The notes under the pieces were generated by a model that did not search any database, was not told where the DNA came from, and was given only the letters and a program-made list of their open reading frames with translations. A program made the translations under genes and the position numbers. 42,235 nucleotides of DNA from Schwartzia sp. (in: firmicutes) (GTDB lineage Bacteria; Bacillota; Negativicutes; Selenomonadales; Selenomonadaceae): the NCBI GenBank assembly GCA_017458745.1, contig JAFTAB010000082.1:1-42235 (forward strand). The letters run 5' to 3'. The first letter of the stretch is position 1. Every line of letters begins with the position of its first letter. This document shows positions 1 through 42,235 of the stretch, one piece after another.

Positions 1-216
1 CTTGAGGAAGCGATTTCAGCGATTTTGCCCATCGTGGCTGAGCTCAACGAGGCGGAGTGGACGAGCATTGCAAGCCAAGTCGGATATATGTATAAGGCAA
101 AAGCCGCCAAGGTGACGCTTGACGGCTCGGAAATGGAGAGCCTAAACAGGAGGCTCCGTTGCAATGTTCTTGGCGAATCTTTTCATAAGGTTGCTATTCA
201 TTCACAATCTGAATGA
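1..216 (+). CDS. Hypothetical protein, 5'-truncated by the window edge
   Basis: An open frame runs from the first base to a stop at 214-216. An internal TTG at 25 is the only evident start, so the gene probably begins upstream of the window. The visible part is charged and helical, with a NEAEW segment and a Lys/Ala-rich stretch. I do not recognise a family. Its 3' end overlaps the convergent minus-strand gene by 23 nt. Confidence 0.5.
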   Translation, partial: LEEAISAILPIVAELNEAEWTSIASQVGYMYKAKAAKVTLDGSEMESLNRRLRCNVLGESFHKVAIHSQSE

Positions 217-433
217 ATATGGGATTGATGCGATAATCTTTGCCCTTGTAATAGATGTTGACATAAGGCATTTGGTAAAGCGTGTTCTCGTTGTCGGGCT
301 TGAAAGGGTTCCATATGGGGGCGTCGTTTTCCCACCATTCCGAGGGTGAAAGTTTTGCTTCATCAATTAGGCAATGCGGGTCATCGTTAAGGCAGACCCA
401 GTCGCCGAGTAGGCAAGCGTATATTTTTTTCAT
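194..433 (-). CDS. Small conserved phage protein (79 aa), hypothetical
   Basis: A minus-strand gene with a very strong ribosome site (AAGGAGGTGA, 6 nt before ATG) and an extended -10 (TGCTATAAT) just upstream. The product is aromatic-rich: it opens MKKIYACLLGDWVCLNDD, has an SPSEWW segment, and ends in a tyrosine-rich YYKGKDYRINP stretch. The pattern resembles short hypothetical proteins I associate with prophages of diderm Firmicutes, but no function can be given. Its leader belongs to a regulatory cassette duplicated at 1442-1497, and it is transcribed away from the gene at 497. Confidence 0.8.
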   Translation of the reverse strand: MKKIYACLLGDWVCLNDDPHCLIDEAKLSPSEWWENDAPIWNPFKPDNENTLYQMPYVNIYYKGKDYRINPIFIQIVNE

Positions 434-491
434 GATTGTTCACCTCCTTAGGTGAACATTATAGCATACAAAGGGAACGAGTGAGAGGAGG
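434..491. promoter_or_regulatory. Divergent regulatory cassette, copy 1
   Basis: Positions 458-491 are a 34-bp sequence repeated exactly at 1464-1497. On the minus strand it gives an extended -10, TGCTATAAT (TATAAT on the complement of 458-463). On the plus strand it ends in GAGAGGAGG, the ribosome site for the gene at 497. Between the -10 and the minus-strand ATG lies the inverted repeat GTTCACC-6 nt-GGTGAAC, which contains that gene's ribosome site. The palindrome could be an operator over the start site or an RNA hairpin hiding the ribosome site. Confidence 0.65.
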
Positions 492-496
492 CGACG

Positions 497-811
497 ATGT
501 TGGAGATTGACAGCGTTGTTATTGATGCGGTGAAGTACACGGTTGAGAGGACGGATATTCCGATTATTGTTGATGGGGAGCAGTGCAGGGGGGATGTGGA
601 TTACAATTTGGCACGTATAAGGCTTTCGTCCAATATGGAGGGGGCAGGGCGCGAGCCGCAGACTTTGATGCACGAGATTGTACACGCGATGATGTACGAG
701 CGCGATATTGAGGAGTGCAATAATGAGCGCGTCGTCAACTCTATTGCTAGTGGGGTTATAAATCTTATATGCAATAATCCTGAGCTTGTTAAGTTTATTT
801 CTACGAGATAA
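497..811 (+). CDS. Short zincin-like metallopeptidase (ImmA/IrrE-like)
   Basis: A 104-aa product carrying HEIVHAM at residues 59-65. This is the HExxH zinc site of gluzincin-type peptidases as found in ImmA/IrrE proteins. ImmA-type proteases cleave phage repressors to switch on phage or ICE genes. Short HExxH proteins of this size are common in phage early regions. There is no HTH domain. An acidic segment after HExxH (ERDIEECNNERVVN) could supply the third ligand. The start is the ATG 5 nt after GAGGAGGCGAC. The family call rests on the motif; the target is unknown. Confidence 0.65.
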   Translation: MLEIDSVVIDAVKYTVERTDIPIIVDGEQCRGDVDYNLARIRLSSNMEGAGREPQTLMHEIVHAMMYERDIEECNNERVVNSIASGVINLICNNPELVKFISTR

Positions 812-835
812 AAAAACAGGACGCAGTGCGCGTCC
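811..835 (-). terminator. Rho-independent terminator for the 850-984 minus-strand gene
   Basis: The stem GGACGC/GCGTCC (819-824 and 830-835) is followed, reading on the minus strand, by a run of T residues (complement of the A run at 809-816). It overlaps the stop codon of the plus-strand gene. Confidence 0.7.
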
Positions 836-849
836 CGCTCGGATAATAA

Positions 850-984
850 TTATTTGTTTTTCTTGGATGGACTTTGTGAGAGGGCACTTCCAGCGGCGGT
901 CTTTGAGGCTTTGCTGGTTCGCTTGTCGCGCAGGACTTTTGAGGCGGCTTTTGCGGCCGCGGCGGATGTTACTTTGTTAGCCAT
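850..984 (-). CDS. 44-aa basic Ser/Ala/Lys-rich small protein
   Basis: A minus-strand gene reading MANKVTSAAAAKAASKVLRD at its start, then RTSKASKTAAGSALSQ and a basic tail. The ribosome site AAAGGAGATGAG precedes the ATG at 984-982, and a terminator lies just past the stop. I recognise a widespread small-protein pattern (SKxLRDxxTSKxxKxAAGSALSQ) found on plasmids, phages and chromosomes, to which I can assign no function. Its own ribosome site and terminator make it a stand-alone transcription unit, possibly expressed in the lysogen. Confidence 0.8.
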   Translation of the reverse strand: MANKVTSAAAAKAASKVLRDKRTSKASKTAAGSALSQSPSKKNK

Positions 985-1105
985 AGGCTCATCTCCTTTC
1001 TATTAAAGTTCTGCTTGTATTTTATCACAGGAATAGATGGAAAAACAAGCGTTTTACACAATATGTAGTGGCAAGGCGAAAAATTTGAGAGGAGGCGACT
1101 ATGCG

Positions 1106-1258
1106 ATGAAAATCATCATCGAGGGCGAGCCGAAAGAAATAGCCGCGCTGCTGGGAACAGAGCGGCAATCTGAAGAAAGTGAAACGGAAAAAGCAAAGGA
1201 AAGTTTTGAAAAGAAATTTATTGAGATGATGGAGAGTCGCAAAGCAGCTTACTCATGA
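1106..1258 (+). CDS. Hypothetical 50-aa protein
   Basis: It starts at ATG 1106, preceded by GAGAGGAGGCGAC, a ribosome-site context nearly identical to that of the gene at 497. An earlier in-frame ATG at 1037 has no ribosome site. The ATG at 1101 is closed by TGA after two codons. The product is MKIIIEGEPKEIAALLGTER followed by a Glu/Lys-rich helix. The opening resembles small phage proteins of unknown role. Its 3' end overlaps the convergent gene at 1218. Confidence 0.65.
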   Translation: MKIIIEGEPKEIAALLGTERQSEESETEKAKESFEKKFIEMMESRKAAYS

Positions 1259-1439
1259 CATCGAATAGGTATTCTCGATTGTAGGTGTTCATGACAATAA
1301 CTGCTGTGCTTAGAAAATCCCAGTTGGTAGCTTTTTCGCCAGCAAGCTCACGAACTTCTTTAATGAAATTTTCTTTCAATTTTTTGTCAGCTTTTGCGTC
1401 AGCGTCAAGAAAAATTTGACGTAATTCTTCTTTGGTCAT
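1218..1439 (-). CDS. Hypothetical 73-aa helical protein
   Basis: A minus-strand gene with the strong ribosome site AAAGGAGGTGA, 6 nt from ATG. The N-terminal half is Lys/Asp/Glu-rich and probably helical. The C-terminal half has a hydrophobic FLSTAVIVMNTY segment. It is not recognisable as a known family and not similar to the minus-strand gene at 194, although both sit downstream of the same duplicated promoter cassette. Confidence 0.75.
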   Translation of the reverse strand: MTKEELRQIFLDADAKADKKLKENFIKEVRELAGEKATNWDFLSTAVIVMNTYNREYLFDVMSKLLCDSPSSQ

Positions 1440-1497
1440 TTTGGTTCACCTCCTTTCGAGGTGATTATAGCATACAAAGGGAACGAGTGAGAGGAGG
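1440..1497. promoter_or_regulatory. Divergent regulatory cassette, copy 2
   Basis: Positions 1464-1497 are identical to 458-491. On the minus strand TGCTATAAT serves the gene ending at 1218. On the plus strand the copy supplies GAGAGGAGG ahead of the gene at 1505. Between the -10 and the minus-strand ATG is the inverted repeat TCACCTC-5 nt-GAGGTGA (1445-1463), which again includes the ribosome site. The spacer and loop differ from copy 1 while the palindromic design is kept. Confidence 0.65.
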
Positions 1498-1504
1498 AAA
1501 GGTC

Positions 1505-1807
1505 ATGTATGTGTCAGCGTCAAAGTTTGCAAAGATTGTCGGGCTGTCTTACCCGGTCATTCTTGAGATGTGCAACTCGAATGTGATGCCGCATATCCAG
1601 TGCGGCGCGACTGGCAGGAAAAGGGTGATTGATGTCGAGGAAGGCAAAAAGGCTTTAAGCGAGATCGCGCATAGCCCGGCGAACAAGAAGAGAACGAAGC
1701 GATACCATGAGCCGCATGTTGACTTGATGGACGGGCTGGCGGAGCTGCGAAAGCAGATTGATGAGAGGGCGGCGCAGGACGCCATTCAGGCGGCATCAGA
1801 GAGCTAG
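1505..1807 (+). CDS. Probable DNA-binding protein (MerR/excisionase-like wHTH)
   Basis: A 100-aa product starting at ATG 1505, after GAGAGGAGG and 7 nt of spacing. Residues 1-50 read as a winged helix: VSASKFAKIVGLSYPVILEM (helix-turn-helix) followed by a GRKRVIDVEEGKKAL wing and helix. This order is typical of excisionase or MerR-like modules. The basic KKRTKR segment and C-terminal helix could help oligomerisation. It may act as an early regulator or recombination directionality factor. The fold call is from pattern only. Confidence 0.6.
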   Translation: MYVSASKFAKIVGLSYPVILEMCNSNVMPHIQCGATGRKRVIDVEEGKKALSEIAHSPANKKRTKRYHEPHVDLMDGLAELRKQIDERAAQDAIQAASES

Positions 1808-1833
1808 GCAATAGTAAGGAGGAGAGGGAAAAA

Positions 1834-2055
1834 GTGAAGATTATCATGATGAAGCGTTATGACGACGAGAGCCGGACGACAAACGACCGGGTGACGATAA
1901 TGGTCACGCAGAGCAAAGGAAGGCATATCGTCACAGCGCAGGGAGCCGGTGATGAATGCCCTATGATGGCATCGGCGAAAGACGAGGCAGAGGCGATGGG
2001 GATGCTGGAATGGTCAAGGGGCTTGCTTGAGCTCGGCGGGTTCGAGGAATCATGA
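1834..2055 (+). CDS. Hypothetical 73-aa protein
   Basis: It begins at GTG 1834, preceded by AAGGAGGAG. The product has alternating beta-type stretches (RVTIMVTQSK, RHIVTAQG) and an acidic C-terminal helix (AKDEAEAMGMLEW). It overlaps the next gene's ATG by 4 nt, showing it belongs to the rightward early operon. No family recognised. Confidence 0.65.
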   Translation: MKIIMMKRYDDESRTTNDRVTIMVTQSKGRHIVTAQGAGDECPMMASAKDEAEAMGMLEWSRGLLELGGFEES

Positions 2056-2264
2056 GCAGGGTTTGCCCGATATGCGGTAAATCGTTCGAGCCTAGCTATC
2101 ACAGGCGTAAGTATTGCTCTCATGAGTGCCTCATAGCCGCAAGAAGGCTGCCGAGTAGCTCGTACTTTGTTGACGAGATAAAGGCGAAGGCGACCGAGCC
2201 GGAGAAAAGCGAGACGCTGGTGAGCCATGACGGAATTATTGACGTGTGGTCGCGGGGGATTTAA
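2052..2264 (+). CDS. Zinc-ribbon small protein A
   Basis: A 70-aa protein with CPICGKSF near the N-terminus and YCSHEC about 15 residues later, giving a CxxC...CxxxC zinc-binding site. A Lys/Glu-rich tail follows. It is coupled to the upstream gene by ATGA overlap. Such FYVE/DUF2116-like short zinc ribbons often occur in phage early regions as putative nucleic-acid-binding or host-takeover proteins. It is similar in motif and layout to the next gene. Confidence 0.7.
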   Translation: MSRVCPICGKSFEPSYHRRKYCSHECLIAARRLPSSSYFVDEIKAKATEPEKSETLVSHDGIIDVWSRGI

Positions 2265-2268
2265 TGAT

Positions 2269-2442
2269 ATGGATTACCATCGCTATGAATACAAGTGCCC
2301 CGTATGCGGGAAAAGTTTCAAAGGCAGGGTCAATCAAATTTACTGCTCGAAAGAATGCCGCTACGAGGCGGTGAAGAATCCAAGGGTTTTGATGGGGGAG
2401 ATTAAGCATGACAAAGGAAAAACGCGAGATACGATTTCATAA
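2269..2442 (+). CDS. Zinc-ribbon small protein B (paralogue of A)
   Basis: A 57-aa product from ATG 2269, with GGGGGA about 10 nt upstream. CPVCGKSF and YCSKECR repeat the CxxC...CxxxC layout of the neighbour, and the segment after it (VLMGEIKH) parallels FVDEIKA in protein A. A local tandem duplication is inferred. Its 3' end overlaps the next gene by 35 nt. Confidence 0.65.
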   Translation: MDYHRYEYKCPVCGKSFKGRVNQIYCSKECRYEAVKNPRVLMGEIKHDKGKTRDTIS

Positions 2443-2581
2443 GCGGCTGGGGATAAGGGAAATTCGCATTGCGAGGAAAGTGGACGAGTTCCTAGATGAT
2501 GCTCGGTATCATTTTGAATGCGGACTTTACACTGTCACCTGCGTGTTGCTTGCTTTGCTCTGCATCGGAGCCGGACGATGA
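2408..2581 (+). CDS. Small membrane protein, 57 aa
   Basis: Begins ATG 2408. The first 35 residues are strongly basic (MTKEKREIRFHKRLGIREIR) and are followed by a hydrophobic segment around residues 40-55 (YTVTCVLLALLCIGAG). This suggests a single C-terminal transmembrane helix with a cytosolic basic domain. It ends in an ATGA overlap with the next small membrane gene. Function unknown. Confidence 0.5.
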   Translation: MTKEKREIRFHKRLGIREIRIARKVDEFLDDARYHFECGLYTVTCVLLALLCIGAGR

Positions 2582-2697
2582 GAGATTTGGATAACTGGCT
2601 GGAGGAGACCTGTATATTTTCCGTCTTGGGAGGGGTGCTCGGGTTTATTTTCAGCTATGTGGTTGGATTCCTCGCGATGGCGATGGACTGGAGGTGA
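2578..2697 (+). CDS. Small membrane protein, 39 aa
   Basis: ATG 2578 overlaps the preceding stop (ATGA). The product begins MRDLDNWLEETCIFSVLGG and continues as one hydrophobic span, VLGFIFSYVVGFLAM, ending in MDWR. It stops at 2697, overlapping the GTG at 2694. Translational coupling on both sides supports it as a real gene despite its size. Function unknown. Confidence 0.5.
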   Translation: MRDLDNWLEETCIFSVLGGVLGFIFSYVVGFLAMAMDWR

Positions 2698-2951
2698 AAA
2701 AGACGAGGATGACAAAGAAGATGATGACGCGCAGGGACGCGATTACGGGGCAGAGGGCTCTAAGGGTAATACTCATAGAGCAATTTGGATATTCCGAGGA
2801 TGACGGGGCTGTGATGGCCCTCGACCGAGGAATATGGGAAATGCGCCGTGCCGGAGACCTCGACCGAAAGATGTCGATGAGGGCAAGGCAGGAAAAGAAA
2901 AGGCAAAAGAAAAACACCGCTGACGATGCGAACGTCAGCGGCGCAAATTGA
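2694..2951 (+). CDS. Hypothetical 85-aa basic protein
   Basis: Starts at GTG 2694, overlapping the upstream TGA. ATG 2709 is an alternative start. The product is rich in Arg, Lys and Met, with ITGQRALRVILIEQFGYSED followed by helical basic segments and an RQEKKRQKK cluster, possibly nucleic-acid binding. It is the last gene of the early small-gene cluster and is followed by two hairpins. Confidence 0.55.
   Translation: MKKTRMTKKMMTRRDAITGQRALRVILIEQFGYSEDDGAVMALDRGIWEMRRAGDLDRKMSMRARQEKKRQKKNTADDANVSGAN
2917..2941 (-). terminator. Hairpin with minus-strand T run
   Basis: A perfect 9-bp stem CCGCTGACG/CGTCAGCGG with a 7-nt loop lies inside the 3' end of the 2694 gene. The T run is on the minus strand (complement of AAAGAAAAACA), so it would terminate leftward transcription. 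No leftward gene lies nearby, so the role is unclear. Confidence 0.4.
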
Positions 2952-2972
2952 AAACACTGGTAAGAGTTTTCT

Positions 2973-3010
2973 GCACGGGGGGCAAAATATACCCGCCGTG
3001 CCTCTATTTT
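2973..3010 (+). terminator. Candidate terminator/attenuator before the 3029 gene
   Basis: The stem GCACGG-GGG / CCC-CCGTGC (2973-2982 with 2992-3001, one G-G mismatch) has an AT-rich loop and is followed by CTCTATTTTA. It lies just ahead of the next ribosome site (GAGGTGAG), as do several later terminators in this prophage. Confidence 0.45.
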
Positions 3011-3028
3011 ACAACAGAGGTGAGTTTT

Positions 3029-3370
3029 ATGTCAATGGTTTCTCAATTATACAAGTATTATCAGGAGCATCCCGAATCCGATAATAAGACTGTCGGTCGT
3101 GATTTGGATTGGGAGGACTGGCAGGTGAAGCAGCAGAAGTGCAAGCTGAAGACGCGGGGCTTCATCACAGTTAATGATGACGGCACTGTCGCCATTGCTA
3201 GGCCTATGGCTCTTGAGGATGTCGAGCCTGTCACCCGCAAGTACAAGCTGGAGATATATCGAGGGCTTATCGCGGAGATGAGGGAGAGGCTTGAAAGCGA
3301 GAACACCACGAACAAGGAAGCGATAGAAATTTGTCGCGAGATAAGAATAATGATGAAGGAAATTTTTTAA
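3029..3370 (+). CDS. Hypothetical 113-aa protein, possible winged-helix
   Basis: Starts at ATG 3029, preceded by GAGGTGAG. Residues 1-60 (QLYKYYQEHPESDNKTVGRD, then KQQKCKLKTRGFITVNDDG) resemble a short HTH with a wing. The remainder is a long charged helix, REIRIMMKEIF at the end. It is the first gene of the replication block. Function not assigned. Confidence 0.6.
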   Translation: MSMVSQLYKYYQEHPESDNKTVGRDLDWEDWQVKQQKCKLKTRGFITVNDDGTVAIARPMALEDVEPVTRKYKLEIYRGLIAEMRERLESENTTNKEAIEICREIRIMMKEIF

Positions 3371-3383
3371 GGGAGGAATTATT

Positions 3384-3809
3384 TTGAGTTCTTTGGACAT
3401 CAACATCAATTTTAATGTGCGCGGCCTTGAGCCTGTTATCGCGTCAATGGAGAGGCTGACGCGCGTCATGGAGACATTCACCGCTCCGCTGGAGATTGAC
3501 GCGGCGAGACCTGTCGAGGTACTGCCCGCGCCCGCGCCTGAGAAGAAGGAGCCGAAAAAGAAAGCGGAGCCGAAGGCTGATAAGCCAAAGCCGGAGGACA
3601 AGCCGAAGCAGGAAAAGCCCGCCGAAAATGGCGAGAGCTTGACCGAGGAGGAGCAGCTCGCGATAAGGGGCAAGGCGAGGGACTTCATGCAGCAGGGCGA
3701 TGAGAACAAGGCCGCAGTGAGGGACTGGCTGAAGGCGAACAGCATTGAGCGCGTGACGCTGATGCCGAGGTCGCTGCTGCCGGAGTTTGACAAGCTGATA
3801 GGGGCGTGA
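3384..3809 (+). CDS. Hypothetical 141-aa protein with Lys/Pro/Glu linker
   Basis: Starts at TTG 3384, after GGGAGGAATT. Residues 1-40 form a helical head. Residues 48-80 are a low-complexity Pro/Lys/Glu linker (PAPEKKEPKKKAEPKADKPK). Residues 85-141 form a second helical domain with EEEQLAIRGKARDFMQQG and a C-terminal LPEFDKLIG. The last part resembles helical domains of phage proteins encoded next to DUF2800/DUF2815 genes. It may bind a partner in replication, but this is only inferred from position. Confidence 0.65.
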   Translation: MSSLDININFNVRGLEPVIASMERLTRVMETFTAPLEIDAARPVEVLPAPAPEKKEPKKKAEPKADKPKPEDKPKQEKPAENGESLTEEEQLAIRGKARDFMQQGDENKAAVRDWLKANSIERVTLMPRSLLPEFDKLIGA

Positions 3810-4954
3810 TGGGATTGGCCGAAAAACATGCGATGCTCTCGGCGAGCGCGTCACACCGATGGATGCAATGCACCCCGTCGGCGATGCTGGAGTCCAGGCT
3901 GCCGGAGCAGACCTCCTCATTCGCGGAGGAAGGAACGGAAGCGCACGGCATGGCGGAGTCGCGCCTGGATTATTATCTGAGGCATGGCAAGATGATGAAA
4001 AGATATAAGAAATGCGAGGACGAGAATGCCGAGATGTGGGAGACTGTCGGCGAGTACGTTGATATTTGCATAGAAAAAATCAACAAGGCCCGCGCGTCAT
4101 GCAAGGACGCCACTATAAATATCGAGCAGCGTCTTGATTTCTCGCCATGGGTTCCTGAAGGATTCGGCACAGGCGATTGCGTGATTATAGCTGACGACAT
4201 GCTTGAGGTTATTGACCTTAAATATGGCAAGGGCGTCGAGGTCTCTGCTCACGGCAATACTCAGATGATGCTGTATGCCCTGGGCGCGCTCAATGAGTTC
4301 GGGATTCTTTACAGCTTCAGCAAAATTCAGATGACTATCGTCCAGCCTCGCATCAATAATATTTCCTCGGAAATCATCGATGTCGATGAGCTGAAGGAGT
4401 GGGGCGAGAAGATAAAGCCCATAGCTCAGAAGGCATTCAAGGGCGAGGGCGAGAAGACGGCGGGCGAGCATTGCCGATTCTGCAAGTGCAGGGCGACGTG
4501 CAGGACTAGAGCCGAATACATGACGGAGTCGATAAAAGAGGATTTCGCGGCGAGCGACCTGACGGATGATGAGATTGCAGGCATCATACTGAAGGCGCAG
4601 GCCATTAAGAGATGGCTGGAGGACGTGGAGAGCTACGCGCTGGCGAAGGCTCTTGACGGGCAGAGCTGGCCGGGGCTGAAGCTGGTCGAGGGACGAAGCA
4701 ACAGGAAGATTACTGACATAACTGGCGCGGCAAAGGCTCTGAGCGAGGCGGGCTATGATGACATTTTCAAGCCGCAGGAGCTGAAGTCTATCACGGAGCT
4801 GGAGAAGCTCACCGGAAAGAAGAGGTTCGCGGAGATAATGAACGGCTACATCGAAAAGCCGAGGGGCAAGGCAACGCTGGTGTCCGAGAGCGACAAGAGG
4901 CCAGCAATGGAGATTGAAAGCATCAAAGATTTGTTCACAGACGATTTTGATTAA
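3806..4954 (+). CDS. DUF2800 family, PD-(D/E)XK nuclease-like protein
   Basis: A product of about 380 aa, starting at GTG 3806 or the adjacent ATG 3809, coupled to the upstream stop. GTGDCVI followed by LEVIDLKYGKG gives the D...(E/D)xK nuclease core, and the following GNTQMMLYALGAL helix is typical of the RecB-like fold. A cysteine cluster (CRFCKCRATC, about residue 220) may bind a metal or Fe-S site as in Cas4/AddB relatives. DUF2800 genes regularly sit beside DUF2815 and a phage DNA polymerase, as here. A recombination or end-processing role is inferred. Confidence 0.87.
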   Translation: MMGLAEKHAMLSASASHRWMQCTPSAMLESRLPEQTSSFAEEGTEAHGMAESRLDYYLRHGKMMKRYKKCEDENAEMWETVGEYVDICIEKINKARASCKDATINIEQRLDFSPWVPEGFGTGDCVIIADDMLEVIDLKYGKGVEVSAHGNTQMMLYALGALNEFGILYSFSKIQMTIVQPRINNISSEIIDVDELKEWGEKIKPIAQKAFKGEGEKTAGEHCRFCKCRATCRTRAEYMTESIKEDFAASDLTDDEIAGIILKAQAIKRWLEDVESYALAKALDGQSWPGLKLVEGRSNRKITDITGAAKALSEAGYDDIFKPQELKSITELEKLTGKKRFAEIMNGYIEKPRGKATLVSESDKRPAMEIESIKDLFTDDFD

Positions 4955-4969
4955 GGAGGAGTTTTATCA

Positions 4970-5521
4970 ATGGCAGCATCAGTAAAGGTTACAACGGGAA
5001 AGGTACGTCTCAGCTATCCGCACATTTTCAAGACTCATGAAGACCCATCGGGCAAGGAGCAGTTCTCCGCGTCGCTCATCATACCAAAGAGCGACAAGCG
5101 CGGCGTGCAGAAAATAAAGGACGCTATAAGCGAGATGATGAGGGACAAGGACTGCCTGTCCAAGTGGGGTGGCAAGATTCCAAAGAAGTTTTGGAATCCG
5201 CTTCAGGATGGCGACGACAAGGACGATGCGGCATACGCGGACAGCTATTATATAAACGCGAAGGCGAATCCAGATTATCCGCCGAAGGTCTTTGACAAGG
5301 ACAGGAACGAGGTAGTTGACCCCAGCGAGGTTTACGCGGGCTGCTATGTGCAGGCTGTCATCAATCTTTACGCTTTCGCGGGTCAGTCGAACAGCGGGAT
5401 AGGCGTGGGACTCGCGGGCATAAGGAAGCTGGCGGACGGGGCTCCTCTCTCCGGCTCGACAATATCCGATGATGACTGGTCCGACGATTACGATGATTAT
5501 GATGTCGATGATTTAATCTGA
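4970..5521 (+). CDS. DUF2815 family, probable ssDNA-binding protein
   Basis: A 183-aa product from ATG 4970, with AAGGAGGAG upstream. It begins with a beta-type domain (VKVTTGKVRLSYPHIFKTHE, SASLIIPKSDK) that fits an OB fold. It ends in a strongly acidic tail (DDDWSDDYDDYDVDDL), the hallmark of single-stranded DNA-binding proteins such as T7 gp2.5, where the tail recruits replisome partners. It lies directly before the DNA polymerase. Family assignment is confident; the biochemical role is inferred. Confidence 0.87.
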   Translation: MAASVKVTTGKVRLSYPHIFKTHEDPSGKEQFSASLIIPKSDKRGVQKIKDAISEMMRDKDCLSKWGGKIPKKFWNPLQDGDDKDDAAYADSYYINAKANPDYPPKVFDKDRNEVVDPSEVYAGCYVQAVINLYAFAGQSNSGIGVGLAGIRKLADGAPLSGSTISDDDWSDDYDDYDVDDLI

Positions 5522-5531
5522 GGCAATCGTA

Positions 5532-7478
5532 ATGAAAACACTGGCGATAGACATAGAGACATATAGCAGCAATGACATTAAATGCGGCGTTCATTATTAT
5601 GTGGCCGCGCCTGATTTTGAAATACTTTTGTTTGCCTGCGCTTTTGATGATGAGCCGGTGAAGATATTTGATTTTGCTCAAGGCGAGGAGCTGCCCGATG
5701 AGGTAAGGCGGGCGCTCTTTGACCCTGAGATTACAAAGACCGCGTACAACGCGGTCTTTGAAATAACGTGCCTGAAAACAATGTTCCCCGAATTGCCCGA
5801 CGAGCAATGGGAATGCACCAGTGTCCTTGGCCTTTATAACTCATACCCTGCGGGGCTTGGCGTTGTGGCCAAGGCTCTTGGCTTTCCCGAGGACAAGCAA
5901 AAGGACACACGCGGAAAGGCTCTAATCAAATATTTCTGCTCCCCGGTGAAGGCAACAAAATCGAATGATTTCAGAACGCGGAACATGCCGAGCGACGCGC
6001 CGGATAAATGGGAGACATTCAAGGATTATTGCTGTCAGGACGTTATCGTTGAGAGGGCGATAAGAGAGAGGCTGATAAATAACAAGCCGAGCGATACCGA
6101 GCACGAATTATGGCTGCTTGACAGGAGGATTAACGACATCGGCATAATGGTCGATATGGACTTAATAAGGAACGCGATGGAGCTGGACGAAGGGCATCGA
6201 AACAAGCTGATGCTGGAAGCTATGAGCATAACGCGCCTTTCCAATCCGAACAGCGTCGCGCAGCTCAAGTCATGGATAACGGAGAGGACGGGCAAGGAGC
6301 TGTCGTCGCTTGACGCCGAGGCGGTAAATGAAATGCTCTCGGATGGCGAGCTGTCTGATGATGTCAGGCGCGTGCTTGAGATTCGTAAGCAGCTCGGCAA
6401 GACGTCAATCAAGAAATATGAGGCAATGGCGAAATCGGTTTGCCCCGATGGCCGTATTCACGACATTTTTCAGTTTTACGGGGCGGCGAGAACCGGCAGA
6501 TGGTCGGGCAGGAATGTTCAGCTCCACAATCTCAGGCGCAATTCGCTCGAAGACCTTGACGATGCGCGGGGGCTGCTCCAGGGCGGCGAGGCGGAAATAT
6601 TTTCCTTATTATATGACGTGCCTGACACGCTCTCGCAGTTAGTCCGCACCGCGTTGATTGCGGCACCGGGCAAGAGATTCATCGTCGCGGACTTTTCCGC
6701 GATAGAGGCGAGGGTCATCGCGTGGATGGCGGGGGAGGAGTGGCAGCTTGAGACATATCGCAAAGGCGGTGACATTTATTGTCAGACCGCAAGTGCGATG
6801 TTCAAGGTGCCGGTCGAGAAGAACGGAGCAAATCACGAGCTGAGGCAGAAGGGCAAAATCGCCACGCTCGCCTGCGGCTATCAGGGCGGCATAGGCGCGC
6901 TCAAGGCGATGGGAGCGGCAAAGATGGGATTAACTGACGAGGAGCTTTCTGAGATTGTGAAAAAGTGGCGCGAGTCCAATCCTCATATCGTTCAGTTTTG
7001 GAAAGACACTGAGACCGCCGCGATGAGGACGATATCTAACGGCAAGCCTCATAAGGCGAGGTGCATATCATTCTCTATGATGGACGGAAATCTTCTTCTG
7101 ACGCTGCCTACGGGACGCTCGCTCGTCTACGTCTCGCCGAGGATTGAAAAGAACAAGTTCGATATAAGGTCGATAACTTATAAGGGCTTGAGGCAGGGGA
7201 TGAACTCATGGGGCGACGTGGAGACGTATGGCGGGTCGATAGTTGAGAACGCCGTCCAAGCGTTTGCCCGCGACTGCCTCGCGGCCGCAATGCTGAGACT
7301 AGACGCGGCAGGGTACAATATCGTGATGCACGTGCATGATGAGGTCATCATCGAGAAGGAGCAGGGAGAGGGCAGCCTTGATGATGTGATTCGTATCATG
7401 ACTCAAAACGAGGAGTGGAACGAGGGACTGCCTCTCGATGCCGCGGGGTTTGAATCGACATACTACAAGAAGGATTGA
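5532..7478 (+). CDS. Phage family A DNA polymerase with 3'-5' exonuclease
   Basis: A 648-aa replicative polymerase. The exonuclease domain has IDIET (D7, E9), YNAVFE (N73, E77) and a third motif around YCCQD (about residue 165-169). Polymerase motif A is DFSAIEARVIAW at residue 387, with the catalytic Asp. Motif B is RQKGKIATLACGYQG at about 438. Motif C is HVHDEV at 600-605 (D603, E604). All catalytic residues are present. There is no 5' nuclease domain, as usual in phage enzymes. It lies between the ssDNA-binding and primase-helicase genes. Confidence 0.96.
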   Translation: MKTLAIDIETYSSNDIKCGVHYYVAAPDFEILLFACAFDDEPVKIFDFAQGEELPDEVRRALFDPEITKTAYNAVFEITCLKTMFPELPDEQWECTSVLGLYNSYPAGLGVVAKALGFPEDKQKDTRGKALIKYFCSPVKATKSNDFRTRNMPSDAPDKWETFKDYCCQDVIVERAIRERLINNKPSDTEHELWLLDRRINDIGIMVDMDLIRNAMELDEGHRNKLMLEAMSITRLSNPNSVAQLKSWITERTGKELSSLDAEAVNEMLSDGELSDDVRRVLEIRKQLGKTSIKKYEAMAKSVCPDGRIHDIFQFYGAARTGRWSGRNVQLHNLRRNSLEDLDDARGLLQGGEAEIFSLLYDVPDTLSQLVRTALIAAPGKRFIVADFSAIEARVIAWMAGEEWQLETYRKGGDIYCQTASAMFKVPVEKNGANHELRQKGKIATLACGYQGGIGALKAMGAAKMGLTDEELSEIVKKWRESNPHIVQFWKDTETAAMRTISNGKPHKARCISFSMMDGNLLLTLPTGRSLVYVSPRIEKNKFDIRSITYKGLRQGMNSWGDVETYGGSIVENAVQAFARDCLAAAMLRLDAAGYNIVMHVHDEVIIEKEQGEGSLDDVIRIMTQNEEWNEGLPLDAAGFESTYYKKD

Positions 7479-7488
7479 GGGTGACCAT

Positions 7489-10029
7489 GTGGCTGATTAC
7501 ATGATTGCTACCGCGCCTAAGCGGACATCAACGAAATGGCAGAACAGGCGCGTGGCCTGGGCTGACTTCATAGAAAGAATATCAACGCCTCAGCGCACCA
7601 GCGAGACTGTCACCGAGTATCATCACGGCATGACGAAGGCGGAAAGAGCTGAGAAGAAGGACGTAGGCGGGTTCGTCGGCGGATACCTGAAAAACGGCCA
7701 GCGCAAGAGGGAATATGTCGCTTATCGTTCTCTCGCCACGCTGGACGCTGACAACATTGACAAGGGCGTTGACTTATTTGCCAGGGCAAAGGAGGCTTTC
7801 CCCGGCACAGCGTTCGCGCTCTACACGACTCATAGTCACACGAGCGACAATCCGCGCTGGCGGGTAATAATGCCTTTCAGTGAGACTATCGAGCCGGAGA
7901 AATATGAGGCGGTTTGCCGGCTGATCACGCAGCATATCGGCATAGAGTATTTCGACATCACGACTTACGATGTGGAGCGGCTTATGTTTTGGCCGTCGTG
8001 CCCGAAGGACGGCGAGTTCAGCTATGAGGTGCATGAGGGCGAGCCGCTCGACGTGGACGCCATGCTCGCAAAGGAATATGACGACTGGCGCGACGCGTCG
8101 GCGTGGCCAACGGGAAAGAATGAGACCGAGGCGCGTCTTCGCGTTCTGAAGAAGCTGGGCGACCCGCGCGAGAAGCACGGCATAGTGGGCGACTTTTGCA
8201 GGGCTTACACGATAAGCGAGGCAATCGCGGAGTTCCTGCCTGACGTTTACTCGCCGGTCGACGGAGCGGATGACAGGTACACTTTCGTCAACGGCTCAAC
8301 GGTCGGGGGGCTGAAGGTCTACGACAATGACCTCCACGCATACTCGCATCACGCGACTGACCCGGTGAGCGGCCTCGACGTGAACGCCTTTGACCTCGTG
8401 CGCATTCATAAGTTTGGCATGAGGGACGAGGAGTCAAGAGAAAATACTCCGATAACTAAGATGCCCTCGTATCTTGCCATGACAGAGCTCATGAGCAAGG
8501 ATGCCAAGGTCAAAAACATACGCACTAAGGACATTGCCGCGATGTTCGATGATGTGCCTGATGACGATACAGGCTATCTAAATAGGCTTCAGATGGACGC
8601 GAAGGGCGAGAAGTTCAAATCAAATTCGGACAATTTCCTGTTGATAATGCGCGAGGACCCTAGGCTGAAGGGCTTCGCCGGAATTGATGAGTTCAGTCAT
8701 AGAATACTTTTGAAGCGCGACCCTCCGTGGCCACGCAGCGTGAAGCTGAAGGACGGCAAGACTGACACATGGCAGGACTCGGATGACGCGATGCTGCGCA
8801 ATTACATATCACAGACGTATCGAGGTCTCACCGGGAGAGGGCTGATTGACGACGCTTTCACGCAGGTAATTAAGGAGAACAGGTTCCACGTCGTCAGGGA
8901 CTGGTGGGCGACTCTGAAGTGGGACGGAAGGAAGCGAGTCGAGACTATTCTGATTGATTATCTCGGCGCGGAAGAGAGCGAGTATGTGAGGACTGTCACG
9001 ACGAATTTTTTCATGGCGGCAGTGATGCGCGTCTACCACCCGGGGGCTAAGTTCGACCAGTGCCTGGTACTGACAGGACCACAGGGAATAGGAAAGAGCA
9101 CTGTTTTAGACCGCATGGGAGGTCGGTGGTTCTCTGACAACATCGCCACTTTCCAGGGCAAGGACACGCAGGAGGAGCTTCAAGGCAGATTGATAATAGA
9201 GCTTGGCGAGATGCAGGCGACGAAGCGAGCGGAGAGCGACCAGGCAAAGGCGTTCATAAGCAGGCGCGTTGAGCGTTTTCGTGCGCCCTATGGTCATCGC
9301 ACGGAGGAGTATCCCCGCCAGTGCGTTTTCGCCGCCACGACGAATGACGATGCCTTTCTTAAGGATCGCACGGGCAACCGGCGATTTTGGATTGTGAAGT
9401 GCAGGGGCAATACTGAGCATCACCCTGCGGAATATTTCACGGAGGATGAGGCCGCGCAGTGCTGGGCGGAGCTGAACGTCATGTATGACGGCATGAGGAA
9501 TTGGCCTGTCGAGAGCATAGAAAAGAAAATGCTCCTCACCGGCGACGTGCTGAAGGAGGCGTATGAGATCCAAGGCGCGGCGACCGAGGGCGAGGAGGTG
9601 CGCGACGAGATACGCCATTTCCTAGACATACTAAGACCGCCCGACTGGGAGGACAAAACCATCGAGGAGAGGCGCGAGTTTATCAGGGACGCGGATAAGT
9701 ATGATGATGACGCAGGCAGGGAGGCTGACATCGAGAACGGCTATGCGCCGAGGAACGAGACGAGCGCGATTGAGATATGGTGCGAGTGCTACGGCCGCAA
9801 GAGGGAAGAGGCGAAGGGCTTCGACATCAGAATGATACGTGACGCGATGATTGGTATCAAGGAATGGGCGCCTTATGAATTGAGCAAAAGCGGAAAAATA
9901 AAATTCAGGCACTATGGCATTCAAAGAGCTTTCGTTAGAAAGGTAAGTGTCCACGAATCGAGAACATCAAAAAATGATGATTTCGACAATAAAAAAAGTC
10001 CGGCAACCAATTTTGAGGACTTGTTATAG
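7489..10029 (+). CDS. Primase-helicase: AEP-like primase fused to VapE/SF3-type ATPase
   Basis: An 846-aa product. I chose GTG 7489 (8 nt after GAGGG); ATG 7501 is also possible. The N-terminal part (about residues 60-200: LATLDADNID, WRVIMPFS, RLMFWPSCP) looks like an archaeo-eukaryotic-type primase fold. The C-terminal part is the virulence-associated E ATPase, with Walker A GPQGIGKST at about 530, Walker B LIIELGEM, and CVFAATTND with a following arginine-rich segment (DRTGNRRFW). Such fusions prime and unwind phage DNA at the origin. An AT-rich repeat region, a plausible origin, lies directly downstream. Confidence 0.92.
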   Translation: MADYMIATAPKRTSTKWQNRRVAWADFIERISTPQRTSETVTEYHHGMTKAERAEKKDVGGFVGGYLKNGQRKREYVAYRSLATLDADNIDKGVDLFARAKEAFPGTAFALYTTHSHTSDNPRWRVIMPFSETIEPEKYEAVCRLITQHIGIEYFDITTYDVERLMFWPSCPKDGEFSYEVHEGEPLDVDAMLAKEYDDWRDASAWPTGKNETEARLRVLKKLGDPREKHGIVGDFCRAYTISEAIAEFLPDVYSPVDGADDRYTFVNGSTVGGLKVYDNDLHAYSHHATDPVSGLDVNAFDLVRIHKFGMRDEESRENTPITKMPSYLAMTELMSKDAKVKNIRTKDIAAMFDDVPDDDTGYLNRLQMDAKGEKFKSNSDNFLLIMREDPRLKGFAGIDEFSHRILLKRDPPWPRSVKLKDGKTDTWQDSDDAMLRNYISQTYRGLTGRGLIDDAFTQVIKENRFHVVRDWWATLKWDGRKRVETILIDYLGAEESEYVRTVTTNFFMAAVMRVYHPGAKFDQCLVLTGPQGIGKSTVLDRMGGRWFSDNIATFQGKDTQEELQGRLIIELGEMQATKRAESDQAKAFISRRVERFRAPYGHRTEEYPRQCVFAATTNDDAFLKDRTGNRRFWIVKCRGNTEHHPAEYFTEDEAAQCWAELNVMYDGMRNWPVESIEKKMLLTGDVLKEAYEIQGAATEGEEVRDEIRHFLDILRPPDWEDKTIEERREFIRDADKYDDDAGREADIENGYAPRNETSAIEIWCECYGRKREEAKGFDIRMIRDAMIGIKEWAPYELSKSGKIKFRHYGIQRAFVRKVSVHESRTSKNDDFDNKKSPATNFEDLL

Positions 10030-10258
10030 TTGCCGAAATTGCCGAGAAAAAATTGTGGCAATCGAGTGTGGAAACCGTCAAAGCCCAATAAAATCAAGGG
10101 GTTAAGTATATGGTTGCCGAAGTTGCCACAGTTTAATATAAAAGTTTATTTTTTTTATTTATGTACGTATACGCGCGCGCGAGGGGTATATGACCCCCCT
10201 ATATTCCATAATTGCATAAAACTATAAAAAAGGGTCGTTTTTTGGAAATCTTGGCAAC
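10002..10258. repeat. Iteron-like non-coding region, candidate origin or regulatory region
   Basis: A gene-free stretch of about 260 bp after the primase-helicase. GTTGCCGAAATTGCC at 10029-10043 recurs as GTTGCCGAAGTTGCC at 10113-10127. Inverted GGCAAC/GGCAAT copies lie at 10002, 10057 and 10253. Between the last copies is a strongly AT-rich tract (10128-10165), an alternating CG run (TACGCGCGCGCGA) and a small hairpin (GGGG-7 nt-CCCC). Repeats plus an AT-rich unwinding element next to the primase-helicase gene fit an origin. A 65-codon TTG frame here shows no protein-like features. Confidence 0.5.
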
Positions 10259-10292
10259 CGCTATGAATTTTTTATAAGGATAGTGTCCGCGA

Positions 10293-10628
10293 ATGGAGTA
10301 CATTTTGGAAAGAGATATTGAACGAAAATTTGTATCAAAAGCAAAATCGAGAGGAATGCTGGCTATGAAATTCACGAGCCCGAATATGCAAGGCGTGCCT
10401 GACAGGATTGTCTTGATGCCCGGCGGCATTATTCGGTTCGTGGAGTTCAAAAGACCGGGCATGAAGCCGAGAAAGCTTCAACGGATTAGGTTCAAGCAGT
10501 TTGAGGAAATGGGCTTTCCCGTTACGGTCATTGACTCGATGGATAAGGTCGATGATTTTTTCAAGGGGGTGATGCCTGATGATATTCAAGCCGCACCCAT
10601 ATCAGCGCGAGGCAATAAGAAGGCTTGA
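10293..10628 (+). CDS. VRR-NUC domain nuclease
   Basis: A 111-aa product from ATG 10293, with AAGGA 13 nt upstream. It has ERDIERKFVSKAKSRGM, then GVPDRIVL (about residues 34-41) and IRFVEFKRPG (about 47-56). This is the D...ExK core of VRR-NUC, a stand-alone PD-(D/E)XK nuclease. It is commonly encoded beside an SNF2-type helicase in phages, as here, and the two genes overlap by 50 nt. It probably cuts branched DNA during replication or recombination. Confidence 0.92.
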   Translation: MEYILERDIERKFVSKAKSRGMLAMKFTSPNMQGVPDRIVLMPGGIIRFVEFKRPGMKPRKLQRIRFKQFEEMGFPVTVIDSMDKVDDFFKGVMPDDIQAAPISARGNKKA

Positions 10629-11928
10629 GGAGCGCGGCCATTATGGTTTGTTCTTGGACATGGGGCTAGGCAAAACGGTAATCACTTTGACCGCAATTGA
10701 GAATCTGATTTATGACAGGTGCGAGGTTTCAAGAGTGCTTATCATCGCGCCAAAGAAGGTGGCGGAGGCAACATGGCAGAACGAGGCTAAGAAGTGGGAG
10801 CATCTTCGGGGGCTTAGGTTCTCGACCATCATAGGCACCGCAGGGGAGCGAAGCATAGCGGCATCGCGTGAGGCGGACTGCTACGTGATAAATCGTGATA
10901 ACGTGGTGTGGCTTTGCGAGCATTTCAAGTTCATGCTGCCTTTCGATATGGTCGTCATCGACGAATCGACGAGTTTCAAGAACCCGGCATCAAAGAGATT
11001 CAAGGCTTTAAGAAAATGCCTGGGTGAATTTTCGAGGGTGATAATCCTGACTGGTACCCCGGCCCCCAACACGTTCATGGATTTATGGTCGCAAATTTAT
11101 TTGCTGGATGAGGGCAGGGCACTTGGCAGGACGATAACGCAGTACCGCGATGAGTATTTCAAGCCTGACCGCAGGAACGGGCACATCGTTTATAGCTGGA
11201 AGCTGCGAAGCGAGGAAAGCGGGAGGGCGATAACAGAAGCAATCGCGCCTGTCTGCATGAGCCTGAAATCAGAGGATTATATCAATCTCCCGCCTAGGAT
11301 TGACAACGTGATCACTTTGTCAATGGAAAAATCAGCCAGGGAAAAATATGACTCGCTGATGAAAAACCTCACGCTTTTCGATGGCAAGCTAACGGTGGCG
11401 AATGCCGCGGCACTGTCAAATAAATTGCTTCAGATGGCGAACGGGTGCGTGTACACGGATGACTCGCATGTTAAATGGCTTCATTCCGAAAAGCTTGCCG
11501 CCATATCCGACATCGTCGAGCAGAATGAGGGGAAGCCGATTTTAGTTTTCTACGCTTTTAAGCATGACCTGGCAAGACTTCGGGCTATATTTACTGAGGC
11601 GCGGGTGCTTGACAGCGCGAGGACAGTAGAGGAGTGGAATGAAGGAAAAATTTCGATGCTGCTTGCGCATCCTGCGAGCTGCGCTTACGGAATAAATCTC
11701 CAAGCCGGCGGAAACGTCATAGTGTGGTATGGCCTGACGTGGAGCCTTGAATTATATGAGCAGGCGAACGCGAGGCTTTACAGGCAAGGACAAAGCGAGC
11801 CGGTTATCGTGCATCACCTTGTGATGGATGAAACGATTGACGTTCATGTGATGAGAGCGTTGAAGGCAAAAAAGGCAGGTCAAGAGGAGCTGCTAGCGGC
11901 GGTCAGGGAAATTATAAAAAAGGGGTGA
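10579..11928 (+). CDS. SNF2/DEAD-type phage helicase
   Basis: A 449-aa superfamily 2 ATPase. Motifs: PHPYQREAIRRL (Q-like), Walker A DMGLGKT at 28-34, DEST at about 127-130 in place of DEAH, LTGTPAPN at about 158, then YGINLQAGG and QANARLYRQGQ (motif VI) at about 395. All expected helicase motifs are present, and the length fits phage SNF2-like proteins. Its partner is the overlapping VRR-NUC gene. It probably remodels DNA or displaces proteins during phage replication. Confidence 0.94.
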   Translation: MIFKPHPYQREAIRRLEERGHYGLFLDMGLGKTVITLTAIENLIYDRCEVSRVLIIAPKKVAEATWQNEAKKWEHLRGLRFSTIIGTAGERSIAASREADCYVINRDNVVWLCEHFKFMLPFDMVVIDESTSFKNPASKRFKALRKCLGEFSRVIILTGTPAPNTFMDLWSQIYLLDEGRALGRTITQYRDEYFKPDRRNGHIVYSWKLRSEESGRAITEAIAPVCMSLKSEDYINLPPRIDNVITLSMEKSAREKYDSLMKNLTLFDGKLTVANAAALSNKLLQMANGCVYTDDSHVKWLHSEKLAAISDIVEQNEGKPILVFYAFKHDLARLRAIFTEARVLDSARTVEEWNEGKISMLLAHPASCAYGINLQAGGNVIVWYGLTWSLELYEQANARLYRQGQSEPVIVHHLVMDETIDVHVMRALKAKKAGQEELLAAVREIIKKG

Positions 11929-11934
11929 AATATT

Positions 11935-12240
11935 ATGAGCTATCTAAAGCCGGTGAAGAAATCAATGCGCGGCTCGTTGGAGAGCCAGCTTCAGAAAATC
12001 TTCGAGGAGTTTCAGGAGGCGCAGGTCGCACTGAGGGCATACCGCGCATCCGAGAATGACGGCAGCACCGCGAGGGAGATTATCGATCTGAAGTGGAATC
12101 TTGTGATGGAGATTTTAGACATTGCCGCCGCTTGCATCACTTTTGTCGTGATGCTGGGTTACTCTATGTTTGACGTTGACGCTTTGATAGCTGCGCACAA
12201 CAAAAAGGACGCGCAAAGGGGATATTACGATGAGGATTGA
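11935..12240 (+). CDS. MazG-like nucleotide pyrophosphohydrolase
   Basis: A 101-aa helical product from ATG 11935, 7 nt past the helicase stop, with a GGGGTGAAA site. EEFQEAQ (E24, E25, E28) and EILDIAA (E59, D62) form the EExxE...ExxD metal-binding pattern of all-alpha NTP pyrophosphatases. Such enzymes trim nucleotide pools, and in phages MazG-like proteins may also affect alarmone levels. No separate substrate clue is visible. The family call is from the motif spacing and helical length. Confidence 0.7.
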   Translation: MSYLKPVKKSMRGSLESQLQKIFEEFQEAQVALRAYRASENDGSTAREIIDLKWNLVMEILDIAAACITFVVMLGYSMFDVDALIAAHNKKDAQRGYYDED

Positions 12241-12264
12241 TAAGAGGAGGAGGTAAGGCGCATT

Positions 12265-12627
12265 ATGGGAACAAAAACGAAGAGAAAGGATAGCATGGCG
12301 GATGAGATTAGCCTGTTTGGTAAGGATGAATTTTTAAGACTGAAGCGCAAGATAGATAATAAAGAATTTGTTAGCCTTTACGAGGTGTCGCTTGCAAGAA
12401 TAGATGTGGAGGTTAAGTGGGCGTTGCATAAACTTGCGACGCAGGAGCCGGCGTGGCCTGGCAATCCTCCGACATTTATGACAGAGGAATTTGCTTGTAA
12501 CTGCATCATGGATTCTATAATAGGCAATTTCAGGCAATTTTATAATATGGCCAGGCTGCGAGGAATACCGTTTGAAGGAGTACTAGAAGGTGATTTTGAG
12601 GAGGAACAGCATGAAAAACAATGTTGA
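12265..12627 (+). CDS. Hypothetical 120-aa protein
   Basis: Starts at ATG 12265, behind a long purine-rich GAGGAGGAGGTAAGG tract; ATG 12295 is an alternative. The product is helical, with SLFGKDEFLRLKRKIDN and a FRQFYNMARLRG segment. I do not recognise a family. It overlaps the next gene by 17 nt and sits in a run of small accessory genes between the helicase and the terminase. Confidence 0.6.
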   Translation: MGTKTKRKDSMADEISLFGKDEFLRLKRKIDNKEFVSLYEVSLARIDVEVKWALHKLATQEPAWPGNPPTFMTEEFACNCIMDSIIGNFRQFYNMARLRGIPFEGVLEGDFEEEQHEKQC

Positions 12628-12862
12628 CGCTTTGAATAACTATCTGTTTGGCCAGCTTGAGAGGCTGGATAATCCTGACTTGGAGGGTGACGAATTGAAG
12701 GCTGAGCTTGAGCGCACTGATGCGGTCACCAAGACAGCGACAGCTATAACGAATAATATGGCTCTTGCTTTGAAGGCGGCGACTATAAGAAGCGAGTTTC
12801 AAGGGCGAAGCAATATCGATATTCCCGATTTGCTGATGTCGTCATCAGGCAGCAAGAAATGA
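12611..12862 (+). CDS. Small conserved phage protein upstream of HNH endonuclease
   Basis: An 83-aa product from ATG 12611, after GGAGGAACAGC. QLERLDNPDLEGDELKAELE is a pattern I recall from short proteins encoded just before phage HNH genes, often with nearby DNA-binding or Mor-like annotations. The middle part is Thr/Ala-rich and helical. The next gene starts in its stop (ATGA-type overlap at 12859), so the two are coupled. Function unknown. Confidence 0.7.
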   Translation: MKNNVDALNNYLFGQLERLDNPDLEGDELKAELERTDAVTKTATAITNNMALALKAATIRSEFQGRSNIDIPDLLMSSSGSKK

Positions 12863-13566
12863 TTTGGCATTCAACGCCTGAGCAAGACGCATATATCGCT
12901 GAAATTAATCAAGGGCGCACGGCTGCCGAGGTCACAGCAATGGTAAACAACAAATTCGGCATCGATATTACTGTTTCGCAGTTGAAGGGATACAGGCACA
13001 GGCATAATCTCATATCAGGGCTGACAGGCTATTTTCCTAAAGGCGGCAAGCCGTGGAATAAAGGGCTGCATTTTCAGGCAGGCGGGCGTAGCAAGGAAAC
13101 GCAATTCAAAAAGGGGCACCGGCCGCATAATTGGCGAGAGGTCGGAAGCGAGATTATCGATGCTGAGGGATATACCTGGCTAAAGCTGGCCGAGGGCGAC
13201 AGGCGAATGAAGCACGTCGTCATGTGGGAGGAATATCATCATCGAAAGCTGCCAAAGGGAATGAAAGTAATTTTTGCTGACAGGAATAAGCAGAATTTCG
13301 CGAGGGATAATCTCTTGGCGGTGACTTGCGCCGAGCTTGCGGTCATGAATCATTTGAATTTGATTTACGAGGATGCTGCCGAGGCGACAAGGGCGGGTCT
13401 TGAAATTGCGAGACTGAAATTGGCGCAGGGCAGGGCCAAGCGCAAGAAACGAGGATGGAGCTTTACTTCCGACAAGAAGCATGAGGAGGCTGATAAGCAA
13501 CATGAGCTTGAAAAGCGTGATGCGAAAAATGAGAATGATAAAAAGCGCGGAAATGAAAAAGCGTAA
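12859..13566 (+). CDS. HNH endonuclease (HNH-signature family)
   Basis: A 235-aa product. The N-terminal third carries a helix-turn-helix-like region (GRTAAEVTAMVNNKFGIDIT). KPWNKGL, then TQFKKGHRPHN, is the signature of this HNH family. The nuclease core is KHVVMWEEYHHRKLPKGMKV followed by IFADRNKQNFARDNL. Here an IF replaces the usual second His position, which I recall as normal for this subfamily. The C-terminal 50 residues are a Lys/Glu-rich tail. It may be a homing-like or phage-maturation nuclease. Confidence 0.88.
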   Translation: MIWHSTPEQDAYIAEINQGRTAAEVTAMVNNKFGIDITVSQLKGYRHRHNLISGLTGYFPKGGKPWNKGLHFQAGGRSKETQFKKGHRPHNWREVGSEIIDAEGYTWLKLAEGDRRMKHVVMWEEYHHRKLPKGMKVIFADRNKQNFARDNLLAVTCAELAVMNHLNLIYEDAAEATRAGLEIARLKLAQGRAKRKKRGWSFTSDKKHEEADKQHELEKRDAKNENDKKRGNEKA

Positions 13567-13771
13567 AACAAAATATGAATTGACTCCGGCGGAGCGAATA
13601 TTGCGCATCGAATTTATGCGCGTGCTTGATATGCTGCAAGAAATTCGACCGAGGGGAAAGAAAATTGACTGGAGCAAATTTTTCGGAAGCGCGGGTCTGA
13701 TTGATGACTGCGTGAGGGTGACATTTAGGAAAGGGAGTGCGAATGATAATGGAAGACGTGAAAATTTTTGA
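13553..13771 (+). CDS. Hypothetical 72-aa basic protein
   Basis: I chose ATG 13553, which slightly overlaps the HNH gene's end. A longer frame exists upstream but lies wholly inside that gene. The ribosome site is weak (GCGGA). The product is MKKRKTKYELTPAERILRIE followed by a helical segment and KKIDWSKFFGSAG. It resembles small phage accessory proteins of unknown role. The next gene overlaps its 3' end by 29 nt. Confidence 0.5.
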   Translation: MKKRKTKYELTPAERILRIEFMRVLDMLQEIRPRGKKIDWSKFFGSAGLIDDCVRVTFRKGSANDNGRRENF

Positions 13772-13979
13772 GAAACCCGAGGCGGACGTGGTTAATCATC
13801 CAGCGCATTATACTTTTGGCAAGTATGAGGTGATTGACGTTATTGAGGATTGGGGGTTGAATTATCGCCTCGGCAATGCCCTGAAGTATTTAGCCAGGTC
13901 AAATCACAAGGGCGATAAAATCAATGATCTAAATAAAGCAGTATGGTATATCAATCGTGAGATTGAGAAGTGCAAATAG
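13743..13979 (+). CDS. DUF3310 family protein
   Basis: A 78-aa product from ATG 13743, with AAAGGGA 7 nt upstream. VNHPAHYTFGKYEVIDVIED followed by LGNALKYLARSNHKGD and DLNKAVWYINREIE is the full DUF3310 (SaV-like) signature. This family is common in phage accessory regions, and its proteins have been linked to nucleotide metabolism by position only. The fold and family are clear; the activity is not. Confidence 0.92.
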   Translation: MIMEDVKIFEKPEADVVNHPAHYTFGKYEVIDVIEDWGLNYRLGNALKYLARSNHKGDKINDLNKAVWYINREIEKCK

Positions 13980-14022
13980 TTTAATTTTTATTTTGGCATT
14001 ACATAAGCGAGGCGATAATGAA

Positions 14023-14307
14023 ATGATTTCGGTTGATGAGTTTGTGATTGAGGACATGCGGCCGGGCTGGGAAAGGTCTCTGAATGAACGCATAAAGAAA
14101 ATGTTCGACGGCATGGTGAGGCACGTTTTCATTAACGGAGAGAAGTATGATGCTGATGAAGCCATTATAAAGGGCGAAGTTATAAAGGTGATTTCATTGC
14201 AGGGTGTTCTCGATGTCCGAATGCCAAGAAACAAAGCTATTTGGATAACAAGCAATGAGGAAGGCGTGCATATCAATGTTCGGCCAAAGGGGGAGCATGA
14301 GCATTGA
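14023..14307 (+). CDS. Hypothetical 94-aa protein
   Basis: Starts at ATG 14023, behind GAGGCGATAATGAA; upstream codons in frame overlap DUF3310 and look non-coding. The product opens MISVDEFVIEDMRPGWERSL. It then has VFINGEKYDADEAIIKGEVI and a beta-rich C-terminal part. It is a probable small mixed alpha/beta domain without a recognised family, lying between DUF3310 and the probable late regulator. Confidence 0.6.
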   Translation: MISVDEFVIEDMRPGWERSLNERIKKMFDGMVRHVFINGEKYDADEAIIKGEVIKVISLQGVLDVRMPRNKAIWITSNEEGVHINVRPKGEHEH

Positions 14308-14334
14308 TTTCATGCAAGAACGGGGGGATAGACA

Positions 14335-14865
14335 TTGAACGAGCTTATAACTCAGCAGGAGTCTGAGGGAGTAGAAAAGAGGCGCAAGAGACTCCGAGGC
14401 ATGGCGGCCGATTATCTGCTTAATTATGACAGGAAGCGCAAAGAGTATGAGGCAAGGAAAGAGGATTTTCTCGCGGAGAGTCGAAAGCAGGGAAACGGGC
14501 ATGGCTCGCAGCCAGGCAAGCCTACCGAGACACAGGCGGTGGCATCGGTAGCTTTCGATGAGAAAAACGAGGAATCTAAATGGCTGAAAGCAGTCGAGAT
14601 CACCCAACGCGGATTATCCGACAGGAAAAGGATATTTTTGAAGGTGAGGCGCGAGGCGATAACTAAAAGCGGCGGGGCTCTTTCATTTGGCCGTCCACCG
14701 TGGAGAATTTACGTGCAGCGCAGATACTCGGAGGAGATGAGGAAAAGGTATCTGCAATTGGAGTCATGGATAAGCGAAAGAAATGTTTCTGCGATTTGGC
14801 AGGACATTGTTTCGCGTACGGTGGAAACTTTTTATATCTTGGATAATAAAGTGACGTCATTTTAG
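14335..14865 (+). CDS. ArpU/RinA-like late transcription regulator (probable)
   Basis: A 176-aa product from TTG 14335, with GGGGGAT upstream. A charged helical N-terminus (RRKRLRGMAADYLLNYDRKR) and a C-terminal segment with YLQLESWISERNVSAIWQDI fit the size and position of ArpU/RinA-like regulators, which activate late genes in Gram-positive phages. It is the last gene before an intergenic region and terS, exactly where such regulators usually sit. A clear sigma-like helix-turn-helix is not obvious, so the assignment is mainly positional. Confidence 0.55.
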   Translation: MNELITQQESEGVEKRRKRLRGMAADYLLNYDRKRKEYEARKEDFLAESRKQGNGHGSQPGKPTETQAVASVAFDEKNEESKWLKAVEITQRGLSDRKRIFLKVRREAITKSGGALSFGRPPWRIYVQRRYSEEMRKRYLQLESWISERNVSAIWQDIVSRTVETFYILDNKVTSF

Positions 14866-14887
14866 TACCTGTTTTATGTGATAAAAT
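14859..14887 (+). promoter_or_regulatory. Candidate late promoter upstream of terS
   Basis: An extended -10 TGATAAAAT (14879-14887) lies in the 175-nt gap before terS. The -35 at correct spacing is weak (ATTTTA), consistent with a promoter that needs an activator, such as the regulator just upstream. A terminator lies between it and terS, so antitermination or read-through would be required. Confidence 0.35.
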
Positions 14888-14931
14888 GCTATTGATGGAT
14901 TTTGGACATTACCCAATCTCCTTTAATATCG

Positions 14932-14970
14932 TGGCGGCGGTTTCCCATGTACTTCATCTTTACGCCGCCA
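14932..14970. repeat. Inverted repeat in the pre-terS leader
   Basis: A perfect TGGCGGCG (14932-14939) and CGCCGCCA (14963-14970) pair encloses a 23-nt loop, between the candidate late promoter and the terminator. It could form an RNA stem in the late leader or be a protein-binding site. Confidence 0.5.
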
Positions 14971-14980
14971 TGGAAATTTA

Positions 14981-15007
14981 AAAGCACCCCGTATGAGGTG
15001 CTTTTTT
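14981..15007 (+). terminator. Rho-independent terminator before terS (repeat module copy 1)
   Basis: Stem AAAGCACC/GGTGCTTT with an 8-nt loop and a T run. The downstream sequence AATGCTTATTTTCGGGAG matches the sequence downstream of the terminators at 19722 and 20170, so this is one copy of a repeated terminator-plus-leader module. Confidence 0.8.
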
Positions 15008-15040
15008 AATGCTTATTTTCGGGAGCGTGGTGAGGATGTA

Positions 15041-15514
15041 GTGCGTGACGGTAAATTGACAGTAAAACAGCAGCGTTTTGTGGATGAATATTTGATAAGC
15101 GGCAATGCGTCCGATGCCGCGCGTCGCGCGGGTTATAGCAAAAGGACGGCTAATAGGGTTGGACCAGAAAACTTGTCAAAACCTGTCATTAGGGCGGCCA
15201 TTGAAAAAGCATTGGACGAACAGCGTGCAAAAAAGCAAGCATCGTTTGATGAAATCATGGAGTTTTTTACTTCGGTGATGCGCGATGAAGTCAGTGAGGA
15301 AGTTGTGGTTGTCGAGGGGGATGGGGATGGATGCTCATCGGCACGAATTATGAACAAAAAAGCGAGCGCGCATGATCGCATAGACGCGGCGAAGTTCATA
15401 GGCAATCTTTATATGGCGGTCCATAAACAAAAGCTTGAATCCGAAGCCGCCGGAATGGAAACCAACCTGAATATCACCATACGCGACAAGAAGGATGACG
15501 ATGATGGCGGTTGA
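15041..15514 (+). CDS. terS: Terminase small subunit
   Basis: A 157-aa product. I chose GTG 15041, with GAGGAT upstream. An ATG at 14993 lies inside the terminator hairpin and is unlikely. [20 protein letters not shown] followed by [17 protein letters not shown] is the classic Terminase_2 DNA-binding domain. Helical and acidic segments follow, ending in DKKDDDDGG. It binds phage DNA at pac/cos and regulates the large subunit, whose gene overlaps its 3' end. Confidence 0.93.
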
Positions 15515-16796
15515 AAATATCACCAAGGACATCAACCCGCATTTCCATGAGTTTCTTTTTGACTGGGACAGCAAGTTTTATTTTCTTGTCGGGGGCTACG
15601 GCTCGTCGAAGTCATATCATATCGCTTTGAAGATAATCCTGAAGCTCCTGCGCGAGCGAAGGACGTGCCTCGTTGTCCGCGACGTTTACGACTCGATAAG
15701 GGACTCCTGCTATTCGCTCTTTCAAGAGATATGCGATGACATGAGCCTGACGGGTGTCATCCGTTTTACCGCGTCACCGATGCGGATAAGGTTCGTCAAT
15801 GGCAGCAAGATACTTTTCAAGGGTCTTGACAAGCCGATAAAGCTGAAATCAATAAACGATGTCAGTATGCTCTGGATAGAGGAGTGCAGCGAGATAAAGG
15901 ACGGGGCGTTCAAGGAGCTGGTATTGAGAGTCCGTCATCCTAAACTGCCTTTATATTTTTTGCTATCGACAAATCCCGTTTCCCGTTCAAATTGGACATA
16001 CCAGCACTTCTTCAAGGGAATGGGCGTTGATGACAAAGTGCTTTACGAGCGACGAGTGATGAGGAAAGGCGACATCTACTATCATCATTCGGTCGCTGAT
16101 GACAATAAATTCTTGCCGCTCTCGTATGTCGAGCAGCTTGAGGAAATGAAGGGCTATGACGCGGACCTTTACCGCATAGCCCGGCTTGGAAAATTCGGCG
16201 TGAATGGCAAGCTGGTTCTTCCTCAGTTTGAGGTTATGGACGCGGGCGAGGTCATGAAAAAGGTTCAGGACATACCGCATAAATATTTGCGCGTCGGTAT
16301 GGATTTTGGATTTGAGACATCATACAACGCGGTCTTGAGACTAGCCATTGACCATGAGAATAAGCACCTTTACATATACTGGGAATATTACAGGAACCAC
16401 ATGACGGATGACGAGACTGCGAGAGAGCTTCACGAGTTCGTTGAGACGCGAGAGCGAATCAAGGCGGATTCCGCTGAGCCGAAGGCTATAAGGTACTATC
16501 AGAAATGCGGGTTCAACATGGTAGCGACGCGCAAGTGGAACGGCGGCACGCGCCATGCGAGGATTGACAACACGCGAAAGGTGAAAAGATTCCACAAGAT
16601 TTATTGCTCGTCTGAATGCAGGAATGCTATAAGGGAGCTTAAAGAGCTGACATACGCGGCTGACAGGGACGGAGAGATTGTGCCTGATGAGTTTAACATA
16701 GATTCGCATTGCCTCAGCGCAATATGGTACGCGATTGATGATTATGACGTGGTTGATGTGAAGCATCATTTCACAAAAGGAGATTTCGGATTATGA
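15501..16796 (+). CDS. terL: Terminase large subunit (Terminase_3/PBSX type)
   Basis: A 431-aa product. ATG 15501 is preferred, because ATG 15495 directly abuts the AAGG site. The Walker A-like [10 protein letters not shown] is at about residues 31-40 and [10 protein letters not shown] (Walker B plus catalytic Glu) at about 122. LLSTNP is the coupling motif. RVGMDFGFE starts the RNase H-like nuclease domain near 265, with further acidic residues in [13 protein letters not shown]. It cuts and pumps DNA into the prohead. The gene overlaps terS and the portal gene. Confidence 0.96.
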
Positions 16797-18118
16797 GGGT
16801 TCGCACGACAAAGGAACAGCTTGACATGCGTGACATTGCAGATATTCTTAGGCAGCATGAAACGGAATATGTCCCCCATGCGCTCCTCTTGAAGGAATAC
16901 TACAGGGGCAATCACGCCATTACAAGGAAAGAGCAGAGGTCAAACAGCGCGCCAAATAATAAGATTGTCTCGAATTACTGCGAGTACATTGTCAACATGA
17001 ACACAGGCTTTTTCATAGGTCAGCCCGTTGCGTACACGTCAGCGTCGGAGCATGACGATGAGCTTAAAATGTTGCTTGACGTGTTCAAGTACAACGACGA
17101 GTCGGCGCACAATCTCCGCATGGCTGAAGAGGCGAGCATCATGGGCGAGGCTTATGAGATTCTGTACACCGACCGCGACGCTCAGATAAGATTCTCGGCT
17201 GTGCCGGCGGAGCAGATTATCATGGTGTATGATGCGACGCTTGAGGAGAATGTCATAGCGGCGATTCGTCGATACCGAGTGTATGAGCTGGACGGCGGCA
17301 CGTTCACGGATTATGTTGACGTGTATGACAGGCTCTGTGTCACGCGGTATATCTACAACGCGGGACAGCTCACGATGACGAGTGACGCCAGCCCGCATTA
17401 TTTTGATGATGTGCCCGTAGTGGAGTATGTCAACAATGAGCAGAGGCGGGGCGATTTCGAGGGCGTGATGAGCCTCGTTGACGCATACAACAAAGCCGAG
17501 AGTCTGACGCTTGACGACATGGAGGATTTCACGGACGCTTATCTCGTGCTGAAGGGCATGGGAGGCACCTCAAGCGAGGATGTCGATGAACTGCGAAAGA
17601 ACAAGGTGCTTACTCTTGACGAGGGCGGCGGCGCGGAGTGGCTGATAAAGAATCTTAATGACACGTACATTGAGAACATCAAGACGCGGCTCCAAAAGGA
17701 TATTCACAAATTCTCTGCTGTGCCCGACATGAGTGATGAGTCTTTCGCGGGTAACGCTTCAGGCGTTGCGATAAAGTACAAGCTGATTGGAATGGAGCAG
17801 GTGAGGAGCCGCAAGGAACGCGGATTCAAGAAGGGACTCCAAAGGCGATTAGAGCTGATAGCCGGGATGCTCCAAACCAAGGGCGCGGCGAAGATTGATT
17901 TCCGTGACATAGAAATTACGTTCACTCCTAATATCCCTGCCAATCTTCAGGAGCAATCCGGGATTGTCAAGACTCTCTATGGCATGGTGTCGCAGAAAAA
18001 GCTATTGTCGCTGCTGCCTTTTGTCTCCGACCCATCGGCTGAGCTTGACGAGCTGAAAAGGGAGCAGGCGGAGAATGATGATTTTGACGAGGCTGATGAG
18101 CAGGGTGACGGGCAATGA
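16793..18118 (+). CDS. Portal protein (SPP1 gp6-like)
   Basis: A 441-aa product, ATG overlapping the terL stop. [20 protein letters not shown], a central [11 protein letters not shown] segment, [20 protein letters not shown] and [14 protein letters not shown] are characteristic of Phage_prot_Gp6 portals. The acidic C-terminal tail ([16 protein letters not shown]) is usual. It forms the dodecameric ring at the capsid vertex, through which DNA enters, and connects to the head completion proteins encoded downstream. Confidence 0.95.
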
Positions 18119-19476
18119 CCAGCGAGGAATACTGGCAGAAACGAGCCGAGGAGAGAGAAAAATACTGGCATAAGAAAAGCGCGGCGACCATCGAGAAGGA
18201 GATGGCTGACCAGTTCGAGATGGCGGCCGAGGAGATACGGAAGGACATATCCGCATTTTACTCGCAGTTTGCCGAGGAAAACGAGCTGTCATACGCCGAG
18301 GCCAAGAGAATTTTGCAAGGCAGCAAGTTCCGAGTATGGCGCATGAGCATCGAGGAGTACATCGAGCAGATTGAGAAAGCAGAGGGAAACGGGTTTCTTC
18401 TTGAGCTGAATACTCTAGCAATGAGGAGCCGCATATCTCCGCTTGATAAGCTCTATGGAGAGACGCTGATGGCTCTTGACAGGCTGGGAAGAAAAGTCGA
18501 TGTCGGTATGCGCTCTTTCCTCACTGACGCGTACAAGGACAACTACTACAGGGGGCTTTTCGAGATAGGCAAAAGCGGAGTAGCTCTCCCAGGAGTGAAC
18601 GCGCTGAAGGAGAGCGACATCGATGCGGTGATACGAGCGCGCTGGTCGGGCAAGAATTTCAGCGAGCGAATTTGGAACAACACAAAGGAACTTGGCAAGA
18701 CCGTCCAGCGAGCGATGACAAACGCCGCGCATCGAGGCTCTGACATGCAGGCTATGACCGACGAGGTGGCGAGATACCTGAAGGGCGGTCATGGCTATAA
18801 TAGCGCGGTGAGGCTCGTGAGGACGGAGCTGAACTACGTCGAGAACATGGCGGCACTTGACAGCATCAAGGACGCGGGAATGAGATATTACCGATTCACT
18901 GCGACGCTGGATGAACGCACGAGCGACAGATGCAGGGAGTATGACGGGCACATTTACGCAGTCGAAGATGCAAGCCCCGGCGACAATATGCCGCCGCTTC
19001 ACCCACGATGCAGGAGCGTTATCAGCGGCAGTGTCAAAGGGGAAAAAGACGCAAGACCGAGAAAAGGCACGAGGGCAGCGAGGGATGAGGCAGGGGAAAA
19101 TATACGCGTCCCTGCTGACATGCGATATGCTTATTGGTATCGGAAATATGTTGACACAAGAGGTTCAAAATATGGTATAATAAAAGCAGATAAAGAAGTA
19201 TCAGGACATGCTAGCGCACCGAAAAAATCAAATCCATATGACATTGTCGATCATCTTGACAGAAATGGGAAAACTGATAAAAGAACGTTTTATGATAATA
19301 CTGGAAAACCGTATTTTGAAATTAATGTTACCGACCATAATCAACCTAAACGTCACAAATACGGAAAGCACGGAGAGCACGCACATGACATTCAATGGAC
19401 GAAAGATGGAAAGTCAGTGCGTTCAACAAGAAATTTATATGACTTTGAGAGAAAGGACAATGGTGATATCTTATGA
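18115..19476 (+). CDS. MuF head morphogenesis protein fused to a C-terminal toxin-like domain
   Basis: A 453-aa product. Residues 1-310 are a SPP1 gp7/MuF head protein: LVRTELNYVENM (about 233), then FTATLDERTSDRC and PPLHPRCRS (about 292-300), ending the conserved domain. From about residue 330 an extra domain follows, with YDIVDHLDRNGKTDKRTFYD, YFEINVTDH and HKYGKHGEHAHDIQW; several conserved-looking His, Asp and Lys residues suggest an enzyme. Its DNA is about 35% G+C, against about 59% for the MuF part. MuF-toxin fusions are known in temperate phages. The tiny gene after it is a candidate antidote. The toxin activity is not established. Confidence 0.85.
   Translation: MTSEEYWQKRAEEREKYWHKKSAATIEKEMADQFEMAAEEIRKDISAFYSQFAEENELSYAEAKRILQGSKFRVWRMSIEEYIEQIEKAEGNGFLLELNTLAMRSRISPLDKLYGETLMALDRLGRKVDVGMRSFLTDAYKDNYYRGLFEIGKSGVALPGVNALKESDIDAVIRARWSGKNFSERIWNNTKELGKTVQRAMTNAAHRGSDMQAMTDEVARYLKGGHGYNSAVRLVRTELNYVENMAALDSIKDAGMRYYRFTATLDERTSDRCREYDGHIYAVEDASPGDNMPPLHPRCRSVISGSVKGEKDARPRKGTRAARDEAGENIRVPADMRYAYWYRKYVDTRGSKYGIIKADKEVSGHASAPKKSNPYDIVDHLDRNGKTDKRTFYDNTGKPYFEINVTDHNQPKRHKYGKHGEHAHDIQWTKDGKSVRSTRNLYDFERKDNGDIL
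19151..19181 (+). promoter_or_regulatory. Near-consensus promoter inside the toxin-domain coding region
   Basis: TTGACA at 19151-19156 and TATAAT at 19176-19181 with an extended TGG (TGGTATAAT). The spacer is 19 nt, slightly long, but both boxes are perfect consensus. A transcript from here holds no in-frame ATG for the toxin domain, yet reaches the immunity candidate at 19473 and ends at the terminator at 19722. Independent expression of the immunity gene in the lysogen is inferred. Confidence 0.55.
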
Positions 19477-19697
19477 CTATTAAGGATTTACGTTCAGAAT
19501 TAGCCAATGGATTTCAAGATATTATGTTTTACTTTAATGGTAAAGCAGGTTCAATTTGCCCTTTTTCTGAAACGGATTTTTCTGTTGGTTATGATGGTTC
19601 ATCTATTCAATGCAATTCAGTCGATGAAGTGATGTCTACTAAGTTTATTAACGGAAAATCTCTGAATGATATTGTCGGTAAATTAGTATTTGAATAA
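19473..19697 (+). CDS. Candidate immunity protein for the MuF C-terminal toxin domain
   Basis: A 74-aa acidic protein: MTIKDLRSELANGFQDIMFY, then FSVGYDGSSIQCNSVDEVMS and a closing LNDIVGKLVFE. Its ATG overlaps the toxin gene's stop by 4 nt, and both share low G+C. A small acidic gene immediately after a polymorphic-toxin C-terminus is the normal place of the immunity gene. No head-assembly protein of this kind is known at this position. A terminator follows at 19722. The family is not recognised; the role is inferred from context. Confidence 0.65.
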   Translation: MTIKDLRSELANGFQDIMFYFNGKAGSICPFSETDFSVGYDGSSIQCNSVDEVMSTKFINGKSLNDIVGKLVFE

Positions 19698-19721
19698 TTT
19701 TTAAATCAATTATTAATAAAT

Positions 19722-19752
19722 AAAGCACTCACTTTATTGCGAGTGCTTTTCT
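19722..19752 (+). terminator. Terminator after the immunity candidate (repeat module copy 2)
   Basis: Stem AAAGCACTC/GAGTGCTTT, loop of 10 nt, then a T run. The following TTATGCTCATTTTGACGAG is the shared downstream part of the module also found at 14981 and 20170, ending in the next gene's ribosome site. Confidence 0.85.
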
Positions 19753-19778
19753 TATGCTCATTTTGACGAGGTGATTAC

Positions 19779-20156
19779 ATGAAACGAGACCTTGACCTTA
19801 TCCGCAGGATGCTTTTGAGAATCGAAGAAAAAGCTGATGTGCCTCCAAATACTTTAGAGGTTAAGGATTTTCTTGATATGAATAGCAATCCGCATTATAT
19901 ATCGCTTCACATTCAGCTTTTACTGGATGCGGGCTTTATTGAAGTAATGAGCGGGGCATCATTCTATGAAGATGTGAAAGATTTTGATATAACGCGCCTG
20001 ACGTTTGCAGGATATGAATATCTTGACACGGTGCGCAACTCTTATATTTGGGAAAGGACAAAAGAAAGGCTGGCCAATGTAGGAGGCGCGGCGGCGTTGG
20101 AAGTGGTAAAAGCCGTTGCGGAGGGCTTTGTTAAAATTCAACTAGGGATAGGATAA
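19779..20156 (+). CDS. DUF2513 family protein
   Basis: A 125-aa product from ATG 19779, after GAGGTGATTAC. MKRDLDLIRRMLLRIEEKAD, then HIQLLLDAGFIEV, then DITRLTFAGYEYLDTVRNSY is the DUF2513 signature, a winged-helix-like domain. Such genes are frequent in prophages as accessory genes. It lies between two terminators, separate from the head operon, and may be expressed independently. No role in head assembly is known. Confidence 0.88.
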   Translation: MKRDLDLIRRMLLRIEEKADVPPNTLEVKDFLDMNSNPHYISLHIQLLLDAGFIEVMSGASFYEDVKDFDITRLTFAGYEYLDTVRNSYIWERTKERLANVGGAAALEVVKAVAEGFVKIQLGIG

Positions 20157-20169
20157 ACATTAATTTTTT

Positions 20170-20199
20170 AAGCACTTGCAGAGATGTAAGTGCTTTTAT
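20170..20199 (+). terminator. Terminator after DUF2513 (repeat module copy 3)
   Basis: Stem AAGCACTT/AAGTGCTT with a 10-nt loop and TTTATT. The downstream TATGCAAATTTTTAGGAG completes the third copy of the repeated leader, placed just before the scaffold gene. Confidence 0.8.
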
Positions 20200-20225
20200 T
20201 ATGCAAATTTTTAGGAGGAGAGAAC

Positions 20226-20861
20226 ATGAAAGACATTGATTTGTTGCCGTTGTTTGACCTTCAGCTTTTCGCTGATGGCGACGCTGATGCGAGCGGGAAT
20301 GAGACGGCCACGACAAAGGGCGACACCGGGGACAATAAGCCCACCGAGGAGACTAAGTCGAAGGATGATGGCAAGGCCAAGCCTATCACGGAGGAGGATG
20401 TACAGGCGCGAATAGCCGATGCGCTTGAAAAGGCAAAAGGGAAATGGGAAAAGGATTATCAGAAAAAGGCAGAGGCTCAAAAGAAGGAACAGGAGAGACT
20501 CTCGAAGCTGTCAGAGGATGAGCGCAGGTCGGCGGAGCTCGAAAACAGCAAGAAAGAGCTTGAGGCGAGGGAGAAGGAGCTAAAGCGCAAGGAATTAAAA
20601 CTTGAGATGGTGAAGGTGCTCGCCGACAGGAATATCCCGGTTGAGTTCATGGATTACCTTGTCGATGAGGACAACGAGAGCACCATGAAGCGCATCACGA
20701 CATTTGAGAAAGCATACAAGAAAGCCGTCGAGGCGGGAGTAAATGAGAAGCTAAAAGGCAAGGCTCCAAATGCCGGCGGAGTAACGCAGGGGCAAAACGG
20801 AAACGCTAATAATAGCAGCGGGTTCCTTGATGCAATATATAAAAATCAGTCAAAGCGATAA
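20226..20861 (+). CDS. Scaffold protein (DUF4355-like)
   Basis: A 211-aa product from ATG 20226, with TAGGAGGAG upstream. The opening DIDLLPLFDLQLFADGDAD is typical of phage scaffolds. A long coiled coil (EKAKGKWEKDYQKKAEAQKK through KELKRKELKLE) fills the middle, and LADRNIPVEFMDYLVDEDNE near the C-terminus is a usual DUF4355 feature. It directs capsid assembly and then leaves or is degraded. The major capsid gene follows 16 nt later. Confidence 0.92.
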   Translation: MKDIDLLPLFDLQLFADGDADASGNETATTKGDTGDNKPTEETKSKDDGKAKPITEEDVQARIADALEKAKGKWEKDYQKKAEAQKKEQERLSKLSEDERRSAELENSKKELEAREKELKRKELKLEMVKVLADRNIPVEFMDYLVDEDNESTMKRITTFEKAYKKAVEAGVNEKLKGKAPNAGGVTQGQNGNANNSSGFLDAIYKNQSKR

Positions 20862-20877
20862 GAAAGGATGATTTAAA

Positions 20878-21765
20878 ATGGCAGACACTAAGTATTTGAA
20901 GGACAACCTGAGCGGCTTTGTGCCGACTCCAACAGCGTCAGACATCATAGCGGCGGTGACACGCGGCTCAAGCGTCATGAGGCTATCGACTGTGCAGCCT
21001 ATGACGAGCGCGACGCAGAAATTCCCCGTTATGGTCTCTGGCCCGGGCGCGTACTGGGTAGGGGAGACGGAGCGCATTCAGACGAGCGTTGCCCAGTGGA
21101 TATTCCCTGAGCTCGTCGCGAAGAAGATTGGCGTAATCGTGCCGGTATCAAAGGAGAAGCTGGAGGACGCTACGATAGATGTGTTCAACGCCATAAAGCC
21201 GTACATTGCCGAGGCTTTCTACAAGGCAATAGACGCGGCTTGCCTTTTCGGTACGAATAGCCCGTTCGCTAAGAATATTTTTGATGTCGCTGACGCGGCG
21301 GGCGCAAAAATAGCCGAGGGCACCAATGCGAAACTTGATCTTGACATTTCTGATGTCATGGCTCTCGTCGAGGGCGGGGGAATGGATGTCAATGGCTTTG
21401 CCGCAGGGTATGACCTGAAGAACAGCCTGAGAAAGCTCCGCGACGCGAACGGGAATCAGCTCTATGTTCAGAATGTTGACCAGTCAACTCTTTACGCGCA
21501 GCCGATTGAGTTCAGCCGCAACGGGGCATGGGACAAGACGAAGGCTCGCGCAATTGCCGGCGATTGGAAATATTCGATTATTGGCATACGCGACCAGATT
21601 CAATATGAGACGCTTCGCGAGGCAACGCTTCATACTGTCACGATGAGCGATGACAAGCCTCTGTCTCTCGTTGAGAATGACATGGTGGCAATAAAGACGA
21701 CTATGCGTCTCGGATTCCTGCCCGTGAAAGAAGATGCTTTTGCGCTCCTCACGCCGCACGCTTAA
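20878..21765 (+). CDS. Major capsid protein (HK97 fold)
   Basis: A 295-aa product from ATG 20878. GSSVMRLSTVQPMTSATQKF, then YWVGETERIQTS, then KKIGVIVPVSKEKLED and a final KTTMRLGFLPVKEDAFALL match HK97-fold capsid proteins. It has no N-terminal delta domain; the separate scaffold gene fills that role. It should be the most abundant phage product. Confidence 0.95.
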   Translation: MADTKYLKDNLSGFVPTPTASDIIAAVTRGSSVMRLSTVQPMTSATQKFPVMVSGPGAYWVGETERIQTSVAQWIFPELVAKKIGVIVPVSKEKLEDATIDVFNAIKPYIAEAFYKAIDAACLFGTNSPFAKNIFDVADAAGAKIAEGTNAKLDLDISDVMALVEGGGMDVNGFAAGYDLKNSLRKLRDANGNQLYVQNVDQSTLYAQPIEFSRNGAWDKTKARAIAGDWKYSIIGIRDQIQYETLREATLHTVTMSDDKPLSLVENDMVAIKTTMRLGFLPVKEDAFALLTPHA

Positions 21766-21778
21766 GAGGTGATATGAG

Positions 21779-21985
21779 ATGAAGTTCAAGGCATACAGCA
21801 AGGGCGGACAGACAATCCGCGTAACTGAGAGGGCTTTCAATCTCATTTACAAGTATGAGGGCTTCCTTCCTAGCGAGGAGGCACAGCCAGGTCAGGAGGC
21901 TGATGCGAATGGAAAAAATGGAAGCGACAACGGCGGTAACAGAAAAGGTGCTACTGCTAGAGGCAGGAAGGGTACTGAACAATGA
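21779..21985 (+). CDS. Small protein between capsid and connector, 68 aa
   Basis: ATG 21779, after GAGGTGATATGAG. Residues 1-35 (MKFKAYSKGGQTIRVTERAF, then IYKYEGFLP) match a short conserved pattern seen next to phage capsid genes. The rest is a low-complexity Gly/Asn/Lys/Glu tail whose DNA overlaps the next gene by 77 nt. It may be a minor head or linker protein; role unproven. Confidence 0.65.
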   Translation: MKFKAYSKGGQTIRVTERAFNLIYKYEGFLPSEEAQPGQEADANGKNGSDNGGNRKGATARGRKGTEQ

Positions 21986-22292
21986 CCTGCTTTCCTTCTA
22001 CGTTGAAAAGCTCATAGGAGACATACTTGACTATTGCCACAGGGACGATTTCCCTGAGACGCTTGTCTATACTGTCGTTGACCTCATAAGGAAAAGGCTC
22101 GCTGATGAGGGGCAGGGCGCAGGCGATGAATTCGCCGGAACTAGAGGACCGCTTTCCAAGATAAAGCAGGATGACACTGAATTTACGTTCGCGGTGAATA
22201 ACGTGGACGCGACAGGGTGCCTGTCTGATTTGGACTTTGACTCCATAAAGCAGAAGCTCAACATCTATCGCAGGGTGGTGAGCCACCCATGA
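21909..22292 (+). CDS. Head-tail connector protein
   Basis: A 127-aa product. ATG 21909 lies 8 nt after AGGAGG and is preferred to ATGs at 21903 and 21918. A helical protein (VLNNDLLSFYVEKLIGDILD, then PETLVYTVVDLIRKRLADEG) of the gp6/gp15-type connector class, located directly after the capsid genes. It should form a ring beneath the portal that extends the DNA channel. The final HP residues overlap the next ATG. Confidence 0.8.
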   Translation: MEKMEATTAVTEKVLLLEAGRVLNNDLLSFYVEKLIGDILDYCHRDDFPETLVYTVVDLIRKRLADEGQGAGDEFAGTRGPLSKIKQDDTEFTFAVNNVDATGCLSDLDFDSIKQKLNIYRRVVSHP

Positions 22293-22669
22293 ATCTGCGC
22301 GGGCTTTTGCATGGCATAATGTACAAGGACACAGCGAGCGTCTATCGCCTTGCGCCTGTCATGGCGGATGACGGCTCTGATGACTGGCAGGAATCAGAGG
22401 AGGCTATATACTCTGATATTCCCTGCAAGCTATCTCAGTACGGCAAGGAGCTTAGTGTTGATAAAAAGGAAAGGGCAGTAGATGTAAGCATCAATCTGAG
22501 GCTATGCTGCGACCCTGATTATGACATTCGCGAGAATGACAGGGTGATGGTAAACCATCGAGGAAAAATATTTGACCTTTATGCGGGTGTCAGATTTCCA
22601 TACCCGACTCATCAGGAAATATCTATGCGCAGAAAAATGGAGGCTGGGAACGATGGGGCTTCGTATTAA
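22289..22669 (+). CDS. Head closure / head-tail adaptor protein
   Basis: A 126-aa beta-rich protein: DTASVYRLAPVMADDGSDDW, IPCKLSQYGKEL, then RENDRVMVNHRGKIFDLYAG. Length, beta content and location after the connector fit SPP1 gp16/XkdH-like head closure proteins. It would plug the portal and present the tail-docking surface. The start overlaps the connector stop by 4 nt. Confidence 0.8.
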   Translation: MNLRGLLHGIMYKDTASVYRLAPVMADDGSDDWQESEEAIYSDIPCKLSQYGKELSVDKKERAVDVSINLRLCCDPDYDIRENDRVMVNHRGKIFDLYAGVRFPYPTHQEISMRRKMEAGNDGASY

Positions 22670-23075
22670 CGGCTTAGATGATTTCGAGCGTAAACTTGCC
22701 GAGATAGAAAAGCAAATTCCTAATGCTCGAAGCACTTTCCTGAAGCAGGAGGCTGAGATTTTGCTTGGCTCCGTGCGTGACAAGTCGCCAGTCGCGAAGG
22801 TTGACGGTGGCACGTTGCGCGGAAGCTGGAAAAGGACACAGCCGAATGGAGGCATTATTGAAGTCTACAACAACGCAAGGCGTGGCAAAGAATATTACGC
22901 GCTTGACGTTGAGTATGGCCACAGGCAGAAGGTTGGGCAATTCGTGCCGGCAATAGGTAAGAGGCTCAAAAAACCGTTCGTGCCGGGACAGCATTTCCTG
23001 CGTGACGCTGTGTCGGAGGTAGAGCCTAATTTTTTAAATGACGCGGGTGACATCTTGGAGGGGTTGTTGAAATGA
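22653..23075 (+). CDS. Tail completion protein (HK97 gp10-like)
   Basis: A 140-aa product from ATG 22653, with GGAGGCTGGGAACG upstream. MGLRINGLDDFERKLAEIEK, then SPVAKVDGGTLRGSWKR, YALDVEYGHRQ and FVPGQHFLRDAVSE are the hallmarks of the HK97-gp10/XkdI-like family. These proteins join the head and the tail. It overlaps the preceding gene by 17 nt and the next by 4. Confidence 0.92.
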   Translation: MGLRINGLDDFERKLAEIEKQIPNARSTFLKQEAEILLGSVRDKSPVAKVDGGTLRGSWKRTQPNGGIIEVYNNARRGKEYYALDVEYGHRQKVGQFVPAIGKRLKKPFVPGQHFLRDAVSEVEPNFLNDAGDILEGLLK

Positions 23076-23539
23076 TAACTTCAAAAGAGCTGCGGGAGGG
23101 AATCACGGCAATCCTCAAAGAGAATTTTCCAGATTATAAAATCTACTTTACTAACAACGGTAACGCTAACGAGAATTATTTTTACGTCGAGATGACGTTC
23201 AAGAAAAAGACAGTCGACAGGGTATATTACGACAGGGTGATAGGCGTGGAGCTTGTCCTTGTCCTGATGCCCGACGCAAGGGGGAGAGTCAGCAGGTCGG
23301 CAATGCAGAATGCGGCTGATATGCTCGACGGAGCAATTCTCCCATGCGTCTATGTCGGTGACAGAGCTATAACGGTTCTTGAGACTAGGAGCAGGATTGT
23401 TGATGAGACACTCCACTACTTTTTTGACCTAGATTTCACAGACTTCATGCCGGAAAAAGAAATGGATATAGGCGAGGAGCTTGATTTTCGCCTTTCATTT
23501 TTCGGTTCATCAAAGGATTATTTAACAGAGGGGGAATAA
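23072..23539 (+). CDS. Tail terminator protein (DUF6838-like)
   Basis: A 155-aa product: ITSKELREGITAILKENFPD, then NYFYVEMTFKKKTVDRVYYD and a C-terminal LDFRLSFFGSSKDY. Length and place, between the gp10-like gene and the sheath, match XkdJ/YqbJ-like tail terminators of myoviruses. It would cap the growing tail tube. Confidence 0.8.
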   Translation: MITSKELREGITAILKENFPDYKIYFTNNGNANENYFYVEMTFKKKTVDRVYYDRVIGVELVLVLMPDARGRVSRSAMQNAADMLDGAILPCVYVGDRAITVLETRSRIVDETLHYFFDLDFTDFMPEKEMDIGEELDFRLSFFGSSKDYLTEGE

Positions 23540-23542
23540 CAA

Positions 23543-24757
23543 ATGGCTAACGAGGCTCAGGTTTTCGGTCTCCCTGAGGTCATAATCAATTTCCGAACAA
23601 AAAGCACTACGGCGATTGCCAGGAGCGCGCGCGGAATTGTTGTGATGATACTCAAAAACGAGACTACGAACACCAGCAAATTTTATCGAATCAATGACAG
23701 CACGGATATACCCGACACGGGCATCACGGATAAAAATGTGACTCTTATAAAGAAATGCCTCAAAGGTATACCGCTCCGCATACTTTTATATACATTGCCA
23801 AAGGATGACGTGGAAATTCCAACGCCAGCAGAGGGCGAGGAGCCGGAGACGCTTCTTAATCAGGCTGATATTTTGCGTCAGCTCCATGACGTGAAATGGA
23901 ATTATATTTGCAATCCTACGGGCAACACTACAGACCAGCACGACCTCGCGGACTGGGTGAAACAGGAGCGCACATTGAAGCGCAAGACGTTCAAGGCTGT
24001 CGTGGCTAACTACGACGCTGACCATGAGGGTGTCATAAATTTCACTACCGGCAACTTACGTGAAGCGAATCCTGCGTATCATGATGCTTTGCTGGCGGCC
24101 GACGGAAAAGTTGAAAATGTGCCAAATACTATTCCGGAGTATCTGACATATACTGCTGCTGAGTATACGGCGCGTATCGCTGGCGTGCTCGCAGGGCTTG
24201 CGCTTGACCGCTCTGCCACATACTACGAGCTTGAGGAAGTAGTGGACTGCGACAAGTATGATGATATTGACAGTCACATCAACAATGGCGAGCTTTGTCT
24301 TATTGACGAGTTTGACGGAAACGGCGTGAAGATTGCCCGCGCCTGCAATTCGCTCCATACGTTCACAACTGACAAAGGGCAGGATTTCCGCTTCATCAAG
24401 ATTATTGAGGCTGTTGACATGATAACGGATGACATTCGAGACACGTTCAAGAATGATTATGTCGGCAAGGTAATCAATGACTATAATCATAAGATGCTTT
24501 TCATTGCGGCGATAGGCGTGTATTTCCGTGGGCTAAAAGGAAACGTGCTTGACGCGAGCGACACTGTGAAGAATTACGTCGATATTGACGAGGAAGCGCA
24601 GAAGGATTACATCAAGCTGCACAACAGCGATGATGACCCATCGGAAATGACCGTACAGGAAATCCGTGAGTACAACACGGGGACGCATGTCTACTTGCAG
24701 GGGCGCGTGACACCTGTGAACGCAATGGAAGATTTGCAAATCAACCTCGTAATGTAA
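23543..24757 (+). CDS. Tail sheath protein
   Basis: A 404-aa product from ATG 23543. It begins with GLPEVIINFRTKSTTAIARS and GIVVMIL, contains a large insertion-like middle domain, and ends in YLQGRVTPVNAMEDLQINLV. This ending is conserved in phage contractile sheath subunits such as XkdK. It makes the outer contractile cylinder and so marks the phage as a myovirus. The tube gene follows. Confidence 0.95.
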   Translation: MANEAQVFGLPEVIINFRTKSTTAIARSARGIVVMILKNETTNTSKFYRINDSTDIPDTGITDKNVTLIKKCLKGIPLRILLYTLPKDDVEIPTPAEGEEPETLLNQADILRQLHDVKWNYICNPTGNTTDQHDLADWVKQERTLKRKTFKAVVANYDADHEGVINFTTGNLREANPAYHDALLAADGKVENVPNTIPEYLTYTAAEYTARIAGVLAGLALDRSATYYELEEVVDCDKYDDIDSHINNGELCLIDEFDGNGVKIARACNSLHTFTTDKGQDFRFIKIIEAVDMITDDIRDTFKNDYVGKVINDYNHKMLFIAAIGVYFRGLKGNVLDASDTVKNYVDIDEEAQKDYIKLHNSDDDPSEMTVQEIREYNTGTHVYLQGRVTPVNAMEDLQINLVM

Positions 24758-24771
24758 GGGAGTGAATAGAA

Positions 24772-25230
24772 ATGGCAAGAGCAACAGAAGATGTGAAATA
24801 TCGCGGTCGCAGACGTTGGAACGGCTCTCATGGAAAACTGTGGTGGGACGGCCTGCTCCTTTTTGAGATTGCTTCATTCGAGGCGACTGTCACGGCTGAC
24901 CGCGAGGATGTGTATATTGGCAACTCGAAGGATTCAAAGGTCGTATCGCTGACAGGCGAAGGCTCTTTCACGATACGCTCGGTCATCAACAGAAATATCA
25001 ACAGGTATCTTGAGGAGTGGAAAGCGGGACATGACCCACGCGCCACGCTGGTTGGATTGTTAGATGACCCTGACATGGTTGACGGGCAGAAGGAGCGCTG
25101 CTCTATTGATAATGTTTGGTTCAACGAGCTGACTTTGATGAAATTTTCAAAGGCCGAGGTCGTTGAGAAAGAGTTCCCATTTGGATTCACGCCTGAGGAT
25201 GCGTCCTTCATCGAGTCTGTAGGGGACTAA
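24772..25230 (+). CDS. Tail tube protein (XkdM-like)
   Basis: A 152-aa product from ATG 24772, with GGGAGTGAAT upstream. GSHGKLWWDGLLLFEIASFE, DSKVVSLTGEGSFTIRSVIN and FTPEDASFIESVGD match phage tail tube proteins of the XkdM group. It polymerises inside the sheath around the tape measure protein. Confidence 0.95.
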   Translation: MARATEDVKYRGRRRWNGSHGKLWWDGLLLFEIASFEATVTADREDVYIGNSKDSKVVSLTGEGSFTIRSVINRNINRYLEEWKAGHDPRATLVGLLDDPDMVDGQKERCSIDNVWFNELTLMKFSKAEVVEKEFPFGFTPEDASFIESVGD

Positions 25231-25298
25231 AAAATGAGAAAATGGATAATACGCCTCGGCTGAATTGGTCGGGGCTATATTTATAAGGAGCTGATAAA

Positions 25299-25658
25299 AT
25301 GGCTGTTTCAATAGAGGAGCTTATCGCGCAAAAAGAAATGATAGCCGCGCGAGGAAAGCAGGAATATGACCTTGAGACCAGTGTGGGGACTGTCACGGTC
25401 AAGTTGCCGACGCGCCTGATGGTGCTGGAGGCATTGAAGCTGGAAGACTCGGATTCGTACCTTTTGGTGAATTGCATCAAGTCGCCTAAGCTCAATGACA
25501 GGAAGCTCATGGAGGCTTTCGGGTGCATGGAGCCTACTGACGTGCCTGACAAGATTTTCCAGCCAGGCGAAATAGGTCAGATATCGAGAAAGATAATGGA
25601 GCTTACTGGCTACAGGCGAGATATTCATGCGGAGGTACATGAGACGGCAAAAAACTGA
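25299..25658 (+). CDS. Tail assembly chaperone, short form (XkdN-like)
   Basis: A 119-aa product from ATG 25299, after AAGGAGCTGATAAA. SIEELIAQKEMIAARGKQEY and VTVKLPTRLMVLEALKLED fit XkdN-like chaperones, which coat the tape measure protein during tail assembly. Its stop lies one codon after a slippery heptamer, so a longer fusion product is made by frameshifting (see the extended entry). The 68 nt before it hold no gene. Confidence 0.92.
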   Translation: MAVSIEELIAQKEMIAARGKQEYDLETSVGTVTVKLPTRLMVLEALKLEDSDSYLLVNCIKSPKLNDRKLMEAFGCMEPTDVPDKIFQPGEIGQISRKIMELTGYRRDIHAEVHETAKN

Positions 25659-25843
25659 TTGGGGAGAATTGGGAGGCTCGCACAGCGGCCTTCTATGTTC
25701 TCCGAGGTTACCCGCTCAGTTATTTTTTCAGCTTGAGCGAGGCTGAGAAAACATTTCTTTATTCCGCGATGGAGCTCTATGAGGAGAGGCACGCTAAGGA
25801 GCTTCAGTTAATTGCAACCGGCAAAGTAGGAAGGAGGCTATAA
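25299..25843 (+). CDS. Tail assembly chaperone, -1 frameshift extension product
   Basis: Translation reads 25299-25655, slips back one base on A AAA AAC (25649-25655), then continues from 25655 to a stop at 25841-25843. The product is 181 aa. The added 62 residues (LIGENWEARTAAFYVLRGYP, ending in ATGKVGRRL) have no start codon of their own near the junction. A chaperone pair made by -1 frameshift just before the tape measure gene is conserved in tailed phages (lambda G/GT). All three parts, slippery site, open -1 frame and position, are present. Confidence 0.88.
25649..25655 (+). promoter_or_regulatory. Programmed -1 ribosomal frameshift site
   Basis: The heptamer A AAA AAC is in the correct frame (gcA AAA AAC) and the zero-frame stop TGA follows immediately. 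No strong downstream stem was identified by eye. Confidence 0.85.
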
Positions 25844-25848
25844 GGCAG

Positions 25849-28800
25849 ATGAGCGATTATAAGCTGTCCGCTGTCCTTGAATTGAAGGACGGGCTTAGCG
25901 TAAAAGTAAAAAAAGCTAAGAAAAATCTTAGCGAGGTAAAGTCTGCCGCTGCTGACGCGTCGGGAGCAATTGAAAAGACTGAGGGGGCATTCTCGAAGGC
26001 TGGCTCCGCTGCATCAGAGATGGCTGGAAAAGCGAGGATGGCTAAAGTAGCTCTTGGCGGAGTGAGAGGGACATACTCGCCTATTATCAGGCTGAAAGAT
26101 GAGGCAACGTCTCGCATCGAGGGGATAAAGTCCAAGCTCAATTCCATAAAGGGCAAGACCTATACCGCGATGGTCAATGTCAAGCAAAATCTCGGCGGTG
26201 CATTTGGGGCACTTGGCAAGCTGGGAGGTACGGCATCCGGCGTATTCAATGGAATGCTGATGAACACCGGGATGCAGATGGCTGGCGCGGCTGGGATTGG
26301 GCTCGGAATATATGACACGATAAACACATACAAAGATTTTTCTGCCCAAATGAGCGCGGTCGGGGCTATATCGGGCGCGACCAGCGAAGAGATGGAGAAA
26401 CTCACGGACAAAGCTATGGAGATGGGGGCAAAGACACAATTCTCTGCCTCTGAATCAGGAAAAGCCTTTGAATACATGGCTATGGCCGGCTGGAAAACAG
26501 AGGAAATGATGGGCGGCATTGAGGGCATAATGAACCTTGCCGCCGCATCCGGCGAGGATTTAGGCAGGGTATCTGATATAGTCACCGATGCTCTCACTGC
26601 TTTTGGATTAAAGGCGAAAGATGCAGGGCATTTTTCTGATGTTTTGGCGCAGGCGTCATCTAATTCTAACACTAGCGTCGGTCTTATGGGGATGACCTTC
26701 CAATATGTTGCGCCTATAGCGGGAGCGTTGAAGTACAGCATCGAGGATGTCGCACTTGCTGTTGGAATGATGGCAAACGCTGGTATAAAAGGCGAGAAAG
26801 CAGGAACGGCTTTACGTTCGACGCTTTCAAGGCTAGTCAAACCCACGGATGAAACTTTCATGGCCTTGCAGAATCTAGGCCTCAATGCTGACGAGTTCAT
26901 GAAAAATGAAGACGGGAGCATGAAGCCTTTCCGTCAAACCATGAAGGAATTGCGCGGTGCTTTTAGCGGGCTTACTGACGCGGAAAAAGCACAGTACGCG
27001 GCGAGCATTGCAGGGCAAGAGGCAATGAGCGGGTTCCTTGCCATCATTAATGCAAGCGATGAGGATTTTGAAAAGCTGGCAAAGCAAATAGATAATTCAA
27101 AAGACGCTGCAAAGAGAATGTCTGAGACGCGCATGGATAATCTAGCCGGGGATTTAAAAATTCTTGGGAGCACTTGGGAATCCGTGCAATTAACCCTTAT
27201 GAAAGGGGAAGGAGCTAATTTCCTTCGAGATTTTGTTCAAAAGGGAACCAGCTATCTTGAAAAGTTTAATAAATCCTTGAAAGACGGATTTCAGGTCACC
27301 GACATCTTGAATGTTGTCAAGGATGTTGTCGGGGATTTAACAGGCAAATTCCTGAAGCTGGACGGTGTTGGCTCAATTCTTGCCGGTGGCACGCTTGCAT
27401 TCGGACTATCCAAAATAGTCGGTTTAGTATCGAGCGTTGGTGGCGGATTAAAAGGCATCTTTGACAAAGCGAGTGGCTTTAAGGGTATAGGCAATGTTTT
27501 AGTCGGCGCGGAAAGCGTGCTCGGTGACGCAGATATTTCAAAAATGAACGTCAAGGCGGGCACAGTTATAGTTAATGGACAGGTCGGAGCTGGGGGAGGC
27601 TTGCCCGGAGGAGGTATGCCTGGAGGGAAAGCACCAGCAGGCGGAATGTCTTACGCGAAAATGCTTGGCTACGGTGCGCTCGCTCTTGATTTAGCGCACA
27701 CAGCTTATTCGGCATACTCGAAGATGCAAGAAAACAGCACGCGCAATGAGGAAGTCGATTGGTACGAGCACATGGTCAATAACGACCGTGAATACCTGAG
27801 AGCGCATCGCGACGATTTTTCGGAAGAGGAATATGCGCAGCACATCGAGGATTTCGACAGGCGAGAGGAGACGCTTGAGCAATATAAGAAGGATGTTGAA
27901 GCGCAGAATCAAGCGGCAAGCGACAGGGCGATAGCTGACGCGATAGGCGCGAGCGCAGGGGTTGTCGCAACATTTTTTGGTGGTCCTTTCGCCGGCATAT
28001 TAGCAAACGAATTAACAAAGGCTGTAGTTAATTCTAAGCTGGATGAGGCGCAGGACAGGGAACAGCTTGCCAAAGATAATGGAATAAGCATCACTGGAAA
28101 TGGGACGGAAGCAAGTCCGATAGTTATCGAAACAGAGGATTTGCTTGAAAATGGCGGCGACATCTTTGATATTGACGAGATGTATGCAAAGGATATAACG
28201 GACTATCTCGACTTTGGGACTGAGGCGGCTCGTGAGGCATACGCTGAGAGGGAAAGAAGTCATGCGCAGGCATTGGAAAAGATTGCGGCGGATGAGGCAT
28301 CAGCGCAAGCGGAATTAAAAACGAGCTGGCTTAATATGCCTTTGTTTGCACAATCCTCTATGTATGACCCGATAGCAAGCGGGGCAGAGCAGTGCGGGCA
28401 GGATATAAAGCAGGGCTTTGATTCTGAATCTGAGGAAATAAAAGGAGCATGGAGTGGGCTTGCATCATGGTTCAGCGACAATGTTTTTGGTCCAATCGGG
28501 GCAGGAATATCCCAGCTTTCAAGTGGGGCATCAAGCCTCATAAGCGAAGCGTCAAGCAGATATTTCGGCGGCAGGGTTGACCATAACGCTAGTGGCACGA
28601 GCTTTTTCAGTGGCGGCTTGACAGAGATAAACGAGCATGGAGGAGAGATAATTGACCTTCCAACTGGTTCTCGCATTTATCCATATGCCACGACGCTTGA
28701 CATGCTTCAGCATGAGATGCAGCAGATGGGAGAATTTAATCCCTCAATGCTATCGTTTGATGTTCCGAATGTCAGCATAGAATCAGCGTCACAGCAGAGC

Positions 28801-28929
28801 GGCTCACCGCAAATCACTATCACTGGCAATACATTCCAAGTGAGAGAGGAAGCCGACATCGACAAGATAGCGTACAAGATTCAACAACTTATAACAGAGG
28901 CACAGGATAATCATAACTATGTGGCATAG
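25849..28929 (+). CDS. Tail tape measure protein
   Basis: A 1026-aa product, starting 5 nt after the frameshift product. The N-terminal part has alternating coiled coil and Ala/Gly-rich segments. Residues ~160-430 match the TP901-type tape-measure core (YKDFSAQMSAVGAISGATSE, MAMAGWKTEEMMGGI, GMTFQYVAPIAGAL). A hydrophobic Gly-rich region follows, and EINEHGGEIIDLPTGSRIYP near the end is a common C-terminal motif. It sets tail length and should give roughly 150 nm if the usual 0.15 nm per residue holds. No peptidoglycan-cleaving domain is evident. Confidence 0.96.
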   Translation: MSDYKLSAVLELKDGLSVKVKKAKKNLSEVKSAAADASGAIEKTEGAFSKAGSAASEMAGKARMAKVALGGVRGTYSPIIRLKDEATSRIEGIKSKLNSIKGKTYTAMVNVKQNLGGAFGALGKLGGTASGVFNGMLMNTGMQMAGAAGIGLGIYDTINTYKDFSAQMSAVGAISGATSEEMEKLTDKAMEMGAKTQFSASESGKAFEYMAMAGWKTEEMMGGIEGIMNLAAASGEDLGRVSDIVTDALTAFGLKAKDAGHFSDVLAQASSNSNTSVGLMGMTFQYVAPIAGALKYSIEDVALAVGMMANAGIKGEKAGTALRSTLSRLVKPTDETFMALQNLGLNADEFMKNEDGSMKPFRQTMKELRGAFSGLTDAEKAQYAASIAGQEAMSGFLAIINASDEDFEKLAKQIDNSKDAAKRMSETRMDNLAGDLKILGSTWESVQLTLMKGEGANFLRDFVQKGTSYLEKFNKSLKDGFQVTDILNVVKDVVGDLTGKFLKLDGVGSILAGGTLAFGLSKIVGLVSSVGGGLKGIFDKASGFKGIGNVLVGAESVLGDADISKMNVKAGTVIVNGQVGAGGGLPGGGMPGGKAPAGGMSYAKMLGYGALALDLAHTAYSAYSKMQENSTRNEEVDWYEHMVNNDREYLRAHRDDFSEEEYAQHIEDFDRREETLEQYKKDVEAQNQAASDRAIADAIGASAGVVATFFGGPFAGILANELTKAVVNSKLDEAQDREQLAKDNGISITGNGTEASPIVIETEDLLENGGDIFDIDEMYAKDITDYLDFGTEAAREAYAERERSHAQALEKIAADEASAQAELKTSWLNMPLFAQSSMYDPIASGAEQCGQDIKQGFDSESEEIKGAWSGLASWFSDNVFGPIGAGISQLSSGASSLISEASSRYFGGRVDHNASGTSFFSGGLTEINEHGGEIIDLPTGSRIYPYATTLDMLQHEMQQMGEFNPSMLSFDVPNVSIESASQQSGSPQITITGNTFQVREEADIDKIAYKIQQLITEAQDNHNYVA

Positions 28930-28940
28930 GGGGAAATGAA

Positions 28941-29654
28941 ATGAGCTTATTAAATCTTTGGAGTCAAGTGAATAACATAGGCTCATACCTCCTAGGCGGG
29001 GCAGGGGCGAAACGAGTCTATACGCTGACCTGCGATGGCGACAAGGTTGTCCTGCCTGTAACGCCGTGGAAATATAAGATGACGACGAGTCAAAATAATA
29101 AGCTGGTCGACATCATTGAATACGGCGAGGCGCAGCTCTTCGGAAATCCAAAGCTTGACAGGCTGTCGTTCTCATGCTTTTTCCCCCATCCCGACCATGA
29201 TTATTCTTTTGTTGTCGGGGATATAAAAGAGCCAACTGAGCTGGTCGAGAAAATTAAAAAATGGAAAGAGAGCAAGGAGCCTGTCAGAGTCAACATTTCT
29301 GATTCGCCAGTAAATCAGATGATGGCTATAAAGGAATTTAGTTACCGCGAGCAGGAATTTACGCGCGACATCTACTATGAAATTGAACTTATATCGTGGA
29401 AAGATTTGAACACGCCTCCTGCGAATAATGACAAGAAGCTTGACGAGCAAACGGGACTCAAGGAGCGCAGCGTGGAGAAAACACCGCCAAAAGTCAGCGC
29501 GGTGCAAAGGTGCAGCGACATAATGGACGCGAGCCGAAAGGCATACGGTCAATATAAATATTGGCGCGGAATGGCAAGCAGCAACGGCATGAAAACTTTG
29601 GCCGTTAAAAATTTGCGCGATTTAGTGGTGAAGAAGAAGGGGACATTGTCATGA
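28941..29654 (+). CDS. XkdP/YqbP-like tail protein lacking LysM
   Basis: A 237-aa product. VYTLTCDGDKVVLPVTPWKY, then GEAQLFGNPKLDRLSFSCFF and YYEIELISWKDL match the conserved N-terminal half of XkdP-like proteins. Family members usually end in a LysM peptidoglycan-binding domain. Here that place holds a basic helical tail (ASRKAYGQYKYWRGM, ending KKKGTLS), so cell-wall binding may be lost or replaced. The hub gene overlaps its stop. Confidence 0.85.
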   Translation: MSLLNLWSQVNNIGSYLLGGAGAKRVYTLTCDGDKVVLPVTPWKYKMTTSQNNKLVDIIEYGEAQLFGNPKLDRLSFSCFFPHPDHDYSFVVGDIKEPTELVEKIKKWKESKEPVRVNISDSPVNQMMAIKEFSYREQEFTRDIYYEIELISWKDLNTPPANNDKKLDEQTGLKERSVEKTPPKVSAVQRCSDIMDASRKAYGQYKYWRGMASSNGMKTLAVKNLRDLVVKKKGTLS

Positions 29655-30676
29655 AGCTGGAAATCGTCTCTACTAAAACCGTTAATGTCACGCATCTAGT
29701 TCAGGGGACTATCACTTGGGCTGGCTCACGAATCCAAGTAGCGAGAACGATTTCATTTACGCTCGTGCAGGATGATCGTGATTCCCATGTGCCCGTCATA
29801 GATATTGACAACGGCTACTCGGTCAGGTTCTACGATGACGATGGCAAGCTGGTTTTTGAGGGGAATATTTACAATATTGAAAAAGACCGAAGCAAGTCAA
29901 TGGTCAAAGTTAAGGCGATGGATCATCTTCATATACTCGGGGTATCTAAAACAACGCGAAAGTTTACTGAAATGACGCCCGAGGATATAACAAGGCAAAT
30001 ATGCGGGGAGATGGGTGTCAGCACAGGTGACATTTCAGAGACGGGCACACCGGTATCTTTTATCGCGAACAGGAAGACCGGCTATCAGATAATTATGACG
30101 GCATACAATGAGGCGGCGAAAATCCTAAACAAGGACAAGGCCGACGATGATAAAACCCGAAAGCTATATCACTTAATGATGGACGGCGCGAAATTATGCG
30201 TCATTGAAAAGGGCACTCTCATAAAGGATGAGGCGACAGGGAAAGACTGGACTGCTGATGCCAGGAGCAACATGACGGAGAGCGTCTACAAGGAAAGCAT
30301 TGAAAAGCTGATAGATCAAGTGCTTGTCGTCGATGAAGAGGGAAATCAGGTAGACATCATAAGCGACGACGAGAAAATAAAAAAGTATTCGATGTTTCAA
30401 GATGTCTACAAGCAAGATCCCAACAAGGACACGCAGACGGAGGTTAAAAGCCTTTTTACTAAGCCGGAGCGAAGCGGTCATATAACAGTGCTAGGCGATT
30501 ATCGTGTGAAATCCTCATACTCGATAATAGTCCAAGACACTTTTTTCAAGGGGCAGTTTTGGGTCAAGTCAGATACGCATACCATAGAAGACGGCAAGCA
30601 CCTCATGAAGCTGGAGCTTGAATTTGAGAATCTGATGAATGAGGAAAAGGCGGAAAAAGAAAAGGAAAATGAATGA
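29651..30676 (+). CDS. Baseplate hub protein (XkdQ/YqbQ, gpD-like)
   Basis: A 341-aa product. QGTITWAGSRIQVARTISFT, DNGYSVRFYDDDGKLVFEGN and HLHILGVSKTTRKFTEMTPE open it as in XkdQ. A middle domain with an acidic segment follows, then VKSDTHTIEDGKHLMKLELE near the end. It is the tail hub between the tube and the puncturing spike. The extra charged region around residues 155-240 is longer than expected from memory and may be an insertion. Confidence 0.9.
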   Translation: MKLEIVSTKTVNVTHLVQGTITWAGSRIQVARTISFTLVQDDRDSHVPVIDIDNGYSVRFYDDDGKLVFEGNIYNIEKDRSKSMVKVKAMDHLHILGVSKTTRKFTEMTPEDITRQICGEMGVSTGDISETGTPVSFIANRKTGYQIIMTAYNEAAKILNKDKADDDKTRKLYHLMMDGAKLCVIEKGTLIKDEATGKDWTADARSNMTESVYKESIEKLIDQVLVVDEEGNQVDIISDDEKIKKYSMFQDVYKQDPNKDTQTEVKSLFTKPERSGHITVLGDYRVKSSYSIIVQDTFFKGQFWVKSDTHTIEDGKHLMKLELEFENLMNEEKAEKEKENE

Positions 30677-30689
30677 GGGGTGATTTCCC

Positions 30690-31085
30690 GTGCCTGAGCA
30701 AATCCCTAGCGCAGAAAATTCCATACAGAAGATAGTGGACATGCAGCACAAGATAGCGGAGGAGCATGTGCCTGAGCTCCCCAGCGTGGGGAAGGTGCTC
30801 GTCCCGCCGCCTGACATACAAGTGGCATGGAACAACATAGTTCTGACAAAAGAGCAGATTTACATTAATGAGTATTGGCTCCCCGGACATACGAGAACGC
30901 ACAAGGGGCACATCGTGAGCGAGACACAGCCCGCAGGGCATCATGTTCATACCCACGCCATAGACAACGACTACACGGACACGGAGACAAAGACCGACAC
31001 ATTGAAGGTCGGCGATTTGGTGTCTGTATATCCGCAGTGCGGGGGTCAGCTTTTTCTCATTGAAAGCAGGGTGATTAAGCTATGA
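30690..31085 (+). CDS. DUF2577 (XkdR-like) baseplate protein
   Basis: A 131-aa product from GTG 30690, with GAGGGGTGATTTCCC upstream. MPEQIPSAENSIQKIVDMQH, an extended beta region (GKVLVPPPDIQVAWNNIVL), a His-rich HHVHTHAI and KVGDLVSVYPQCGGQLFLIE match DUF2577. The family sits under the hub in the PBSX-type baseplate and forms a small spike-associated OB domain. The His-rich part could bind metal, as in spike tips. Confidence 0.88.
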   Translation: MPEQIPSAENSIQKIVDMQHKIAEEHVPELPSVGKVLVPPPDIQVAWNNIVLTKEQIYINEYWLPGHTRTHKGHIVSETQPAGHHVHTHAIDNDYTDTETKTDTLKVGDLVSVYPQCGGQLFLIESRVIKL

Positions 31086-31516
31086 GCGCGGAATTTCCAT
31101 TCATAGGGTCAACTGCAATCATCGAGGACGATGATGACCGTCTGCCTAGATTTGCGGAATACTCTTGGGACTTTGAAAAGGATTGCTTTCTCTATGATGA
31201 GCATGGAAGGCACGTAGTGCTTTATGAAAATGAAGCAATGAAGGTATGGGTTTACAAGGCACTTCAAACGGAGCGATTCGCGTATCTTGCCTATTCGTGG
31301 CGGTACGGCATACAGCTAAAGCCATTCATAGGCAAAGTGATGTCGGTGCAGGACAGAAAAAATGAATTAAAGCGTGTCATCATAGAGTGTCTCATGGTAA
31401 ATCCATATATCAAGAGCATCGACAAAGTGGAATTTGAATCAAAGGACAAGGGGAATATTCTTAATACCACTATCACGCTGACTACCATATACGGGGAGAT
31501 GAGCATATATGTCTAG
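31082..31516 (+). CDS. DUF2634 (XkdS-like) baseplate protein, gp25/lysozyme-like fold
   Basis: A 144-aa product. YSWDFEKDCFLYDEHGRHVV, then ENEAMKVWVYKALQTERFAY and RYGIQLKPFIGK match DUF2634. These proteins belong to the gp25-like baseplate wedge group that attaches the sheath. It overlaps its neighbours by 4 and 8 nt, as usual in this operon. Confidence 0.9.
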   Translation: MSAEFPFIGSTAIIEDDDDRLPRFAEYSWDFEKDCFLYDEHGRHVVLYENEAMKVWVYKALQTERFAYLAYSWRYGIQLKPFIGKVMSVQDRKNELKRVIIECLMVNPYIKSIDKVEFESKDKGNILNTTITLTTIYGEMSIYV

Positions 31517-32561
31517 CTACACGGCAAGGGAGCAGGAGGATATTCTGACCGAGCTGCAAGGCTTCAGCGCGGTCGAGGCAAGCAAATTCGAGGGCACTTT
31601 TGAATATGACGTGCTCTCGTCAAACAGCATAGAGTTTGCAAAAATCGAGGTCGAGCTTGAGGAGCTATACAAGGCCGCTTTTGCCGATACAAGCTGGGGC
31701 GATTATCTCACTATGATAGCGGGGCAAGCTGGAGTGCTGCGAAAGGCCGCGGTCAATGCTATCGGAATTGTGACGGCCAGAGGGAATGGAAAAGTCCCTG
31801 CTGGCAGTCTTTTCTCTACGGCCGGGGGCATTCGATTTCGCACGAATAAAGAAGCCATCATCGTGAATGAAGGCGACATTACCGTTACTGCTGTTAATGC
31901 CGGGGACAGCGGCAACGTGGAAGCCGGCACTATAAATCTAATCCCCATGTCAATACCGGGGATAATGTCAGTCACAAATGCGGAGGCTACGACGGATGGC
32001 TACGATGAGGAAACAGATGAGGCTCTTTTGGAAAGATACCTCATAAAGGTAAGGATGCCGGCGACCTCTGGAAATCCCTGGCACTATTATGAATGGGCAA
32101 CCGCCGTTGAGGGGGTGGGAAACGCAAAAATAATAAGATGCTGGGATGGACCAAATACGGTCAAGGTGATTATTGCCGATAGTAATTTGGAAGAGGCGAG
32201 CGATACTCTCGTTCAAAAGACGTTTGAATATATTGAAGAGCGGCGGCCTATTGGCGCAAGAGTGACAGTGGTCTCAGCGCGGGCTCTTCCTATTGACGTG
32301 TCAGTTAAGATAACTGCTGGCTCATTTGATATGGATACATACATCAAGGCGGCGAAGGAATATCTAAAAACAGTGGCTCATGATGCCATAGGAACTTTGA
32401 CGCAGCAATCCGTCAGCATAGCGCAACTGGGGAGTCTTATCCTCACAAGCGGAGGAGCGAGGGATTATGATGACCTCTTGATAAATGGCACTACCGAGAA
32501 TGTAGAGCTTGGCGCGGAGGAGATACCATCCCTGGGGGAGGTGCTCTTAAGTGGCGAATAA
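31509..32561 (+). CDS. Baseplate J-like protein (XkdT)
   Basis: A 350-aa product from ATG 31509. EGTFEYDVLSSNSIEFAKIE, then ARGNGKVPAGSLFSTAGGIR and TDEALLERYLIKVRMPATSG with PWHYYEWATAV are textbook Baseplate_J motifs. It makes the wedge ring that triggers sheath contraction. Confidence 0.96.
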   Translation: MSSYTAREQEDILTELQGFSAVEASKFEGTFEYDVLSSNSIEFAKIEVELEELYKAAFADTSWGDYLTMIAGQAGVLRKAAVNAIGIVTARGNGKVPAGSLFSTAGGIRFRTNKEAIIVNEGDITVTAVNAGDSGNVEAGTINLIPMSIPGIMSVTNAEATTDGYDEETDEALLERYLIKVRMPATSGNPWHYYEWATAVEGVGNAKIIRCWDGPNTVKVIIADSNLEEASDTLVQKTFEYIEERRPIGARVTVVSARALPIDVSVKITAGSFDMDTYIKAAKEYLKTVAHDAIGTLTQQSVSIAQLGSLILTSGGARDYDDLLINGTTENVELGAEEIPSLGEVLLSGE

Positions 32562-33585
32562 TGAAAGGGATTATGACAACTACATTAAAGCGATAAATAA
32601 CACTCGCTTTGAGTTCCTGCGTCTGCTACCTGTTGACCTAATGCACTATCTCCCGCCATTTCTTAAAAAAGACGATAATTTCAGCGAGACGATGAGGACT
32701 TTGTCCAACGAGCATGAGGAGCAGCGATTGCTTCTTCAGGATATAGCCGCTCAGTTCTTCGTTGATACGGCGACGTGGGGATTATCAAGCTGGGAAAGAA
32801 TTTATCAGACGAAGCCACCGCCCGATGCTGACTACGCACTACGACGTTCACTAATAAAAGCGAAGATGCTTGGCGCGGGAACGATGACGGTTGATTCCAT
32901 AAAGCAGCTTGTCAATCAATTCATCGTTAAGCGTGACGCAGAGATAGATGAGCTGCCATCACCGGGAACTTTTTTGGTGATTATGCGCTCAGGGACATAT
33001 CGTCTGCCTGAGATAAGACAAGCATTGGCGGAAATGGCGCCAGCGCATTTACTTTTCGGCTTTCAAATTGACCTCAATCCCAATAAAGACGGCATCGATT
33101 ACTACACGGGCATTGCCCATTTTAATCTCGGGCTAAAAACGATACTGATTCGCGAGCCTCCCGACTCAATCATTAATTACAATGCGGGCGTGGGGCATGT
33201 GCGAATCGGTAGCGTCACCATAGGCGCGGGAGAGGCACCGTCACCGTCGCCCGTCACCCTGCATGAGGGCATAATGACATTCCGCACCGGGCGCGTTAAG
33301 GTGTCGTATGACATCACCGACCTTGACGAGTCAGCAAAGGACCGCCTATATCCTGCGGGCGTTAAGATTCGCGCCTGCGTTGCTGAGTTCCGCCTCGGCG
33401 GCAAGCATATAGATATATCGGTTCCGGATGACACGAGGGAAAAACATTATGCCGGAATGTATGAGGCGAGAATGGGACGCAAGCGACTGGGGCTTAATGC
33501 GCCGACCAAGGCAAGACAAATCTACAATGCCGGGATTATTACTGGCAGGACAGGCCACGTCATCATTGACGCGGCAGAAGAATAG
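32551..33585 (+). CDS. DUF2313/YmfQ-like (XkdU) baseplate protein with C-terminal beta repeats
   Basis: A 344-aa product from GTG 32551. The N-terminal 200 residues (RLLPVDLMHYLPPFLKKDDN, ATWGLSSWERIYQ, RRSLIKAKMLGAGTMTVDSI) are the YmfQ/DUF2313 domain. About 140 extra residues follow, with four similar short units of the form Y-x-G-x(7)-G-x(4) (YYTGIAHFNLGLKTI, YNAGVGHVRIGSVTI, YAGMYEARMGRKRLG, YNAGIITGRTGHVII). This beta repeat is probably a fibre-attachment arm added to the standard protein. Confidence 0.88.
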   Translation: MANNERDYDNYIKAINNTRFEFLRLLPVDLMHYLPPFLKKDDNFSETMRTLSNEHEEQRLLLQDIAAQFFVDTATWGLSSWERIYQTKPPPDADYALRRSLIKAKMLGAGTMTVDSIKQLVNQFIVKRDAEIDELPSPGTFLVIMRSGTYRLPEIRQALAEMAPAHLLFGFQIDLNPNKDGIDYYTGIAHFNLGLKTILIREPPDSIINYNAGVGHVRIGSVTIGAGEAPSPSPVTLHEGIMTFRTGRVKVSYDITDLDESAKDRLYPAGVKIRACVAEFRLGGKHIDISVPDDTREKHYAGMYEARMGRKRLGLNAPTKARQIYNAGIITGRTGHVIIDAAEE

Positions 33586-33611
33586 ATTCAAATTGAAGGA
33601 GGAGTAATAAA

Positions 33612-34826
33612 ATGCCAGAAACAAGAAGCACTACGCTGACAATCGCGGGACTTAATTTGCTCGCAAGGTGTCAGACTGGAGCGGAGCTGCACTTTGCGCG
33701 TGTCTCCATGGGCGACGGCACTGTGCCTGAAGGCACAAACCTGAAGGAGATGACGGGGCTGGTCAGCCCGAAGCTCAATCTTCCAATTATGTCCGTGCGG
33801 GTGACGGGCGTTGGAACCACAGTCATGGAGACGCAGCTTAAAAACGAATCACTGACGCAGGGATTTTTTGCCCGCGAGGTTGGAATCTTCGCGATTGACC
33901 CCGACACCGGAGATGAGGTGCTGTACGCCGTTAGGAACACCGGGGACGACAGCGAGTACATTCCCGCTGGAGGCGGCTCAGAGGTGTGGAACCTCATTTA
34001 TGATGTCGTCACCGTTGTTGACCAGGCGCAGAACGTCACCGCGAATATCAACGGCGATGTGGTGTATATAACCCGCGTTGATTTCTATGAGCATCGCGAC
34101 AGCGCAAATCCTCATCCTAATATTCCGGGGCTGAGAGGACGGGTAAATACCACGAATTTCTTCTGGGCGCAGCAGAACGGGGACAATCATCTTCACCCGA
34201 TTTCGACTGACGACACGAGGCAACTGCTTCTCGGCGATTCCGCAAGCTCGATACCGATGCTGAGGAGCCGCATAAACCAGCTTGAGACAGAGCTGTCAAA
34301 CGTCGCCCTCGGGATGCTCGCAGAGCAAGAAATGCCAGACACCAATCTTTTAATCGCTGAGGATTTTGCATCACCGGATATGATAGACGAGCTGAAGGTG
34401 AAGGTGCTTTCCGCTGTCAGCGGTGACAACTCCATAGACATCGAGAGCAATAACGGAATAATTCAAGGCTCATGGGTGTGGATTTCTGACGGCATCCGCT
34501 CGGAATACATACAGATTCGCTCCGTGATAAAGCATGACGCAGTCTATCGCATCTTGGCGGAGCAGAGCCTAACTAAGACATACGACCTGACATCCACTTA
34601 CATCTATCGCACGACTGCGAGCGTCAGTAATGGCAGGGTAACGGGCGCAGGTGAGCGTCGAGGACTGGCGTGGAAGCCGACAACGACATGGAAGGGCATT
34701 AATGCAAATGTCGCGTCGACGCTTCCGCTGAACACGACACAGGATAATGCCGACAACTTTACGATTGACGGCGACGGCGAATTCACATCTGACGGTTTCT
34801 TTACATTGACTAATGAGGGGGCTTAA
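33612..34826 (+). CDS. Tail fibre protein with N-terminal phage tail-collar domain
   Basis: A 404-aa product from ATG 33612, with AAGGAGGAGTA upstream. TLTIAGLNLLARCQTGAELH, then FARVSMGDGTVPEGTNL and TQGFFAREVGIFAIDPDTGD define the phage tail-collar fibre domain, which attaches to the baseplate. HPISTDDTRQLLLGDSASSI follows, and a C-terminal region with alternating beta strands. The N-terminus is the conserved anchor, the C-terminus the probable adaptor for the Gly-rich protein encoded 2 nt further on. Confidence 0.88.
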   Translation: MPETRSTTLTIAGLNLLARCQTGAELHFARVSMGDGTVPEGTNLKEMTGLVSPKLNLPIMSVRVTGVGTTVMETQLKNESLTQGFFAREVGIFAIDPDTGDEVLYAVRNTGDDSEYIPAGGGSEVWNLIYDVVTVVDQAQNVTANINGDVVYITRVDFYEHRDSANPHPNIPGLRGRVNTTNFFWAQQNGDNHLHPISTDDTRQLLLGDSASSIPMLRSRINQLETELSNVALGMLAEQEMPDTNLLIAEDFASPDMIDELKVKVLSAVSGDNSIDIESNNGIIQGSWVWISDGIRSEYIQIRSVIKHDAVYRILAEQSLTKTYDLTSTYIYRTTASVSNGRVTGAGERRGLAWKPTTTWKGINANVASTLPLNTTQDNADNFTIDGDGEFTSDGFFTLTNEGA

Positions 34827-34828
34827 AA

Positions 34829-37066
34829 ATGGCTTTCAAACTGAAAGATTATGGCGGATATGGTACTGGATTATTGGGAGACGTAACTGACCCGTCGGGG
34901 CAGATTAATTCCTATGCGAGCGTTACAGACCATACTGCCACGACGATTACAATCGGCACGCCAAGCGAGGGAGAATATGAGAAATTTACCGTCGGCACTG
35001 AGATTTTGCTCCATGTCTCGGCGGGCAACGGCACCAGCACGGAAACATCAAAGCTCGGAAAATATATGACCGCGAAGATAACTGCGGTCTCCGGCAACGA
35101 CCTCACGATTGACAAGGACTGGACAAAAGTGATAAGCGCGGCTGAGGCGACAAATTATCAGGTGCAGGCTGTCACCATAGCCAATTTTGCGACTCTGTCG
35201 CTTACCACTGGCAGCATATCGCCTGTTGCCTATAGCGTTGCTAATGGATACGGCGGCATACTCGCTATAAAGTGCAGCAATAGTCTCTCTATGACGGGCG
35301 GGGCAATCAATCTCGTTAATAAAGGGATTCCTGTCGCGTCAACGGCGTATCGCCCTGTCACCAATCAGGAAACGAACGGAGTGGATGACTACACGTCAAC
35401 GTATCCATGCTGGGAGAATCACATCACTGCTCGCCAGTTCCTATTGTCTTGTGGCGATGGAGCGGCATTTGTTCTCACGAAAAAGCTCGCTATTACTGGT
35501 ACTGACTCGCGCATCGGTGGCACGGAGGCGGGAACGCAGTACGTCAGAGGCGCGAGGACAGGCGGCTCTTCCATTCTCATGTGCGCGGAGAGGATTGTCG
35601 GATGGACACCAACGCTTATCTCGTGTGCAAAGGGAAGCGGCGCGGGGCTAGGCAGATGCTATATCGCAAGCGACACGCTGCTGAGAAACGACGAGGCTCT
35701 ATATGCGTATGACAATATCTCTAATCCAAAGCGACTAAGAGAGAAAATGAATATAAAGAACTTTGGAAACGGGAAAGACGGGGCAATAGAAAACCCCATC
35801 GTGCCGATGAACAACTACGCCCATGTTACCGGCATGAACGCGAAGGGCACAATAATCACATTTAGCAACGCGACGAGCGACGGCATTGCAGGCTTTGAGG
35901 TCGGCGCGATGGTGATGTTCCATGTGTCAAAGCACCTTTCCAATGACTTAACGAAGCTGGGCAAGTTCATCGTGGCGAACATTATAAGCGTTGAGGATAG
36001 CAGCATAACCATTGATGCGAGCGTCAACGGCATAATGACCATGGCTGAGCTCTCAAACTATGACTGTCAGCTTATAACCATTCCTCAGGCATCAAGCGTT
36101 ACAATATCCACAAATTACACCTATACACGCGCTTGGGATAATACTAAAAAAATTGGCGGCGTGTTTGCCTGCGCGTGCAACGGAACCTTTGACTTGTCGA
36201 ACGGCAAGATAAACATGGAGAACAAGGGCGGAGGCTCAAGCTATGGAAGCGTTGGATTAAACATAATCGGCAACGCGCAGGATTGTGATAAGCTACCTAT
36301 AAGCAATGGCAATGGGTCTGTGTTTATTTTAGCGCAGAATTTAATTGAAAATAACAATTCAAGGATAGGTGGAACATATAGTGGAAACGCATTAGGCGGT
36401 ACAGGTGGTGCATCTAACTGTGGGGCTGGTGCGCAAGGCGGCGCAGGATACGGCGGCGGTGGATACGGAAGAGGAAGTGGTTCTCGCCAAAGTTATAGCA
36501 ACGCCGGTAGTGGCGGTGCTGGCGGAGCAGGTGGCACTGGGGGATACGGAGGCACTGGCGGAAATGGTGGCAATGGTGGCAATGGCGGTAATGGAAATAC
36601 CTCAAACAATAGCCATTCTGGTGGACGCGGTGGAAATGGCGGCATAGGCGGTCGAGGTGGATATGGAGGAAATGGCGGAACCGGAGGAAACGGCGGCGTT
36701 GGCGGGGGATGTGGCTATGATTCTGGTGGTGGCGCAGGCGGTACTGGCGGTGCTGGAGGTAATGGCGCACTAGGAAAAAACGGCACTAATGGAGGTGCAG
36801 GTGGAGCAGGGGGATACGGAGGCACTGGCGGAAATGGTAGAACAGGAAATAATGGCGTCAATGGCGGTGGCTCAATAGGTGGACCATCAACCAATCAAGG
36901 CTCTCACATAATGCTCATAGCCGACACCATGACATCTTATTTATCTGCAATATCAAGCGGCGGTCAAGGCGGCGTGTACGGCTCTCATGATGCTGGCTGG
37001 TCGGGCTGGGCTTACGTCTACTGCAACAACATAACAAGCGAAGATTTAACAGGGGTGGTGGCATAA
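34829..37066 (+). CDS. Glycine-rich tail fibre / receptor-binding protein
   Basis: A 745-aa product. Residues 1-165 and about 310-470 are two related beta-rich modules (LGKYMTAKITAVSGNDLTID versus LGKFIVANIISVEDSSITID). Residues ~515-690 are dominated by Gly with Asn, Thr, Ala (GGTGGNGGNGGNG), suggesting polyglycine-II packing, as in T-even-like phage gp38 adhesin tips. A C-terminal cap (MTSYLSAISSGGQGGVYGSH, ending LTGVVA) closes the protein. This domain order suits a receptor-binding fibre. The DNA has a 30-bp direct repeat described separately. Confidence 0.85.
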   Translation: MAFKLKDYGGYGTGLLGDVTDPSGQINSYASVTDHTATTITIGTPSEGEYEKFTVGTEILLHVSAGNGTSTETSKLGKYMTAKITAVSGNDLTIDKDWTKVISAAEATNYQVQAVTIANFATLSLTTGSISPVAYSVANGYGGILAIKCSNSLSMTGGAINLVNKGIPVASTAYRPVTNQETNGVDDYTSTYPCWENHITARQFLLSCGDGAAFVLTKKLAITGTDSRIGGTEAGTQYVRGARTGGSSILMCAERIVGWTPTLISCAKGSGAGLGRCYIASDTLLRNDEALYAYDNISNPKRLREKMNIKNFGNGKDGAIENPIVPMNNYAHVTGMNAKGTIITFSNATSDGIAGFEVGAMVMFHVSKHLSNDLTKLGKFIVANIISVEDSSITIDASVNGIMTMAELSNYDCQLITIPQASSVTISTNYTYTRAWDNTKKIGGVFACACNGTFDLSNGKINMENKGGGSSYGSVGLNIIGNAQDCDKLPISNGNGSVFILAQNLIENNNSRIGGTYSGNALGGTGGASNCGAGAQGGAGYGGGGYGRGSGSRQSYSNAGSGGAGGAGGTGGYGGTGGNGGNGGNGGNGNTSNNSHSGGRGGNGGIGGRGGYGGNGGTGGNGGVGGGCGYDSGGGAGGTGGAGGNGALGKNGTNGGAGGAGGYGGTGGNGRTGNNGVNGGGSIGGPSTNQGSHIMLIADTMTSYLSAISSGGQGGVYGSHDAGWSGWAYVYCNNITSEDLTGVVA
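36539..36838 (+). repeat. In-frame 30-bp direct repeat pair in the Gly-rich region
   Basis: Positions 36539-36568 and 36809-36838 are identical over 30 bp (GGGGGATACGGAGGCACTGG and a further 10 bp). The spacing of 270 bp is exactly 90 codons, so recombination between the copies would delete 90 residues without changing the frame. Confidence 0.8.
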
Positions 37067-38530
37067 ATGCTTACGACAAACACAATGAGGTACGGCACGG
37101 ATGAATTTGCCTCGCGCAAGCAGGCAAGGCTTGAGGCGAAAAGCCCATGGAACACGGCGGGACAGACAAACATAGAGGGCTTTGAGGTCGCCTCGTCAAT
37201 ACCGGCCGACTCAAATGTCAGGCTGATTTTCAAGGTTGACGGCGCGTATCATGTGTTCGACTCCTCTCACGCCCCTGTCGCCTACACTGGAGCTGATGAT
37301 ATTGACGGCATACTGGAGAATGGCAACACTCCCGATGAGCTTGCTGATGTTACTGACATATCAAGCTGGATTGGCAAGGAGATTTATCCCGTCATCGTGC
37401 TTGATGCGTCTCCCGAGGCGACTGTCATGCCAAAGGTTAAAATCTCGCTCAAGGTTCGCAACAACCAAGACAAATTTGAGATGTCGGAGGAAAGCGCGGA
37501 ATACTCGCTGGTCTACGACGAGGAAACGGGCACGCTTCCCAAAATCATTTCATGCGTCGCCGAGCTGGGCGACGAGGGGCAGGGAAGCACAACAGTCCAA
37601 GCGTCAATAAAAGGCGCGGATGGGACGTGGAGCGAATACATGAGCCTTGCAAATATCGCCAACATAACGGCGAGCGCGATAAAGTACAAGGCATCATACG
37701 CGGTGCAGACAATCAATGGCGACGACACCGCGAAGGTGAGAAGCGTCACGCTACGCTATGCGAGCGGGGAGACATCCGTGTCCGGCGATACTGCCGCCGA
37801 GATTTACACCGTCACGCAGAGCTATGCGGAAGGACTCGGCTATTGCAATGTACTTGTCAAGCACAAAAAGCTGAAGAACGCCATCATGGACGCTTATGTG
37901 GCTTTCAAGTCCGAGACCAGCAAACGCGAGATGATTCAGATTGGCATGGGCACAGGCGAGCGTCAGACGCTTACACTGGGCGTGGATAATGTTGCTGACA
38001 CTGGCATTAATCACGCGAGCATAAAGATATACGTTAATAGCAGGAATTACGTAGGATTTTCCTACAATACCGAGACATCAGAGGTGACATTGACTGCCGA
38101 GGCTGGCGCGGCAATATCCGCGTCATACGAGTATGGCTGGGAGCAGGAGACGTGGAATAAAATGACGCTTCAGAATACCGAGCCGTATCAGGGAAGCTCC
38201 ACGATGTGCGCCTCTCGATTCGCGTATACCTTGCCTTCGGACGCTGGCACCAAGACAGTGTCAAACGTGAAGCTCGTCATATCTAGGCCGACCGGCATCG
38301 TCGAGGATGAGCTGCTTGGAATAGCTACAGGCAGCAAGCAGGCATTTGTGCTGCCATACGCGGCCAGCAAGGACACCATACAATGCACAGGCTCGTGGAG
38401 TTACGACGAGGACACGCAGATTATAACGGTCGTCGCAGCTCGTGACACCGAGATAAGAATAAGCTACACATGGACTGCCGAGAATCCAGCCATTTACGGC
38501 ATGACAGTAGGCTGGGCTATTGCTGCTTAA
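37067..38530 (+). CDS. Large structural protein of the fibre region, 487 aa
   Basis: ATG 37067 is one base past the fibre stop. The N-terminal half has beta-type segments (FKVDGAYHVFDSSHAPVAY, IYPVIVLDASPEATVMPKVK). The C-terminal half has two similar strands sets ending in SASYEYGWEQETWNKMTLQN and RISYTWTAENPAIYGMTVGW. This is a beta-sandwich-like multi-domain protein, likely part of the fibre or baseplate appendage. No named family is recognised. Long frames in other phases here are shadows. Confidence 0.8.
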   Translation: MLTTNTMRYGTDEFASRKQARLEAKSPWNTAGQTNIEGFEVASSIPADSNVRLIFKVDGAYHVFDSSHAPVAYTGADDIDGILENGNTPDELADVTDISSWIGKEIYPVIVLDASPEATVMPKVKISLKVRNNQDKFEMSEESAEYSLVYDEETGTLPKIISCVAELGDEGQGSTTVQASIKGADGTWSEYMSLANIANITASAIKYKASYAVQTINGDDTAKVRSVTLRYASGETSVSGDTAAEIYTVTQSYAEGLGYCNVLVKHKKLKNAIMDAYVAFKSETSKREMIQIGMGTGERQTLTLGVDNVADTGINHASIKIYVNSRNYVGFSYNTETSEVTLTAEAGAAISASYEYGWEQETWNKMTLQNTEPYQGSSTMCASRFAYTLPSDAGTKTVSNVKLVISRPTGIVEDELLGIATGSKQAFVLPYAASKDTIQCTGSWSYDEDTQIITVVAARDTEIRISYTWTAENPAIYGMTVGWAIAA

Positions 38531-38545
38531 CAGGAGGGAATCACA

Positions 38546-38686
38546 ATGGGCGTAAAAATAGTAAAGGATAAATCCAATAAGGACAAAAAGCAAAAGCAAA
38601 TCGAGAAGCAGGCGAAAGACCTTGAGGCTCAGCTTCTTGATTTGCAGGAGATAACCGCGGCGATTCTTGAAGGGAGTGCTTCGTAA
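38546..38686 (+). CDS. 46-aa basic helical protein
   Basis: ATG 38546 lies 6 nt past GGAGGGAATC. The product opens MGVKIVKDKSNKDKKQKQIE and continues as a coiled-coil-like helix, DLEAQLLDLQEITAAILEGS. Its stop overlaps the ATG of the XkdX-like gene. Small proteins of this type precede XkdX in other phages. Function unknown. Confidence 0.7.
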   Translation: MGVKIVKDKSNKDKKQKQIEKQAKDLEAQLLDLQEITAAILEGSAS

Positions 38687-38823
38687 TGGCAGAAACAAAA
38701 AATTGGCCGATGATAAGAATGTATGCCAATCTGGTAAAGCATGGCCGAAGGACATTAGAAGAGGTGCCGAAAAAATATCGCGATGATGTTGAGGCGTACC
38801 TTAATGGCACGTTGACCGAATAA
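38686..38823 (+). CDS. XkdX family protein, 45 aa
   Basis: ATG 38686 overlaps the previous stop codon by 1 nt. NWPMIRMYANLVKHGRRTLE, then EVPKKYRDDVEAYLNG fits the XkdX pattern: an aromatic/basic helix, then a spacer and VPxxYRxxV. XkdX genes mark the end of the tail module in PBSX-type phages. A terminator follows. Confidence 0.8.
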   Translation: MAETKNWPMIRMYANLVKHGRRTLEEVPKKYRDDVEAYLNGTLTE

Positions 38824-38841
38824 AGCAATTGATTGAAAGGT

Positions 38842-38875
38842 AAGGGAGCATTTAAGGTGATGCTCCCTTTTTCTT
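38842..38875 (+). terminator. Terminator at the end of the tail module
   Basis: A perfect 10-bp stem AAGGGAGCAT/ATGCTCCCTT with an 8-nt loop and a T-rich tail. It separates the tail operon from the membrane/lysis genes and is again directly upstream of a ribosome site (AAAGGAGGTG). Confidence 0.88.
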
Positions 38876-38901
38876 TTAATGACGGTAAAAGGAGGTGCGA
38901 C

Positions 38902-39267
38902 ATGGAATCATTTGCGTCAATGTGTTTTCAGGCCATACCGACAATACTCAATATGCTCATCCTCGGCATCATAGGGATGTGGAAGAAAAAGCAGAACGAG
39001 AGAGATGAGATGGAGAGGGAAAAGAATGAATGGCGTAAGAATATCGAGGATGCCATGAGGGCTATTCTGCATGACAGGATAATCCAGTCCAGCAAGCATT
39101 TCATTGGTCTACACTACTCGCCTATTGATGTCAGGGAAAATGTCGAGGAGATGTACAAGGCATACGTGAAGCTTCATGGAAATGGAACGGCCAAGAGGAT
39201 GTTTGAGGAACTAATGAATTTGCCGCTGGAGGATCCTAATCAGCAAGCAAAGCGGGCGATCTCATGA
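38902..39267 (+). CDS. Membrane protein with N-terminal TM and coiled coil, 121 aa
   Basis: ATG 38902, after AAAGGAGGTGCGAC. One hydrophobic helix (residues ~8-27, CFQAIPTILNMLILGIIGMW) is followed by a strongly charged coiled coil (KKKQNERDEMEREKNEWRKN) and a mixed C-terminal domain. This layout occurs in small phage holin-associated or BhlA-like proteins, but it is also compatible with other roles. It lies first in the lysis block and overlaps the next membrane gene by 4 nt. Confidence 0.75.
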   Translation: MESFASMCFQAIPTILNMLILGIIGMWKKKQNERDEMEREKNEWRKNIEDAMRAILHDRIIQSSKHFIGLHYSPIDVRENVEEMYKAYVKLHGNGTAKRMFEELMNLPLEDPNQQAKRAIS

Positions 39268-39641
39268 TTGATTTTAGCAAGATTAATATAGGGGAGCTGC
39301 TGACGCGGGGATTGAAAAAGAGCGTGAAGGCGGTAGCAAAGCTCAAAATAAAGGGCGCGCCACGATTGATTGTGTACGTGTTTCTATCGCTCATAATCTT
39401 GGCTGTTGCCCTTTTTATAATCGCGTGGATATGGCGTTGGTGGTTTGGGACAGTCGAGTTTGACCATATGATAAAGATGGTGGCGACGCTCACGAGCACG
39501 AGCTTCATAGCGGCCATTGCCTTTTTCTTCAAGGCGTTGTCTGATGACCTCGACGGGGACGGCATACCTGACATGATGCAGGAGCATGACAGCAAGAGGA
39601 ATTTTCCGAGAAAGGAGCACGATAGAAATGATGCACCCTGA
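39264..39641 (+). CDS. Two-TM membrane protein, holin candidate
   Basis: A 125-aa product. Basic N-terminal part, then TM1 (IVYVFLSLIILAVALFIIAW, residues ~36-57) and TM2 (MVATLTSTSFIAAIAFFFKA, ~72-91). The C-terminal tail is acidic then basic (DDLDGDGIPDMMQEHD). Two TM segments and position upstream of the probable endolysin suit a class II holin. The DLDGDGIPDM sequence resembles a Ca-binding (dockerin/EF-like) loop. The holin call is inferred. Confidence 0.65.
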   Translation: MIDFSKINIGELLTRGLKKSVKAVAKLKIKGAPRLIVYVFLSLIILAVALFIIAWIWRWWFGTVEFDHMIKMVATLTSTSFIAAIAFFFKALSDDLDGDGIPDMMQEHDSKRNFPRKEHDRNDAP

Positions 39642-39858
39642 AATAGTTTCGCTGCTCGCTGAAAAAATGGAAAGCGCGATACGCGAGACGAGGTCAAAAA
39701 AGGATTTCGTCGCGGACAACGACGCTTGGAAATATCTTGTCAGCGAGGGGCAGTTTAAGATTCCATCAGAGTCAATGGCTGTGATTAGGGACAAGGCTAA
39801 AGACAGCAGGATTTATGCGCAAATTTGCGACATTGTTAAGGAGCGTGAAAAAAAATGA
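39628..39858 (+). CDS. Hypothetical 76-aa protein
   Basis: I chose ATG 39628, with AGGAGCACGATAGAA upstream; ATG 39631 is one codon on. The product is helical: HPEIVSLLAEKMESAIRETR, then VADNDAWKYLVSEGQF and an Arg/Lys end. It overlaps the holin candidate and the endolysin candidate. It might be a lysis regulator (antiholin-like), but there is no membrane segment and no direct evidence. Confidence 0.6.
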   Translation: MMHPEIVSLLAEKMESAIRETRSKKDFVADNDAWKYLVSEGQFKIPSESMAVIRDKAKDSRIYAQICDIVKEREKK

Positions 39859-40448
39859 CGAACGAGGAACTGGCGAAAGAGATTGCAAACGGACTGATTG
39901 ACGGTGGATTCGAGGGAGGATTTGACGCGGTCTCATGCTCGACGGCGGGAGACTACCCGTCACTTGGCTGCTCACAGTGGGAGGGCGGCAGAGCAGATGA
40001 CCTCCTCTCGCGCATTGAGGGCGGCGATTACTACATTGGTCGCACGTACAGCGATATAGACGCGTCGGGTGAGCTTGATGCCTTGTCCGAGCTGCTTGAC
40101 AGTGAGCAGGGGCAGGATGCGCAGAGGGAAAAACTAGCCGAGGACACGCTTGATTATGTGGAGGCATTGACCGACATAGAGTGCTTCGATGATAGCCGGG
40201 CTATAATCTACGCCGGCATTTGGTGCCCGACGTCGACGTATGTCGTGACTCATTTTATTGCTCGCATGGCTGGTCGCGGCGAGAAAGTAAATGACCTTTA
40301 CACGCTTGCCATCATATTCAAGGAAGAGTATGCGCGAGCGGCTGGATGCGAGGAATACGCCGAGGGCTATGCCAACAGGGCGATGGGCACATATAACCTC
40401 GTGCGAGAGATGGATTTGTCCGAGTATGGTGTGCCGGAATATGATTGA
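39855..40448 (+). CDS. Probable endolysin with atypical lysozyme-like domain
   Basis: A 197-aa product. GGFEGGFDAVSCSTAGDYPS then LGCSQWEGGRADDLLSRIEG is a signature I associate with a peptidoglycan-hydrolase-type domain in anaerobe phages (GxYxSV...SxGxxQWxGxRAxxLL). E20 is a candidate catalytic acid. The rest is helical and acidic, with no signal peptide or cell-wall-binding repeat. Position between a holin candidate and the spanin-like pair supports endolysin. The enzymatic class is not certain. Confidence 0.65.
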   Translation: MTNEELAKEIANGLIDGGFEGGFDAVSCSTAGDYPSLGCSQWEGGRADDLLSRIEGGDYYIGRTYSDIDASGELDALSELLDSEQGQDAQREKLAEDTLDYVEALTDIECFDDSRAIIYAGIWCPTSTYVVTHFIARMAGRGEKVNDLYTLAIIFKEEYARAAGCEEYAEGYANRAMGTYNLVREMDLSEYGVPEYD

Positions 40449-40475
40449 TAAAAAAACTAAAAAGGCGGTGCTGAA

Positions 40476-40946
40476 ATGTGGAAGAATCCAAGAAAAGGCT
40501 TATTGTCATTGGCGCTCTCCTGCTGGCTGCTGTCGTTGCCCTGTACTTCCTATGCCGCGACGTATCAAATGACGGAAGCGCAGATGCAGACGTTAGAGTC
40601 GAACTTCTTAGAGCTGGAGACGCGCAACGCTCAGCTGCTGAAAATACTGACAGAGTCAGAGAACGAATTGACATTGGCATCGAGCGAGTCGGAGAGGCTG
40701 AAAGAGCTATTGCAGATAGCGAACAATCAGCTATCCAAATTGATGACGGAATTGAAAGAAGCACGGAGCGAATCAGAGAGGGTATCGAAATCGCTAGAGA
40801 CAGCGAACAAAGAATTAGAGCGTGCAAGCGAGTCCTTGAGGAAATCAGAAGCGCAGCACAAGAAAACTGAATCGAGGCTGCGCACGCAGAAGACTCTTTG
40901 GCAGGTGCTCGCAATAATACTCGGAGGAGTGGTGGCGACAAAATGA
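40476..40946 (+). CDS. Exported coiled-coil protein with C-terminal TM, spanin-like
   Basis: A 156-aa product from ATG 40476. Residues 1-28 are a signal peptide (LLSLALSCWLLSLPCTSYA), with AxA-type cleavage at SYA/AT. A lipobox is not canonical (SLPC). YQMTEAQMQTLESNFLELET begins a long coiled coil up to ~135, and a TM helix (TLWQVLAIILGGVV) ends the protein. The pattern is known to me from phages of diderm Firmicutes. A periplasmic coiled coil anchored at both ends suits outer-membrane disruption. Another gene lies in a different frame over most of it. Confidence 0.75.
   Translation: MWKNPRKGLLSLALSCWLLSLPCTSYAATYQMTEAQMQTLESNFLELETRNAQLLKILTESENELTLASSESERLKELLQIANNQLSKLMTELKEARSESERVSKSLETANKELERASESLRKSEAQHKKTESRLRTQKTLWQVLAIILGGVVATK
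40478..40870 (+). CDS. Inner-membrane coiled-coil protein overlapped in another frame, i-spanin-like
   Basis: A 130-aa product from GTG 40478, two bases after the other gene's ATG, sharing the ribosome site AAAGGCGGTG. EESKKRLIVIGALLLAAVVA forms a signal-anchor TM (about 8-26). The remainder (DRVRERIDIGIERVGEAERA, then STERIREGIEIARDSEQRIR) is a periplasmic coiled coil. This is the topology of lambda Rz-like i-spanins. That two overlapping frames both encode a TM plus coiled coil is strong support for both being real. Confidence 0.7.
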   Translation: MEESKKRLIVIGALLLAAVVALYFLCRDVSNDGSADADVRVELLRAGDAQRSAAENTDRVRERIDIGIERVGEAERAIADSEQSAIQIDDGIERSTERIREGIEIARDSEQRIRACKRVLEEIRSAAQEN

Positions 40947-41587
40947 TATACTTAATTTACATGCCATTAATGCTGATATTCACGGTAATCTGCTATCTCA
41001 CGAATCCTATCGTTGTGTTTTTCGCGGATGAAGTCGGTGAACTGCATGGCGTGTTGAAATACTGGCAGACGTGGGATGACAGCTTGGATGTCGAGTTTTT
41101 TGTCAAGGAAAAGATGCCGAGGTTTCTGCGATACAATTTCGATGAGCATTATAAGGCCAGCCGGATGACTACGCCGGAGCTTTCGATAATTGGCCGCGAC
41201 AGGGGCTGCGTAATATCCAAGTGTGTGAGATGGACAATCTTGGAGCGCATACAGAGATACTTTTGCCGCGTCGGATGGCTCACTCGCAACTGCGCGTATG
41301 GATTCGCGTTCTGGGTGTTCGGGCGTAAATGCCGGGGTCGTGACATCATCATGCTGATAAATAAAAATGAAGGAAATCATTTCATCCGCGTGGGATATGA
41401 CAGAAGCAGAAATATATTTACTATGCCGTTCATCGTGCATATAGAGTGGCCAATAATAAAGGGCAAGCTCTCATGGAAATGTTTTTTCGGATGGAAAATA
41501 GACCGCGAGAGCGGAGACAATGAAAGAATGGCTATGATTGCGAACCGGATAGCGTTCAGGTTGGAAAAAGATAAAATACGTTCTTAA
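40943..41587 (+). CDS. DUF7338-like membrane-associated protein
   Basis: A 214-aa product from ATG 40943, behind GGAGGAGTGG. YLIYMPLMLIFTVICYLTNP is a hydrophobic N-terminus, followed by VVFFADEVGELHGVLKYWQT and WDDSLD. I recall this opening from a phage protein family (DUF7338) of Proteobacteria and diderm Firmicutes, present near lysis or tail genes. A Cys-containing, aromatic central part and FGWKIDRES follow. No function known. It is the last phage gene before the attachment site. Confidence 0.75.
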   Translation: MIYLIYMPLMLIFTVICYLTNPIVVFFADEVGELHGVLKYWQTWDDSLDVEFFVKEKMPRFLRYNFDEHYKASRMTTPELSIIGRDRGCVISKCVRWTILERIQRYFCRVGWLTRNCAYGFAFWVFGRKCRGRDIIMLINKNEGNHFIRVGYDRSRNIFTMPFIVHIEWPIIKGKLSWKCFFGWKIDRESGDNERMAMIANRIAFRLEKDKIRS

Positions 41588-41745
41588 CATTATCTAGCTA
41601 AATTTTAGGCAACAATAAGGTAACAATTCATTTTTTTGGCACTTACAAACCGCATGAAAAGGCACATAAAAAATGAAAGTAATTTTTGTTAAAAATCAAG
41701 TAAAGTGCTTATGTGACGGTGGTTTGAGAGCAATATTTTTTCAAA
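41588..41745. promoter_or_regulatory. Non-coding attP-arm region with short repeats
   Basis: An AT-rich stretch of 158 nt without a gene. GGCAACAAT (41608) and GGTAACAAT (41619) are direct repeats 11 bp apart. GGCACTTAC (41638) and GGCACATAA (41661) are related, and both are inverted in AAGTGCTTATGTG (41703-41715). Repeats of this kind beside a tRNA core resemble integrase or IHF arm-type sites. Confidence 0.45.
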
Positions 41746-41790
41746 CTCCTAAGCAGGGGGTCGGGCGTTCGAATCGCCCCAATCGCACCA
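41746..41790 (+). other. attR core: 3' half of tRNA-Arg(CCU)
   Basis: It starts at the anticodon loop CTCCTAA (anticodon CCT). It then reads GCAGG (3' anticodon stem), the variable loop, the T arm GGGCG-TTCGAAT-CGCCC, the 3' acceptor strand CAATCGC, discriminator A and CCA. The sequence before it has neither the 5' acceptor strand (GCGATTG) nor the matching CCTGC stem. It is therefore a remnant at the phage-host junction, not a functional tRNA. Confidence 0.88.
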
Positions 41791-41797
41791 TGTAAAA

Positions 41798-41832
41798 TCA
41801 AGGGATTCCGATTTTCGGAACCCCTTTTTTAT
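41798..41832 (+). terminator. Host terminator downstream of the tRNA remnant
   Basis: AGGGATTCCGA and TCGGAACCCCT form an imperfect hairpin followed by a run of T. It is the natural terminator of the interrupted tRNA gene and lies on the chromosome side. Confidence 0.8.
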
Positions 41833-42204
41833 TTCACTTTATCTTAGACTTTGCAACACGCCCTAATCAATGAATGTTGCAATAAATTTTGAAATAATAT
41901 ATAATGGTAATGTTATTTTCGCACAGATTTTGATACTTATCTCAGACCAAAATTTTTAATAAAAATTTTGACCTGAGATAAGTATGTTTCGCAGGCCACA
42001 GACGAGCCTATGGCTCGTCTGACATCAGCTAACGCATAAGCGATTCGCACACCACTAAAGCGGAGGCTCTCTACTTATCATGCGCTCTCTGTAAAGATTT
42101 AAAAATCCTAACAGAGAGTAGTATGATTACTGTGGTTTTGCATCATCATTGAAATAAAAAGATAAGCCCAAAAGCCCTTGCGGATTAGGGATTGGAGTAG
42201 TACA
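41833..42204. other. Host intergenic region with palindromes, no gene seen
   Basis: AT-rich DNA between the tRNA terminator and a partial gene at the right edge. It contains an inverted repeat at 41934-41957/41961-41984 (22 of 24 bases pair), a perfect 10-bp hairpin CAGACGAGCC/GGCTCGTCTG (41999-42021), and CTCTCTGT/ACAGAGAG around 42080-42120. No open frame with a ribosome site was found. Confidence 0.6.
41934..41984. repeat. Long inverted repeat, host side
   Basis: Two 24-nt arms that differ at two positions, separated by AAT. The outer part reads TACTTATCTCAG and the inner part is A/T-only. It could be a bidirectional terminator or a protein-binding palindrome. Confidence 0.7.
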
Positions 42205-42235
42205 ATGAATTTAAACAGCACAGCACAGCACAGCA
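42205..42235 (+). CDS. Partial host gene beginning with a pentanucleotide repeat
   Basis: ATG 42205 opens a frame (MNLNSTAQHS...) that runs off the window. From codon 4-5 on it is four copies of CAGCA (42216-42235). GGAG lies about 9 nt before the ATG (TTGGAGTAGTACAATG). Too short for any function call. Confidence 0.4.
   Translation, partial: MNLNSTAQHS

Follow-up and report, generated by a model that had tools for sequence, protein, structure and literature searches.

The window, meaning the whole 42,235-nucleotide stretch analysed here, is a contig on which genes for a helicase, terminase, portal, and tape measure are arranged in the plus direction. At its left end, the plus genes are broken up by three minus-strand genes, A, C, and B. 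The features of this region are given below, where SD denotes a Shine-Dalgarno ribosome site and the SDs and −10 elements are read from the sequence.

194–433, minus strand: gene A, 79 aa, PHROG 3240 (function unknown), E 4e-31, with homologues
425–491, no strand assigned: copy 1 of the cassette, a 67-nt repeat unit with 84% identity to copy 2 at a spacing of 1006
437–458, minus strand: palindrome of copy 1, TGTTCACCT-AAGG-AGGTGAACA, 9-bp arms, fold −12.5 kcal/mol, z −4.84
443–449, minus strand: SD of gene A, AAGGAGG
449–451, minus strand: predicted transcription start of gene A, placed by −10 spacing about 7 nt past the −10, at the inner edge of the left arm/loop
458–466, minus strand: extended −10 TGCTATAAT of gene A
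483–491, plus strand: SD of the plus gene 497–811, within copy 1
497–811, plus strand: gene of 104 aa, PHROG 1233, weak metallopeptidase-like Pfam matches below cut-off
814–840, minus strand: predicted intrinsic terminator 3′ of gene C, between B/C and A
850–984, minus strand: gene C, 44 aa, PHROG 5079, the third minus gene, with a leader lacking the SD palindrome
1218–1439, minus strand: gene B, 73 aa, an open reading frame with no family match
1431–1497, no strand assigned: copy 2 of the cassette, from the repeat search, with the exact 34-bp core at 1464–1497
1446–1464, minus strand: palindrome of copy 2, TCACCTC-GAAAG-GAGGTGA, 7-bp arms, loop GAAAG, fold −11.5 kcal/mol, z −4.50
1449–1456, minus strand: SD of gene B, AAAGGAGG
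1457, minus strand: predicted transcription start of gene B, the first base of the loop, placed by −10 spacing
1464–1472, minus strand: extended −10 TGCTATAAT of gene B
1489–1497, plus strand: SD of the plus gene 1505–1807, within copy 2
1505–1807, plus strand: gene of 100 aa, weak HTH_17 match below cut-off

Gene B has no match in PHROGs, Pfam, NCBIfam, PADLOC, or phage records, and an IMG/VR search with the 1505–1807 protein returned nothing usable. Rfam, searched with window positions 1–4000 at E ≤1, returned only sX13 at 2908–3022, which is under the gathering score and away from the cassettes. Near the right end of the contig, positions 41747–41794 resemble the 3′ end of a tRNA gene and are possibly an attachment site; ARAGORN found no complete tRNA at this end.

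An earlier note, made from the letters of this DNA, had described a 34-bp block repeated at 458–491 and 1464–1497. The repeat is exact. A search of the window at up to three mismatches found no third copy, and 100 shuffles of the window gave 0 expected copies. The block is the core of the longer 67-nt repeat. In plus-strand order, each copy comprises the ATG and SD of the minus gene, the palindrome over this SD, the minus −10, and then the plus-gene SD and ATG. The distance from −10 to ATG is 24 nt in both copies, and in copy 1 the ATGs of the back-to-back genes are 63 bp apart. Both copies contain the extended −10, as the note stated; that it drives the minus gene is a prediction. The plus-gene ribosome site is also found inside each copy (483–491 and 1489–1497). 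The term divergent promoter is overstated, as the block holds the promoter of the minus gene only and the plus gene takes its SD there. The SDs of the back-to-back genes (443–491, 1449–1497) are so alike that either can base-pair across the cassette with the other's complement, in long RNA from both strands. The window DNA had no near match in phage records, and an IMG/VR search with a 22-nt piece of the block gave nothing usable.

In each copy, a palindrome covers the SD between the −10 and the ATG and its letters differ by copy, as the note had described, with arms slightly longer than claimed. The palindrome of copy 2 reaches into the −10, using its final T. Conserved between the copies are the minus SD arm, the −10, and 28 nt upstream; the left, anti-SD arm is the sole palindrome arm that differs, lying in another register (GTTCACCT vs CACCTC), and it pairs in each. 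When leader-length sense RNAs were folded, none of the 200 shuffles folded as well as either copy. RNAs trimmed near the predicted start hardly fold (−2.7 and −0.3 kcal/mol). The hairpin is the minimum free energy (MFE) structure of a 71-nt RNA in both copies, yet with z of only −0.93 and −0.84, no better than shuffles. In longer RNA of copy 1, the centroid instead joins the gene-A SD to the complement of the plus-gene SD. Since this SD has an alternative long-range partner, the local hairpin would not be the sole lock on it.

The opposite strand bears on a further role. In early-operon RNA, the complement of the minus SD would, if left free, pair with the plus SD; the palindrome might sequester it and thereby shield the plus gene. 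The plus RNA of copy 1 does fold into the local hairpin, which does not involve the plus SD, but the MFE structure of the copy 2 plus RNA still pairs the antisense SD with the plus SD, the palindrome notwithstanding. Moreover, the C>T variants of the left arm described below are A·C mismatches in the plus RNA. We regard such shielding as highly improbable.

Homologues of gene A were found at 20 IMG/VR loci and 10 GTDB loci, in 31 phage records of Staphylococcus and Streptococcus, in two of 189 family genomes (window counted), and in five of 300 class genomes. The nearest same-family homologue is in genome G262. Gene A is opposed to both neighbours in all seven annotated phage stretches opened, and shares its strand with the repressor or integrase in all four stretches where either is annotated. 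Hence, gene A appears to stand alone on the side of the lysogeny genes. As the repressor side is not visible on the contig, these relatives are also the basis for taking the minus strand of the window as the lysogeny strand.

The gene-A leaders are of four kinds. The first, the window type, places an anti-SD between the −10 and the SD; it occurs in the window, in Streptococcus phage Javan53, twice in G359, and in phage L350. Staphylococcus phages 3MRA and EW have a hairpin similar to the window type, with the left arm further downstream. The second kind, ACCTCCA..TGGAGGT, belongs to Selenomonas-type phages, and G262 has two such cassettes 841 bp apart, with a sequence quite unlike that of the window. 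The third is a long palindrome (L022 and L024), and the fourth is the ACAGG class, mostly of Clostridia phages. In four further leaders (L019, L038, L480, and L481), the −10 is clear and a hairpin is absent. With four kinds of leader and these hairpin-free ones, the palindrome is frequent, not universal, and its sequence is lineage-specific. Among 33 gene-A leaders folded, 21 have z < −1 and the mean z is −1.44, where the rows are not all independent (L022/L024, L037/L483, and L484/L487 are identical or nearly so) and folding of the ACAGG class is understated, as the −10 was misplaced in several of its leaders. On a Selenomonas-type contig (L008), positions 1759–1843 match skipping-rope RNA (RF02924) above the gathering score.

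The earlier note had taken a palindrome kept with changed letters as a sign of selection for the structure, and had reasoned that the structure would be incidental to the ribosome site if related phages kept the −10 without it. The relatives support the first argument, most clearly phage L350, whose gene-A leader has TATAATCACCTCAGAAGGAGGTGA in place of the window's TATAATGTTCACCTAAGGAGGTGAAC; this phage has two window-type cassettes, one of them ahead of the gene-A homologue. On the second the outcome is mixed: leaders that keep the −10 often keep the palindrome with changed letters, as in L350, whereas the four hairpin-free leaders do not.

The cassette also recurs in other prophages, where the note had suggested looking for it: the form TATAAT/anti-SD/SD is present in 18 of 380 class genomes. 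Specifically, TATAATCACCTCGAAAGGAGGTGA at up to three mismatches gave 23 matches in these 18 genomes (window counted), compared with one match of the reversed control; inspection covered part of the matches. Two copies each are found in G362, G363, and G378, and three in G359, two of these close together. An identical leader in G035 lies ahead of another reversed gene, near a repressor-like gene, and G050 has four copies of a sister form ahead of four reversed genes, the last of which is followed by one predicted terminator. A weaker pattern used earlier on 60 genomes gave eight matches, two of them in the window, vs four for the control. A candidate with two mismatches to the block (L003, in G195) was dropped, being a different promoter-like sequence without a hairpin. 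The orientation test on the anti-SD class placed four of six usable rows against both neighbours, a number of rows too small to carry weight; eight further rows were unusable.

The complementarity exceeds chance expectation. With the left arm unconstrained, 14 of the 116 viral leaders listed have a stem score of at least 6, compared with a mean of 2.1 in shuffles (maximum 6 in 200 shuffles) and 3 with reversed arms. For 36 distinct anti-SD leaders, chosen by a pattern that requires the CACC/GGTG core, pairing outside this core has a mean of 3.75 vs 2.68 with partners permuted, and none of 1000 permutations reached the observed value. Eight of the 11 single-letter variants of the left arm are C>T, which keeps a U·G pair in the sense RNA only; the sample is small and some of its rows are perhaps related. 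That such a fold recurs in many phages with different letters suggests that the fold itself is selected. The feature is genuine and turns up repeatedly, and in window-type leaders the pairing appears, from these comparisons of sequence, to be under selection. A duplicated promoter with a strong SD, complementary by chance or drift, could account for the four hairpin-free leaders that keep their −10. With complementarity above both shuffles and permutations, and recurring across genera ahead of unrelated genes, we consider this incidental origin the least probable of the explanations.

The arm geometry bears on the operator over the start point that the note had also proposed, taken here as a DNA site for a phage or host repressor. 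The palindromes do overlap the −10 and the start, and the copies within one phage are alike. However, the spacer between the arms ranges from 6 to 10 nt across the 36 anti-SD leaders, and the two window copies themselves disagree (TCACC-N6-GGTGA vs TCACC-N9-GGTGA). Such variable spacing speaks against a dimer operator, and the C>T changes of the left arm have no mirror change in the fixed right arm. The operator motif of LexA/DinR is CGAAC-N4-GTTCG; boxes of this type are absent from the cassettes, and in the window the motif has three matches with two mismatches, none at the cassettes, which is below chance. An operator is thus disfavoured, and we hold it to be quite improbable. The gap from −10 to arm core is 0–3 nt in all 36 leaders, a limit set partly by the pattern.

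As the left arm fills the discriminator in the window, a transcript of the gene's own promoter is expected to begin within the loop or next to it. Because RNAs trimmed in this way hardly fold, only sense RNA started upstream should hide the SD. Our best reading, to which we give about even chances, is that of a lock by which the gene would be translated only off its own promoter. The cassette would be a compact intergenic module that gives a lone lysogeny-strand gene both an extended −10 promoter and a translation lock, with a discriminator (about −7 to −1) complementary to the gene's own SD. Sense RNA begun upstream would have the SD folded into a hairpin of 11–12 kcal/mol and be translated poorly, and own-promoter RNA, without the left arm, would be translated. 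The same block would be the SD source of the plus-strand early gene, and its reuse for several such genes per phage may stem from recombination or shared selection. Built on the computed repeat, structure, above-chance complementarity, recurrence, and orientation in relatives, the lock further presumes the start site, the hiding of the SD in vivo, and a benefit from it.

Hiding of the ribosome site in read-through RNA was among the suggestions of the note, and it is the mechanism we favour, as a proposal: the difference between full-leader and trimmed folds supports it, whereas 3MRA and EW oppose it. In these two phages, the left arm is located at the predicted start or past it, so that the own RNA would hide the SD too. 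For gene A there is also the predicted minus-strand terminator at 840–814, which separates B/C from A and would leave gene A with no obvious source of upstream RNA. The hairpin may instead work in the gene's own mRNA, as a 5′-end stabiliser, a thermometer, or a regulator target that opens or closes the SD. 3MRA and EW, with most of both arms at or after the predicted start, would suit this role, and so would the ACAGG class, in which the hairpin nearly always sets in 4 nt past the predicted 5′ end. In the window and its close relatives, however, the own RNA should lack the left arm, and RNA cut at the predicted start has little fold left. We consider an own-mRNA role unlikely on the whole, though with some real weight.

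Several known systems resemble the proposed lock. IS10/IS50 transposase is protected from read-through: in RNA entering from outside, its ribosome site is hidden. The hiding structure is formed there by the ends of the element, whereas in the cassettes it would be formed by the promoter discriminator. PeSL stem-loops are terminators. No terminator-like site was predicted at 437–458 or 1446–1464, and the window hairpins are unlike PeSLs in that they are not called terminators. PeSL cassettes of T4-type phages, as described in a citing passage (PMC4503421), are small repeated promoter-plus-stem-loop modules tied to the shuffling of small genes, and are alike in being reusable. The nearest repeated start-site elements, going by excerpts of PMC3203893 and PMC12699233, are SAS/ESAS of Cluster K mycobacteriophages. 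In the excerpted PMC3203893, these are short start-site repeats with inverted repeats, of unknown function, at unrelated genes of one phage, and the ESAS differ from the cassettes in being 17-bp repeats just upstream of SAS, not over the ribosome site. The 13-bp SAS GGGATAGGAGCCC is absent from the cassettes; its one two-mismatch match in the window (5439–5451) is at chance level.

The closest likeness is to T4 gene e. According to passages of PMC3014915, late transcripts of this gene are without the structure's 5′ strand and are translated well; for gene e, as for soc, 49, and I-TevI, the 5′ strand of the SD hairpin lies at the gene's own promoter and is absent from its own transcripts. Here, the leader-length RNA likewise has the SD paired in a stable hairpin of upstream-begun RNA, and the lack of the 5′ strand in own-promoter RNA is predicted from the −10 spacing, with a different geometry in 3MRA and EW. 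The T4 cases concern late promoters and same-direction genes of a lytic phage. The window, by contrast, has an ordinary extended −10, lone reversed prophage genes, and a repeated module.

The fourth kind of leader extends beyond gene A. In Clostridia phages the gene-A leader is ACAGG-stem-loop-CCGAGTA directly past the −10, and the same leader precedes many unrelated small reversed phage genes. Carriers are L014–L018, L020, L021, L030, L034–L036, L039, L041, and many of L061–L278, with at least four copies in L034. A first scan was too loose and gave many chance matches; counts from a second scan with a −10 filter are at least 141 distinct matches, at least 129 of them with a −10. Among the matches listed, the distance from −10 to ACAGG is exactly 6 nt in 125 of 129, which places the predicted start on the first A of ACAGG. 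In 32 rows with 5-bp stems among the matches listed, 98.1% of cells are paired, 34 carry a change on each side, and covariation scores 0.583 vs 0.118 shuffled (0/500); 26 rows with 4-bp stems among the matches listed score 0.435 vs 0.106 (0/500). In these scores only pairs 3 to 5 are free of the search pattern. The genes behind the leader oppose both neighbours in 84 of 102 usable cases among the matches listed (26 unusable), against a baseline of 246 of 1628 genes at the same loci.

Rfam had no match to this leader in the loci scanned, and a text search found no related literature reports. The ACAGG pattern gave 0 matches in 250 genomes related to the host of the window, vs four for the reversed control. 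In the window itself it has no match, and two weak model matches (2101–2157 and 40375–40426) are away from the cassettes. Pairing of the ACAGG discriminator with downstream sequence found no clear support: the mean stem is 3.61 vs 3.36 permuted (sd of means 0.07, top 3.63), and kinship among the rows could explain the difference. L228, L242, L244, and L276 share a near-identical ACAGGCAAGGGGAAGCCGAGTAA form with a −10, downstream of which no open reading frame was found.

We propose, with confidence evenly divided, that structured start leaders arose on more than one occasion in temperate phages of Firmicutes and mark their lone reversed genes. One would be the anti-SD discriminator family, for translation from the own promoter only. 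The other would be an undescribed covarying 5′-end RNA, ACAGG-stem-CCGAGTA with a hexaloop mostly near CUGCCA, which dozens of small, mutually unrelated genes have in common and which one shared factor may bind. For many of the small reversed genes in temperate phages, no function is known. If start leaders tie translation to the own promoter, they would form a common control layer for lysogeny-time genes, and would offer a simple sequence mark for finding such genes. The ACAGG hairpin, with its strong covariation, would be a common phage RNA awaiting a function.

Follow-up and report, generated by a model that had tools for sequence, protein, structure and literature searches.

Two genes read from one stretch of DNA as a candidate spanin-like lysis module in phages of Negativicutes

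Known spanins require an outer-membrane lipoprotein (PMC6139136). In the two-component form, to which the embedded Rz/Rz1 genes of lambda belong, a type II inner-membrane i-spanin, with an N-terminal transmembrane (TM) segment and a periplasmic coiled coil, acts with an o-spanin that is a lipobox-bearing outer-membrane lipoprotein; the unimolecular form, represented by T1 gp11, combines an N-terminal lipoylation signal with a C-terminal TM segment. Kongari et al. 2018 pointed out that other topologies could act as spanins (PMC6139136). Neither LolA nor LolB was found in Negativicutes by Antunes et al. 2016 (PMC5007114), later papers agree on the absence of Lol in this class (PMC11784454, PMC10665443), and our own search recovered LolA in 0 of 120 genomes of the class with positive controls. 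With no known outer-membrane lipoproteins in these hosts, a lipoprotein o-spanin should therefore be unusable there; Rz (PF03245) was likewise found in 0 of the 120 genomes, and no paper found in the open-licence literature described a spanin from a phage of Negativicutes. Here we describe two overlapping genes, A and B, which in our estimate have a probability of about 0.7 of forming a spanin-like module of two components, one that disrupts the outer membrane as the final step of lysis in hosts without Lol.

The window, by which we mean the whole stretch of DNA analysed, is a complete contig of 42,235 bases from a genome that is 83% complete, and its content is that of a contractile-tailed phage or prophage, with genes for DNA polymerase, helicase/primase, terminase, portal, head, sheath, tape measure and baseplate. 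The pair sits at its right end. Gene A (40476..40946, + strand, stop codon at 40944-40946) starts with ATG and opens 156 codons for a protein with a signal peptide lacking a canonical lipobox, a heptad coiled coil and a short, weakly hydrophobic C-terminal segment whose last residue is Lys, homologous across all examined loci. Gene B (40478..40870, + strand, stop codon at 40868-40870) starts with GTG, opens 130 codons and is contained entirely inside A; its i-spanin-like product has an N-terminal membrane helix followed by a heptad coiled coil. Both are served by one translation start region (40460..40480, + strand), in which a Shine-Dalgarno-like aaggcgg precedes an ATGTG that holds the two starts two bases apart. 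The coordinates, codon counts, start offset and single ribosome site, all first described in a sequence-only reading of the window, were reproduced by reading the DNA.

Synonymous recoding argues strongly against a coincidence. When the B protein of the window was held fixed and its codons were redrawn from the usage of the locus, frame A was open in 0 of 500 trials, and with the A protein held fixed frame B was likewise open in 0 of 500. Taken over all loci, the median share of trials that left the other frame open was 0% (means of 1.4% for A given B and 0.4% for B given A). The sequence-only reading had judged such a double assignment very unlikely by chance, a judgement borne out by these trials and by the retention of both frames in homologues; it had also described an export or membrane segment and a coiled coil in each product, and these are found, with strong 3.5-residue periodicity in both frames. 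The start geometry recurs too: in 54 of 97 loci the starts of A and B are offset by 2 or 4 bases behind one Shine-Dalgarno sequence, either with A four bases behind B (ATGNATG type, offset -4; 39 loci) or with B two bases behind A (ATGTG type, offset +2, as in the window; 15 loci). In the remaining loci the starts are mostly 7-40 bases apart; all were picked by rule, and single cases may be wrong.

The sequence-only reading had stated that its claim would fall if homologues keep only one frame open; the homologues did not refute it. A search of 200 relatives with the B protein gave matches down to 20-38% identity, and at every full-length one an A-like protein is encoded by a long frame that stays open in the same +1 register. 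A profile then run against 380 genomes of the class matched in 122, about 80 more loci were fetched, and frame A proved to be open across the B match, in the same register, in 98 of 101 loci, a result that spans 80 genomes, 45 genera and 17 families of Negativicutes. In the other three (L118, L145 and L146) one stop breaks A, B is intact, and similarity to A resumes past the stop in the same frame; decay, sequencing error or readthrough may account for it. The loci had been recruited with B, yet A is at least as well conserved (mean column identity 37% for A versus 29% for B). Substitution rates by B codon position were 0.204/0.126/0.153 in the overlap (22 independent pairs of related loci), compared with 0.121/0.080/0.353 in endolysin genes from the same loci where these could be compared. 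The excess at third positions is thus absent from the overlap for either reading, as expected with both proteins under selection, and the pair, open in both frames in homologues and constrained in both, has the properties of overlapping genes under dual selection. These results confirm that A and B are both real genes and that the observation holds far more widely than in one phage: there is clear class-wide double use of the same DNA, in two frames, for two long coiled coils.

Periodicity as such is the one feature that a chance frame could partly explain, as a heptad gene read one base off keeps some of it: when A was recoded at random, the B frame retained a power of 4.9 over a background of 1.7. 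Nevertheless, it is exceedingly improbable that only one frame codes and the other is open by chance, given the 98 of 101 loci with both frames open, the near-zero expectation under recoding, the flattened codon-position rates, and an N-terminal helix and a C-terminal motif that are conserved in both proteins. Conversely, when B was recoded at random, almost no periodicity was left in the A frame (1.9). A heptad gene can therefore seed a second coil one frame over, which suggests that A is more likely the older frame; codon usage gives no decision on the matter (0.48 for A, 0.47 for B).

Carriers of the pair include Propionispora and a Negativicutes MAG, and it is also present in IMG/VR contigs and in the unannotated faecal phage record MT836582. 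The A and B proteins of the window, used as single-protein queries against phage records and IMG/VR, gave no match, because both evolve fast and a whole-genome profile search is needed; alignment A1 is too diverse for degenerate-pattern searches. In a phylum-wide sample of 398 genomes the matches outside Negativicutes were coil-only and none formed an overlapping pair; the 26 of these outside-class matches that were fetched are repeats within longer proteins, and the +1 frame is closed in most of them. The pair is thus limited to a two-membrane class inside a mostly one-membrane phylum. One genome (G124) has four A/B copies and one copy of the beta-domain family described below, apparently in separate prophages. 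One gene of the pair is likely to escape standard gene callers.

The lysis-gene assignment made in the sequence-only reading is borne out by context, since the pair comes after holin and endolysin genes in many phages. Directly upstream of it are endolysins of at least seven unrelated types (Amidase_3, Amidase_2, GH25 muramidase, VgrG3-like, peptidase M15, glucosaminidase and YkuD-like, the last matched below Pfam's cut-off), plus an unnamed SQWEG family, and ahead of these stand Phage_holin_4_1 or other small membrane proteins. In the window the corresponding genes are a putative endolysin of 197 residues (39855..40448, + strand) and a putative holin of 125 residues (39264..39641, + strand), the latter called from its position and hydrophobic membrane segments only and ending in DLDGDGIPDMMQEH; holin-like proteins of this kind, with DLDGNGIPD, precede endolysins in other loci. 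The putative endolysin gave no Pfam match, and its predicted structure (mean pLDDT 79) no clear PDB fold match, so that it was assigned by position, the slot that it occupies being filled by named endolysins in other loci. It belongs to the unnamed family (GxEGxxDxVxCSTxxxYPSxGxSQWEGxR), whose members share the invariant motifs GxEG...CST...YPSxGxSQWEGxR and WCPTS and precede the A/B pair in about ten loci.

What lies downstream varies from locus to locus. In the window a DUF7338-family membrane protein (40943..41587, + strand; Pfam E=1.4e-31) lies outside the conserved pair, its ATG at 40943 overlapping the stop of A. An Rfam search found no element near the pair. Further on, at about 41755-41795, a sequence resembling a tRNA T-arm and 3' end (gggcgttcgaatcgccccaatcgcacca) is followed by a hairpin and a T-run; tRNA calling found no complete tRNA in this stretch, which is likely an attachment site at the prophage edge.

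While the enzymes of these cassettes change, A/B stays, and the pair is therefore a stable third element of the cassette. Position is indirect evidence, and phages often place extra genes after the endolysin, so the pair might instead serve another late envelope function such as superinfection exclusion, holin timing or envelope remodelling. We regard this as quite unlikely, as persistence beside so many unrelated endolysins, together with the restriction to a two-membrane class, fits a role at the outer membrane best.

B resembles an i-spanin. It has one strong N-terminal hydrophobic segment (RLIVIGALLLAAVVALYFLC in the window), the remainder is heptad-periodic at 3.5 residues, and a cysteine stands near the C-terminus (IRACKRVLEEIR in the window); B would thus be a type II inner-membrane protein with an N-terminal TM segment and a periplasmic coil, an orientation that we infer. 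The conserved C-terminal motif, x-C/G-Q-x-I-L, has Cys in 32 loci and Gly in 21, and a periplasmic Cys, which in two-component spanins can serve intermolecular disulfides, occurs in 52 of 97 B proteins, 32 of them inside this motif. Single B proteins match several Rz-like PHROGs weakly (best 2e-4), the kind of match that coiled coils attract. A family of unknown function, phrog_18860, is matched by 12 of 19 B proteins (best E 1.5e-9) and is, as judged by sequence similarity, a true relative of B; it differs in being unnamed, and it says nothing on an overlapping partner. Pfam and PHROG matches of A were generic coiled-coil matches and were discarded.

A departs from the o-spanin pattern. It carries a cleavable signal peptide (...LSLPCTSYA/ATYQMTEAQ in the window), then a heptad coiled coil of 3.5-residue periodicity and a C-terminal hydrophobic segment (TLWQVLAIILGGVVATK in the window). 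The sequence-only reading had stated for the window that a canonical lipobox is missing, and the same is true of the family overall. Residues 15-40, around the end of the signal peptide, contain no Cys in 27 of 97 A proteins; in most of the others the residue ahead of the Cys is not a small one, unlike a lipobox. Many A proteins share a Gly-x-Cys-Ser where the signal peptide ends, with a large residue before the Cys, and L007 and L015 are individual lipobox-like exceptions; judged by their sequences, some members may undergo unusual lipidation. A second lipobox ORF lies within 1.4 kb of the pair in only 3 of 97 loci, and with no consistent lipobox A does not fit the unimolecular plan either. 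In L007 (G110, at a contig edge) an unrelated ORF of ~450 residues, which carries a metalloprotease-like HETGH motif, runs on in frame into A, a fusion that may reflect recombination or an assembly join near the contig end.

How the outer membrane is reached had been left open in the earlier reading; the question arises from a host class without Lol, and the C-terminal segment of A is the candidate answer. This segment is about 13-17 residues long, Gly/Ala-rich and weakly hydrophobic. On an approximate insertion scale its median dG is +1.6, which is unfavourable, compared with a favourable -1.4 for the helix of B, and A may therefore pass the inner membrane. On the other hand, 83 of 97 A proteins end in Lys or Arg, as an inner-membrane stop-transfer anchor would, and A may therefore sit in the inner membrane instead. 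Both proteins would then be anchored there, A by its C-terminal segment (type I, N-out) and B by its N-terminus, in an antiparallel complex whose distal tip, the A N-terminus YQITExELTxLE, acts on the outer membrane or a protein in it without insertion. Among possible i-spanins Kongari et al. 2018 include a type I inner-membrane protein, and this mature N-terminal motif is among the best conserved parts of A. We nevertheless think such an arrangement unlikely, the segment being short and far less hydrophobic than the helix of B, and one locus having a beta-strand domain in its place that also ends another cassette protein.

That locus, L138 / L188 (G149), carries a beta-strand domain where A otherwise has its C-terminal helix, with B intact, in an apparent domain exchange with a second cassette family. 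Proteins of the latter (alignment A5) are about 205 residues long, occur in 27 of 200 genomes of the class and consist of an N-terminal membrane helix, a periplasmic part and C-terminal beta strands ending in F/W/Y. In other Negativicutes prophages (L193, L194, L195, L199, L203 and L189) they take a slot near or after the endolysin, and in the loci examined neither a lipobox nor an A/B pair beside them was found. They thus share with A/B the slot after the endolysin, an N-terminal membrane helix and the lack of a lipid anchor; in contrast to A/B, they are encoded by a single gene with a C-terminal beta-strand domain and no overlapping partner. AlphaFold2 predicts five antiparallel strands for this domain (mean pLDDT 87), which in structure comparison resembles the outer-membrane anchor of Hia but equally other beta meanders (Z about 5), without significance. 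From these models an outer-membrane location of the second family is a lead only, under which it would possibly be a one-protein outer-membrane disruptor; if the strands do insert in the outer membrane, the C-terminus of A would by the same lead be its outer-membrane end.

We infer the topology and function of A and B from these features and the part in lysis from gene context, and offer the following mechanism for a two-component spanin-like module as a hypothesis, in which A takes the place of the o-spanin, probably docking via its short C-terminal segment. One ribosome-binding site feeding starts 2 or 4 bases apart would likely link the amounts of A and B. B likely inserts in the inner membrane N-in, its coil, often cysteine-linked near the end, crossing the periplasm, and A is probably exported via Sec and cut by signal peptidase I, after which its coil would pair with that of B. 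In the most uncertain step, the C-terminal segment of A would enter the outer membrane or serve as a membrane-active end, replacing the lipid of the o-spanin. By analogy with lambda Rz/Rz1, the A-B complexes would then collapse or fuse both membranes after peptidoglycan removal by the endolysin. Alternatively, A, which by itself combines an export signal with a hydrophobic segment at the opposite end, as T1 gp11 does, and is the best-conserved frame, could be the sole effector, akin to a unimolecular spanin without lipid, with B a regulator or antagonist from the same start site; this is very unlikely, as B in every locus retains its membrane helix and a coil of full length, stays intact where A is broken, and resembles i-spanins.

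A fuller version of the two-component reading, which we hold tentatively and at somewhat less than even odds, is that phages of Lol-less Negativicutes possess a lipoprotein-free two-component spanin in which a stretch of protein keeps A in the outer membrane, in most phages an alpha helix but in at least one a beta-strand domain, and in which both coils come from near-complete double use of one DNA behind one ribosome site, B having been overprinted on a heptad-repeat A gene. The pair offers a concrete, widespread and testable candidate for how phages of Negativicutes, including gut and mouth residents, open the outer membrane, and is useful for studying how overlapping genes arise.

The suggestion that the pair works like a spanin therefore stands, and membership of the spanins does not, the defining outer-membrane lipoprotein being absent; we accordingly describe A/B as spanin-like in working and do not file it as a spanin. 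With lambda Rz/Rz1 (PMC6139136) it shares the cassette position after holin and endolysin, an i-spanin-like B with an N-terminal TM segment and a periplasmic coil, often with cysteines, and the placing of two genes in different frames of one DNA. It differs in having no outer-membrane lipoprotein, in an overlap that begins at the very start (2-4 bases), whereas in embedded spanins it begins about 0.4-0.5 into the i-spanin gene, and in the nesting of the i-spanin-like B in A, with both products heptad coils. A resembles the unimolecular spanin T1 gp11 in pairing an export signal at the N-terminus with a hydrophobic segment at the C-terminus; unlike gp11, it has no lipoylation signal, forms an alpha-helical coil, and its partner is always encoded in the other frame.
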